Assembly (NCBI GenBank): GCA_016842085.1
Contig: JAEVEX010000047.1
Span: forward strand, 823 to 42,383
DNA length: 41,561 nucleotides
From: Candidatus Thermoflexus tengchongensis
Lineage (GTDB): Bacteria; Chloroflexota; Anaerolineae; Thermoflexales; Thermoflexaceae
Direction of reading: 5' to 3'
How positions within the stretch are numbered: the stretch's first letter is position 1; each line of letters begins with the position of its first letter. Below, piece after piece: positions 1 through 41,561 of this stretch. The notes beneath the pieces were generated by a model, which saw nothing but the letters and a program-made list of their open reading frames with translations, ran no database searches and was not told the origin of the DNA. Position numbers and translations under genes: made by a program.

Positions 1-18
1 CCAAGATCCCTTGGATCC

Positions 19-47
19 TTGACAGGCCCTCCGGATCCCCCTATAAT
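19..47 (+). promoter_or_regulatory. Consensus sigma-70-type promoter
   Basis: TTGACA at 19-24 and TATAAT at 42-47 are separated by exactly 17 bases, a perfect match to the housekeeping consensus on both boxes. It lies about 50 bases upstream of the recombinase start codon and should drive that gene. A Shine-Dalgarno AGGAG at 84-88 follows. Confidence 0.85.
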
Positions 48-97
48 GGCCGGAGAAAGCCCCGGAAACCCCTTCCGGAATTCAGGAGATAAGAAAA

Positions 98-982
98 ATG
101 GGCCCCGAGATCCACCCGTCCATCACCGCTTTTCTGGCCGAGCTGGAGCGGCGGGGACGCAGCCCCCGCACCGTGAAGGGCTACCGCGAGGACCTGCAGG
201 CCTTCGCCCGGTGGATTCAAGACACCTTTGGCGAGCCCTTCGAGCCCCGCGCCGTGCTCCCCGCCGACGTCCGCGACTACCGGGCCTTCCTGCTGGCCCG
301 CTTCCGCCCCGCCACCGTCAACCGCCGCCTGATCGCCCTGCGGGCCTTCTTCCGCTGGCTGAAGGCTCGGGGGGAGATCCCGGAGGATCCCACGGAAGGC
401 CTTCCCCTGGCCCGGGAGGTCCGCCCGGCGCCGAAGGCCCTCACGCCCCAGGAGCTGCGGCGGCTGCTGCGGGCCGCGCATCGGGGCGGGAATCCCCTGC
501 ACATCGCGGTGCTGACCATGCTGGCCTTCGCCGGCTTGCGCGTGGGGGAGGTGTGCGAGCTGCGCCTTTCGGACGTGCAGCTGACCCCGCGCTCCGGGCG
601 GGTGGTGGCGCGAGGCAAAGGGGAGAAAACCCGGACGATCCCCCTGGCGCCGGAGGCGCGGCGGGCGCTTCAGGCCTATCTGGCCGTGCGGCCGGAGATC
701 GACTCCGACCGGCTGTTCATCGGCCGCCGCGGGCCGCTGACCCCCTCGGGGGTGTGGCAGATCGTGAAGGCCTACGCCCGCCAGGCGGGGCTGGAGGATG
801 TGCATCCCCACGTGTTGCGGCACACCTTCGCCACGCGTCTTTTGCGGGAGGCAGGGGCGGATCTGGTCACGGTGGCCGAGCTCCTGGGTCATGAGTCCTT
901 AAACACTACGGCCCGTTATACACGCCCTTCGGAGCGAGATCTGGAGGCCGCGATGGAGCGGTTGGGAGGATTCGGAGGTTGA
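98..982 (+). CDS. Tyrosine recombinase, XerC/XerD-like
   Basis: Site-specific DNA recombinase of the phage-integrase family, 294 residues, the usual size for Xer proteins. It has an N-terminal SAM-like core-binding domain (about 7-92) and a C-terminal catalytic domain (about 115-285). All catalytic residues are visible: R148 (AGLRVGE), K174 (GKGEK), H238 and R241 (HVLRH), H265 (LLGHESLNTT) and the nucleophile Y274 (ARYT). AGGAG lies about 10 bases before the ATG, and a perfect promoter sits upstream. It is monocistronic and followed by a more A/T-rich gene block. It could be a chromosomal dimer-resolution enzyme or the integrase of the adjacent accessory block; the sequence alone does not decide. 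No dif-like site was identified by eye. Confidence 0.93.
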   Translation: MGPEIHPSITAFLAELERRGRSPRTVKGYREDLQAFARWIQDTFGEPFEPRAVLPADVRDYRAFLLARFRPATVNRRLIALRAFFRWLKARGEIPEDPTEGLPLAREVRPAPKALTPQELRRLLRAAHRGGNPLHIAVLTMLAFAGLRVGEVCELRLSDVQLTPRSGRVVARGKGEKTRTIPLAPEARRALQAYLAVRPEIDSDRLFIGRRGPLTPSGVWQIVKAYARQAGLEDVHPHVLRHTFATRLLREAGADLVTVAELLGHESLNTTARYTRPSERDLEAAMERLGGFGG

Positions 983-1105
983 TGCGAGGAAGTCGCCGGT
1001 TTCATTTACGATGCGAGCGCTGCTGATTTCGAAATTTAACAGAACAAGCTCAACGCGTGTGGCGCAAGAAGTCTCTGGCGGATCCTCTGAAGCGGGAGCC
1101 GTGAA

Positions 1106-2206
1106 ATGATATCGGATGCCCGTCAGGCTCGATCCCGGGGTCTCTGGATGCGTGCTGTGTCTTTCACGATACTGCGCGAGCTACTTGCCTTTGCCGCGCA
1201 GTCTTCGAAAGGCCTGCGGGCAAAGGATCTGGATGCTGTTGCTGAACGGCTGAAAACACCAAGCGGGAGGACTCCGGCGCGAACCACCCGCTATCACTAT
1301 CGGAACATCCTCCTAAATCTGGGGATCCTCGGACGTCGCGCAGGACGTTATTTCGTTCAACATCAGGATCCCTTAGTTCAGGCGTTGCTCCGGGCGCTTC
1401 AGCCGGGCAATCCAGAACTGAGCCTTGATGAGCGTTATCACTTTGCGAATCTGGTGCTTCGCAATGCGGATTGCCAGGCTCACTTCTTCGACCTCTTTAC
1501 CGACGGAGAGCCTCTGACGGACCTGGACCTGTTCATTCGGCATGGCCAGCCGGTCGCATGGCGCGTGATCGCGAAGCAGGAGATGACATCTGCCGAGCGA
1601 TCTGCGGAAACCTCTTCCCGGATGCCCGTCCGAGACCGATGCCGGGGCCGACAGCGCAAACGGCGGACGTCTCCTCCATCGCCGGTTCGGATATGGAATC
1701 TGAGCAATGGGCGGGAGCGCATGCTCACGCTTGAGGACGAGCGGCAGGCGATCCTGTATGGCGTTCGTTTCTGGGCTCGTGACGAGCTGGGGTTTCTGGA
1801 TGAGATTTTCATGGAGCGCTACGGGAACGTGATGTTCCCGGTAGAGATTCATGGTTCTGTGCCGGATCCTCGCGTGATCGAGGCGCTGCAGGAGCGCCTG
1901 GATCCTGAGCAGGAGTGGACTTTTTTCAGTGTCCGTGAGCTGGCATGGGAGCTCTGCCCAGCCCTGAAAATTCCCCTGCGCCGGTTTTTCGCTACTCTGG
2001 AGGCCCTTTACCATGCCTATCCAGCCTGGCTCATGTGGATCCCTACTTCCTCCCACATTGCCGCCTTTGCTGCCCCCTCCACCTTTGAAGAGAAACTTCA
2101 GCTGCGCAGTTATTTCCGGGATCCGTGGGGCCGGTATATCTCTCATTTCTGGGCCAACGTCCGATTACGGGAGGTAAAGCCATGGACAATCCCTATCAGC
2201 GCCTGA
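1106..2206 (+). CDS. Unrecognised protein, first gene of an ATPase-PIN trio
   Basis: A 366-residue soluble protein that I do not recognise. The first 90 residues are helical and basic and read like a winged-helix unit (helices around 15-60, then YHYRNILLNLGILGRRAGRYFV), which suggests but does not prove DNA binding. The C-terminal half (about 215-350) is a mixed helical domain rich in aromatic residues. Between them, about residues 155-205, lies a low-complexity Arg/Ser-rich stretch unlike either flank, possibly a disordered linker or the scar of compensating frameshifts. Its 3' end overlaps the ATPase start (2182) by 25 bases, so the two are probably translationally coupled. Its lower GC than the flanking genes fits an acquired block. 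Confidence 0.7.
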   Translation: MISDARQARSRGLWMRAVSFTILRELLAFAAQSSKGLRAKDLDAVAERLKTPSGRTPARTTRYHYRNILLNLGILGRRAGRYFVQHQDPLVQALLRALQPGNPELSLDERYHFANLVLRNADCQAHFFDLFTDGEPLTDLDLFIRHGQPVAWRVIAKQEMTSAERSAETSSRMPVRDRCRGRQRKRRTSPPSPVRIWNLSNGRERMLTLEDERQAILYGVRFWARDELGFLDEIFMERYGNVMFPVEIHGSVPDPRVIEALQERLDPEQEWTFFSVRELAWELCPALKIPLRRFFATLEALYHAYPAWLMWIPTSSHIAAFAAPSTFEEKLQLRSYFRDPWGRYISHFWANVRLREVKPWTIPISA

Positions 2207-3357
2207 GGCTGAGGTATAACCCCTTTGAGCCCGCCGCAACCGATGTGCCGTCGGATTGTCCGATGTGGATCCCGGAAGCCTGGGAGAACCCACTTCGGGA
2301 GTTCATCCGAAGGGCCCAGCATACCCGGGGTCCGAAAGCGTTCGTGATCCTTGGCAGTTATGGGGCTGGGAAGACATATCTGCTGCGCTGGCTGGAGCGG
2401 GAGCTGTTCCCCGGAGAGCGGATCCGGCCCTTTTACTTTAAGAACCCCGGGGTTCGTTTCTATGATCTTGCCGACAGGCTGTTCAGTCAGCTGGGCCGGG
2501 AGGAGCTGGCTAAGGCAATCTGGGAATGGGCTCGCCCCAGCATCCCGGGCTTCCAGATCCCATGGCTGAGTTTCTCTTTCCTGAACATCCTGGAAGCCCT
2601 TTACAGGCAAAACAAAAATCACGAAGCTATCCTCGCCATCGCGGCCCGCCTCAGGGAGCATCAGATCACTCAAGATGAAGAGATCGCCTTTCAGTTTGGG
2701 CGCCTGGTGGTTGAAACGGCAAAGCAACCTTATTTCTCCTATCGGGATTTTGTGGCAGGGAAGCGCGGCGCTCTGGTCCCGGAGCAGGATGAGGCCCCTT
2801 ACTTCGCGGCAGTGATCCGCATCATGCAGAAGATCTGGGATCTCCAGGGCGTGGCTTTCCTTATTGATGAATTCGAAGAGGTGGCAATGGAAAGAAGGCT
2901 GTCCAGGCGGGAGGCTTATGATTACATGGCGACGCTCCGACAGCTGATCGATGCCACAGCGAACGAACCGTTCTGGCTGGCGCTTTCCATGACGCCTGAA
3001 GCAGCTCAGAAAACCGAGGAGCTCAAACCGGACCTCTGGCAGCGTATGACCAGCCAGGGGAATTATCTCCTGCGAATCCCTCCTCTGAAGCCGGAAGATG
3101 CCGAGGAGATCCTTCGACGACGGCTTCGGTGCGCACGGTTGGAGGATCAGGACAGCAGTCTTTTCCCGTTTCCGGATGGAATCGGCAAGATCCTTCGGGA
3201 AGACGTGCGCTCTTCTCCCCGGCGGCTAATCCAGCTGGCCAGCCACGCCATTGCTCGAGCCGCCAGCGACCAGCAAGTTGAAATCCCCCTCAAGGCCGAT
3301 TTCCTGCAGAAGCTTCAGGAGGAGCTTTTCCCTCAGCCGCCCCGAAAGGAGGGATGA
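2182..3357 (+). CDS. AAA/ORC-like P-loop ATPase
   Basis: A 391-residue ATP-binding protein. Walker A is GSYGAGKT at 58-65 and Walker B is FLIDE at 226-230, with a sensor-like segment (LALSMTP) about 40 residues later and a helical winged-helix-like C-terminus containing SPRRLIQLA. This layout resembles Orc1/Cdc6-like and BREX BrxD-like ATPases, but I cannot place it in a named family. The ATG at 2182 is chosen over an upstream in-frame ATG at 2125 because GGGAGG sits about 6 bases before it and the domain begins directly there. The gene overlaps the preceding gene by 25 bases and the PIN gene by 4 (ATGA). An ATP-driven DNA-loading or sensing role for its partners is inference. Confidence 0.85.
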   Translation: MDNPYQRLRLRYNPFEPAATDVPSDCPMWIPEAWENPLREFIRRAQHTRGPKAFVILGSYGAGKTYLLRWLERELFPGERIRPFYFKNPGVRFYDLADRLFSQLGREELAKAIWEWARPSIPGFQIPWLSFSFLNILEALYRQNKNHEAILAIAARLREHQITQDEEIAFQFGRLVVETAKQPYFSYRDFVAGKRGALVPEQDEAPYFAAVIRIMQKIWDLQGVAFLIDEFEEVAMERRLSRREAYDYMATLRQLIDATANEPFWLALSMTPEAAQKTEELKPDLWQRMTSQGNYLLRIPPLKPEDAEEILRRRLRCARLEDQDSSLFPFPDGIGKILREDVRSSPRRLIQLASHAIARAASDQQVEIPLKADFLQKLQEELFPQPPRKEG

Positions 3358-4166
3358 TGGCCCCCGCATCCTCGAGCATGGAATCGGTGATCTTTGTCGA
3401 TACGAGTGTGCTGCTCAGGATCCGGCTTTTCTGGGATGCGGCAAGCCGTTACCAATTGATTTCGCCGGGACACCTGGAGCGCAAAAAAGTGCTCCAGGAA
3501 TTCAACCAGTTTACTAAGAGACTAAAAGAAGTGCTGTTATATGGCTATAATGCTCTGGCTTATCTGCAGAATAGACAGAGGAACGGCGTTCGGATCTATA
3601 CCTCCCGGCTTGTTCGGCTTGAGATGCTTCGGGCCGTTCTGGAGGGCGCTCTGCACCAACAGCTGGCCCGCTGGGGCATCTTGTGGCATCCCGGGCGAGC
3701 AGGATTGGCTTTCGGCGAACCGCTTCAATCTTACTTGCCCTCGGATGAGCTCAGGGAGTCCGTCGAAAGAATTCTTAACTTCCCAAACGATTTGAGCGCA
3801 CGATGTGGGGTTCAAATCCTGTTTATAGAGGATTACAAAGATTATTTTCGAGACGCGCTTGAGATCGCAGAATTGATTACAAAAGAAGTGATCCTTGACA
3901 ATATCATGGATAGTTTTATCTACGCTAGCGCCCTGGCAGTGCAAGCCGACCAGCTGATTACTTCCGATAGGGCTTTTAGCAAGATGATCAACAAGCTTTG
4001 CAATCCTTCGGGGGATCGTCGGTGGGATCACCTGCAGCAAAGCCTGAGGCGAATTCTGGAACGTTACGGGCAAGAACAGCCAGTATTCCCGGCATCGCCC
4101 GGGCTTGGCTCGGCAGGCACCCTGGAGATCTTGCAGATTCGGTCTGATTCGCTGACAAAACCTTGA
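3354..4166 (+). CDS. PIN-domain nuclease, ATPase-linked
   Basis: A 270-residue protein with a PIN-like Mg-dependent RNase fold. Acidic residues sit at the expected places: D16 in FVDTSVLL, E90 in VRLEMLR, D182/D186 in the DNIMDSFIYASA helix and D205 in ITSDRAF. It is twice the length of a VapC toxin: about 65 residues of insert follow the first strand, another insert lies at about 100-150, and a 55-residue tail follows the core. No small antitoxin gene precedes it; the immediate upstream partner is the ATPase, which it overlaps by 4 bases. AGGAGGG at 3347-3353 favours the ATG at 3354 or 3357. It is therefore probably an effector or processing nuclease of the three-gene unit rather than a classic toxin, which is inference. 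Confidence 0.82.
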   Translation: MMAPASSSMESVIFVDTSVLLRIRLFWDAASRYQLISPGHLERKKVLQEFNQFTKRLKEVLLYGYNALAYLQNRQRNGVRIYTSRLVRLEMLRAVLEGALHQQLARWGILWHPGRAGLAFGEPLQSYLPSDELRESVERILNFPNDLSARCGVQILFIEDYKDYFRDALEIAELITKEVILDNIMDSFIYASALAVQADQLITSDRAFSKMINKLCNPSGDRRWDHLQQSLRRILERYGQEQPVFPASPGLGSAGTLEILQIRSDSLTKP

Positions 4167-4185
4167 AAGAGGCGCCCGTGGTTGG

Positions 4186-4200
4186 CATACCCGGGGTATG
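4186..4200. promoter_or_regulatory. 15-base palindrome, possible operator
   Basis: CATACCCGGGGTATG is a perfect inverted repeat (7-base arms around one G) in the 203-base gap between the PIN gene and the methyltransferase. It is of operator size and symmetry. No regulator gene is adjacent, so function is only a possibility. Confidence 0.35.
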
Positions 4201-4369
4201 AAGAGATGGGTTCCGGATCGGTGATCTTCTTTCCCGGGTCCTTCAATCCGGGCCGGGCACCCTGGCCCCAGCCCGGATCGAGAACGGGGAAAGGGGCCTT
4301 TTAGTCCGCTTCGATCCGGGCGTATTCCCTGCCTGAAAGGGCGAACCGTCAGATTCCGGGGTGGATCGT

Positions 4370-5662
4370 ATGAAAGCGATGAGCGCTTTCACAAAGCCTT
4401 CCGTTGTATTGCCCGATGGCTTCGTTCTGCGAGCCGATTTGAGCCGCGCGGCCACACCGACGCTGCTTCGCCAGCGGCCGATCCATCGATGGTTCTGGTT
4501 TCCTCATTCTTATTCGCCGGAGCTGGTGGAGGCCATCCTGGAGGCATGGGATCTTCCACCCGGATCTCGCCTTCTGGATCCTTTCTGCGGCGCCGGGACC
4601 ACCCTGCTGGTGGCCCGGGAACGCGGCTTCCCGGCCGCCGGTGTGGATCTTTCCCCCCTGGCGGTGCTGGCCAGCCGGGCCAAAACGCGATGGCCCGGCA
4701 GTTCCGAAGGGATCCTCTCCAGCCTTCAACGTCTTCGGCGCGTCGTCTCACAACAGCTTCGGGTTTTCCGTCGTCGGGCTCTGTTTCGCCCCGTTTCGCC
4801 CCCTTCCCCACGGCTGGCCCGAGCGTTCACACCGATCGAATGGGCGGCGCTCTCCGTGCTCCGGGAGTGGATCCTTCAGCTCCCGCCCTCTTTCGAGCGT
4901 GATTTGCTGTGGCTGGCTCTGCTGCGCATCCTTCCCCGGTTCAGCCGGGCGAGCGGCGATGGGGGATGGCTGCGCTGGGTGGAGCGCCCGGAAGCGACGC
5001 CGGAACAGATCCTGAGCGCCTTCGAGGAGGAAATCCGACGTTTCACGGAGGATCTGGAGTGGCGGGCGCGGCATCCTGTCCCCCCGGCGCGGGTTTCCGT
5101 TCATCGGATGGATGCCCGCCGGATCCATCGACTTCCACGGATGTTCGACGCCGTGATCACTTCCCCGCCTTATCCCAATCGTCACGATTACACCCGGATC
5201 TTTCATATCGAGCTGCTTTTTATGGGATGTAGAGAGGAGGATATCCTCCGCCTCCGCCGGGAATCCCTGCGCTCTCACGTGGAGGCTCGGGGTTTGGATC
5301 TGACTCCGGAAGGATATTTGCCGCCGTCTCGTTTGCAGGCCTATCTGAATGACCTGAAGGATCTTGATCCACGGGTTCCGCGCATGGTGGCCGGTTACTT
5401 TGAGGATCTGTTCTGGGTGTTGCGCGGCGCCCGTCAGATTCTAAACCCAGGAGCGCGTCTTGCGCTGGTGGTCGGGAATGCCCGCTACGGCGGGCAGATC
5501 CTCCCGGCAGACGAGCTGATGGTAGAGATCGGGGAGCAGGCCGGTTATCGCTTTGAGGGCGCCTGGGTGATCCGGCTGCGCGGGAACAGCGCTCAACAAA
5601 TGGGTCGATACGGCCGACTTCCCTCCCGGGAAAGCGTCGTGTTCCTGAAGGCCAGGGCATAG
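4370..5662 (+). CDS. DNA methyltransferase (N4-cytosine or N6-adenine)
   Basis: An S-adenosylmethionine-dependent DNA amino-methyltransferase of about 430 residues. The SAM-binding motif I is LLDPFCGAGTT (68-78), followed by the acidic GVDLSPLA. The catalytic motif IV is SPPYPNR (265-271), typical of N4-cytosine and some N6-adenine enzymes. The order is motif I then IV, with about 190 residues between them that may hold target recognition. The C-terminal LALVVGNARYGG resembles the later catalytic-domain strands of the same family. The ATG at 4370 has GGGGTGG 5 bases upstream; an in-frame GTG at 4361 is the alternative. It stands between the ATPase-PIN trio and the restriction genes, so it could protect host DNA for either. 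Target sequence unknown. Confidence 0.86.
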   Translation: MKAMSAFTKPSVVLPDGFVLRADLSRAATPTLLRQRPIHRWFWFPHSYSPELVEAILEAWDLPPGSRLLDPFCGAGTTLLVARERGFPAAGVDLSPLAVLASRAKTRWPGSSEGILSSLQRLRRVVSQQLRVFRRRALFRPVSPPSPRLARAFTPIEWAALSVLREWILQLPPSFERDLLWLALLRILPRFSRASGDGGWLRWVERPEATPEQILSAFEEEIRRFTEDLEWRARHPVPPARVSVHRMDARRIHRLPRMFDAVITSPPYPNRHDYTRIFHIELLFMGCREEDILRLRRESLRSHVEARGLDLTPEGYLPPSRLQAYLNDLKDLDPRVPRMVAGYFEDLFWVLRGARQILNPGARLALVVGNARYGGQILPADELMVEIGEQAGYRFEGAWVIRLRGNSAQQMGRYGRLPSRESVVFLKARA

Positions 5663-6050
5663 GATCCGGCAAACATGGGGTTCATCGGTTCGGACCGGTT
5701 TTGCGCCAGCCCATGAGCTGTCCTGGAGAGTCAATTGGTTCGATGGGGATAAAAGATGGAATCGAACGAGAGGAGCGAAAGCGGCAGGGGCAGATCATGA
5801 GGCGAGGCCCTTGCGACTCGAAGGAAGCGCTGGCGCGAGGACTCTTGTCGGCAGCCTTCATCCGGCGCTATCATGGCCCTGAAAACAAAAACGCCTCGCC
5901 GGTCCCTCCCACGGCGAGGCGATGGCGCGGGGCGGCTTGGGCGCCCCGGCGGGGAATAGTTTAGCACAGCGCGCCCGCCGCGGGCAAGAAGGGCCCCGGC
6001 GGGCGCGCGCGTTTCCGGAGGCCGTCATACGGAAGAATGGGGAGAAGCAT
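5663..6050. other. 388-base gap between the two methylase genes
   Basis: No convincing gene is present; open frames here lack a ribosome site and a protein-like composition. The gap contains a perfect 10-bp hairpin with a minus-strand T-tract (5882-5921), then a very GC-rich stretch and the ribosome-binding site of the DUF1156-type methylase (GGGGAGAAG near 6039). No clear promoter for the downstream operon was found by eye. Confidence 0.6.
5882..5921 (-). terminator. Rho-independent terminator, minus-strand orientation
   Basis: Arms CGCCTCGCCG (5892-5901) and CGGCGAGGCG (5912-5921) pair perfectly over 10 bp with a 10-base loop. Read on the minus strand, the hairpin is followed by TTTTTGTTTTC, the classic intrinsic-terminator tail. 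Read on the plus strand there is no T-tract. No minus-strand gene is recognised upstream, so what it terminates is unclear. Confidence 0.65.
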
Positions 6051-8087
6051 ATGGAACGGAAGCTAATCGAGGATGTTCTCCCGGTGGATGTGATCAGCCG
6101 GGACGCGGGCATTGAGATGAGCTTCAAGCCCACCCCTTCCTACTTGGCCCGATGTCGGGAGCTGGGGCTTCCCCATCCGGGCCGGAAATTCTTTGACCCC
6201 AAGATCCGGAGCCTGCTTCCCTGGCTGGCCCGGCGTTCCCGGGCTGTGGCGCGAGCGCTGAATCTGGCGGCGATCCTTCCCGCGGCCACGCCTCCGGACC
6301 TTTATCTTCGGATGCTGGGGTTTTCGAAGGAGCAGCTGCCGGCGCTGGTGGCCGCGGGCTATCCCCCTCTTCTCTCCTACGCCCGGCCGGAGGTGGACCC
6401 TTCCCTCCTGGAGTCCGTGGTGATCATGGATCCCATGGCCGGCGGTGGAACCATCCCGCTGGAAGCGGCCATCCTGGGAGCCCGGACGATTGCCGGCGAT
6501 TACAACCCCGTGGCCTTTCTGATCCTTCGGGCAACGGTGGAGTGGCCAGCCCGGTATGGCCCGGATCTTTATCGTCGGGTGCGGGAGGAGGCCCGGGCCC
6601 TGATCGCCTTCGCCCGGGAGGCGCTGGCCCCCTATTATGGGGGAGAGGACCGCGGCTATCTCATCCTCCGGCAGGCGCTGTCCGATTCGGGCCCTATCCC
6701 GCTGGTCTCCTCGGTGATCCTGGGGAGGGGCATCGCCCTGCAGCTGAATGGGGGGAGGCCGAGGCTGGCGCCGGCGTCCGTCCGGGGCCCGACGCGACGG
6801 GATCTGATCGAGCCATGGATACAGCAGCACCGGGCTATGATGCAGGGGAACCCGGATCTGCTGATCACCCACCGGGTGGTAGCGGTGCAGGAGCGGGGGG
6901 GATTCCGTCCCGCGCGGGAGGAGGATCAGGAGCTTCTGCGACGGGCCCTGGAGGCCAACATGGCTTCCCTCCCGCTCCTCCCGGACACGGATCTTCCGGA
7001 AGACAACCGGATCTTCCGGAAGATCCGGGCGCTGGGAAGCTACCGGTATCTGTTCAACCCCCGGCAGGCGCTGGCGATGGGGCGTCTGATCCGGTATGTC
7101 CGGGAAAGGGTACGGGCGCTGGCGCGGGAGGATCCGGAGTTCGGCGCCGCGGTGGCCACCTATCTGGCCTTCGGGCTCTGTCGTCTGGCGGATTTCAACT
7201 CCATCCTGACTTCCTGGAATGAACGCCAGGGAACCATCCGGGATGCCCTGGGCAGCTACTATAAGTTCCGAGAGCTGAGGCTGGAGGGCGTGTATGCGGA
7301 GGCGGTGGTGCCCTATCGGACGCTGGAGTGGATTTTCGAGCCGGACGCCGAGCGCGAGACCGCAGGAGGCATCTGCCCGGTCCTGAAGGAGCTGACACGG
7401 AGCCTGCGGGGGGATTTGGGGGGACGGATTCAAATTTTCATGATGGATGCCCTTCAGCTGTCCCGCCATTTCCGTCGCCTGGCGGACGTGATCAACGTGG
7501 ATCCGCCCTACTTCGACGTTCACGGATACAGCGATTTCTCAGAATTCTTCTGGCCGATCCTGCAGACGACCCTGGAGGAGGCCCTGCCCGTCCTGTTCGG
7601 CGGACGGGTGCTTCTGGATTGGTCCCCGGCGATGAGGACGGCGCCCCGTCAGCATGAGGTGATTGGGCGAATGGGGAGGGAGGACGAGGAGTTCGAGGGC
7701 CGGCTCGCGCAAGCCCTGCAGGAGATGCGCGAGGCGCTGAAGGACGACGGCCTGCTGGTGCTCTGGTTCAGCCATCGGGAGCTGAAGGCATGGCAGGCGG
7801 TAGCCCGGGCCCTCCATCGGAGCCGCTTCACCGTTGTCAATGTGATCCCCCTGGTGTCTGAACATCCCACACGAAGCGTCACCCGCGGCGGTCGGGGGGG
7901 CATCCACCGGGTGCTCGTCGTGGTGGCCCGCAAGGCGGAGTTCGCTCCCGTGGTGGACATCGACACCCTCCGGGAGCGGTTCCTGGCTCAGCTGCAAAAG
8001 GCCCGCCTGTTCCCCCACGAGCGGATCGACCCGGCGGAAATGGAGACCCTGGCCTCGGCCCTTGAGATCCTTTTCCGGGAGGCCTGA
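6051..8087 (+). CDS. DUF1156-type DNA methylase
   Basis: A 678-residue DNA methyltransferase. The N-terminus (RKLIEDVLPVDVIS, then a basic LARRSRAVARAL helix) matches the DUF1156 lead-in of large adenine-type methylases. Motif I is DPMAGGGTIPLEA at 127-139, followed by the acidic AGDYNP. The catalytic DPPYFD is at 484-489, with a 350-residue insertion between the two motifs as in that family. The ATG at 6051 is chosen because GGGGAGAAG precedes it and family homology begins there; the open frame extends to 5922 but that extension is low-complexity. The restriction endonuclease gene starts one base after the stop, so this is most likely the protecting methylase of that R-M system. Confidence 0.86.
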   Translation: MERKLIEDVLPVDVISRDAGIEMSFKPTPSYLARCRELGLPHPGRKFFDPKIRSLLPWLARRSRAVARALNLAAILPAATPPDLYLRMLGFSKEQLPALVAAGYPPLLSYARPEVDPSLLESVVIMDPMAGGGTIPLEAAILGARTIAGDYNPVAFLILRATVEWPARYGPDLYRRVREEARALIAFAREALAPYYGGEDRGYLILRQALSDSGPIPLVSSVILGRGIALQLNGGRPRLAPASVRGPTRRDLIEPWIQQHRAMMQGNPDLLITHRVVAVQERGGFRPAREEDQELLRRALEANMASLPLLPDTDLPEDNRIFRKIRALGSYRYLFNPRQALAMGRLIRYVRERVRALAREDPEFGAAVATYLAFGLCRLADFNSILTSWNERQGTIRDALGSYYKFRELRLEGVYAEAVVPYRTLEWIFEPDAERETAGGICPVLKELTRSLRGDLGGRIQIFMMDALQLSRHFRRLADVINVDPPYFDVHGYSDFSEFFWPILQTTLEEALPVLFGGRVLLDWSPAMRTAPRQHEVIGRMGREDEEFEGRLAQALQEMREALKDDGLLVLWFSHRELKAWQAVARALHRSRFTVVNVIPLVSEHPTRSVTRGGRGGIHRVLVVVARKAEFAPVVDIDTLRERFLAQLQKARLFPHERIDPAEMETLASALEILFREA

Positions 8088-8088
8088 A

Positions 8089-8871
8089 ATGCAACTGGAA
8101 ACTCAAAGGCAGATCCTGAAGATGGTCGTGGAGTTTGCGGAAAGCGCCCTTCCGCTGGACCTGGATGTGGAGCGTCTCCGGCGGGCCTTTCCCTTTCACG
8201 CGCCGTTCTTCACCGATGAAGGTCTGCGGGCCTTTAAGGTCCAGAGAAACATCGTGACCCGGCTGGGGCAGGTCCTCATCCCGCGTATCGCGGAGCTGAT
8301 CGCACGAGATAAGTATCAGAAAGTGCACCGGGAGCACCCGATAACCGGACAGGTCGACGAGGGGATGATGGCCAGAATCCAGCAAATCGTGAACGATCTA
8401 AGAGCAGGAAGAAGGCAGCCCAACGCCCAGAAAGAATGGGAGGAAATCCTGGGATCCGCCTCAAACAGGATGGTTCCGCAACAGGTGGTCGCCGACCTGT
8501 ATGTGGAAGATTTCGAGGGTGGGCCGCTCTTTGTGGAGATCAAAAGCCCGCGCCCCAACCTGGATATCTGCGCTGAGACCAAACGGAAGATGCTGACCTT
8601 CCGCGCCATGATGCTGGCGATGGGTCAGCCTCAAGCCAAAGCATACATGGGCCTCTGGTATAACCCCGATATCGACCGCGAGAAATATTCCCATCTCATC
8701 GTCCGTCGGGTTATGGACATGTCCCATGAAGTGCTCCTGGGGGAGGAGCTGTGGGATACGATTGGGGGACCCGGAACCTACGACGAGATCCTCGAAATCA
8801 TGAAGAAGGCCGAGCAACACATTCGGAAGCGGGAAGGCCGCGATGCCGGAATGGCAGGTCGCCCTGATTAG
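8089..8871 (+). CDS. TdeIII-family type II restriction endonuclease
   Basis: A 260-residue PD-(D/E)XK nuclease. The catalytic core reads VADLYVEDFEGGPLFVEIK: D136, E150 and K152. It is followed by SPRPNLDICAETKRK, and the C-terminal LGEELWDTIGGPGTYDEIL is the other segment I recognise as typical of TdeIII-like enzymes. Characterised relatives cut GGNCC; whether this one does is unknown. The ATG at 8089 lies one base after the methylase stop with GGGAGG 6 bases upstream, so the pair is translationally coupled. The in-frame ATG at 8062 inside the methylase is unlikely. The downstream gene overlaps its last 29 bases. Confidence 0.85.
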   Translation: MQLETQRQILKMVVEFAESALPLDLDVERLRRAFPFHAPFFTDEGLRAFKVQRNIVTRLGQVLIPRIAELIARDKYQKVHREHPITGQVDEGMMARIQQIVNDLRAGRRQPNAQKEWEEILGSASNRMVPQQVVADLYVEDFEGGPLFVEIKSPRPNLDICAETKRKMLTFRAMMLAMGQPQAKAYMGLWYNPDIDREKYSHLIVRRVMDMSHEVLLGEELWDTIGGPGTYDEILEIMKKAEQHIRKREGRDAGMAGRPD

Positions 8872-9547
8872 CGCGGGAGCCGCCATCCTGAGCAGCGCCC
8901 TCACGGCCTACATCTCCCACCGTTTGGAGTGGAGGCGGCGCCGGGTGGAGGAGAACCTGCGCTGGCTGGAAGAGCGCTATCGCCCGGCTCTCGCCTTCAT
9001 GGGAGAACTGGTGACCGAGCTGGCTGGCCAGCACCCCCTGGAACACGCCGAACTTCTATCCATCCGCCACCGGGTGGAGGAGCTGACCCGGAAGGCGTGG
9101 CCCAGCGCCCTTTACCTGGATCCCGAGGATACCGGGTTAAGGGAGCTTGTGCTGGAAACGCTGCGCTACGCGAGGATTGCGGAGAGCAGGGAGAATTTTG
9201 TCGAGTACACGGTCAATGTGCTGAGAAATTTCTCTGCGCTCCAGCGGATCTTTCTCGAGGAGCGGGACGAAATCCTCTCGGGCCAATATTTGAAAAGCCT
9301 GATCCGCAAACGGGAGGACAGGAAGCGAAAGGAAGACCGGCGCTTTCAGCGATTCTGGCAGGAGCTGGAATCGTTTCGAGATGGCAAAAGGACGCTGAGC
9401 CAGATCCTTCATCAGATTCATGAGTCAGGCATACGAGGGGAGCTGCTGAGCCTCCTCCTGGAGAATCTGGAGAGGAAATCGGCGGGGATGGGAAAGGAGC
9501 GCGTTATAGAACTTCGGGAGGCATGTCGGGAGCGCGGATGGCTTTGA
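8843..9547 (+). CDS. Membrane-anchored coiled-coil protein of the R-M operon
   Basis: A 234-residue protein of no family known to me. One hydrophobic segment (about 6-25, VALISAGAAILSSALTAYIS) is followed at once by a basic stretch (HRLEWRRRR), predicting a single N-terminal anchor with the body in the cytoplasm. The rest is highly charged and helical, with long coiled-coil-like runs (about 28-75 and 140-190). It overlaps the endonuclease gene by 29 bases and is followed closely by the STAND ATPase (9565), so all four genes look like one transcript. A role in placing the ATPase or endonuclease at the membrane is inference; it could also be an effector. Confidence 0.75.
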   Translation: MPEWQVALISAGAAILSSALTAYISHRLEWRRRRVEENLRWLEERYRPALAFMGELVTELAGQHPLEHAELLSIRHRVEELTRKAWPSALYLDPEDTGLRELVLETLRYARIAESRENFVEYTVNVLRNFSALQRIFLEERDEILSGQYLKSLIRKREDRKRKEDRRFQRFWQELESFRDGKRTLSQILHQIHESGIRGELLSLLLENLERKSAGMGKERVIELREACRERGWL

Positions 9548-9564
9548 AGGAGGAGGGGATCCCC

Positions 9565-12216
9565 ATGGTCTTTATCGGCCGAAAGGAAGAGCTTCGCCTG
9601 TTTGAAGAATCCATAGATGCCCTCGTCAGGCGCGATGCCCCCCGCTATTCCGTCTTCCTGATTCATGGAGAGGGAGGGATCGGGAAAACCACGCTGCTCA
9701 GGAAATATGAAGAGCTGGCCCGTCAGCGCGCGGGCGAGCTCTGCTGTGTCTATCTGGATCTGGAGGATCTCAGGATCCGATCTGAGGATGGGACTCCTTA
9801 CCTGATGAGGGTCCTGGCGAATAGCCTTAGAGAACGGGATGCGCGGTTCCAGGCTCATGAGTTTGAGAAGGCATGGGAGGCATGGCAGAAAGGCCAGGTT
9901 GAGGCGCGCGACTGCTCGAGAGCCCTGAATCAGGATCTCGTGTCCATGGCCCGGTATTGTCCCCTGGTGATCCTTCTGGACACATGGGAGGTGGTCCACC
10001 CCTTTGCCTCCTCATGGTTGGTCCGCGGGCTCATGTTTCATCTCTTATCTAATCTGGAGCTCGGAAATCGCTTTATCTTTGTCACGGCAGGAAGGCTTCC
10101 AGAACGGTTTGTTATGGAAGCTCTTGATGCTCTTCATCAATTTCGGGATTCCGTTCACTTTCGCGAGTTGATGAAATTCACACCGTCGGAGGTGAAGGAG
10201 TATCTCGATGCCTATAAGATCCTCGATGCTTATGGGATCAGAGAGGATCCTGAAAGGGTTGATGAGCTTACCCAAAGGGCTTATGAACTCACCCGTGGCA
10301 TTCCGCTGGCACTGGATATTCTTCGATGGCTGCCCCAGAGAGACCTTGAGAGCCTGGCAGCCATAGCGCATGATCGCAAGATTGTCCAGGCCTTGTTCTA
10401 CCGCTTTCTGCGGCACCTCTCGAAGTCACACATCTATCGTCGCTTTTTTTACAGCATGGCCATGATGCGCCCTACAGGTGAGCGATGGCTGCAACACCGT
10501 TCACAGCTTATAAGGGCCATGCTGGGCTTGCCTCGGCCGATCTACGAGTGGGCAAGGAAGGTCGAAGAGAAGTTTTCATTTGTTCGAAGTGGCAATCTAA
10601 CCCTTCATCCTGATGTGCGTGAAATCATCGTTCAATATCTTAAGAATGAGAGTGAGAGTCGCCTCGACGCTATGGAGCTGGCGGAGCGGGCGCTGCACTT
10701 TTGTTCGAATAGTCGAAAGGAGGCCAGGGAGGGAACGGAGGAATGGAGGGAATGGACGCTCCACATCATTCACTACCGGTTCTGGCTGCAGAAATATGAA
10801 GAGGGGCTCAGGGAGGCCATTGATCTTCTCGCCGTACCTTCCCATGCTACCCGTCTGGAGCTCGGGGAGCTTCTGAACGATTGGGAAGAGGATATCAGCC
10901 ATCGGGCCTCTCATCTGGCCCGGGATTTTGCCGACCTCCGTGAGATAATCGAGAATTGGGGAAGTCCCGAGGTGATAAACCGGTATCAGGAACTGGCCGA
11001 GCGCTATCGCATAGATCCCCAGAGGCGTGTCACCACGGCCCTGGAGCTTGCTCGAAGGCTTGCTAGGAGGGGGAATCTTGCTGAGACCCTTCGGGCTCTA
11101 AAGGATGCTGCAGACAATGCTCTCGAGAGTCCGCCGCCAGGGACTGCTGAGAGGTGGGCTTTGCTGCTGGAAGGGATCATCCAGCATATATTGAGGTGGC
11201 GTTCAGCGGGACAGGAAGCGCTGATGCTTGGCCGCAGGATGGTCGGGGATCACCCCTGGCTCCGGATGGCTGGGGCCCGGATAAAGAGTCCTCAAGGAGA
11301 TGTCCTGGGCGCTTATATTGCCTTGAGAAAGGCTCGCCGGGGGATCGAACAAATTGCTCCTGAAAGGCGAGCGCAATTTGAAGAACAAATCCAGAAAATG
11401 GAGCGCAATCTTCAGGAGAGATTGCCTGGCGGCGCCCGGAGGGCAAAGATTCTGACTATGCTGGGCAATGACAGTAGCGCGTATGGAGAATTCAGTGAGG
11501 CAGAAAGATACTATCGAGAGGCCCTCTCGAGTAACCCCGAATATATCCCGGCTGCGCTTAAGCTCATTCATCTGCTTCGCCATCTGGATCGTTTGCAGGA
11601 AGCCTGGGACTTGCTTCAGCAAATTCTCAGATTGAATTGGACAGCTTTCCCTAACCGATGGAGGGCTGGTATTGAGGAAGCCCGAGGCAGTCTACTGGCT
11701 ATGGAGGGAAAGCAGGAAGACGCAGAGCGGTCCTTCCGGCAGGCAATCGAATGGTCTCCGGATTACGCAAACCCTTACATTAGCCTGGGATGGATTTACC
11801 TTCATCGCAGGAATGGAGACAACGCATTTGAATGCCTGCACCAGGCTCGAACAATCCTGGAGCAATTCAACGCCGGTCCCCTATACCAGGTTTATAACGG
11901 ATTGGGGATGGCCCAGTTGTTAAGAAACCGGCCGCATGAGTACTTTTTTGAAGTTGCCCATAGTCTTTGTGGAAAGCTACCGAAGCCGTCGCGGCCTTAT
12001 CAGGTTATCGCCCATCACGGATTGGCATCGCTCGCATTGAGGGAATTCGGGGAAGCAAACAGGTGTTTTGAGCAGTTAGAAAATTTCCGCCAGGCAAGGG
12101 GATGGCTTCGCACTCTGATTCAGGATGTCCGGTTGCTGGCAGCGCTACTTCCGAAGGATGCGCAACAAATTGGCCACGCCGAAGGAATTCTCCAACGTCA
12201 CCTCTGGCAAGGTTAA
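9565..12216 (+). CDS. STAND-type ATPase with C-terminal TPR repeats
   Basis: An 883-residue signal-transduction ATPase. The N-terminus starts directly with the nucleotide-binding module (FIGRKEEL, like the GREDEL box of NB-ARC/STAND proteins). Walker A is GEGGIGKTT at 35-43, Walker B is LVILLD at 134-139, and the GxP-type GIPLALDIL is at 245-253. A winged-helix-like part follows, then a long helical region with recognisable TPR units in the last 300 residues (for example EFSEAERYYREALSSNPEY and DAERSFRQAIEWSPDYANPY). Such TPRs commonly sense a ligand and trigger oligomerisation. No effector domain is fused, so one may act in trans. The ATG at 9565 has AAGGAGGAGG about 7 bases upstream. The gene is richer in A/T than most of the window. 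Confidence 0.88.
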   Translation: MVFIGRKEELRLFEESIDALVRRDAPRYSVFLIHGEGGIGKTTLLRKYEELARQRAGELCCVYLDLEDLRIRSEDGTPYLMRVLANSLRERDARFQAHEFEKAWEAWQKGQVEARDCSRALNQDLVSMARYCPLVILLDTWEVVHPFASSWLVRGLMFHLLSNLELGNRFIFVTAGRLPERFVMEALDALHQFRDSVHFRELMKFTPSEVKEYLDAYKILDAYGIREDPERVDELTQRAYELTRGIPLALDILRWLPQRDLESLAAIAHDRKIVQALFYRFLRHLSKSHIYRRFFYSMAMMRPTGERWLQHRSQLIRAMLGLPRPIYEWARKVEEKFSFVRSGNLTLHPDVREIIVQYLKNESESRLDAMELAERALHFCSNSRKEAREGTEEWREWTLHIIHYRFWLQKYEEGLREAIDLLAVPSHATRLELGELLNDWEEDISHRASHLARDFADLREIIENWGSPEVINRYQELAERYRIDPQRRVTTALELARRLARRGNLAETLRALKDAADNALESPPPGTAERWALLLEGIIQHILRWRSAGQEALMLGRRMVGDHPWLRMAGARIKSPQGDVLGAYIALRKARRGIEQIAPERRAQFEEQIQKMERNLQERLPGGARRAKILTMLGNDSSAYGEFSEAERYYREALSSNPEYIPAALKLIHLLRHLDRLQEAWDLLQQILRLNWTAFPNRWRAGIEEARGSLLAMEGKQEDAERSFRQAIEWSPDYANPYISLGWIYLHRRNGDNAFECLHQARTILEQFNAGPLYQVYNGLGMAQLLRNRPHEYFFEVAHSLCGKLPKPSRPYQVIAHHGLASLALREFGEANRCFEQLENFRQARGWLRTLIQDVRLLAALLPKDAQQIGHAEGILQRHLWQG

Positions 12217-12251
12217 TTCAAAGAATTCAAAGAGGAAGGGGAAAACGAAAG

Positions 12252-12369
12252 TGGGAGCGGCGGGATTCGAACCCGCGACCTCCCAGCAATCCCCGCGCCT
12301 TATGGGACGGCCGAGAGGATGCCTTCCCCTCATCTGGGGGGCGCTCTGACCACTGAGCTACGCTCCCAC
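12252..12369 (-). tRNA. Over-long tRNA-like gene, identity unclear
   Basis: On the minus strand a 7-bp acceptor stem (GGGAGCG with CGCTCCC, extendable to 9 bp), TA, a canonical D-arm (GCTC-AGTGGTCA-GAGC), a variable AGGTC and a perfect T-arm (GCGGG-TTCGAAT-CCCGC) are all present with discriminator A. The product is about 116 bases instead of 75-90 because roughly 40 extra bases lie between the D-arm and AGGTC. The best anticodon-like hairpin (CCCC-CAGATGA-GGGG, reading GAT) lacks T33, so I do not assign an amino acid. A -10 box TATAAT (12374-12379, minus) lies just upstream, suggesting transcription. No CCA is encoded. Confidence 0.6.
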
Positions 12370-12952
12370 ATAAATTATACAGCATCCCTCTCAGCGCCAG
12401 ATAGGGCCCATCTCATTCGCCCTTCAGCCCCAGCTTCCCACCCAGGACCAAAAGGGTCTGACGCCCCGTTTCGTCCCCCACCAGCCCACGTTCAGCAGAA
12501 AGCACGCCGCAATCCACACCACCTCCACCAGACGCCGAAGGGTCTCCAGGCTCAACAAAGGAATTCCGGGTGGTCTGAACGAGTAGCCGGAATGACTATC
12601 ATCTTCATGAACCCGTCCTTTTCGGGATCCCTCCATGCTCTTCGCCTTCCTGGACGGCCTGGCCCTGATCCTGGAGGACCGCGAGCTCCGCTTCGCCCTC
12701 CGTCCTCCTCTGCCTCCCTTCATCGGGGAGATCCTCTTTCTGCTCCCGGACGGCCCCTTCGTCCTCGCCCTCGCGCGGGCCGATGATGGGAAGCTCCTGG
12801 CCCTGCGCCTGGACTTCCGCCATCGCGAAGCCGAAGTCCTCTGAGCGCAAATCGGCTTTTCCTCTCCGATTTCTCCCCATACCGTGAGAGCATGGGGATA
12901 GAGGTCCGCTATCCCATGGGCGTGTGTCATCACGCCCATGGAGGCTTTCCTC
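12370..12952. other. Stretch between tRNA-like gene and integrase
   Basis: Besides the minus-strand TATAAT of the tRNA-like gene and one doubtful short frame (12635-12844), nothing here looks like a gene. A minus-strand open frame spans 12424-13017, but its composition is Arg/Ser-rich and it runs into the integrase, so it appears to be a shadow. The region may contain decayed coding sequence. Confidence 0.4.
12635..12844 (+). CDS. Possible small protein, 69 residues
   Basis: A short frame with a protein-like composition (alternating Leu-rich strands and acidic residues, for example GEILFLLPDGPFVLALARADDG) that ends about 110 bases before the integrase. It has no convincing ribosome-binding site, and I recognise no family. 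It could be a remnant of a longer gene or chance in GC-rich DNA. Confidence 0.25.
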   Translation: MLFAFLDGLALILEDRELRFALRPPLPPFIGEILFLLPDGPFVLALARADDGKLLALRLDFRHREAEVL

Positions 12953-13780
12953 ATGCGGCTGTTGGAAGCGCTCATCGAGTTCGAGGCCGATGTGCGCCTT
13001 GCGGGATCCCCGCGCACGGCGGAGATCTACGCCTATGCCGTCCGCCGCCTGATCCGGGCCGTTGGGGACGTGGAGCTCCGGGAGGTGAGCGAGCGCGATC
13101 TGCGCCGGTTCCTGGCGGGGATGAAGATCGCCCCGGCCACCCGCCGCCTCTATGTCATCGCCCTGCGCAGCTTCTTCGCGTTCTGCGTCCGGATGGGCTG
13201 GCGCGAGGACAACCCCGCCCGGCGGCTGCGGCTCCCCGCCCGTCCGTGGCGCCGTCAGGCGGTGGCCCGGGCGGAGGACGTCCGCCGCCTGCTGGCCGCC
13301 TGCGAGGACTCGCCTCGCGGGCGCCGTAACGCGGCGGTGGTGGCGATGCTGTTCGAGTCGGGCCTGCGGGCCTCCGAGCTGTGCGCCCTGCGGCCGGAGG
13401 ACGTGGATCTGCGGCGGCGGATCGCGCGGGTGATGGGGAAGGGGAACCGGGAACGGACCGCGCCCTTCGGGGAGGAGACGGCGCGGCGGCTGCGGGCGTG
13501 GCTGGAAGTCCGCCCGGGTCATCTGCGGACCCTGTTCGGCCTCAACCGCCACGGGCTCAAGACCATGTTGCGGCGGCTGTGCGCGGCGGCAGGGATGGAA
13601 ACCCTCAGCCCGCATGCCTTCCGGAGAGGGTGGGCCACGCGACTGGTGGAGATGGGGGTGCCGCTGAAGGCCGTTAAGGAATGGGGCGGGTGGAGCGACT
13701 ACCGGATCCTGGAGGTCTACATCCGGTATGTGGAGACGGAGGCGATGGTGGGGCTGTATCGCTCCCCTCTTGGCTCATAA
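12953..13780 (+). CDS. Tyrosine integrase ending inside a tRNA-Met 3' half
   Basis: A phage-integrase-family recombinase of about 275 residues from the ATG at 12953 (GGAGG 8 bases upstream; an in-frame ATG at 12938 is the alternative). It has an N-terminal SAM-like domain (about 5-90) and a catalytic domain (about 100-265) with R139 (SGLRASE), K163 (GKGNRE), H221 and R224 (HAFRR) and the nucleophile Y256 (LEVYIRY). The usual second histidine is Trp247 (EWGGWSD), a variation seen in some integrases. The stop codon TAA (13778-13780) is part of the anticodon loop of a tRNA-Met 3' half, placing the gene exactly at an attachment site. It is unlike the recombinase at 98-982 in sequence. Confidence 0.9.
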   Translation: MRLLEALIEFEADVRLAGSPRTAEIYAYAVRRLIRAVGDVELREVSERDLRRFLAGMKIAPATRRLYVIALRSFFAFCVRMGWREDNPARRLRLPARPWRRQAVARAEDVRRLLAACEDSPRGRRNAAVVAMLFESGLRASELCALRPEDVDLRRRIARVMGKGNRERTAPFGEETARRLRAWLEVRPGHLRTLFGLNRHGLKTMLRRLCAAAGMETLSPHAFRRGWATRLVEMGVPLKAVKEWGGWSDYRILEVYIRYVETEAMVGLYRSPLGS

Positions 13781-13815
13781 TCGGCGGGTTGTGGGTTCGA
13801 GTCCCACCCTCGCCA
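13772..13815 (+). other. tRNA-Met(CAT) 3' half, predicted attachment site
   Basis: Starting in the anticodon stem, the loop CTCATAA (13774-13780, anticodon CAT at 13776-13778) is followed by the 3' stem, the variable loop, a perfect T-arm (GTGGG-TTCGAGT-CCCAC, 13791-13807), the acceptor strand CCTCGCC and discriminator A. The expected 5' half is missing: integrase codons lie there instead. GGCGATG at 13741-13747 could pair with the acceptor strand at 6 of 7 positions, but no good D-arm or anticodon stem forms. A terminator follows directly. This is how a displaced tRNA 3' end looks at the distal border of an integrated element. Confidence 0.8.
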
Positions 13816-13820
13816 CCTCC

Positions 13821-13857
13821 CCCAGGCGCCCCACAGGCGTGGGGCGCCTGGGTTTTT
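13821..13857 (+). terminator. Strong rho-independent terminator after the tRNA half
   Basis: A perfect 13-bp stem (CCCAGGCGCCCCA, 13821-13833, with TGGGGCGCCTGGG, 13840-13852), a 6-base loop and a run of five T. It lies 6 bases after the tRNA discriminator, as expected for the native terminator of a tRNA gene, and also ends the integrase transcript. Confidence 0.92.
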
Positions 13858-14193
13858 ATAGAAGTTGCGCGACGGGTCTCTTCGGCCTCACCCATGGCCT
13901 GGAAACCCCAGGAAGGATCTATTATGCCTCCCGGCTTTGAGCCGTTCTGTGACTCATCGTCATTTATTTCACCCCACAGGGTGAAACAAATGACCGGTCA
14001 CTTCCTGCTTCCTCGACCCGTGGCTCGTAGACCGGACTTTTGCCCGTTCCGACGCTGTAGGGGCAACCGGCCGGTTGCCCCTACAGGCGTCACTTCCCGG
14101 GGAACTCCCGGTAGGGCTGTTGGAGTGTCGAAGGGTTTCGCTGAATGGAAGATAGCAAAAGCGGCAACGGGGCTGTTCGAAAAATCAGGAGAG
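13858..14193. other. Non-coding rearranged stretch
   Basis: No gene is supported. It holds a 30-base perfect palindrome (14056-14085) and leads into a truncated protease gene. One reading frame is open throughout, but its sequence before about 14200 has no protein-like features. Confidence 0.5.
14056..14085. repeat. Perfect 30-base palindrome
   Basis: TGTAGGGGCAACCGG (14056-14070) is followed immediately by its exact reverse complement. A related palindrome with the same outer GTAGGGCAAC core occurs at 24404-24431, so this is probably a dispersed intergenic repeat (REP-like) of this genome. Confidence 0.75.
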
Positions 14194-14601
14194 AGGCCAG
14201 CCCGCGGGAGGTCTTCGGAAGAGATTGAGCTGGTGGAAAGCCCCCTCTCGGGCCTGGCGCTGCTGGATCTCCTGATCGGGTATGACCGGGTTATCCTCAT
14301 CGACGCAGTTCAGACCGGCCGGGCCCCACCCGGGACGATCTGGGAATGGCCTGCGGAGGAGCTGGGTCGAACCCGGGCACCCTCTCCGCACTTCGCCGGG
14401 CTCCCTGAGGTGCTGACATTAGCTCGCGCGCTCCAGCTTCCGTTCCCGGAAGAGATCCAGATCTATGCAGTGGAGGTGGTGGATCCCATGACGATCGGCG
14501 GAGAGGTTACCCCTCTAGTCCGCCAGGCGATTCCCGAACTGGCTCGTCGGGTTCGGGAGCGAGTGCGAAAGTGGATTGCCGTGAAGGACCTGGGCAGTTG
14601 A
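14194..14601 (+). pseudogene. Hydrogenase maturation protease, 5'-truncated
   Basis: The last 120-odd residues match the HybD/HycI (peptidase A31) family, which trims the large subunit of NiFe hydrogenases. Visible are ELVESPLSGLALLDLL, GYDRVILIDAVQTG with the nickel-binding Asp, and SPHFAGLPEVLTLA with the nickel-binding His. The family's N-terminal GxGNxxxxDDG segment, which carries the third metal ligand (Glu16 in HybD), is absent: the upstream in-frame sequence is unrelated and no good start codon or ribosome site exists. No hydrogenase genes are in the window. It is most likely a remnant left by a deletion or by the nearby integration event. The exact left edge is uncertain. Confidence 0.7.
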
Positions 14602-14617
14602 ACTCGAATTTTCTCAA

Positions 14618-16174
14618 CTATCCAAGGACCCTTTCCAGCAGACTTCCCAGCCCGTAGCCCCCCAGAGCCCCTCCCGCGAGGAAAGGAAGCCCGGCATGGC
14701 TTTTCCCCTTCGCCAGAAACCCACGAACCAGAATCCCATGGCCGATCAGGATCCCGAGGAGCGTCCCTACCGCTGGCCACGGCGTGGGATGCGTCCGCAG
14801 GGCGGAAAGGGTTAAAACCGCCGGCAGAACCGCATCTCCGAATCCCAGGGCCAGGGCCGGGCTCCCGGATCGAGAGGGCGGGAAGCTCAGGGGGATCAGA
14901 AACATGAGGGGCATGCGCTCCCGGATCGCCCATTCCGCAAGCCGCTGCATATGCCCGGAGACATAAACCGCCAGCGCATCGTAAAGCATCATCACGACCA
15001 GCAGGGCCACCGTGGCGATGGGGGTCCAGAGATGGCCCATGTAAACCGCCGCCGCGCTGCAGATCAGCAACCCCATCCCGTTCAACGCCACCCATCCCGG
15101 CCGACGGCGCCACCAGAGCGCCAGACCGAAGGCAAGCCCCGCCAGGATCGGAAGGATCCCGGGAGGGATCGGCCCGATCAGCGAGACCAGTAAAAGACGG
15201 AGAGAGAAGAACAGGACAAGGGTCAACATGGCCATCATAAAGGCCCTGAGGATCCCTTGAGAGCTCCGCAGCCGGAGCAGGAGAAAGACCAGAAGCAAAC
15301 CGAGGGCGATCCATCCCAGGGCCATCGGGATGGTGGAGATCGCCTGTTCGCCAGCGGGACGGACTGCAAGCTGCTCAGAGAGCTGACGGGCCACGGCCAG
15401 CGAGGGGTCGGCTGGAGGGGAAGGATGCCCGGAGATCAGGCCGGATTCCAGGAAACCGAGCCAGTGGACAGCCAGGAGGATGGCCATACCGCCGCCCATG
15501 GCCGCTGGCCCGGATGGGGGATGCGAGGATTCGATGTCCGTAGAGGAAGGCCCGGATGCTCGTTCCATGCGGGCCACCTGCAGGCGCAATCCATGAACCG
15601 CCAGCACGCGCACCCGCTCGCCCGCGGCGATCCGCCCCTCCACCGACCGCGCCGTCCACGTTTCCCCCCGCACCCAGACCGTCCCCTCCGGATCCAGATC
15701 GGTCTGGGCGATACCCTCCGCCCCGATCAGACGCTCCGGGGTCTGGAGGGGAGGGCGCCGTCCGAGCTGCCGCACCAGGAAGGCCAGACCGAACGAGGCG
15801 GCGGCCGCCATCAGGGTGGTTCCGACGAGGACCACGGGAGCGATCCGTTGCCCGGCGCCTGGGGGAAGCAGGAGCATGCCCCCCAGCCCCAGCGCCAGGG
15901 CTCCGGACAGGCCGAGGTATCCGCCGCTCTGGAAATAGAGCTCCGACAGGAAGAGGAGGGCGCCCAGCAGGATCAGCAGGAGCCCGGCGGCGCTGATCGG
16001 CAGGCGCAGGAGGCCGATCAGCGCCAGGCCCAGCATCAGGACCGCCAGGCCCTCCGCGAGCCCGGTTCCCGGGATGCTCCAGGCGGCGACGGCGGCCAGG
16101 ATCCCGCCCACCAGCAGGAGATACGCCACATTGGGATCCGCCAGCCAGGCCCACAGCTGCTGCAGGAGATCCAT
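14618..16174 (-). CDS. NfeD-like / presenilin-like membrane protease fusion
   Basis: A polytopic membrane protein of 518 residues from the ATG at 16174 (a GTG at 16183 gives 521; numbering below uses 521). The N-terminal part (about 18-140) has four to five hydrophobic helices, then a soluble beta-rich OB-like segment (about 148-206, GAEGIAQTDLDPEGTVWVRGETW ... VRVLAVHGLRLQV), which is the NfeD layout. After a linker and one helix (about 228-250), the C-terminal half (about 285-520) has seven or more helices with YD at 401-402 in one and GFGD at 447-450 in another, the two catalytic aspartates of presenilin-type intramembrane proteases. A near-PAL element GLPFLAGGAL follows. CsoR lies just upstream on the same strand. 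Confidence 0.75.
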   Translation of the reverse strand: MDLLQQLWAWLADPNVAYLLLVGGILAAVAAWSIPGTGLAEGLAVLMLGLALIGLLRLPISAAGLLLILLGALLFLSELYFQSGGYLGLSGALALGLGGMLLLPPGAGQRIAPVVLVGTTLMAAAASFGLAFLVRQLGRRPPLQTPERLIGAEGIAQTDLDPEGTVWVRGETWTARSVEGRIAAGERVRVLAVHGLRLQVARMERASGPSSTDIESSHPPSGPAAMGGGMAILLAVHWLGFLESGLISGHPSPPADPSLAVARQLSEQLAVRPAGEQAISTIPMALGWIALGLLLVFLLLRLRSSQGILRAFMMAMLTLVLFFSLRLLLVSLIGPIPPGILPILAGLAFGLALWWRRRPGWVALNGMGLLICSAAAVYMGHLWTPIATVALLVVMMLYDALAVYVSGHMQRLAEWAIRERMPLMFLIPLSFPPSRSGSPALALGFGDAVLPAVLTLSALRTHPTPWPAVGTLLGILIGHGILVRGFLAKGKSHAGLPFLAGGALGGYGLGSLLERVLG

Positions 16175-16189
16175 CGTGGCCACCCCGAC

Positions 16190-16546
16190 TTATGTCTTCC
16201 GCAGGACGATCGCCATCGCCTCTTTCAGGCCTTCCAGGGCCGCGCGGCTGTCCTCATCCATCGCGCAGGCGATGATGCACGCATCCATATGGCTTTCCAG
16301 GAGGGTGATGATCGCCTGATTGAGCGCGGCCTTGACCGCCGCCAGCTGCACCAGCAGGCTGTTGCAATCCTGGTGCTCCGCCAGCATCCGTCGAACGGCG
16401 GCCAGGTGTCCCTCGATCCGAGCCAGACGGGCGTCCAGGGCATGCTCCTGCTCCGGCGTCAGATATACCTGAACCTGTGGCGCACGGGCTGCTCGAAGGA
16501 GCTTGCTCCGCGCGGATTCCCGGGTTGCAGCAGAACGCTTGGGCAT
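16190..16546 (-). CDS. CsoR/FrmR-family metal-sensing repressor
   Basis: A 118-residue all-helical DNA-binding repressor of the DUF156 family, which releases DNA when it binds copper or another metal or reacts with formaldehyde or sulfide. The signature Cys-His-Cys set is present at C61, H86 and C90 with the exact family spacing (25 and 4), inside ARIEGHLAAVRRML and LLESHMDACI. The ATG at 16546 is chosen over one at 16573 because AAGGAGG lies 5 bases before it. The membrane protease gene starts 15 bases after its stop, so the two form an operon, and the repressor probably controls both. The inducer cannot be read from the sequence. Confidence 0.9.
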   Translation of the reverse strand: MPKRSAATRESARSKLLRAARAPQVQVYLTPEQEHALDARLARIEGHLAAVRRMLAEHQDCNSLLVQLAAVKAALNQAIITLLESHMDACIIACAMDEDSRAALEGLKEAMAIVLRKT

Positions 16547-16677
16547 CCGGCCTCCTTGGGCAGATCTGTTCATCTTTCAGCATACTTGAGGAAGCCCATA
16601 AGAGCCAGGATCCCTCTTCAAAAGGGGGAAGAGCGCCCGGACCCACTCGACCGGGCGCGGAAAGCCCGGAGCTCCTC

Positions 16678-16706
16678 TTGCCAAAACCCCTAAAGGTTGC
16701 TATAAC
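16678..16706 (+). promoter_or_regulatory. Promoter of the ABC importer operon
   Basis: TTGCCA (16678-16683) and TATAAC (16701-16706) are spaced by 17 bases, each one mismatch from consensus. They lie about 110 bases upstream of the substrate-binding protein start. Confidence 0.7.
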
Positions 16707-16816
16707 TAATAGCGCAGGAGGATGCGAGGAGGGTCATGGCCTCTCAGCGCGATGCTTTCCAGCGCTGGCCCCGCTGCACAGGGACACCTTATATCAGGCT
16801 AAAAGGAGGAGGTCCG

Positions 16817-18562
16817 ATGAGCCGTTCACGCGCATGGTGGTGGCTTTCGCTGGTCGCCCTGGTGGGCCTGGTGCTTTCCGCCTGTGCCCCCGCGGCCACG
16901 CCAACCCCCCAGGTGATTGAGAAAGAACGGGTGGTGGAGAAGGTAGTGACCCCGACCCCGGTGCCGCGCAAGGTATTGCGCCTGAACCTGGGTCCAGGCG
17001 ATGTCCCCACCCTTGATCCCTCCCTCGCTACGGACACCTCCTCGATCCAGATCATTGAGCTGGCCTTCGTCGGCCTGACCCGCCAGAATGAGGAGACCGC
17101 CGCGGTCGAGCCCGGGATGGCGGAGCGGTGGGAGGTCTCGCCGGATGGCAAGGTGTGGACCTTCTACCTGCGCAAGGGCATCCCGTGGGTGCGCTGGAAC
17201 GGCCAGGAAGTGGAACAGGTCAAGGATGAGAAGGGCAACGTCCGTTACGTCACCGCCCACGACTTCTATTACGGGGCCATCCGCACCCTGGATCCCAAGA
17301 CCGGCGGCGAGTATGCCTATGTGCCGGCCTTCTTCATCGAGGGCGCGAAGGAGTTCAACGAGGGGACCATCACGGATCCGACCAAGGTCGGCATCAAGGT
17401 GCTGGATGATTACACCATCCAGTTCACGCTGAAGGAGCCGGTGGGCTTCTTCGCCAACATCGCCGGCCTCTGGATGCTGCGGGCGGAGCCCCAGTGGCTG
17501 ATCGAGGAGAAGGGCGACCGCTGGACGGAGACCGGCGCCTACCACTCCTATGGTCCCTATGTGATGAAGGAGTGGGTCCATGATAGCCACATCGTGATGG
17601 TCGCCAACCCCTTCTGGCCGGACAACATCCCCAGCGTGCCGAAGCCGAAGATCGAGGAGATCGTCTTCCGCATGCTGGATGAGTCCCCCGCCTTCGCCGA
17701 ATATGAGGCGGGGAACCTGGATGTGGCCGGCGTGCCGCTTTCTGAGATCGACCGGGTGAAGGCCGATCCGCAACTTTCCAAGGAGCTCACCATCGCGCCG
17801 GTCCTCTGCACCTATTACTATGGCTTCAACGTCACCAAGCCGCCCTTCGATGACGCCCGCATGCGGCTGGCCTTCTCCCTGGCCGTGGACCGCAAGGCCA
17901 TCGTGGAGAACGTGACCAAGGGCGGGCAGGAGCCGGCCCAGTGGTTCTCCCGGCCCGGCCTGCAGGCGGCGCCCACCCTCCAGACCCACCCCAACCTCGG
18001 CGTGAAGTATGACCCTGAGCGGGCCAAGCAGCTCTTCCAGGAGGTCCTGAAGGAGAAGTATGGCGGCGATGTGAAGAACCTGCCGCCCATCACCCTGATG
18101 GTCAACCAGGTGGAGGGTCATATCAAGATCGCCGAGGCCATCCAGCAGATGTGGAAGGAGGTCCTGGGCGTCGACGTGAAGCTGGAGACCCAGGAGTGGA
18201 AGGTCTACCTGAAGACCCTCCAGACCGACCCGCCGCAGATCTGGCGCCTGGGCTGGTGCCAGGATTACCCCCACGCCAGCAACTTCCTGAAGGACGTGTT
18301 CTACTCCACGTCCGACAACAACCACACCAAGTGGGGGAATCCGGAGTTCGACGCCCTGGTGGACCAGGCGCTGAAGGAGACGGATGAGGCCAAGGCCCGC
18401 GAGCTCTACGCCAAGGCCGAGGAGATCCTGGTGGCTAAGGACGCGGCGATCATCCCCATCTACTGGTACACCCGTGTCACGGTCACCAAGCCGTATGTGA
18501 AGCGGACCTTCTCGGTCCTGGGCGGCCTGGAGCACATCGAGAAGTGGGACATCCAGAAGTAG
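16817..18562 (+). CDS. Peptide/nickel-type ABC substrate-binding lipoprotein
   Basis: A 581-residue extracytoplasmic solute-binding protein of family 5 (OppA/DppA/NikA type). The N-terminus has a basic start, a hydrophobic core and the lipobox LSAC with Cys23 as the acylated residue, followed by a Thr/Pro linker. The mature domain shows family features: GDVPTLDPSLATDT near the start, WTFYLRKGIPW, AFSLAVDRKAIVENV in the middle, and the C-terminal ARELYAKAEEILVAKDAAIIPIYW. The ATG at 16817 has AAGGAGGAGG upstream and begins the signal peptide. Two permeases follow after a terminator-like hairpin, the usual cause of higher binding-protein expression. The substrate (oligopeptide, dipeptide or other) cannot be told. 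Confidence 0.93.
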   Translation: MSRSRAWWWLSLVALVGLVLSACAPAATPTPQVIEKERVVEKVVTPTPVPRKVLRLNLGPGDVPTLDPSLATDTSSIQIIELAFVGLTRQNEETAAVEPGMAERWEVSPDGKVWTFYLRKGIPWVRWNGQEVEQVKDEKGNVRYVTAHDFYYGAIRTLDPKTGGEYAYVPAFFIEGAKEFNEGTITDPTKVGIKVLDDYTIQFTLKEPVGFFANIAGLWMLRAEPQWLIEEKGDRWTETGAYHSYGPYVMKEWVHDSHIVMVANPFWPDNIPSVPKPKIEEIVFRMLDESPAFAEYEAGNLDVAGVPLSEIDRVKADPQLSKELTIAPVLCTYYYGFNVTKPPFDDARMRLAFSLAVDRKAIVENVTKGGQEPAQWFSRPGLQAAPTLQTHPNLGVKYDPERAKQLFQEVLKEKYGGDVKNLPPITLMVNQVEGHIKIAEAIQQMWKEVLGVDVKLETQEWKVYLKTLQTDPPQIWRLGWCQDYPHASNFLKDVFYSTSDNNHTKWGNPEFDALVDQALKETDEAKARELYAKAEEILVAKDAAIIPIYWYTRVTVTKPYVKRTFSVLGGLEHIEKWDIQK

Positions 18563-18574
18563 CTTTCGGGCAGG

Positions 18575-18611
18575 GGGAGGGCAGCCTTTGGGCTGCCCTC
18601 CCTTCTTGTTT
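18575..18611 (+). terminator. Terminator or attenuator after the binding protein
   Basis: Arms GGGAGGGCAGCC (18575-18586) and GGCTGCCCTCCC (18591-18602) form a perfect 12-bp stem with loop TTTG, followed by TTCTTGTTT. Because the permeases follow, partial termination is likely. Confidence 0.85.
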
Positions 18612-18633
18612 CCAGTTCGGCACCGGGGTATAA

Positions 18634-18677
18634 CAGGAGAGGCCGGGAGCGGGCGGAAACCCATCCGGCCTCTCCTG
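18634..18677 (+). repeat. Second long hairpin before the permease genes
   Basis: CAGGAGAGGCCGG (18634-18646) and its exact complement (18665-18677) pair over 13 bp around an 18-base loop. Only GGTTTCTGG follows, so it may be a weak terminator, an RNA-stability hairpin or a leader structure. Confidence 0.55.
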
Positions 18678-18848
18678 GTTTCTGGCGACCTCCCCGCCCC
18701 GTATGGGAATTCCCTGGGGAGGCTCTGGATGCCGGGTGGAGCACGGCGACGCCCTGCCCGGCTCCTATCGCGGGGAGAGGCCATCCCGCCTTCCCAATTC
18801 GAGCCGGCAAGGTCAGTGCTGCACCTTATGGGATAAGGAGCGTGGAGG

Positions 18849-19850
18849 ATGATTCGCTATATCGTGCGGCGGATGCTGTGGAACCTCCTGGTCCTGTGGG
18901 TGATCACCGTCATCACCTTCGGCCTCATGCACGCGGTCCCCGGAGGGCCTTTTGATCGGGAGAAGCCGCTGCCCCCCGAGATTAAGGCCAATATCGAGGC
19001 CAAGTATCATCTGGATAAACCCGTGGTGGTCCAGTATCTCTATTACATGCGCGATCTGCTGGTCCCCCGCTATTCGCCCACCCTCCCAACCTCCCTGCAG
19101 GAAGATGCGCTGATCCGCTGGAAGATCGGGCCGGGCTATTTCCTGTGGATCAACCTGGGCCCCTCGTATTCCTCCCGCAGCCGTTCCGTGAACGACATCA
19201 TCCGCCAGAACCTGCCCGTTTCCTTTGAGCTGGGGGTGTATGCCCTGCTGGTAGCGGTCGGGATCGGGATCCCCCTGGGCATCCTGGCGGCCCTCAATCA
19301 GAACACTTTCCTGGATTACTTCGGGATGAGCCTGGCGATCTTCGGGGTCTCCGTGCCCGTCATCGTCCTGGGGCCGATCCTGGTCTCCATCTTCGGGGTA
19401 TGGCTCAAATGGCTGCCGCCGACCGGGTGGGGGACCCCCCAGCATGCGATTATGCCCTCGATCGCTCTGGGGCTGGCCAGCTCCGCCCTCATCGCCCGTC
19501 TCACCCGGGCCAGCCTGCTTCAGGTGATCCGGGAAGACTACATCCGCACCGCCCGGGCCAAGGGCCTGGCGGAGCGCCTGGTCATTATCCGCCACGCCCT
19601 CCGGAACTCCCTGATCCCCGTGGTCACGGTCCTCGGCCCCCTCTTCGCCGCCCTGGTGACCGGGACCTTCGTGACGGAGACGATCTTCGGCATCCCCGGA
19701 CTGGGCCGATATTTCGTCACCAGCATCACCAACCGGGATCATCCGGTGATCATGGGGACGATCCTGATCTACGCGATCTTCCTGGTGATCGCCAATCTGG
19801 TGGTGGACATCACGTATGCCTTCCTGGATCCGCGGATCCGGTATACTTAA
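18849..19850 (+). CDS. ABC transporter permease, DppB/OppB-like
   Basis: A 333-residue inner-membrane permease of the binding-protein-dependent family. The first helix is WNLLVLWVITVITFGLMHAVPGGPF, typical of OppB/DppB; five further helices follow. The ATPase-contacting EAA loop is visible as EDYIRTARAKGLAERLVIIRHALRN, followed by PVVTVLGPLFAALVTGTFVTETIFGIPGLG. The C-terminus ends in the family-typical YAFLDPRIRYT. An insertion of about 30 residues after the first helix (LLVPRYSPTLPTSLQEDAL) is longer than in short members. GGAGG lies just before the ATG. It pairs with the permease at 19958-20983. Confidence 0.95.
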   Translation: MIRYIVRRMLWNLLVLWVITVITFGLMHAVPGGPFDREKPLPPEIKANIEAKYHLDKPVVVQYLYYMRDLLVPRYSPTLPTSLQEDALIRWKIGPGYFLWINLGPSYSSRSRSVNDIIRQNLPVSFELGVYALLVAVGIGIPLGILAALNQNTFLDYFGMSLAIFGVSVPVIVLGPILVSIFGVWLKWLPPTGWGTPQHAIMPSIALGLASSALIARLTRASLLQVIREDYIRTARAKGLAERLVIIRHALRNSLIPVVTVLGPLFAALVTGTFVTETIFGIPGLGRYFVTSITNRDHPVIMGTILIYAIFLVIANLVVDITYAFLDPRIRYT

Positions 19851-19957
19851 AGCGTCTCCGGAGGGGCTGGAGTGACGGAGCGGGATATCTTCAGCGCTCC
19901 GCCCAGTTTCTCCAAGGGAAAATCGCTTCGCTTAGCTCTTGAGGATTGAGGTGAACG

Positions 19958-20983
19958 ATGGCGACACAGGCGATGCGCCGAGGCGCAGAAACGCTCGCGG
20001 TTCCCACCCGCCGGCCCGTGGGGTTCTGGGAGGACGCCTTCTACCGGCTCTCCCGCAACCGGGCGGCCATGGTGGGAGCGGGGATCGTCATCCTGCTGAT
20101 CCTGGTGGCCATCTTCGCGCCCTTCATTGCCCCCTATCCCTACGACAAGCAGGTGCTGACCGATCGGGATAAGGTCCCCGCCTGGATGGTGAAGGTCTTT
20201 CCCTTCATGGAGCCCTACGCCCGGATCAGCGACCGTTACCTGCTGGGGGCTGATTATGTAGGGCGGGATCTCCTCAGTCGCATCATCTATGGGACCCGCG
20301 TATCCCTGACGGTGGCCTTCGTGGGGCCGTTGATCAGCTTGATCGTGGGCACCACCTACGGCCTGATCTCCGGCTACTTCGGGGGGCGCCTGGATAACAT
20401 CATGATGCGCCTCGTGGATGTCCTCTACGCCTTCCCGGGGCTGCTGTTCATCATCCTCCTGATGGTGTTCTTCCGCCAGGTCCCCCAGGAGGCCCGCTCC
20501 GTCTGGGATGCGATCCGCATCCAGATGTATAAGATCGATGCCGCCTTCGGGGGGATGCTGTTCATCTTCGTGGGCATCGGGCTGACGGCCTGGGAGAACA
20601 TGGCCCGTCTGGCCCGGGGGCAGGTCCTCTCCGTCCGGGAGAAGGAGTTCATCGAGGCCGCCCGGGCCATTGGGGCCGGCCATCTTCGGATCATGTTCCG
20701 CCACATCCTGCCCAACATCATCGGCCCCCTCATCGTGGCGGAAACCCTGGCTATCCCCTCCTACATCACGACTGAGGCCTTCCTGAGCTTCATCGGCCTC
20801 GGGGTGAACCCGCCCACCCCCAGCTGGGGGCTGATGATCTCCCAGGGTGCCCAGGCCATTCGCACTTACCCCAACCAGGCTCTGGCGCCTGCTCTGGCCC
20901 TGGCCATCACGATGTTCGCTTTCAACTTCCTGGGGGACGGGCTGCGAGACGCCCTGGATCCGCGCATGCGCGGCACGCAATAA
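19958..20983 (+). CDS. ABC transporter permease, DppC/OppC-like
   Basis: A 341-residue inner-membrane permease. The N-terminus has the OppC/DppC pattern (FWEDAFYRLSRNRAAMVGAGIVILLILVAIFAPFIAPY), then the conserved LLGADYVGRDLLSRIIYGTRVSL. The EAA loop reads KEFIEAARAIGAGHLRIMFRHILPN. The C-terminus has FLSFIGLGVNPPTPSWGLMIS and ends LRDALDPRMRG. An extra segment (about 175-205, VPQEARSVWDAIRIQMYKIDAAFG) lies between helices where many members have a short loop. It forms a heterodimer with the upstream permease. No ATP-binding subunit gene follows, so the ATPases must be encoded elsewhere. Confidence 0.95.
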   Translation: MATQAMRRGAETLAVPTRRPVGFWEDAFYRLSRNRAAMVGAGIVILLILVAIFAPFIAPYPYDKQVLTDRDKVPAWMVKVFPFMEPYARISDRYLLGADYVGRDLLSRIIYGTRVSLTVAFVGPLISLIVGTTYGLISGYFGGRLDNIMMRLVDVLYAFPGLLFIILLMVFFRQVPQEARSVWDAIRIQMYKIDAAFGGMLFIFVGIGLTAWENMARLARGQVLSVREKEFIEAARAIGAGHLRIMFRHILPNIIGPLIVAETLAIPSYITTEAFLSFIGLGVNPPTPSWGLMISQGAQAIRTYPNQALAPALALAITMFAFNFLGDGLRDALDPRMRGTQ

Positions 20984-21097
20984 AGCCAGGACCTGCCCGG
21001 TCCGAGCTTGCGGGGAGGGCCGAATGGCCCTCCCCGTGGCCCGAGGGGCCATGGGGGGAGAAAAAGTGGCGTTCAACTCTCACACCGGAGGTTCGGG

Positions 21098-22264
21098 ATG
21101 GGGCGTCTGATGAGCGAGGTGGCCATCGTCGGCGTCGGCTGGAGCGGTTTCCACTCGATCACCCCTGACCTCTCGTTTCGGGAGCTGATGTTTGAGGCCG
21201 CCGCCATGGCCTACGCCGATGCCGGGATCCACCCCCGCCGGGATCTGGACGGGCTGGTCACCGCGGAGGAGGACTTCCACGAAGGCATCGCCATCAGCGA
21301 TGAATACGTCCCCGACCAGATGGGAGCCGTCCTCAAATCGGTGCACACCATCGCCGGGGATGGGCTTCAGGCACTGGCCGCCGGGGTGATGCAGATCGCT
21401 TCCGGCGCCGCCCGCATCCTGGCCGTCGAGTCCCATAGCAAGGCCAGCAACGTCCAGAACCTCCCCCACATCACCGCCCTCGCGCTGGATCCGGTGTTCC
21501 AGCGCCCCCTGGAGGCTCACCCCCTCTTCATCGCCGGGCTGGAGATGCGCCGGTATCTGGAAGCCACCCGCACCCCGGTGGAGCATGTGGCCCGGGTGGT
21601 GGTCAAGAACCGGCGCAATGCCATGCGAAATCCACGAGCCGCCTTCCCGGCAGTGCTCTCCATCGAAGATGTGCTGGGCAGTGAGCCCCTGGCGGAGCCC
21701 CTCACCCGGCTGATGGCCGCAGAACCCGCCGATGGATGCGTGGTTCTGGTCCTGGCCCGGGGGGATGTCGCCCGATCCCTCACCGATCGGCCGATCTGGA
21801 TCCGGGGCATCGGATGGGCGACGGATTCTTACACCCTGGAAAACCGGGACTGGGAGGGGGCCCGTTACCTGCGCCGGGCGGCCGAGCTGGCCTATCAGCA
21901 GGCCGGGATCCGATCCCCCCGCCGGGCTTTCGATTTCGTCGAGGTGGATGATACGTTCGCCTACAAAGAGCTCCAGCACCTGGAGGCCCTGGGGCTCTGC
22001 CGCCCGGGGGAGGCCGGCTGGTGGACCGCCGAGGGGGCCACCGAGATCGGAGGGGAGTTGCCGGTGAATCCTTCAGGGGGTTGCCTGGGCGAAGGGCATC
22101 TGCTGGATGCCTCGGGGCTGGCCCGGGTGCTGGAGGCTGTGCTTCAGCTCCGGGGAGAGGCCGGCCCTCGGCAGATCCCGAATGCCCATACCGCCCTCGT
22201 GGCCTCATGGCGAGGGCTGCCCACCGCCACCGGAGCGGTGGCGATCCTGAGCCGGGAGCCTTAA
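21098..22264 (+). CDS. Thiolase-like protein without nucleophilic Cys (copy 1)
   Basis: A 388-residue member of the SCPx/thiolase-like superfamily. The fold signature is clear: VAIVGVGWSGFH at the N-terminus, HTIAGDGLQALAAGVMQIASGAARILAV where true thiolases have the nucleophilic Cys, VVKNRRNAMRNPRAAF, and LPVNPSGGCLGEGHLLDASGL. The catalytic Cys is replaced in the TIAGDG segment and the C-terminal Cys is also missing, while the GH histidine remains. Such proteins pair with DUF35 partners, as in the Ltp2-ChsH2 retro-aldolase of steroid side-chain degradation, and two DUF35 genes lie downstream. GGAGG sits 6 bases before the ATG. The substrate is unknown; a carbon-carbon bond reaction on an acyl-CoA is inferred. 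Confidence 0.85.
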   Translation: MGRLMSEVAIVGVGWSGFHSITPDLSFRELMFEAAAMAYADAGIHPRRDLDGLVTAEEDFHEGIAISDEYVPDQMGAVLKSVHTIAGDGLQALAAGVMQIASGAARILAVESHSKASNVQNLPHITALALDPVFQRPLEAHPLFIAGLEMRRYLEATRTPVEHVARVVVKNRRNAMRNPRAAFPAVLSIEDVLGSEPLAEPLTRLMAAEPADGCVVLVLARGDVARSLTDRPIWIRGIGWATDSYTLENRDWEGARYLRRAAELAYQQAGIRSPRRAFDFVEVDDTFAYKELQHLEALGLCRPGEAGWWTAEGATEIGGELPVNPSGGCLGEGHLLDASGLARVLEAVLQLRGEAGPRQIPNAHTALVASWRGLPTATGAVAILSREP

Positions 22265-22473
22265 GGGATGCAGCGAAGCGCCCCGCCTTCTTTTCTTCCA
22301 TCCGGCCGTGTCAGAACCTGATGGCAGAGGCAAGGATGAGCACACGCTCTCGGGCGGGCCCACGGGCGCAAAACGTTCACCGTCCGAGCCTGCGCATCCT
22401 TCCGCCATCAGGAGAAGAAAGAGAAAGCCCCTCCCGGAAAGCGTAGCCTCCAGGGGACCGGCCGGAGGTACCC

Positions 22474-22698
22474 ATGCATTCGGAAGAGCTGCGGGTGCGA
22501 TTGGAGCAGCTGGAAAGCGAAGTGCTGGTGCTCAAGCATGTGATCCGCCTCATCCTGGCCGCTCACCGGCGCAACCTTTCCTCTTTTCCCGGCCAGCGAG
22601 TGGATCCGGAGACGGTGCGGCAGGTGCGGCGGGAGATCCAGGCCCAGTGGGATCAGGAATGGCATGAGCTGATCACCCCGAACTCGAGGTCCATGTGA
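22474..22698 (+). CDS. Small protein before PIN toxin, likely antitoxin
   Basis: A 74-residue helical protein (a likely coiled coil at about 4-32, ELRVRLEQLESEVLVLKHVIRLILAAH, then QVRREIQAQWDQEWHEL). It shows no AbrB, RHH or Phd DNA-binding motif. GGAGG precedes the ATG at 22474, and the stop overlaps the toxin's GTG start by 4 bases (GTGA), the typical coupling of a toxin-antitoxin pair. Antitoxin function is inferred from position. Confidence 0.65.
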   Translation: MHSEELRVRLEQLESEVLVLKHVIRLILAAHRRNLSSFPGQRVDPETVRQVRREIQAQWDQEWHELITPNSRSM

Positions 22699-23087
22699 GA
22701 GCTTACGTTCTGGACACCCATGCCCTGATCTGGTATCTCACCCGGGATGAGCGATTGAGCCCGGCCGCTCGCCGCGCGCTGGAAGAGATCGAACGCGGGG
22801 AAGCCAGAGGCCTGATCCCGATTGTGGTTCTGCTGGAATTGATTCGGATCGAGGAGAAGGAGCTGATCCCTCCGCTCTGGGAGATCGCCATCACTACCCT
22901 GCTGGGGGAGGGGAGATTCGAAATCGTCCCCCTGGATCTCGGTCTGCTGGCCCTGGTTCGGGAACTTCCCGAGCTGGAAGACCTGCATGATCGGGTGATT
23001 GTGGCCACCGCGCAGCGTTACAACGCGGTGCTGGTGACCTACGACGAAACCATCCGCCAGTCCGGGCGGGTGGAGACGCTCTGGTAA
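22695..23087 (+). CDS. PIN-domain toxin, VapC-like
   Basis: A 130-residue single PIN domain, the standard VapC length. Acidic residues are D7 (VLDTHALIW), E48 (VVLLELIRI), D96/D99 (LEDLHDRVIVATA) and D117 (LVTYDETI), the Mg-binding set of these RNases. The DTHALIW start is typical of the PIN toxins that inhibit translation by RNA cleavage. It begins with GTG overlapping the small upstream gene. The pair separates two thiolase-like paralogues. Confidence 0.9.
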   Translation: MRAYVLDTHALIWYLTRDERLSPAARRALEEIERGEARGLIPIVVLLELIRIEEKELIPPLWEIAITTLLGEGRFEIVPLDLGLLALVRELPELEDLHDRVIVATAQRYNAVLVTYDETIRQSGRVETLW

Positions 23088-23189
23088 ATTGCCCTCGGGG
23101 GCCAGAAGAGGCCATGAAAGAGGCTCTGGGAGCGAATGGCGGAAGTCCTGTTCCACATTCCAAAACCCATATTTAGGAGGAAATGGGCC

Positions 23190-24356
23190 ATGGCGGGACG
23201 ACGGGTGGCCATCGTGGGCGCCGGGATGACCAAATTCGTCCGTCGGGCCCTGGAGACCGGCCAGGAGCTGGCCTGGGAGGCTGCCAGCAAGGCGCTGGAG
23301 TCCTGCGAGATGACCCTGGATCAGATCGACGCCGTGGTCCTGGGCTCCGCTCCGGACGCCTTCGATGGCGTCCATATGAAAGTCGAATACCTGAGCCCCG
23401 GGGCGGGGGCCTGGGGCAAACCCACCATCCGGGGATATGTGGGCGGTGGGACAGGGGTCTTCGCGGCCATTCAGGGCTGGTATCACATCGCCAGCGGGAT
23501 GTTCGATACGGTGCTGGTGGTGTGCGAAGAGAAAATGTCCTCCTGCCACCCCCATCCCCAGGCCGCCTTCAATTACATTTTCGATCACACCCTGGAACGC
23601 CCCCTGGGCCCCAACCTCCTGTGGATCTTTGCCCTGGAGATGAACGCTTATATGACCAAATACGGGCTGACCAAGCGGGATATCGCGATGGTGGCCGTGA
23701 AGAACAAACGGAACGCCGCCGATCATCCCGCCGCCCAGCTCGGGGATCCTCACATCACGGTGGAGGATGTGCTGAACTCCGAGGTGCTGGCCTGGCCGGT
23801 CCAACGGCTGGATGTCTCCCCCACCAGCGATGGAGCGGTGGCCATCGTGATGGCCGCTGAGCATATCGCCCGGCGGGTGACGAACAAGCCCGTCTGGGTG
23901 GAGGGAGTGGGCTGGTCCCTGGATACGCAATACTGGACCAACCGGGATCTCTCCTACCCCACGTATGTCGAAGAGGCGGCCCGCAAAGCCTATGCCATGG
24001 CCGGGATTAAGGAGCCCCGCAAGGAGATCCATATCGTCGAGCCCTATGATCCCTTCGATTATAAGGAACTGCATCATCTGGAAGGGCTGCTCCTGGCCGA
24101 TCGGGGGAAGGCGGCCGAGCTGATCGCCCTGGGGATCGCCAATCGGGATGGGGATATGCCGGTGACGCCGTCCGGCGGGCTTCTGGGAGTGGGCAACCCG
24201 ATCGCCGCCGCGGGTTTAATGAAGGTCGCCGAGATTTTCTGGCAGCTGCGGGGAGAGGCTGGGAAGCGCCAGGTGCCCGGCCAGCCCCGGCGGGGCCTGG
24301 CCCAGGCCTGGGGCGATCTGATGCAGGTGGGCACAGTGATCATCCTGGGGATCTAA
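23190..24356 (+). CDS. Thiolase-like protein without nucleophilic Cys (copy 2)
   Basis: A 388-residue paralogue of the protein at 21098-22264, with the same length and layout. RVAIVGAGMTKFVR opens the fold; RGYVGGGTGVFAAIQGWYHIASG takes the place of the Cys loop; VAVKNKRNAADHP and MPVTPSGGLLGVGNPIAAAGLMK follow. Here even the GH histidine is Asn (GVGNP), so all classic thiolase catalytic residues are gone. The C-terminal RRGLAQAWGD resembles the RxxAQxWGG end of thiolase-DUF35 complexes. The ATG at 23190 follows AGGAGG; an in-frame ATG at 23136 is unlikely. A structural or aldolase-type role with a DUF35 partner is inferred. Confidence 0.85.
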   Translation: MAGRRVAIVGAGMTKFVRRALETGQELAWEAASKALESCEMTLDQIDAVVLGSAPDAFDGVHMKVEYLSPGAGAWGKPTIRGYVGGGTGVFAAIQGWYHIASGMFDTVLVVCEEKMSSCHPHPQAAFNYIFDHTLERPLGPNLLWIFALEMNAYMTKYGLTKRDIAMVAVKNKRNAADHPAAQLGDPHITVEDVLNSEVLAWPVQRLDVSPTSDGAVAIVMAAEHIARRVTNKPVWVEGVGWSLDTQYWTNRDLSYPTYVEEAARKAYAMAGIKEPRKEIHIVEPYDPFDYKELHHLEGLLLADRGKAAELIALGIANRDGDMPVTPSGGLLGVGNPIAAAGLMKVAEIFWQLRGEAGKRQVPGQPRRGLAQAWGDLMQVGTVIILGI

Positions 24357-24377
24357 CTCCTACAGCCGCACCTGGCA

Positions 24378-24431
24378 GTGGGGTCACCACCCCACCTGGA
24401 GGCGTAGGGCAACTGCTTGCAGTTGCCCTAC
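24378..24431. repeat. Double hairpin intergenic repeat
   Basis: GTGGGGT-CACC-ACCCCAC (24378-24395) is followed by a near-perfect palindrome, GTAGGGCAACTGC (24404-24416), TT, then its exact complement (24419-24431). The second part shares its outer core with the palindrome at 14056-14085. It could end transcription before the DUF35 genes, but no T-tract follows. Confidence 0.65.
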
Positions 24432-24514
24432 AGGGAACGGGGAGGCCCCGCTCAACGATCTGCGGTTGTCGCACTAAGTCATCAGGCAAGGCACTCCAGT
24501 CAGGAGGCGCATCC

Positions 24515-25039
24515 ATGGAACGCTGGGTCTACCCGGTCACCAGCCTTCGGCCAGAGGACGTGGAACAGGGGCGGGTCTGCATCACGCGAACCCCGCTGCG
24601 GGGGGAATATGCCTGGGACGCCGGGGTGGCCATCGGACGGTTCCTGACGGAATTGAAAGCGGGCCGCCTGGTCGGGCGTCGCTGTCGAGCCTGCGGCCGG
24701 GTGATGATTCCCCCCCGGATGTTCTGTGAGCAGTGCTTCCGGCCCACCGATGAGTGGGTGCCTCTGGCCGATACCGGGACCGTGATCACGTTCTCCGTGT
24801 GCACCATCTCCTGGGATATGCGCCGCCTGGACGTCCCGGAGGTCCCCGCGGTGATCGCCATTGATGGAGCCTCCCCGGGGATGGGGATCATGCATAAACT
24901 CGGGGAGGTCGGCCGAACCCTCGAGGAGATCCTGGATCGGGTCCGGATTGGGATGCGCGTCCAGGCGGTCTGGAAGCCGGCCGGGGAGCGGGAGGGTGCG
25001 ATCACCGATATCCTCTATTTTCGACCCCTGGAGCGATGA
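24515..25039 (+). CDS. DUF35 zinc-ribbon/OB-fold acyl-CoA-binding protein (1)
   Basis: A 174-residue partner subunit of thiolase-like enzymes. A rubredoxin-like zinc ribbon has C57, C60, C71 and C74 (RRCRACGRVMIPPRMFCEQC), followed by an OB-fold (about 78-170, GTVITFSVCTISW ... VPAVIAIDGA ... GMRVQAVWKP). DUF35 proteins position the CoA thioester for a thiolase, HMG-CoA synthase or aldolase subunit. The N-terminal 40 residues (EYAWDAGVAIGRFLTELKAG) match the helical lead-in of the family. The stop lies 11 bases before the ATG of a second DUF35 gene. Confidence 0.9.
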   Translation: MERWVYPVTSLRPEDVEQGRVCITRTPLRGEYAWDAGVAIGRFLTELKAGRLVGRRCRACGRVMIPPRMFCEQCFRPTDEWVPLADTGTVITFSVCTISWDMRRLDVPEVPAVIAIDGASPGMGIMHKLGEVGRTLEEILDRVRIGMRVQAVWKPAGEREGAITDILYFRPLER

Positions 25040-25050
25040 GGAGGCCCCCA

Positions 25051-25521
25051 ATGCCCCTGATTGAACGGATCCAGCACCTGGACGAGGTCCGAACCTGGCG
25101 GGGAACCATCCAGCTGGAGGGCGTCTATACCGCGGGAGTGGCGGGGGAACGCTGGCTGCGCGGGTTGCAGGAAGGGAAAATCTACGGAACCCGTTGCCCC
25201 CGCTGTCAATATACCTATGTTCCGGCCCGACGGTTCTGTGAGCGCTGTCTGGGCCCCCTGGGGGAGGACACCTGGATCGAGGTCGGCCCGCAGGGGACGC
25301 TGGTCGCGTGGACCCGACTGCACGTGGCTCCGGATGGAACCCGGCTGGTTCCCCCACGGACCCTCGGCCTGATCCGTCTGGACGGCGCGGATGCGGTCCT
25401 GGTGCACGAGCTGATCGATGGTCGGGAATGGACCAGCGGCATGCGGGTGGAAGCGGTCTTCCGGCCGCCCGCCGAGCGGTCGGGAAGCATCCGGGATCTG
25501 CTCGGGTTCCGTCCCCTTTGA
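25051..25521 (+). CDS. DUF35 zinc-ribbon/OB-fold acyl-CoA-binding protein (2)
   Basis: A 156-residue paralogue of the previous gene product. The zinc ribbon has C49, C52, C63 and C66 (TRCPRCQYTYVPARRFCERC), and the OB-fold follows (GTLVAWTRLHVA ... PRTLGLIRLDGADAVLVHELI ... GMRVEAVFRPP). The ATG at 25051 is preferred to one at 25036 because GAGGAGG lies 9 bases upstream. Two DUF35 genes next to two thiolase-like genes suggest either two cognate pairs or one heteromeric complex. Confidence 0.9.
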   Translation: MPLIERIQHLDEVRTWRGTIQLEGVYTAGVAGERWLRGLQEGKIYGTRCPRCQYTYVPARRFCERCLGPLGEDTWIEVGPQGTLVAWTRLHVAPDGTRLVPPRTLGLIRLDGADAVLVHELIDGREWTSGMRVEAVFRPPAERSGSIRDLLGFRPL

Positions 25522-25576
25522 TAGGGGACACCGGGGTACCTTTCCCCCAGTTTGTGATTATATTCACAATATGGAC

Positions 25577-25605
25577 TTGCCTGGAATCGGGGGACCCCCT
25601 ATAAT
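25577..25605 (+). promoter_or_regulatory. Consensus-like sigma-70 promoter
   Basis: TTGCCT (25577-25582) and a perfect TATAAT (25600-25605) are separated by 17 bases. They lie about 120 bases upstream of the peptidase start, leaving a leader of about 110 bases. Confidence 0.8.
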
Positions 25606-25724
25606 AGGGGCGACCCTGGTCGGGATCCGGGCCGGGGCTGGAGCGATAAGAGTTTGTAATTCTGAGGGGGAGGGATCTGCCGCCCGAGTTCGATTTTCCC
25701 TCTCCCGCTGAGGAGAACGCAGGG

Positions 25725-26954
25725 ATGGAGCACCACCCCTCGGTTCGGAAATCCTCCCGTTTCGGGAGGATAAGGGGACGCCTGCTGCGGATCTCTTCCG
25801 CCCCTGATCGGCAGGTCTCCTGGTCTGTCCCGCTTCAGGCCCAGCTCAGAAAGCTGCAAGATGCGGTTCGAAGAGCCCTGGCGTTCAGCGCCGCGCTATG
25901 GGCCCATTACAGTGTGCACATCGGCCTCGTTCTGGTGGTGGGATTGCTCTATCTGGCCCTCACCCAGAGCCGGATGGCCCCTGCATGGCTCCTTCAGCCG
26001 ATCCAGCTTCCGGAGACTTCCCGGAACGAACCCGCCTCTCCGGAGGTTCTGCAAGCGCTCCTCCGCCGTTCCGCCTATCTGGGGGGCACCCGTCGGAGCG
26101 GCCCCGCGTTATTGATCCGGCAGGTGGATCTCCACACCGAGATCCCAGAACGGCCTCGACGGGGGATCATCACCTACACGGTTCAACCCGGGGATACCCT
26201 CTTCGGGATCGCCGAGAAGTTCAAGCTGCGCCCGGAGACGATCCTCTGGGCAAACTACGATGTCCTCCAGGATGATCCCCACATGCTGGACATCGGCCAG
26301 GTTCTGAACATCCCGCCGGTGGATGGGGTCCTCCACGTGGTGAAGGAAGGGGAAACCCTGGAGGCCATCGCCAAGAAATACAACGTGACCCCCGAGGCCA
26401 TCCGCAACGCGGAGTGGAACGGCCTGATGGAGGGCGGCGAACCCCAGGTCGGCCAGGTGCTGATCGTGCCGGGCGGCACCCGCCCCTTCGCGGGATGGAC
26501 GCCCCCTCGCCAGGCGTATGTAACCGTTGCGGGCGGCAAACGGCTGCCCTCCGGCGCCTGCCCCAGCGTGCAGGTCCCCCCGCTGGGCACGGGGAGCTTC
26601 GTCTGGCCGGTCAACAGCCGCTGGCGCTCCGGCTATGATTTCACCGCTTACCACCCGGGGGTGGACCTCGCCGGGCGACTGGGGGATCCGGTGTATGCGG
26701 CGGACGCGGGAACGGTTGTCTACGCGGGCTGGAGCACCGTCGGCTACGGCAACCTGATTGTCCTGGATCACGGGAACGGCTACCAGACGTATTATGCGCA
26801 CCTCAGCGCCATCTTCGTGGGCTGCGGGCAGCAGGTGGCCAAAGGGGCGACCATCGGCCTGGTGGGCTCGACCGGCCGCTCCACCGGGCCCCACCTGCAC
26901 TTTGAGATCCGGGGCCCGGGCGGGTTCGTGAACCCCTGGCGGGCCCTTCCTTAA
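25725..26954 (+). CDS. LysM-M23 cell-wall endopeptidase, membrane-anchored
   Basis: A 409-residue predicted peptidoglycan hydrolase or hydrolase regulator. A basic cytoplasmic N-terminus (1-60) is followed by one transmembrane helix (about 64-81). Two LysM domains (about 150-197 ITYTVQPGDTLFGIAEKF; 203-249 LHVVKEGETLEAIAKKY) bind cell-wall glycans. The C-terminal M23/LytM domain (about 290-405) has the zinc ligands H310 and D314 (HPGVDLAG) and H392 with H390 (GPHLHFE), so it looks catalytically competent. A consensus promoter precedes it and a hairpin follows. A role in wall remodelling or division is inferred from the family. Confidence 0.93.
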   Translation: MEHHPSVRKSSRFGRIRGRLLRISSAPDRQVSWSVPLQAQLRKLQDAVRRALAFSAALWAHYSVHIGLVLVVGLLYLALTQSRMAPAWLLQPIQLPETSRNEPASPEVLQALLRRSAYLGGTRRSGPALLIRQVDLHTEIPERPRRGIITYTVQPGDTLFGIAEKFKLRPETILWANYDVLQDDPHMLDIGQVLNIPPVDGVLHVVKEGETLEAIAKKYNVTPEAIRNAEWNGLMEGGEPQVGQVLIVPGGTRPFAGWTPPRQAYVTVAGGKRLPSGACPSVQVPPLGTGSFVWPVNSRWRSGYDFTAYHPGVDLAGRLGDPVYAADAGTVVYAGWSTVGYGNLIVLDHGNGYQTYYAHLSAIFVGCGQQVAKGATIGLVGSTGRSTGPHLHFEIRGPGGFVNPWRALP

Positions 26955-26973
26955 ACTTTAAGAAACGCCCCAG

Positions 26974-27009
26974 ACAGGGGACAGGGAGCAGAGGCTGCCT
27001 GTCCCCTGT
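26974..27009 (+). terminator. Hairpin after the peptidase gene
   Basis: ACAGGGGACAGG (26974-26985) and its exact complement (26998-27009) form a 12-bp stem with a 12-base loop. The following TGGATTTCTTC is only moderately T-rich, so it is a probable rather than strong terminator. Confidence 0.6.
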
Positions 27010-27129
27010 TGGATTTCTTCCTCGCGAACCCACCGCCAGAAATTGAGAAGCCCTGCCATCCCTCGCCTCCATGATCCAAAGGGAAGAGCTTGCGCTAAGA
27101 TATAGAGGATCCTCTGGCGGGAGGCCTTC

Positions 27130-27897
27130 TTGCCAATGTCCCTCGAGCGGATCGGGACGATCCTGGGGATTGGCATGCTGGCGGCGCTGGGCGCGTATCT
27201 GGTGGGGATCGGGGCGGTATACGAGCGGCTGAGCGCGGCCCGGCGGCGGGCCCATCTGGGATGGTTCCTCCTGGGCCTGAGCCTGGCCGGCCTGGGATTC
27301 ATCCCTTCGCCGATCCCCCTGGGTCCGGCCTATCGTTTTACCGTGAACATGATCCAGTTCATCGTCCTCACCGGGCTGGCCGCCCCCCTGATGCTGATGG
27401 GTTTGCCCGAACCCTTTTTCGACCCATTCCTCCGCTCCGGCCCCCTCCGGGGCCTGGGCCTCCGCCTGACCCGGCCCATCCCGGCGTATCTGACGGCCAA
27501 CCTGGTCTTCTTCGCCTGGCACACCCCGATCCTCTTCGAACTGGCCTCCCGCAGCGTGGGCCTGTGGGCCTTCAAGCAGGGCCTCTTCCTCATCGCCTCC
27601 ATGCTGGCCTGGTGGCCGGTGCTGAGCCCCGCCCGGGCATGGCCCCGCCTCTCCGAACCCGGCCAGGTGCTGTATCTCTTCTTCCTCGCCATGCCGACCA
27701 CCCTGCTGGGCGCTCTGTTCACCTTCCCCGACACCCGGATCTACAACCCGACCGCGCTGGGCTTTGAGGTCTGCGCCCCGGCCTCGTTGGAGGATCAGCG
27801 GATGGCGGGGCTTGTCATGTGGGTGCCGGGAGCGCTGATCTATCTCGGAGCGCTGACGGTGGTGTTTTTCCGGTGGTTCGGGAAGGGGGAGACCTGA
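27130..27897 (+). CDS. ctaG: CtaG-type cytochrome oxidase assembly protein
   Basis: A polytopic membrane protein of about 255 residues of the caa3-oxidase CtaG family, involved in maturation of the copper centre of cytochrome c oxidase in Bacillus-type bacteria. Seven hydrophobic helices are visible; the family-typical MIQFIVLTGLAAPLMLMGLPEP, LVFFAWHTPILFELA, LAWWPVL and EDQRMAGLVMWVPG are all present, including histidine and methionine residues in the membrane part. The TTG at 27130 has GGGAGG 5 bases upstream; the ATG at 27136 is the alternative. It stands alone here, with no oxidase subunits in the window, and is convergent with a MoxR ATPase gene. Confidence 0.88.
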   Translation: MPMSLERIGTILGIGMLAALGAYLVGIGAVYERLSAARRRAHLGWFLLGLSLAGLGFIPSPIPLGPAYRFTVNMIQFIVLTGLAAPLMLMGLPEPFFDPFLRSGPLRGLGLRLTRPIPAYLTANLVFFAWHTPILFELASRSVGLWAFKQGLFLIASMLAWWPVLSPARAWPRLSEPGQVLYLFFLAMPTTLLGALFTFPDTRIYNPTALGFEVCAPASLEDQRMAGLVMWVPGALIYLGALTVVFFRWFGKGET

Positions 27898-28012
27898 TGG
27901 GCCGGGGGCTTACGCCGCCGGGCTCCGAGGGGGAGGGGAGACCTTCCGAAGGCCGGGGGGCCCTGAAGGCGACCCCGCTTCCCCAGACCCCCCATCCCTG
28001 CGCGACCGGGGA

Positions 28013-28960
28013 TCACGAATCGGTGGTCCAGCGGGGGAACGATCGGGGCCGTCGGGGCTCCTCACCGCCCTCCAGCAGATGACGTCCCCGTCGCAAATCC
28101 GCCTCGTGCTTTAAAAGGACCGCCAGGGTGCTCTCCAGGGTTTTGCGATCCAGATGCTGCGCGTTCAGGGCCACCAGCGCCCGCGCCCAGTCCAGGGTCT
28201 CGCTGATGCTGGGCTGCTTTTTGAGATCCAGCCGCCGCAAGCGCTGGACCAGCTCCACGGCCTGCCGGGCCAGTTGTGGGGCGAGCTCCGGCACCTTCAG
28301 GCGCACGATGGCCAGCTCCTGCTCCAGCGATGGGTAATCGATGAACAGGTAAAGGCAGCGGCGTTTCAGGGCTTCGCTCAGCTCGCGGGTGTTGTTGCTG
28401 GTGAGGAAAACCATGGGGATATGTTTCGCCCGGAGGGTCCCCAGCTCCGGGACGCTCACCTGGAAGTCGCTGAGGACCTCCAGGAGGAAGGCCTCGAACT
28501 CGGCGTCAGCGCGGTCGATCTCATCGATGAGGAGGACCACCGGCTCCTCGGAGAGGATGGCTTTGAGCAGGGGGCGGGGGAGCAGGAAGCGCAGGGAGAA
28601 GAAGACGTCTTCCTCCTGGGCGATGCGGTCGGCGGCTTCCCGCAATGTGGAGGCATCGGCCAGCGCCGCGTTGAGCTTGTCCCGCAACAGCTGGGTATAG
28701 AGCATCTGCTTGGCGTATTCCCACTCATAGAGCGCCTTGGTTTCATCCAGACCCTCGTAGCACTGGAGGCGGATCAGCGGCCGGCCGGTGGCGGCCGCCC
28801 ATGCTTTGGCGAGCTCCGTCTTGCCCACCCCTGCGGGGCCCTCGATCAGCACGGGCTTGCCCAGGCGCTCGGCGAGGAAAACCGTCGTGGCGATCTCATC
28901 GGAGGCGATATACTGCTGGGCAGCCAGTCGTTGCCGGACCTCCTCAATTGAAGCGACCAT
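28013..28960 (-). CDS. MoxR-family AAA+ ATPase
   Basis: A 315-residue AAA+ chaperone-like ATPase. Walker A is GPAGVGKTELA (about 41-51), Walker B is VVLLIDEIDRAD (about 140-151), the sensor-1 asparagine lies in FLTSNNTRELSEALKRRCL, and the arginine finger is in the same stretch. Members usually work with a von Willebrand A protein (CoxE type) to insert metal cofactors or remodel complexes, as in aerobic CO dehydrogenase maturation. No VWA or CO dehydrogenase gene is adjacent here. A G-rich ribosome site (AAGGGGGG) precedes the ATG. It is transcribed towards ctaG, with 115 unremarkable bases between them. Confidence 0.92.
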   Translation of the reverse strand: MVASIEEVRQRLAAQQYIASDEIATTVFLAERLGKPVLIEGPAGVGKTELAKAWAAATGRPLIRLQCYEGLDETKALYEWEYAKQMLYTQLLRDKLNAALADASTLREAADRIAQEEDVFFSLRFLLPRPLLKAILSEEPVVLLIDEIDRADAEFEAFLLEVLSDFQVSVPELGTLRAKHIPMVFLTSNNTRELSEALKRRCLYLFIDYPSLEQELAIVRLKVPELAPQLARQAVELVQRLRRLDLKKQPSISETLDWARALVALNAQHLDRKTLESTLAVLLKHEADLRRGRHLLEGGEEPRRPRSFPRWTTDS

Positions 28961-29384
28961 AAGCCCCCCTTTCCGGATCCCAGCCCGATCTGGCGGCCGG
29001 TCGGATTGCTCCTCATTCTAAGAAGGGGAAGGAATCCCGTCAATTTCTGTGAGAGGGCAAATCCGTGCAGGGTTCAACAAAACCAGGCCTCCCCCCAGGA
29101 CGGGAAGCCAGATGGGCCCCTTCAAATGCCGACTCCAGCCGCCCACCATAGGCCTTTGGCCGGGAGATCCGCGAGGGCCGACCCTTCGGGAGTTGCCGGA
29201 GCCGCTTCAGCCGTGCCCGAAGGTCGGGGCTACAGCCGTCGGGGCTGAAGCCCCTTCTGAGCCTTCGTTCAAGAAATCACAAATTGATTCGGCTATCGCC
29301 GGCGGTCTGAACTTTTCCTGAACTTTAAAGGCCTAAGATTTTATATACGCAAAGGCGATCGATCCCTTCATCCGGGAGGAACCC
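28961..29384. other. Divergent intergenic region with hairpin repeats
   Basis: Between the outward-reading MoxR and SCP2 genes. It contains an inverted repeat (29178-29190 with 29216-29227, CCGACC(C)TTCGGG arms) overlapping a GGGGCT-rich hairpin near 29230-29255, then an A/T-rich stretch near 29320-29350 that could hold the SCP2 promoter (TTATATAC at about 29340), although no clear -35 box was found. No gene is seen. Confidence 0.5.
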
Positions 29385-29714
29385 ATGAGTGAGTTAACCG
29401 CACGCGATGTGATCATGCGAATGCCGGAGGCCTTTCAGCCGGACAAGGCGCAGGGTGTGAACGCCACCATCCAGTATTCCCTCACCGGCGAGGGAGGGGG
29501 CGACTGGTATATCGTGATCGCCGAGGGCACCTGCTCCGTCCATGAGGGCAGGGCGGAGAAGGCCGATGTGACGCTGACCATGGACGCCCGGGACTTCGTG
29601 GATATCGCGACCGGGAAGCTGGACGCGATGAAGGCTTTCATGAGCGGCAAGCTTAAGGTCAGCGGCAACATGATGCTGGCCACGCGCCTGACCTCGTTCT
29701 TCCGCATGGGATAG
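29385..29714 (+). CDS. SCP2 sterol-carrier-like lipid-binding protein
   Basis: A 109-residue stand-alone SCP2 domain. The family pattern is clear: ARDVIMRMPEAFQPDKAQGVNATIQYSL, WYIVIAEGTCSVHEG, ADVTLTMDARDFVDIATGKLDAMKAFMSGKLKVSGNMMLATRL. Such domains bind fatty acyl-CoAs or sterol-like lipids in a hydrophobic tunnel. GGGAGG precedes the ATG. The acyl-CoA ligase that follows 137 bases later carries a related domain at its C-terminus, so both probably handle the same lipid. Confidence 0.92.
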   Translation: MSELTARDVIMRMPEAFQPDKAQGVNATIQYSLTGEGGGDWYIVIAEGTCSVHEGRAEKADVTLTMDARDFVDIATGKLDAMKAFMSGKLKVSGNMMLATRLTSFFRMG

Positions 29715-29850
29715 ACCGGGTTCGCAGCAGGGGGCTTCTATAAAAGGAGGGAAGGGCCATCCTGCCACCTTGAAGTCGAGTTCAAAGGTGGAGGCCCCTG
29801 AAAACCCGAGCGCGAGGCATCGCTCACCCATCGAAGGGGAGGAGGTCGCC

Positions 29851-32094
29851 ATGGAGGAGCGGCGATGGCATCGTTTCTATGATTTCTGGGTGCCGCGCTC
29901 GCTGACGTATCCCCGGCAGCCCCTGAGCGCCCTCATGGATTTCGCGGCCAATCAGTATGGGGATCGCACCGCGACGATCTTCTATGGGGCGGAGATGACG
30001 TATCGGGATCTCCGGGCCCACTCGATCCGCCTGGCCACCGCTCTGGACGCCCTGGGGGTCCGGCCCGGGGATCGGGTGGGCCTCATGCTCCCGAACTGCC
30101 CTCAGTTCTTCATCGCCTTCTACGCCATCCTTCGCCTGGGCGCCGTGGTGGTCCCGCTGAACCCCCTCTACGTGGAGCGGGAGCTCCGCTACGTGGTGGA
30201 AGACAGCGGGATGCGGGCGCTGATCGCCCTGGACACGATGGCCCCGAAGGTCATGGCCGTGCGCGAGCAGGCCGGGCCGGAGCTCGTGATCTTCGCCGGC
30301 CTCCAGGATTCCATGCCGGAGGCTGTCCGCCCCATCTACCTCCAGCGGATCCAGGCCCAGGGGATGAGCGTGGAGACGCCCGCCGGCCCGGGGCTCTACC
30401 GCTGGACGGACCTGATGGAGCGGGCGGGGGAGCGCTTCTTCCAGCCGCCCGTGAACCCGGTGGAGGACGTCGCCGTCCTCCCCTACACGGGCGGCACCAC
30501 CGGCCTGCCCAAGGGGGTGATGCTCACCCACTTCAACCTCTTCGCCAACGTGATCCAGGCCTACGTCTGGGCCCGGGAGTTCGTCCGGAGGGGGGAGGAG
30601 CGTTATCTGGTGGTGCTTCCCCTTTTCCATTCTTTCGGCATGACCTCGCTGATGAACGTGGGGATGTTCAACGGGGCGACCTTCATCCTGTTGCCCCGTT
30701 TCGATGTGGAGGAGGCGCTGAACGCGATCCGGACCTATCAGCCCACGTTCCTGCCCGCCGTGCCGACGATGTATATCGCCCTGCTGAACCATCCGCGGGC
30801 CGCCGAGTCCGGCCTGGGCTCCATCCGCCTGTGCAACAGCGGCGCCGCCCCGCTGCCGGTGGAGGTCATCCAGCAGTTCGCCCGCTTCTCCTCCGGCACC
30901 TTCATCGAAGGCTACGGCCTGACGGAGGCCTCCCCCATCACCCATATCAACCCCATTATGAACCTCAAGAAGCTGGGAAGCATCGGGCTTCCCATCCCCG
31001 ACACGGACGCCCGCATCGTGGATGTGGAGACCGGGACGCGCGAGCTGGAGCCGGGCGAGATCGGCGAGCTGATCATCCGGGGCCCGCAGGTGATGAAGGG
31101 CTACTGGAACCGGCCGGAGGAGACCGCGCAGACCCTGCGGGACGGCTGGCTCTACACCGGGGACATCGCCCGCATGGACGAGGACGGCTACTTCTATATT
31201 GTTGACCGCAAGAAGGATATGATCCTCACGGGCGGCTTTAATGTCTACCCGCGGGAGGTGGAGGAGGTCCTGTATGCCCATCCCGCGGTCCTGGAGGCCG
31301 CCGTGGTCGGCATCCCGGATCCCTACCGCGGAGAGGCGGTGAAGGCCTACGTGGTCCTCAGGCCCGGGGCCCAGGCCTCCGAGGAGGAGATCCTGGAGCA
31401 CTGTCGCCGGAACCTCGCGCCCTACAAGGTTCCCCGGAGCGTGGAGTTCCGGGATTCCCTGCCCACGTCGATGGTTGGAAAGGTGCTCCGGCGGGTGCTC
31501 CGGGAGGCCGCGCCGGCGATCGCCGCGCCCTCGCCCGCGGTGCCGCCGGATGTCCCCATCCGGGCGTTCTTTACGGAATGGGTTCCCCGGCTCTTCGAGG
31601 CGGCCGTCGCCGCCGCCCCCCCGGAGGGGATGGAGGGAACCACCCTGATCGTCCGCTACCGGGTGGATGGCGAGGTCTTCACGCTGCGGGTCGAGGATGG
31701 CCGGCGCCTGACGGTGGTCGAGGGGGAGACAGGGGAGACGCCCCACGTGGAGCTGGTCCTCGATCCGGAAGCGCTGCGAGAGGTCATCACGGGTCGTCTC
31801 TACATGGGGGAGCCCCCTTACCTGGCCTTCCGATCCCGACGCCGCTTTGAGGCGCTTCAGCGTCTGAAGGGGACGGTGCGCCTGGAGCTGGAACGGCCCG
31901 ATGGAACCCTGTGGCAGGCGACGGCCATCTATAACGGGGCGGCGGAGCCCTCAGGCACGCTGCGCATGACCACCACGGATTACAGCTCGATGCAGCGCGG
32001 GGAGCTGGATGGCCAGGTGGCTTTCGCCACCGGGAAACTGCGATGGGAAGGCGACTTCACCCTCCTCATCGGCCTGCGCACATTGAGGGAATAA
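29851..32094 (+). CDS. Fatty acyl-CoA ligase fused to an SCP2-like domain
   Basis: A 747-residue AMP-forming ligase that activates a fatty acid to its CoA thioester. Motifs are YTGGTTGLPKG (212-222), EGYGLTEASP, YTGDIARMDEDGYFYIVDRKKD (from 435) and the C-terminal catalytic lysine K544 (TSMVGKVLRR). The ligase proper ends near 555. The additional domain (about 568-747) resembles SCP2: VELVLDPEALREVITGRL and LDGQVAFATGKLRWEGDFTLLIGL match the lipid-binding fold. The ATG at 29851 has AAGGGGAGGAGG upstream and starts the known ligase fold; in-frame codons from 29770 lack a ribosome site. It begins the beta-oxidation block. Confidence 0.93.
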   Translation: MEERRWHRFYDFWVPRSLTYPRQPLSALMDFAANQYGDRTATIFYGAEMTYRDLRAHSIRLATALDALGVRPGDRVGLMLPNCPQFFIAFYAILRLGAVVVPLNPLYVERELRYVVEDSGMRALIALDTMAPKVMAVREQAGPELVIFAGLQDSMPEAVRPIYLQRIQAQGMSVETPAGPGLYRWTDLMERAGERFFQPPVNPVEDVAVLPYTGGTTGLPKGVMLTHFNLFANVIQAYVWAREFVRRGEERYLVVLPLFHSFGMTSLMNVGMFNGATFILLPRFDVEEALNAIRTYQPTFLPAVPTMYIALLNHPRAAESGLGSIRLCNSGAAPLPVEVIQQFARFSSGTFIEGYGLTEASPITHINPIMNLKKLGSIGLPIPDTDARIVDVETGTRELEPGEIGELIIRGPQVMKGYWNRPEETAQTLRDGWLYTGDIARMDEDGYFYIVDRKKDMILTGGFNVYPREVEEVLYAHPAVLEAAVVGIPDPYRGEAVKAYVVLRPGAQASEEEILEHCRRNLAPYKVPRSVEFRDSLPTSMVGKVLRRVLREAAPAIAAPSPAVPPDVPIRAFFTEWVPRLFEAAVAAAPPEGMEGTTLIVRYRVDGEVFTLRVEDGRRLTVVEGETGETPHVELVLDPEALREVITGRLYMGEPPYLAFRSRRRFEALQRLKGTVRLELERPDGTLWQATAIYNGAAEPSGTLRMTTTDYSSMQRGELDGQVAFATGKLRWEGDFTLLIGLRTLRE

Positions 32095-32149
32095 GGAATG
32101 CGGGGGGCCGGGAGCGTGGCGATCGGTTTGGGATCCTTACCGGAGGGAG

Positions 32150-33247
32150 ATGGCGATGATCTCGTTCGAGCCGACCGATGAACAGCGGATGCTGATCCAG
32201 ACGGTCCATGCCTTCGCCGAGGAGCACCTGCGCCGGGTCGCACGGGAGTGCGATGAGACCGGCCAGGTCCCGGAGGACGTGATCGATCGCGGATGGTCCA
32301 TCGGGTTGCTCCCCAGCATGATCCCGGAGGCCTATGGGGGCTTCGGCGAACCGTCAGCGCTGACCAGCGTGCTGGCGCTGGAGGAGCTGGGCTGGGGCGA
32401 TTTCACCCTCGCCCTCTACCTGCTGGCACCCCATGCGGTGGCCCTCCCGATCCTGCTGTATGGAACCGAGGAGCAGAAGCGGACCTATCTCCCCCGCTTC
32501 TGCGGGGAGCGCTTCGTGAAAGCGGCGGCGGCGCTGATCGAGCCCAGCTTTCTGTTCGATCCCTTCCAGCTGAAGACCACCGCCCATCGGGAGGGGGAGG
32601 AATACGTTCTGAACGGGATCAAGATCGGCGTCCCCTTCGGGGCGGAGGCGGAACTGCTCCTGGTCTACGCCAGCGAGAATGGGCACCCCCAGGCCTTCCT
32701 GGTGGAGAAGGGGACGCCGGGGCTGGTGGTGAAGGGGCGCGATCGCTACGCCGGGATCCGCGCCCTCCCAACGTATGAGATCGCCTTGGAAGGTTGCCGC
32801 GTTCCCCTCTGCCAGCGGATCGGTGGGGACTCCGGGATCCCGATGGAGCGGTTGCTGGAGCGATCCCGGGTGGCGCTGGCCGCCCTGGCGGTCGGGCTGG
32901 CCCGGGGTGCCTTCGAGTATGCGCGGGATTACGCCAAGCAGCGGGTCCAGTTCGGTGAACCCATCGCCCACCGCCAGGCCATCGCCTTCATGATCGCGGA
33001 GATGGCCATCGATATCGACGCCGCCCGGCTGATGGCCTGGGAGGCCGCATGGAAGATCGACCGCGGAGAGGATGTGGCCCGGGAGGCCTATCTGTGCAAG
33101 CTCTTCGCAGACGACATGGCCCTGCGCGTCACCGATGGCGCCGTCCAGACCCTGGGCGGCTACGGCTACATCCGGGACCACCCGGTGGAGATGTGGTTGC
33201 GCAACGCCCGGGGCCTCCCCATGCTGGAAGGGATGGTGATGGTGTGA
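32150..33247 (+). CDS. Acyl-CoA dehydrogenase, short C-terminus
   Basis: A 365-residue flavin enzyme of the acyl-CoA dehydrogenase family. Domains run in the usual order: helical N-terminal (about 5-115), middle beta domain (about 120-215) and C-terminal helical bundle (about 230-360) with QRVQFGEPIAHRQAIAFMIAEMAIDIDAARLM and VQTLGGYGYIRDHPVEMWLRNARGLPMLEGMVMV. The Glu in MLEG lies where the catalytic base of YEGT lies in classical members, but the protein ends five residues later instead of continuing with the usual helix. The middle domain lacks the common FAMTEP-type flavin loop (AAALIEPSFLFD instead). The ATG at 32150 or 32156 is possible; the latter has better spacing from GGAGG. Confidence 0.9.
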   Translation: MAMISFEPTDEQRMLIQTVHAFAEEHLRRVARECDETGQVPEDVIDRGWSIGLLPSMIPEAYGGFGEPSALTSVLALEELGWGDFTLALYLLAPHAVALPILLYGTEEQKRTYLPRFCGERFVKAAAALIEPSFLFDPFQLKTTAHREGEEYVLNGIKIGVPFGAEAELLLVYASENGHPQAFLVEKGTPGLVVKGRDRYAGIRALPTYEIALEGCRVPLCQRIGGDSGIPMERLLERSRVALAALAVGLARGAFEYARDYAKQRVQFGEPIAHRQAIAFMIAEMAIDIDAARLMAWEAAWKIDRGEDVAREAYLCKLFADDMALRVTDGAVQTLGGYGYIRDHPVEMWLRNARGLPMLEGMVMV

Positions 33248-33293
33248 GAAGGGATGGGGATCCTGGTTAACTCCTGCGACTGGGAGGTGCTGC

Positions 33294-34550
33294 ATGATCA
33301 GCTTTGAGATCCCGGAGGAAATCCAGCAGCAGCGGGAGATGGCCCGCATGATCGCCGAGCAGCTGATGCGGCCCAACGCCCGCTACTACGATGAGCACGA
33401 GCATGAGATCCCCTGGGACTTCGTGAACACCATGTGGCCCATCGTGCAGCAGGACTGGATCCGGATCGTGCGGCGGGCGGAACGACAGCTGGCCGGGGAG
33501 CAACCGACAGAGAAGAAGCGCGAGGGGCCGCGGTATGACAACCTGCGCATGATCTTCCTGGTGGAGATGCTGACCTGGGGCGACGCGGGCCTCTATCTCT
33601 GTATGCCCGGCCCGGGCCTGGCCGGTTATTCCATCAACGCCGTGGGCACGCCTGAGCAGAAGGTTCGCTTCCTCAAGCGCTACACCGAGGGCGGCCCGAA
33701 GTGGGGGGCCATGGCCGTGACGGAGCCGGGCGCTGGCTCCGACGTCTCGGCCATCCAGACCACGGCGAAGCGTGAGGATGGACACTGGGTGCTGAACGGG
33801 GAGAAGATCTTTATCACGAACGGCTACCTGGCCCTGGAGGCCTCGGATGGGATCGTCGTGGTCTGGGCGACCATCGATAAGACGGCGGGGCGGGCCGGGA
33901 TCAAGCCCTTCGTGGTGGAGGCGGGCACCCCCGGAGTGAGCATCACCAAGCGGGAGCACAAGCTGGGCATCCGGGCGAGCGACACGGCGGCCATCCGCTT
34001 CGACAACGCTCGCATCCCCCTGGACAACATCCTGGGCAGCCCGGAGATCCTGGACACGGCGCGCACCGACGGGTTCAAGGGGGTGATGGTGACCTTCGAC
34101 GCCTCCCGGCCGGTGGTGGCCGCCGGCGCCCTGGGCATCGCCCGCGCCGCCATCGAGTTCACCAAGGAGGTCCTGGAGAAGGAAGGGATCCGCATCCGCT
34201 ACGGCCTCCCCCGGCATCAGCTGACGGCGATCGAGCGGGATGTGATGGAGATGGAGGCCATGCACAAGGCGGCGTGGTTGCTCACCCTGCGGGCCGGGTG
34301 GATGCTGGATCAGGGGAAACCCAACGCCCTGGAGGCCTCCATGGCGAAGGTGAAAGCCGGCAAGGCCGTGACCTGGATCACCTACAAGGCCGTGGAGATC
34401 CTGGGGCCGCTGGGCTACTCCACCCGTTACCTGGTGGAGAAGTGGATGCGGGATGCCAAGATCAACGACCTCTACGAGGGGACCGGCCAGATCAACACCC
34501 TGATCGTCGCCCGCCGGGTGCTCGGCCTGACCAGCCGTGAGCTGAAGTGA
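33294..34550 (+). CDS. Acyl-CoA dehydrogenase, canonical
   Basis: A 418-residue FAD-dependent acyl-CoA dehydrogenase. The flavin loop reads WGAMAVTEPGAGSDVSAIQTTAKR, followed by WVLNGEKIFITNG, and the C-terminal LGPLGYSTRYLVEKWMRDAKINDLYEGTGQINTLIVARRVLG contains the catalytic Glu of YEGT. The N-terminal domain is somewhat longer and more charged than usual (RRAERQLAGEQPTEKKREGPRYDN), an insertion of about 20 residues. GGGAGG precedes the ATG. It lies 46 bases after the previous dehydrogenase; the two are very different in sequence and may act on different chain types or form a heteromer. Confidence 0.95.
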   Translation: MISFEIPEEIQQQREMARMIAEQLMRPNARYYDEHEHEIPWDFVNTMWPIVQQDWIRIVRRAERQLAGEQPTEKKREGPRYDNLRMIFLVEMLTWGDAGLYLCMPGPGLAGYSINAVGTPEQKVRFLKRYTEGGPKWGAMAVTEPGAGSDVSAIQTTAKREDGHWVLNGEKIFITNGYLALEASDGIVVVWATIDKTAGRAGIKPFVVEAGTPGVSITKREHKLGIRASDTAAIRFDNARIPLDNILGSPEILDTARTDGFKGVMVTFDASRPVVAAGALGIARAAIEFTKEVLEKEGIRIRYGLPRHQLTAIERDVMEMEAMHKAAWLLTLRAGWMLDQGKPNALEASMAKVKAGKAVTWITYKAVEILGPLGYSTRYLVEKWMRDAKINDLYEGTGQINTLIVARRVLGLTSRELK

Positions 34551-34598
34551 AGAAGGGAAAGGGACCGCTCCCCTTCTGGAGATGTGGTATGGAAATCC

Positions 34599-34886
34599 AT
34601 GGATGTGCACATCCAGAACTGGAGGCGGGTGGTGCGACGTCGGATCCAGGCAATTCTGGAGGAGGAGCAGTATCGATGGTTGCGTAACGAAGCGGAGCGG
34701 CGGGGCGTTTCCGTCTCCGCGCTGATCCGGGAGGCAATCGAGACGCTGCGGGCTCACCAGGCCTGGCGACCGCTGGACGAAAGCCCCTTCTGGGAGCTGG
34801 TGGGCGCGGGGCGGAGCAACCAGAAAGGGCCGGCGATCAGCGAGTGCGTCGATGACTGGGTCTACCCCCTTCCTCCCCGCGCATAG
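34599..34886 (+). CDS. Ribbon-helix-helix protein, orphan antitoxin-like
   Basis: A small protein of 95-100 residues. RRRIQAILEEEQYRWLRNEAERRGVSVSALIREAIETL is a ribbon-helix-helix (CopG/MetJ-type) DNA-binding unit, as in VapB antitoxins. The tail (ESPFWELVGAGRSNQKGPAISECVDDWVYP) resembles the toxin-neutralising ends of VapB proteins, which usually precede a PIN toxin. Here an SDR gene follows instead, so it is an orphan antitoxin or a repressor of the lipid operon. The start is uncertain: GTG at 34584 or ATG at 34599. Confidence 0.75.
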   Translation: MDVHIQNWRRVVRRRIQAILEEEQYRWLRNEAERRGVSVSALIREAIETLRAHQAWRPLDESPFWELVGAGRSNQKGPAISECVDDWVYPLPPRA

Positions 34887-34940
34887 AGGTGACCATCGAT
34901 GCGACTCCCGCCGTGCCAGCGTTGAGGAGGCAGGCTCCGG

Positions 34941-35711
34941 ATGCGAATCGATCTGCGGGATCAGGTGGCGATCATCACCGGGGCCTCGCGCGGGATCGGG
35001 CGGGCCATCGCCCGGGCCCTGGCCGAGGCCGGGGCGAAGGTGGTGATCTCCAGCCGCAAAGCGGAGAATCTCACCCCTGTCGCTGAGGAGATCCGCGCCC
35101 TGGGCGGAGAGGTCCTGTCGGTGCCGGCCCACACCGGCCGCACGGCGGAGGTCGAGCGGCTGGTGGAGGAGACGGTGAAAGCCTTCGGGCGGGTGGATAT
35201 CCTGATCAACAACGCGGCGACGAACCCCCACTTCGGGCCCACCCTGGACGCTGATGAGGGGCAGTGGCAGAAGATCCTGGAGGTGAACCTCCTGGGCTAC
35301 TGGCGGATGGCCAAAGCGGTGGTCCCGGTGATGCGGGCCCAGCGGCGGGGCAAGATCCTCAACATCGCCTCGGTGGCCGGGCTGCGCCCATCCCCGGGGA
35401 TGGGCCTTTACGGCGTCTCCAAGGCCGGGGTGATCATGCTCACCCAGCTGCTGGCCCTGGAGCTGGCGCCGGACAACATCCAGGTGAACGCCATCGCGCC
35501 GGGGGTGATCCGCACCCGCTTCAGCGAGCTCCTCTGGAGCACGCCGGAGATCTCCCAGCGCATCCTGCAGGCCACCCCTCAGGGGCGCTTCGGGGAGCCA
35601 GAGGAGATCGCCCGCCTGGCCGTGTTCCTGGTCTCTCCCGCTGCCGATTTCATCACCGGAGCCGTCTACGTCGTGGACGGGGGGCTATCGCTGACCGGCG
35701 GGCTGGCGTAA
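34941..35711 (+). CDS. SDR-family oxidoreductase, FabG-like
   Basis: A 256-residue classical short-chain dehydrogenase. The cofactor motif TGASRGIG is at 13-20, NNAA is in the fourth strand, and the catalytic Tyr157 and Lys161 (LYGVSKAG) with the upstream Ser in NIASVAG complete the active site. The C-terminal [19 protein letters not shown] is the usual end. An Arg after the glycine motif and SSRKAEN at the second strand suggest NADP preference. Its place in the acyl-CoA block points to a 3-hydroxy/3-oxoacyl or branched alcohol substrate. AGGAGG precedes the ATG. Confidence 0.94.
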
Positions 35712-35789
35712 GGAGATCCCAGAGGAAAAGAACGTCGACCGCCTCTGAAGCCGCTTGAAAGAGCAGCGCTGTAAAGGAGAAGCTCCCCG

Positions 35790-36653
35790 ATGTCCTATCG
35801 AATCCACCGGGTGTCTGGTGAGGTGCAGCTTCGGGTGCTGGAGTGGCCGGGGGAGAGGGGGACGATCCTGGCCCTCCATGGCCTGACGGGTTATGCGGAG
35901 ACGTTCCTCCCCCTGATCCCGGCGCTGAATCCGCCCTACCGGGTGCTGAGCATGGACATGCGGGGCCGGGGGGAGAGCGAGCAGCCAGCAGATCCCCGGG
36001 CCTACGGCCTGGAGGCGCACCTGCGGGATATCGTCACCGTGCTGAAGGCCCTGGTCCCCGAGGGGGCGCTTCTCATGGGTCACTCCCTGGGCGCGATGCT
36101 CAGCCTGGCCGTCGCCGCGGAGCATCCAGATCGGGTTCGAGGACTGGTTCTGTTCGATGGGGGTCCGCTTCCCTCCCGGGCGTTCTCCGAATCCCTGAAC
36201 CAGGTGCTGAACGCCCGCGTGGAGGAGCTGCCCTCCATGGAAGCCTTCCGGGAGCTGGTCCGCTCGATGCCCTTCCTGCAGCCGTTCGACGAGCGCCTGA
36301 TGCCGATCCTGGAAGCCGGGTTGGTCCGCGAGCCCGATGGCCGGGTGCGGGTGAAATTCCCCTCCCGGCTGGGTGCCCTGGAGGCCATGGAGCTGGGGGC
36401 GATCTGGAACGACCGCCTGCGCGGGTATGCCGGGCGGATCCGATGCCCTGTGCTCCTGCTGAAAGCACCTGTGGGCACCTTCGGGCCTCACGATCGCTTT
36501 TTCACGGAGGCCGAGGAACGCCTGCTGCAAGAGGTGGTCCCCCAGGTGCGGATCGCAGAGATCCCGAACACCACCCACTACACCATCGTGCTGGGGTATC
36601 ATCCCGAGCGGGATCGCCTCGTGCGAGCGTTCGTGGAGGAGGTGCTGGGGTGA
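35790..36653 (+). CDS. Alpha/beta hydrolase (1)
   Basis: A 287-residue alpha/beta-hydrolase-fold protein. The oxyanion-hole strand is LALHGLTGYAET, the nucleophile elbow is GHSLGAM with Ser99, the family's DMRGRGES is present, a late Asp/Glu acid is likely in the strand CPVLLLKAPVGTFGPHD, and the catalytic His is probably in IPNTTHYTIV. It acts on an ester, thioester or C-C bond; the substrate is not evident. AAGGAG precedes the ATG. Its TGA overlaps the GTG start of the next hydrolase (GTGA), so the two are translated together. Confidence 0.9.
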   Translation: MSYRIHRVSGEVQLRVLEWPGERGTILALHGLTGYAETFLPLIPALNPPYRVLSMDMRGRGESEQPADPRAYGLEAHLRDIVTVLKALVPEGALLMGHSLGAMLSLAVAAEHPDRVRGLVLFDGGPLPSRAFSESLNQVLNARVEELPSMEAFRELVRSMPFLQPFDERLMPILEAGLVREPDGRVRVKFPSRLGALEAMELGAIWNDRLRGYAGRIRCPVLLLKAPVGTFGPHDRFFTEAEERLLQEVVPQVRIAEIPNTTHYTIVLGYHPERDRLVRAFVEEVLG

Positions 36654-37498
36654 GCTGGGTGGGGCGGGTGCGGGACTTCGGTGGGGAAGGCCCGCTGATG
36701 CACCTGGCCGTGGCGAATGGGTTCCCGCCGGCCTGTTATCGGCCGCTCATGGAGGCCCTGACCCCGGCCGGGCATGGGGTGAGCATCCTCCCTCGCCCGC
36801 TCTGGCCTGATGGCGAACAGCCCCGGCGGGGGATCACCTGGTATACCCTGGCGGAGGATCTGATCCAGGCCTTTGATGCTCTGGGCTGGCGGGGGGTGAT
36901 CGGGATCGGCCACTCGATGGGCGGCGTGATCACCATGGTCGCCGCCGCGCGACGTCCGGATCTCTTCCGGGCCATCGTCCTGATGGACCCCGTGCTGATG
37001 GATCCGAAGGTGCTGTTCCTCTTCCGGATCCTGCGGGCCCTGGGCCTGGGGCCGCGGCTGCATCCACTGGCCCGGCGGGCCCGGCGCCGCCGGCGGGTCT
37101 GGCCCAGCCGGGAGGCCGCTGCGGCCCACCTGCGATCCCGTCCGCTGTTCGCCGCCTGGCATCCGGCCGCCTTCACGGGATACCTGGAGGAAGGCCTGCG
37201 ACCTTCCCGGGACGGGCAGGTGGAGCTGTCGTATCCGCCGGAATGGGAAGTTCACATCTTTGTAAGCGTCCCCCATGATGCCTGGCGGTTTGTCCCCCGC
37301 ATCCCGGTCCCCACCATGGTGGTGCGGGGCGCGATGACGGACACCTTCACGGCGGACTCCGAGGCACGTTTCCGCCGGTTGAAGCCCGACACCCGCTTCG
37401 TGGTGGTCCCCGGGAGCCATCTCTTCCCGATGGAGCGGCCCGGGGAGACTGCCGATGCGATTCGGGCATGGCTCATAGAGGTCCTGCATGGAGCATGA
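36650..37498 (+). CDS. Alpha/beta hydrolase (2)
   Basis: A 282-residue alpha/beta hydrolase, starting with GTG at 36650 that overlaps the previous stop. The elbow is GIGHSMGGV with Ser89, followed by LFRAIVLMDPVLMDPKV; the late strand is IPVPTMVVRGAMTDTF and the catalytic His is in VVPGSHLFPMERP. A basic linker (PLARRARRRRRVW) sits in the cap region. The same frame is open far upstream into the first hydrolase, but homology begins at MHLAVANGFPPACYRPL. It is unlike its neighbour beyond the fold. The substrate is unknown; thioester or ester hydrolysis in lipid breakdown is inferred. Confidence 0.9.
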   Translation: MSWVGRVRDFGGEGPLMHLAVANGFPPACYRPLMEALTPAGHGVSILPRPLWPDGEQPRRGITWYTLAEDLIQAFDALGWRGVIGIGHSMGGVITMVAAARRPDLFRAIVLMDPVLMDPKVLFLFRILRALGLGPRLHPLARRARRRRRVWPSREAAAAHLRSRPLFAAWHPAAFTGYLEEGLRPSRDGQVELSYPPEWEVHIFVSVPHDAWRFVPRIPVPTMVVRGAMTDTFTADSEARFRRLKPDTRFVVVPGSHLFPMERPGETADAIRAWLIEVLHGA

Positions 37499-37600
37499 TC
37501 TCGGCAGGAATTACACGAAAGCTCTGGGGAACGGCCCAAAAGCCCTCAGGAGGAGATCAACGACGTTAACTCCCATCTGGAATCCAAACAGGAGGTTGCG

Positions 37601-40021
37601 ATGGGCTACGTCATCCGACGGGTGGCGGTGATCGGCGCAGGGACCATGGGCGCGGCCATCGCGGCTCATCTGGCCAACGCGGGATTTGCCGTGGACCTGC
37701 TGGATATCCCGCCGAAATCCCTGACGCCAGAGGAGGAGGCCAAAGGCCTGACCCTGGATCATCCGGCGGTGCGCAACCGCATCGTCCAGGCGGGCCTGGA
37801 GCGGGCGAAGAAGGCCAGGCCGGCTGCCTTCTTCACAGAGGATCGGGCACGGCTGGTGCGCATTGGGAACACCGAGGATCACTGGGATCGGCTGCGGGAG
37901 GCCGACTGGATCATCGAGGCGGTGGTGGAGGATCTGGCGGTGAAGCGGGAAGTGATGGCCCGGATCGAGGGAGTGCGCAAGCCCGAGGCGATCGTCACCA
38001 CCAACACCTCGGGCCTCCCCCTGCGGGAGATCGGCGCGGGGCGCTCCCCCGAGTTCCTGGCTCACTTCGCCGGCACCCATTTCTTCAACCCCCCGCGTTA
38101 CCTGAAGCTGGTGGAGCTGATCCCCGGCCCCGCTACGAAGCCCGAGGTCCTGGATACCCTGCAGCATCTCCTGGAGGTCCGTCTGGGCAAGCGGGTGGTG
38201 CGGGCGAAGGATACCCCCAACTTCATCGCCAACCGCATCGGGTTCCTCTCCGGGGCCTTCGTCGGCCGATATGCCCTCGAGCAGGGCTACACCGTCGAGG
38301 AAGTCGACGCCCTGATGGGGCCGCTGATCGGCCGACCCAAGACCGCTCATTTCCGCCTGCTGGATCTGGTGGGCCTGGACGTGGCGGCCTACGTGGGGCA
38401 GCACAGCATGACCGCCCTCGCCCACGACCCCTTCGTCCCCCTGGTGAAGGATTCCCCCATGAACCGGGTGATGGCGGCTATGATCGAGCGGGGCTGGCTG
38501 GGAAACAAGGCCGGCCAGGGTTTCTACAAGAAGATGGAATCCCCCGAAGGGACCCAATACTGGCCTCTGAATCTGGAAACTCTGGAATACGAGCCGCCGA
38601 AGAAGCCGCGCTGGGAGTCCGTGGGGAAGGCGCTGAAGATGGAGGATCTGCGGGAGCGCCTGCGCTTCATGGTAGGCCAGGAAGACCGGGCCGGCCAGCT
38701 CGTCCGGGACGTGCTGGATTTCTATCTGGCCTACGCGGCCTACGTTGCCCCGGAGGTGGCCGATGACATCGTGGCGGTGGATAACGCCGTAAAGTGGGGC
38801 TTCAACTATGAGCTGGGCCCCTTTGAGACCTGGGATGCCCTGGGGGTGGCGGAGACGGCGGCCCGCATCGAGGCCCGGGGCTGGCCGCTGGCGGAATGGG
38901 TGCGGGAGTTCCTGGCTTCCGGGAACCGAACGTTCTACCAGTATGAGAACGGCCGGGTCGTGGGCTACTATGACTTCCAGGAGCGGGCCTACCGGCGGCT
39001 AACGCCGCATCCCCGGGTGATCGTCCTGCGGGAGCTCAAGAGCGAGGGCCGCGTGCTGGAGCGCAATCCCAGCGCCAGCCTGATCGACCTGGGCGACGGC
39101 GTCCTGGGCCTGGAGTTCCACACCAAGGCCAACGCCCTGGACCCCGACATCTTCGCGATGATGCAGCGGGCCCTGGAGCGGCTGGACCGCGAGGACTGGG
39201 TCGGGATGGTGATCGGCAACCAGGGGGAGCACTTCTGCGCCGGGGCCAATGTCTTCGTGATCGGCGTCTCCGCTCAGCAGGGGATGTTCGAGGCCATCGA
39301 ACAGGGCGTCCGGGCGATGCAGAGCCTGATGATGACCATCCGTTACTTCCATAAGCCGATCGTCACCGCCCCCTTCGGGATGACCCTGGGTGGGGGGGCG
39401 GAGGTGGCCATGCACGGCGCCCGGATGGTGGCCTCGGCGGAGACCTACATCGGCCTGGTGGAGGTCGGGGTGGGCCTGATCCCCGCCGGCGGCGGATGTA
39501 AGGAGATGATCCGCCGGGTGCTCACCCCCGCCATGCAGACGGAGAACGCGGACCCCCTGCCTTTCCTGCGGCGGATCTTCGAGACCATCGGGATGGCGAA
39601 GGTGGCCACCAGCGCCGAGGAAGGACGGGCCCTGGGCTTCCTGAGCGAGGCCGACCGCATCGTGATGAACCCTGATTTCCTGATCGCGGAGGCCAAGCGG
39701 GAGGTGCTCCATCTGGCGGAATCCGGTTACCGGCCGCCGCTGAAGGCCAAACTTTACGCGGCGGGGCGGGACCTCCTGGCGGCGCTGCGCATCGGCGTCT
39801 GGCAGATGCGGGAGGCGCGCTACATCAGCGAGCATGACGCGAAGATCGGGGAGAAGCTGGCCTATGTCCTCTGCGGCGGCGACCACCCCGAGCCCATGTG
39901 GGTGGAGGAGGAGCACTTCCTGGATCTGGAGCGGGAGGCCTTCCTCTCCCTGTGTGGGGAGCCGAAGACCCAGGAGCGGATCTGGCACTTCCTGCAAACC
40001 GGGAAGATCCTGCGGAATTGA
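37601..40021 (+). CDS. 3-hydroxyacyl-CoA dehydrogenase / enoyl-CoA hydratase
   Basis: An 806-residue bifunctional beta-oxidation enzyme with the dehydrogenase first and the hydratase second, the FadN order (reverse of FadB). The NAD-binding motif VIGAGTMGAAIA is at 10-21; HFAGTHFFNPPRYLKLVELI is the dehydrogenase signature with its catalytic His; two helical C-terminal dehydrogenase domains follow (to about 470). The crotonase domain (about 490-750) has the oxyanion loops GEHFCAGANVFVIG and GMTLGGGAEVAMHGARMV, and GLVEVGVGLIPAGGG with a catalytic Glu. It hydrates enoyl-CoA and oxidises the product. GGAGG precedes the ATG, and the thiolase gene follows 64 bases later. Confidence 0.95.
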   Translation: MGYVIRRVAVIGAGTMGAAIAAHLANAGFAVDLLDIPPKSLTPEEEAKGLTLDHPAVRNRIVQAGLERAKKARPAAFFTEDRARLVRIGNTEDHWDRLREADWIIEAVVEDLAVKREVMARIEGVRKPEAIVTTNTSGLPLREIGAGRSPEFLAHFAGTHFFNPPRYLKLVELIPGPATKPEVLDTLQHLLEVRLGKRVVRAKDTPNFIANRIGFLSGAFVGRYALEQGYTVEEVDALMGPLIGRPKTAHFRLLDLVGLDVAAYVGQHSMTALAHDPFVPLVKDSPMNRVMAAMIERGWLGNKAGQGFYKKMESPEGTQYWPLNLETLEYEPPKKPRWESVGKALKMEDLRERLRFMVGQEDRAGQLVRDVLDFYLAYAAYVAPEVADDIVAVDNAVKWGFNYELGPFETWDALGVAETAARIEARGWPLAEWVREFLASGNRTFYQYENGRVVGYYDFQERAYRRLTPHPRVIVLRELKSEGRVLERNPSASLIDLGDGVLGLEFHTKANALDPDIFAMMQRALERLDREDWVGMVIGNQGEHFCAGANVFVIGVSAQQGMFEAIEQGVRAMQSLMMTIRYFHKPIVTAPFGMTLGGGAEVAMHGARMVASAETYIGLVEVGVGLIPAGGGCKEMIRRVLTPAMQTENADPLPFLRRIFETIGMAKVATSAEEGRALGFLSEADRIVMNPDFLIAEAKREVLHLAESGYRPPLKAKLYAAGRDLLAALRIGVWQMREARYISEHDAKIGEKLAYVLCGGDHPEPMWVEEEHFLDLEREAFLSLCGEPKTQERIWHFLQTGKILRN

Positions 40022-40085
40022 GACCCGGACCGGCACAGTGGGGTGAGGCATAAGTCCTATCCCGATGATCACGAGGAGGATCCCC

Positions 40086-41264
40086 ATGCGGGAAGCGGTG
40101 ATTGTGGCCGGCGCGCGAACAGCGGTCGGCAAAGCCAAAAAGGGAACCCTGCGGACCACCCGCCCGGAGGTCCTGGCGGCGACGGTGATCGCTGAGGCGT
40201 TGCGACGGGCCCCGGGGGTGGAGCCGGCGATGGTGGACGATGTGATCCTGGGCTGCGCGATGCCGGAGGGCCATCAGGGCCTCAACATCGCCCGTATCGC
40301 CGCTCTCAAAGCCGGGCTTCCCGTGAGCGTCCCGGCGATGACCATCAACCGGTTCTGCTCCTCGGGGCTGCAGGCCATCGCCCTGGCCGCGGAGCGCATC
40401 ATGACCGGAGGCGCGGAGATCATCATCGCCGGCGGTGTGGAGTCCATGTCCCTGGTGCCCATGACCGGGTTCACCCTGCGGCCGGACCCGGAGCTGGCTG
40501 TGGCGTGGCCGGAGGTCTTCATCAGCATGGGGCTGGGGACCGAACGGCTGGCGGAGAAGTTCGGCATCTCCCGGGAGGATGCGGATGCCTTCTCCCTGCG
40601 CAGCCACCAGCGAGCCATCGCGGCTATCGACGCCGGCAAGTTCCGGGATGAGATCGTCCCCCTCGAGGTGGAGGTGGCCGAGCCGGCGGAAGATGGGCGG
40701 GTGGTGCGGCGGAAGGTGATCTTTGACACCGATGAAGGGCCGCGGCGGGATACCTCGATGGAGGCGCTGGCAAAGCTGCCCCCCGCCTTCAAGAACGGAG
40801 GCGTGGTGACCGCCGGGAACTCCTCCCAGATGAGCGATGGGGCGGCGGCGGTGGTGGTGATGGAGCGCAAGCGGGCGGAGGCCCTGGGTCTGAAGCCGAT
40901 CGCCCGCTTCGTGTCCTTCGCCGTGGCCGGCGTCCCGCCGGACCTGTTCGGCATCGGGCCGGTGGAGGCCATCCCGAAGGCTCTGCGGATGGCAGGCCTG
41001 CGCCTGGAGGACATCGATCTCATCGAGCTGAACGAAGCCTTCGCCGCTCAGGCCCTGGCGGTCATCCGCCAGCTGGAGATGGATCTGGAGCGGGTGAACG
41101 TCAACGGAGGCGCCATCGCCCTGGGCCACCCCCTGGGCTGCACCGGCGCCAAGCTGACGGTCCAGATCCTGAACGAGTTGCGCCGGCGCAACGGCCGCTA
41201 CGGCATGGTCACCATGTGCATCGGCGGCGGGATGGGCGCGGCGGGCATTTTTGAGATGCTCTGA
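40086..41264 (+). CDS. Acetyl-CoA acyltransferase (thiolase), FadA/FadI-like
   Basis: A 392-residue catalytic thiolase. The nucleophile is C91 ([13 protein letters not shown]), the histidine is H348 ([13 protein letters not shown]) and the proton-transfer Cys is C378 (MCIGGGMG). The N-terminus [14 protein letters not shown] and [12 protein letters not shown] are also typical. It cleaves 3-oxoacyl-CoA to acetyl-CoA in the last step of beta-oxidation, and its position after the FadN-type gene matches the common fadN-fadA pair. The ATG at 40086 is chosen because GAGGAGG lies just upstream; an in-frame ATG at 40065 is unlikely. Unlike the two thiolase-like proteins at 21-24 kb, all catalytic residues are present. 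Confidence 0.96.
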
Positions 41265-41283
41265 GCAGTGAAACCGTTCTCTC

Positions 41284-41357
41284 CCTTGGGATGGGCCCTC
41301 TGCTGACTCGGCGGGGAAGTGGCATCCCGCCGCCCGGGAAGGGCCCGTCCCGAGGGG
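41284..41357. repeat. Long imperfect hairpin after the thiolase gene
   Basis: CCCTTGGGATGGGCCCT near 41284-41300 can pair, with two G-T pairs, with AGGGCCCGTCCCGAGGGG near 41339-41356. Only three T follow, so it may be a weak terminator for either of the converging genes. Confidence 0.4.
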
Positions 41358-41441
41358 TTTGCAGGGCAGCTGCCCCCGACGGCACGGGCTTCGCCTGTAC
41401 CTCCGACGGCGGAAGCTCCCTTCGCGGCAGGCTCAGCTCTC

Positions 41442-41561
41442 CTATGCGAAAATCGATCCCAGCTCCAGCACGAAGCCTGGGAGCTCCGGGTCCAGGGCGA
41501 TCTCCTCCACCCCCTCATACCGCTCCACCCGGCCCCCCGGCCGATACACCTCCACCGCCCG
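41442..41561 (-). CDS. Uma2-like protein, C-terminal part
   Basis: The last 39 residues of a minus-strand gene whose start lies beyond the window edge. The sequence VEVYRPGGRVERYEGVEEI followed by ALDPELPGFVLELGSIFA and TAG matches the C-terminal end of Uma2 (DUF820) proteins, a PD-(D/E)XK nuclease-like family of unknown function that is abundant in Chloroflexota and Cyanobacteria. The catalytic part is outside the window. It converges with the thiolase gene. Confidence 0.75.
   Translation of the reverse strand, partial: RAVEVYRPGGRVERYEGVEEIALDPELPGFVLELGSIFA

Follow-up and report, generated by a model that had tools for sequence, protein, structure and literature searches.

Integrase Stop Codon inside a tRNA(CAT) Attachment Core at the Right Border of a Probable Defence Island in Candidatus Thermoflexus tengchongensis

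Introduction

Candidatus Thermoflexus tengchongensis, a member of a little-studied Chloroflexota genus, carries a tyrosine recombinase gene that runs directly into the 3′ half of a tRNA and ends on a stop codon inside it. Such an arrangement raises the questions whether the tRNA half is the attachment site of an integrated element, on which side of it this element would lie, and whether a stop codon placed in recombining DNA could serve as a switch of the integrase. For tyrosine integrases that use tRNA genes, strand exchange frequently takes place at the edges of the anticodon loop, in agreement with the 7-bp overlap of the lambda core (PMC8371274). In the Islander set of tRNA islands (PMC4383910), 2083 of 3919 islands are anticodon-centred and 3′ fragments account for 3760 of the 3919.

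We analysed a stretch of 41,561 nucleotides, referred to as the window, that corresponds to C18:823-42383, a contig of the source genome (G000; 3.89 Mb in 100 contigs), together with related genomes, which are numbered from G001 where they have to be told apart. The right border of what is very probably a tRNA-borne defence island could be mapped exactly, and empty, occupied and left-end junctions were all recovered from metagenome assemblies. Unless stated otherwise, features lie on the plus strand and positions are those of the window.

Results and Discussion

The recombinase, called IntB here, is encoded at 12938..13780 by an open reading frame of 280 aa matching PF00589 (4.6e-34) and the phrog_1 integrases (3.9e-51). 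Its best solved-structure match is XerD (2.4e-26), and an alignment with XerD served to assign its catalytic residues by eye. The equivalog scores of NCBIfam are missed for XerA (137.1 bits vs 220), XerD (130.5 bits vs 329.6) and XerC (124.9 bits vs 335.15). An ATG at 12953, the start taken in the first-pass annotation, would give 275 aa and is equally plausible because GGAGG lies 8 nt upstream. Immediately 5′ of the ribosome-binding site, at 12914-12941, we observed a perfect 11-bp inverted repeat, and the leader folds into a structure more stable than its shuffled versions; control of integrase translation by this repeat is possible. The gene ends with the codons CTT GGC TCA TAA, and the sequence at the border between IntB and the tRNA reads ...CCTCTTGGCTCATAATCGGCGGGTTGTGGGTTCGAGTCCCACCCTCGCCA CCTCCCCCAGGC..., so that the stop codon TAA at 13778..13780 is at the same time nt 36-38 of the tRNA, as the first-pass annotation of this DNA had noticed for a tRNA-Met(CAT) 3′ half.

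This 3′ half was found to be a block of 44 bp at 13772..13815 that is 100 % identical to the corresponding part of an intact tRNA-Met(CAT) located in the same genome at C55:82-156 on the minus strand, just such a copy as the first-pass annotation had proposed to search for. The block reads GGCTCATAATCGG...GCCA from 13772 to its last base at 13815 and spans the tRNA from nt 30, two bases before the anticodon loop, to the discriminator base, with the CAT anticodon beginning at nt 34. Leftward from 13771 the window and C55 diverge, the 5′ half of the tRNA being absent left of 13772, and ARAGORN called no tRNA in the window. The fragment is followed by the chromosomal tRNA terminator (13821..13858; a hairpin at 13821-13852 plus a T run), which now stands downstream of IntB, and a terminator of the same type follows the intact tRNA in G001, G002 and G005. 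The alignment with C55 thus agrees with the earlier description of an exact tRNA 3′ half that has kept its terminator and lost its 5′ half. As the exact match of 44 bp is to a tRNA of the same genome and starts in the anticodon arm, chance is ruled out. The entire block is identical, and the crossover would fall inside it, at a precise position that we infer to lie most likely in the anticodon loop. The G1-C72 pair of this tRNA(CAT) is, as we take it, not initiator-like, with elongator Met or Ile2 as candidates.

Read in tRNA orientation, C55 passes through the tRNA and ends after 127 bases identical to 13772-13898. When 48 contig ends of the source assembly were compared, four other end pairs were likewise found to overlap by 127 bp, and the start of C18 has exactly 127 bp in common with C82, from which we conclude that 127 is the k-mer length of the assembler. 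Exceptions among the 48 ends are ten pairs whose starts share 188-193 bp, formed by five contigs starting in one repeat. The overlap of C5 and C18 amounts to just 106 bp because of an N gap in C18; owing to the 10 N at C18:813-822, the join beyond the left edge of the window is a scaffolder's guess. As the overlap of C55 and C18 equals k, it represents a junction in the assembly graph at which an attB branch, consisting of tRNA 5′ half, core and chromosome (C55), and an attR branch, consisting of IntB, core and chromosome (C18), come together. Both junctions must have read support, since the core of 44 bp is shorter than k. Judged from these contig ends, the source population is a mixture of empty attB and occupied attR sites, in which the empty site would stem either from cells that have excised the element or from others into which it had never inserted. 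Contig ends that overlap by exactly k at a tRNA may be used in the same way to expose mixed attB/attR populations elsewhere.

Which side of the fragment is the element becomes clear from the flanks. Right of 13816, the tRNA terminator is followed by genes for a HycI protease, an NfeD/signal-peptide peptidase, an oligopeptide transporter and a thiolase-like protein. The HycI hydrogenase maturation protease region (14209..14601; PF01750, 4.7e-10) is the first conserved chromosomal gene on this side, and HycI lies downstream of the same tRNA and on the same strand in G003, G004, G005 (6.8 kb) and G001 (12.4 kb). On the other side of the empty site, the left flank of C55 is syntenic with G002 and G006. 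In G002-G006 the tRNA is intact and insert-free at that point, and a close IntB copy is absent from these five genomes. With a right flank of conserved chromosome, a syntenic left flank on C55 and insert-free relatives, the element has to lie left of 13772, and we could confirm that 13772-13815, a displaced tRNA 3′ half, is its distal border (attR), as had been supposed. The empty sites looked for in relatives are likewise present, as uninterrupted tRNA genes in G001-G006 and as C55 in the same data. In the source genome, tRNA and fragment are on separate contigs, with the integrase adjoining the fragment in the orientation of the tRNA; as the contigs differ, the position of the integrase "between" tRNA and fragment rests on synteny.

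The distance between tRNA border and HycI is itself variable, being 0.4 kb in the source genome and 6.8-12.4 kb in four relatives; a stretch at 13816-14209 is therefore either missing here or gained in the relatives. In G003-G006, the first gene of the extra stretch between tRNA and HycI resembles, by eye, heterodisulfide reductase subunit C.

The element side of the window encodes genes for an AAA/NACHT-type NTPase (2125..3357), a type II methyltransferase (4361..5662; MTase_II, 5.3e-54), a second methyltransferase (5922..8087, with the true start probably slightly downstream), a TdeIII-type restriction endonuclease (8062..8871; PF09520, 6.8e-48) and an AAA ATPase with TPR repeats (9523..12216). 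At the DNA level, positions 1000-12500 (11.5 kb) recur in the eight other genomes of the genus as short pieces, except for a stretch of 2.7 kb with 68 % identity in G007. The GC content is 59 % at 1100-12586 and 66 % right of 13899. The suggestion that defence genes travel as cargo is thus supported, with restriction-modification and NTPase genes on the element side that are mostly absent, as DNA, from the other genomes of the genus. The window genes from 1 to 12.5 kb presumably belong to the IntB element. A second tyrosine recombinase, the XerC-like IntA (98..982), which is also present on the IntB contig in G001, would be a member of it as well. No transfer genes were seen in the window.

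Two further observations concern this region. The pair of methyltransferase and TdeIII genes at about 6060-8780 has a homologue with 68 % identical DNA in a further species of the genus, in L160 (G007:C179). In the interval that separates the AAA-TPR gene from the int-att module, at 12252-12367 on the minus strand, we found a 116-nt tRNA-like gene (Rfam tRNA, 55.7 bits) that was missed by ARAGORN. It folds into five arms; its variable arm is long, and its anticodon arm lacks U33, a base usual in tRNA anticodon arms. Beyond T-arm similarity, no copy of it is present in the remaining eight genomes of the genus.

A search with the IntB protein in 100 genomes, the source genome and 99 relatives, returned one other genome with a close copy, G001 of the same genus, at 99 % identity. 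At the DNA level, the int-att module at 12586..13815 (C18 13408-14637) is common to G001:C529 with 98.5 % identity over 1230 bp, and this identity extends to the final base of the 44-bp core but not beyond it. As the chromosomes of both genomes are just 78-83 % identical, the module has moved between species. It is thus present nearly identically in two species with different cargo: in G001, IntA and IntB flank genes unlike those of the source genome. A relative carrying integrase and tRNA half without the island genes, which the first-pass annotation had counted against its reading, hence exists in a softened form, as G001 has integrase and tRNA half, with a cargo that differs. This fits an exchange of cargo beside a conserved int-att module.

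G001 also supplies the left border. The sequence following the core in C529 is the same as that following the intact tRNA in G001:C566, which identifies the latter as an attL-type junction. G001:C26 represents the empty site; C26 and C566 share exactly 99 bp and part at the tRNA end. The junction of integrase, core and left end in C529 would, going by its sequence, belong either to a circular form or to a tandem of two elements. The first gene of the left-end sequence is MerR/excisionase-like, and the genes of C566 include, besides this excisionase-like one, an FtsK-like gene (phrog_1358, 1.1e-14), an SSB and an actin-like partition protein; a Rep was not recognised on this contig. L056:1930-2262, likewise on C566, encodes a STIV_B116-like protein (PF08960, 3.7e-19), a fold that presumably includes viral anti-CRISPR ring nucleases. 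In the bin of the source genome, we found no third copy of the tRNA half and, probing with the left-end genes of G001, neither the excisionase-like nor the actin-like partition gene. The element of the source genome is therefore visible from its right border alone, and the left-type border is known from C566.

Taken together, an integrative element with the tRNA(CAT) as its attB very probably has its attR core at 13772-13815. Integration would leave the chromosomal 3′ half with its terminator at the right border and rebuild an intact tRNA at the left. IntB, reading straight into the core, would be the element's own integrase and the predicted catalyst of the exchange, and the element to the left would carry the restriction-modification and NTPase genes as cargo. 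The attR core, the empty attB, the intact tRNA, the right chromosomal flank, the spread of the module and the different cargo in G001 can be read straight from the sequence.

Two other explanations of the border were weighed against this one. C55 and C18 have 127 identical bases in common, core included, and these could be a true long duplication marking both borders of one element, with no mixture of empty and occupied sites. We consider this very improbable, since the overlap has the length of the assembly k and marks the end of C55, since a duplication of that length would have to extend over 83 bp of chromosomal sequence beyond the right end of the core, and since the homology to G001 ends at the 44-bp core. 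The locus could also be a dead remnant in which an old integrase and a tRNA fragment have outlasted the decay of an element, next to defence genes of separate origin. The absence of the left border from the bin would agree with such a history, but the integrase is full-length and the core perfect, empty and occupied sites occur side by side, and the module is 98.5 % identical in a species whose chromosome is 78-83 % identical, which makes a remnant highly improbable.

With the integrative element as the preferred reading, we turned to its stop codon. According to the first-pass annotation, integration or excision would change the C-terminus of the integrase or its 3′ end, a possible switch. 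In the form weighed here, either the C-terminus or the amount of integrase would change, as known for proteins encoded across attP in some phages and archaeal elements. Indeed, the block that recombines contains the IntB stop, and past this stop the frame of attR, with 26 residues to the next stop, is not that of the junction of integrase, core and left end in G001. There are also precedents for an attP inside a gene, namely the BPs repressor (PMC4557955), the SSV integrase (PMC8371274) and the integrases of Mx8 and SSV (PMC4383910). IntB resembles the BPs repressor and the Mx8 and "suicidal" SSV integrases in that its coding region meets the attachment site. In SSV and BPs, as far as these sources describe, integration splits or shortens the protein, whereas IntB stays unchanged with its stop in an identical core. 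The core, with the stop in it, shows no difference among the seven junctions that were aligned, the integrase of G001 ends in ...YRSPLGS* as well, despite different DNA after its core, and in either context the core is succeeded by a hairpin. A switch is thus extremely unlikely, and the C-terminal version of it was rejected on the seven alignments, in which attB, attL, attR and the junction of integrase, core and left end all have the same core.

What does differ is the 3′ untranslated part, which holds the chromosomal terminator in attR and a GC-rich inverted repeat in the left end of G001. This repeat, which also follows the rebuilt tRNA, probably acts as a terminator. The IntB stop would lie in a block that is obligatorily identical in attP and attB. 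Because of this position, the circular and the integrated element would encode the same IntB end. As far as the aligned junctions tell, having the stop in the core is thus the opposite of a switch, as the homology rule of the reaction would protect it, and we regard the overlap as a neat economy. One might further imagine that, with its stop on tRNA nt 36-38, the integrase keeps its normal form only if it targets the right tRNA, which would amount to a built-in off-target check; we hold this idea to be very improbable. If it were true, insertion into a tRNA with a different anticodon or loop, or read-through of the stop, would yield an extended integrase, whose tail would differ between the integrated form (26 residues) and the junction of integrase, core and left end, maybe the circular form.

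Attachment sites of the pSAM2/SLP1 type lie near int 3′ ends. Among described systems, the IntB element comes close to the Islander class of tRNA islands, which are likewise defined by an intact tRNA, a 3′ fragment in the same orientation and a tyrosine integrase beside that fragment (PMC4383910); here, in contrast, the integrase stop lies inside the fragment and the right border alone was recovered. Islander also accepts fragments that overlap an integrase gene, the reason given being that the integrases of Mx8 and SSV reach across attP (PMC4383910). The AICE pACPL has a 43-nt att in the 3′ end of a tRNA-Pro (PMC3364876), similar in length to the core found here, and the left end of G001 carries an excisionase-like gene, an FtsK-like ATPase and an SSB; pACPL differs by its phylum and by its int, xis and rep genes, which lie immediately downstream of attP. 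Plasmid pPDL2 of Sphingobium has, as here, a predicted attP at the 3′ end of int1 that matches a tRNA 3′ end (PMC3516476, accessible part), but the site is plasmid-borne and concerns a serine tRNA, and that part of the report does not describe an overlap with the stop codon. Greater distances are given in two further reports: in HK022, the int stop and the junction are 73 bp apart (PMC6814406), and in 89K, the integrase gene lies 63 bp away from the end of the island (PMC3132442). In the open-access literature, outside of which much of the older work lies, we found no exact precedent for an integrase stop inside a tRNA core. Overall, the IntB element is of the ordinary tRNA genomic-island kind, with an unusually tight border.

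To assess how widespread the overlap is, we examined 50 integrase loci, namely that of the window, that of G001 and 48 homologues with identities of 26-41 %. Three of them have a perfect T-arm close to the int stop, two being the copies of the IntB element, compared with 1.5 % of random windows from the same 50 loci. In the third, G039, a tRNA-like 3′ half lies 74 nt past the int stop; as a second copy of it was not found in that genome, it is an unproven tRNA target. An overlap of tRNA and stop was thus rejected as a family-wide trait, with 2 of 50 loci, both copies of the IntB element, showing it. In viral contigs, the exact 44-bp core gave no match, IntB gave two distant relatives and none was confirmed for the excisionase-like protein of C566; in plasmids, IntB gave 2872 records, all below 60 % identity.

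Several recurring sequences were observed in the window besides the int-att module. The IntA family consists of XerC-like recombinases with several copies in G000, G001 and G006, found at 98-982 of the window, L007:697-812, L065:930-1936, the end of L120 with the start of L064, L055 and L063. Each copy has a conserved upstream block of about 115 bp, in which, unless an N gap cuts it, CGCAAGATAATTTC occurs twice, 101 bp apart. Similarity stops at the IntA stop, and each copy is then followed by different genes, some of them defence-like. A block at 5780-6015 recurs at 85-95 % identity in five other contigs of the source genome and in several relatives; in C84 and C5, the contigs examined, it lies just upstream of different genes. 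At 13942-14117, finally, we noted a repeat of about 175 bp that is dispersed over several contigs of the source genome and also occurs in relatives; a hit to the Caulobacter sRNA family CC2171, weak and below threshold, overlaps it.

Follow-up and report, generated by a model that had tools for sequence, protein, structure and literature searches.

The NfeD-presenilin fusion gene

The window analyzed here, a stretch of 41,561 nucleotides (contig JAEVEX010000047.1, positions 823 to 42,383, of assembly GCA_016842085.1), comes from Candidatus Thermoflexus tengchongensis, a member of a genus of hot-spring bacteria. On its minus strand, which also encodes all domains and motifs described in this section, lies an uninterrupted open reading frame of 518 aa (14618..16174) with orthologs in all Thermoflexus genomes and an ATG start at 16174 that the alignment shows to be conserved as the start among relatives. 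The encoded protein begins directly with an NfeD integral membrane domain (aa 15-129, 15788..16132; PF24961, NfeD_membrane, 48.7 bits, cut-off 26), without an N-terminal ClpP-like domain or any ClpP match in Pfam, and continues with an NfeD OB or partner-binding domain (aa 147-201, 15572..15736; PF01957, 64.8 bits, cut-off 29.1). A linker (aa 204-222, 15509..15565), fast-evolving by alignment and regional dN/dS, then leads to a nine-helix presenilin/SPP homolog (PSH) domain (aa 223-517, 14624..15508), supported by PF06550 and by comparison of an AlphaFold model with 4y6k and 4hyg. The Pfam SPP family PF06550 matches aa 288-515 with 85.9 bits (cut-off 23.9, E 4e-24), and Peptidase_A22B also lies above its curated cut-off. 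The NfeD_membrane, NfeD OB, and SPP matches are far above chance and all exceed the curated cut-offs, so that the original prediction of an NfeD-like N-terminus fused to a presenilin-like protease was borne out.

Searches of solved structures gave the same assignment. The middle part of the protein matches the OB domain of a stomatin operon partner protein (PDB 3wwv, E 2.8e-9, phmmer), and together with the PF01957 score this identifies the OB-like segment as NfeD by sequence, as had been proposed; the C-terminal half matches the PSH structure 4hyc (E 2.7e-15). Against the NCBIfam PSH equivalog model NF041679, the protein scores 105.7 bits and does not reach the cut-off of 125, and we therefore refer to it as a PSH relative rather than a PSH equivalog.

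The predicted YD and GFGD motifs are both present, but the residue numbers originally assigned to them (401-402 and 447-450) are three too high because they were counted from an upstream GTG at 16183; from the ATG, they are Y398-D399 (14978..14983) and G444-D447 (14834..14845). D399 and D447 (originally D402 and D450) align with D162 and D220, the catalytic pair of archaeal PSH (PMC9282858), and lie in TM6 and TM7; by homology, this agrees with the aspartate pair originally predicted. Before the last helix, G495-L496-P497 (14684..14692) matches the C-terminal LP motif known from PSH proteins. An alignment of 40 proteins, made up of 35 archaeal relatives and five fusions with the window protein among them, contains 23 invariant positions, including Y398, D399, G444, G446, D447, and G495-L496-P497.

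The full-length AlphaFold model, built with these 40 sequences, has pLDDT values mostly of 80-95 from about residue 290 onward in the PSH half and poor ones in the NfeD half, and was relied on for residues about 223-518 only. In this model, the presenilin half adopts the nine-helix presenilin/PSH fold, making precise an earlier estimate of seven or more helices after the OB-like segment, with D399 in the sixth helix and D447 in the seventh, so that the two aspartates of YD and GxGD sit in neighboring helices as in the A22 family (PF06550). The expected likeness to an archaeal presenilin homolog is close: model residues 224-512/514 superimpose on the PSH chains of 4y6k and 4hyg with Z 21.8 and rmsd 2.9 over 236-238 residues (238 for 4hyg_B). 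Gamma-secretase presenilin and SPPL2a structures reach up to Z 18-21, and unrelated structures stay below Z 7. The NfeD half modeled alone reached a pLDDT of 52.5 with an alignment of only 5 sequences; as both predictions are weak in this half, its OB fold is predicted from sequence. Positive charges are found in the PSH-half loops 2-3, 4-5, 6-7, and 8-9, with hardly any in 3-4 and 5-6, which suggests that the N-terminus of the PSH half is cytosolic (N-in) and that the OB domain is hence most likely on the cytosolic face, contrary to a model of PH1510 that put the OB domain outside (PMC10153343).

Distribution, selection, and gene neighborhood

All nine genomes of the order carry the gene, as a full fusion in eight, with open frames spanning 521-542 codons, and truncated at a contig end in the ninth; among the full fusions is one in a single-contig genome of 3.3 Mb (referred to as G208). 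When GTDB was scanned for the PSH half, Thermoflexus proteins came out on top, fused except where a contig ends, followed by 75 archaeal loci, all 75 unfused. The searches drew on sampled genomes and listed part of the weak matches, and other bacterial groups were covered by the pattern scan. A search for the same fusion elsewhere recovered it in the other Thermoflexus genomes, but not among 400 sampled Chloroflexota, the 75 archaeal loci, or the matches listed from 489 archaeal genomes (295 + 194). We found no NfeD adjoining an archaeal PSH when searching with a profile trained on Chloroflexota, which might overlook divergent NfeD of archaea, and no plasmid copies of the PSH half were found. 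The architecture is also absent from the literature searched; a protease survey of T. hugenholtzii counts peptidase families, and its main text does not mention presenilin, A22, or NfeD (PMC8129789). As had been proposed, the fusion is a new architecture, made of known domain families and conserved across the genus with both aspartates kept.

Several archaeal and other matches were set aside. Of the longer archaeal ORFs, those examined consist either of a normal PSH preceded by read-through (L151-L153, L130) or of a PSH into which an ectodomain is inserted, and a weak PF06550 match (L051) was discarded since its sequence looks like a membrane pyrophosphatase. The ectodomain type is represented by Thermoplasmatota PSH proteins of ~700-800 aa (L148, 1615-3867, minus strand; L149, 1486-3921; L150, 1542-3644; L154, 865-3111; L155, 1315-3408). 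Between their early and their catalytic helices, these seem to have an inserted domain of ~350 aa that looks soluble and extracytoplasmic and has no Pfam name, and PF06550 matches them mainly from position about 91. A presenilin homolog bearing an ectodomain would invite comparison with nicastrin-type gating.

Both halves of the fusion are under purifying selection, with pairwise dN/dS of about 0.04-0.17 for the NfeD half, 0.14-0.38 for the PSH half, and higher values for the linker. The NfeD half, including the OB domain, is the most conserved part of the protein (80-99% identity), and the PSH half evolves faster.

Directly upstream of the fusion, with a 15-bp gap, is a gene encoding a CsoR/FrmR-family repressor (16190..16573, minus strand; PF02583, 68.1 bits), whose true start is probably an internal ATG at 16546 behind GGAGG. 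Its protein sequence has the C-H-C residues of copper-type CsoR (DC...SHMDAC). A csoR-family gene occupies this position in six of the eight intact fusion loci, each from a different species, and is absent in two, the gene order being kept down to about 64% protein identity. No upstream csoR copy is present in L052 (3200-3670) or L156; L052 retains a TATGCT box and a short stretch similar to the 3' end of csoR, as though csoR had been lost there. We identified no conserved CsoR operator, and a TACC-N3-GGTA-like palindrome in G208 is not claimed as one because it is not conserved. Beyond csoR is a divergent peptide-ABC operon, with its SBP gene found both in the window and in G208. On the 3' side of the fusion, G208 has the gene for ribosomal protein S6 as well as another ORF, which reads as ssb; in the window, a hydrogenase-maturation protease gene and a two-integrase island are found there instead. 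This probable integrated island (98-13780), which adjoins the fusion gene region on its downstream side, is bounded by tyrosine recombinase genes (98-982 and 12938-13780) and contains a TdeIII-type restriction endonuclease (8062-8871), two putative DNA methyltransferases, and NACHT/AAA-TPR ATPases.

Origin of the two halves and a predicted SPFH partner

Outside the fusions, the NfeD half is matched best by short NfeDs from the same class, at 42-47% identity, and an NfeD tree places the fusions, with weak support, beside short NfeDs and apart from the organism's own ClpP-NfeD; judged from its sequence, this half is of the short type. A search of viral contigs for NfeD relatives that could deepen the alignment found none. 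The PSH half clusters with archaeal PSH, on long branches, and not with the stand-alone proteins of other Chloroflexota, so that its transfer from archaea is plausible. These stand-alone PF06550 proteins (L039-L050) have GGGD in place of GFGD/GMGD and are far from archaeal PSH.

NfeD is the partner of SPFH proteins, with which it shares operons and coevolves (PMC2636767). Each of the three Thermoflexus genomes searched has exactly two NfeD genes, one encoding ClpP-NfeD and the other the fusion, and several SPFH genes, none of them beside either NfeD gene. Such adjacency is common, but many accepted NfeD and SPFH genes are unpaired (PMC2636767), and the missing neighbor therefore does not exclude the fusion from NfeD. 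In relatives of Thermoflexus, the SPFH gene adjoining a short NfeD matches the Thermoflexus SPFH gene L133 (G000:C90) best in 8/8 cases (64-75% identity), and all SPFH neighbors of ClpP-NfeD in the other Chloroflexota sampled match L132 (G000:C22) best (56-65%). Neither L132 nor L133 is NfeD-paired in Thermoflexus. Given this clean split by NfeD type, L133 is most likely the partner of the fusion, and L132 the predicted partner of ClpP-NfeD.

Proposed function and comparison with known systems

For protease activity, SPFH binding, substrate, and role, we infer the following model, which we consider moderately likely to be correct: the fusion may act as an SPFH-docked intramembrane aspartyl protease, i.e., an aspartyl counterpart of ClpP-NfeD. 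A short-type NfeD adaptor and a predicted active GxGD intramembrane aspartyl protease would be covalently joined in a single membrane protein. Its OB domain would dock on a stomatin/prohibitin-like SPFH ring, most likely that of L133 and most likely on the cytosolic face, and the PSH half would use D399 and D447 to cleave transmembrane segments of clients gathered by the scaffold, or alternatively the SPFH protein's own hydrophobic tail. Intramembrane aspartyl proteolysis would thereby take the place of the soluble serine protease domain of ClpP-NfeD. Two known cases bear on this model: PH1510, of the ClpP-NfeD type, cuts its stomatin in the hydrophobic tail (PMC10153343), and the SPFH protein SLP2 scaffolds the intramembrane protease PARL in human mitochondria (PMC8630662). 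Taken together with the NfeD-SPFH partnership, they make docking by the OB domain and cutting by the PSH half the simplest reading. The originally suggested link to membrane quality control may hold as well, and gains weight because the NfeD half is orthologous to short NfeD proteins paired with SPFH. More tentatively, and with somewhat less confidence than in the model itself, we suggest that prokaryotic presenilin homologs act at SPFH membrane platforms, a link that would have become covalent in Thermoflexus via the NfeD adaptor.

Other explanations have to be weighed against this model. That two genes were joined by an assembly or sequencing artefact has practically no chance of being true and is rejected, because the fusion is present genus-wide, in eight species with 63-91% identity where aligned, including the single-contig genome. 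A rather unlikely reading is that the protein is an active intramembrane protease without an SPFH partner, clearing for example signal-peptide or other membrane stubs in an SPP-like manner, with an NfeD half that is a mere membrane anchor or self-assembly module. The lack of an adjoining SPFH gene, the CsoR-type regulator beside the gene in six of eight species, and the self-assembly of NfeD OB domains in crystals (PMC10153343) are consistent with it; however, no part of the protein is better conserved than the NfeD half with its OB domain, the closest relatives of this half are short NfeDs paired with SPFH, and the orthologous SPFH protein is retained in the same genomes.

In a further reading, the upstream CsoR-family repressor would control the fusion as the output of a metal/thiol stress operon, and the protease would clear membrane proteins damaged under rising levels of copper, formaldehyde, or reactive sulfur. 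We regard this as possible though on the doubtful side: the close spacing, the copper-type residues, and the conserved gene order speak for it, but csoR is missing upstream in two fusion-bearing species and no conserved operator was identified. Such an operon would in any case set expression, not mechanism, and is compatible with an SPFH-docked protease. Finally, the PSH half could be catalytically dead, or a non-proteolytic scaffold that binds transmembrane segments, much as iRhoms derive from rhomboids. Its faster evolution and its score under the PSH equivalog cut-off fit this idea, which nevertheless appears distinctly improbable given that D399, D447, the GxGD glycines, and GLP are unchanged in every aligned fusion and archaeal relative.

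To our knowledge, the activity and structure of prokaryotic presenilin/SPP relatives are known, but their biological role is not. The natural fusion points to the SPFH-NfeD membrane scaffold as their likely partner system, and makes the question of role experimentally approachable, as Thermoflexus has one cultured species. The PSH of Methanoculleus marisnigri (4HYC/4HYG/4Y6K) has the same nine-helix fold, YD and GxGD aspartates, and C-terminal GLP, but occurs on its own as a protein of about 300 aa, whereas the Thermoflexus domain is the C-terminal half of a bacterial NfeD protein. The stand-alone PF06550 proteins of other Chloroflexota families belong to the same Pfam family and phylum, yet are unfused, have GGGD instead of GFGD, and are separated by a long branch from both the fusions and archaeal PSH.

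Among NfeD proteins, the short type (NfeD1a; YbbJ of the QmcA-YbbJ complex) likewise consists of membrane and OB domains (about 205 aa), and its representatives in other Chloroflexota are the closest relatives of the N-terminal half of the fusion; it differs in having no protease domain and in being encoded beside its SPFH partner. In ClpP-NfeD (NfeD1b; PH1510/STOPP), which works with the stomatin PH1511 (PMC10153343), a protease is also covalently linked to the NfeD membrane and OB unit, but as an N-terminal soluble ClpP-like serine domain instead of a C-terminal intramembrane aspartyl one. Thermoflexus possesses both. The joining of NfeD to two unrelated proteases suggests that protease delivery to SPFH platforms may be a recurring use of NfeD. 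The SLP2-PARL-YME1L (SPY) complex of human mitochondria combines an SPFH scaffold with an intramembrane protease, as proposed here, and is an analogy only, in that PARL is a non-covalently bound rhomboid serine protease and NfeD is absent. If prokaryotic presenilin homologs do act at SPFH platforms, the fusion would represent the counterpart of SLP2-PARL in bacteria, and might serve as a model for presenilin in lipid microdomains.
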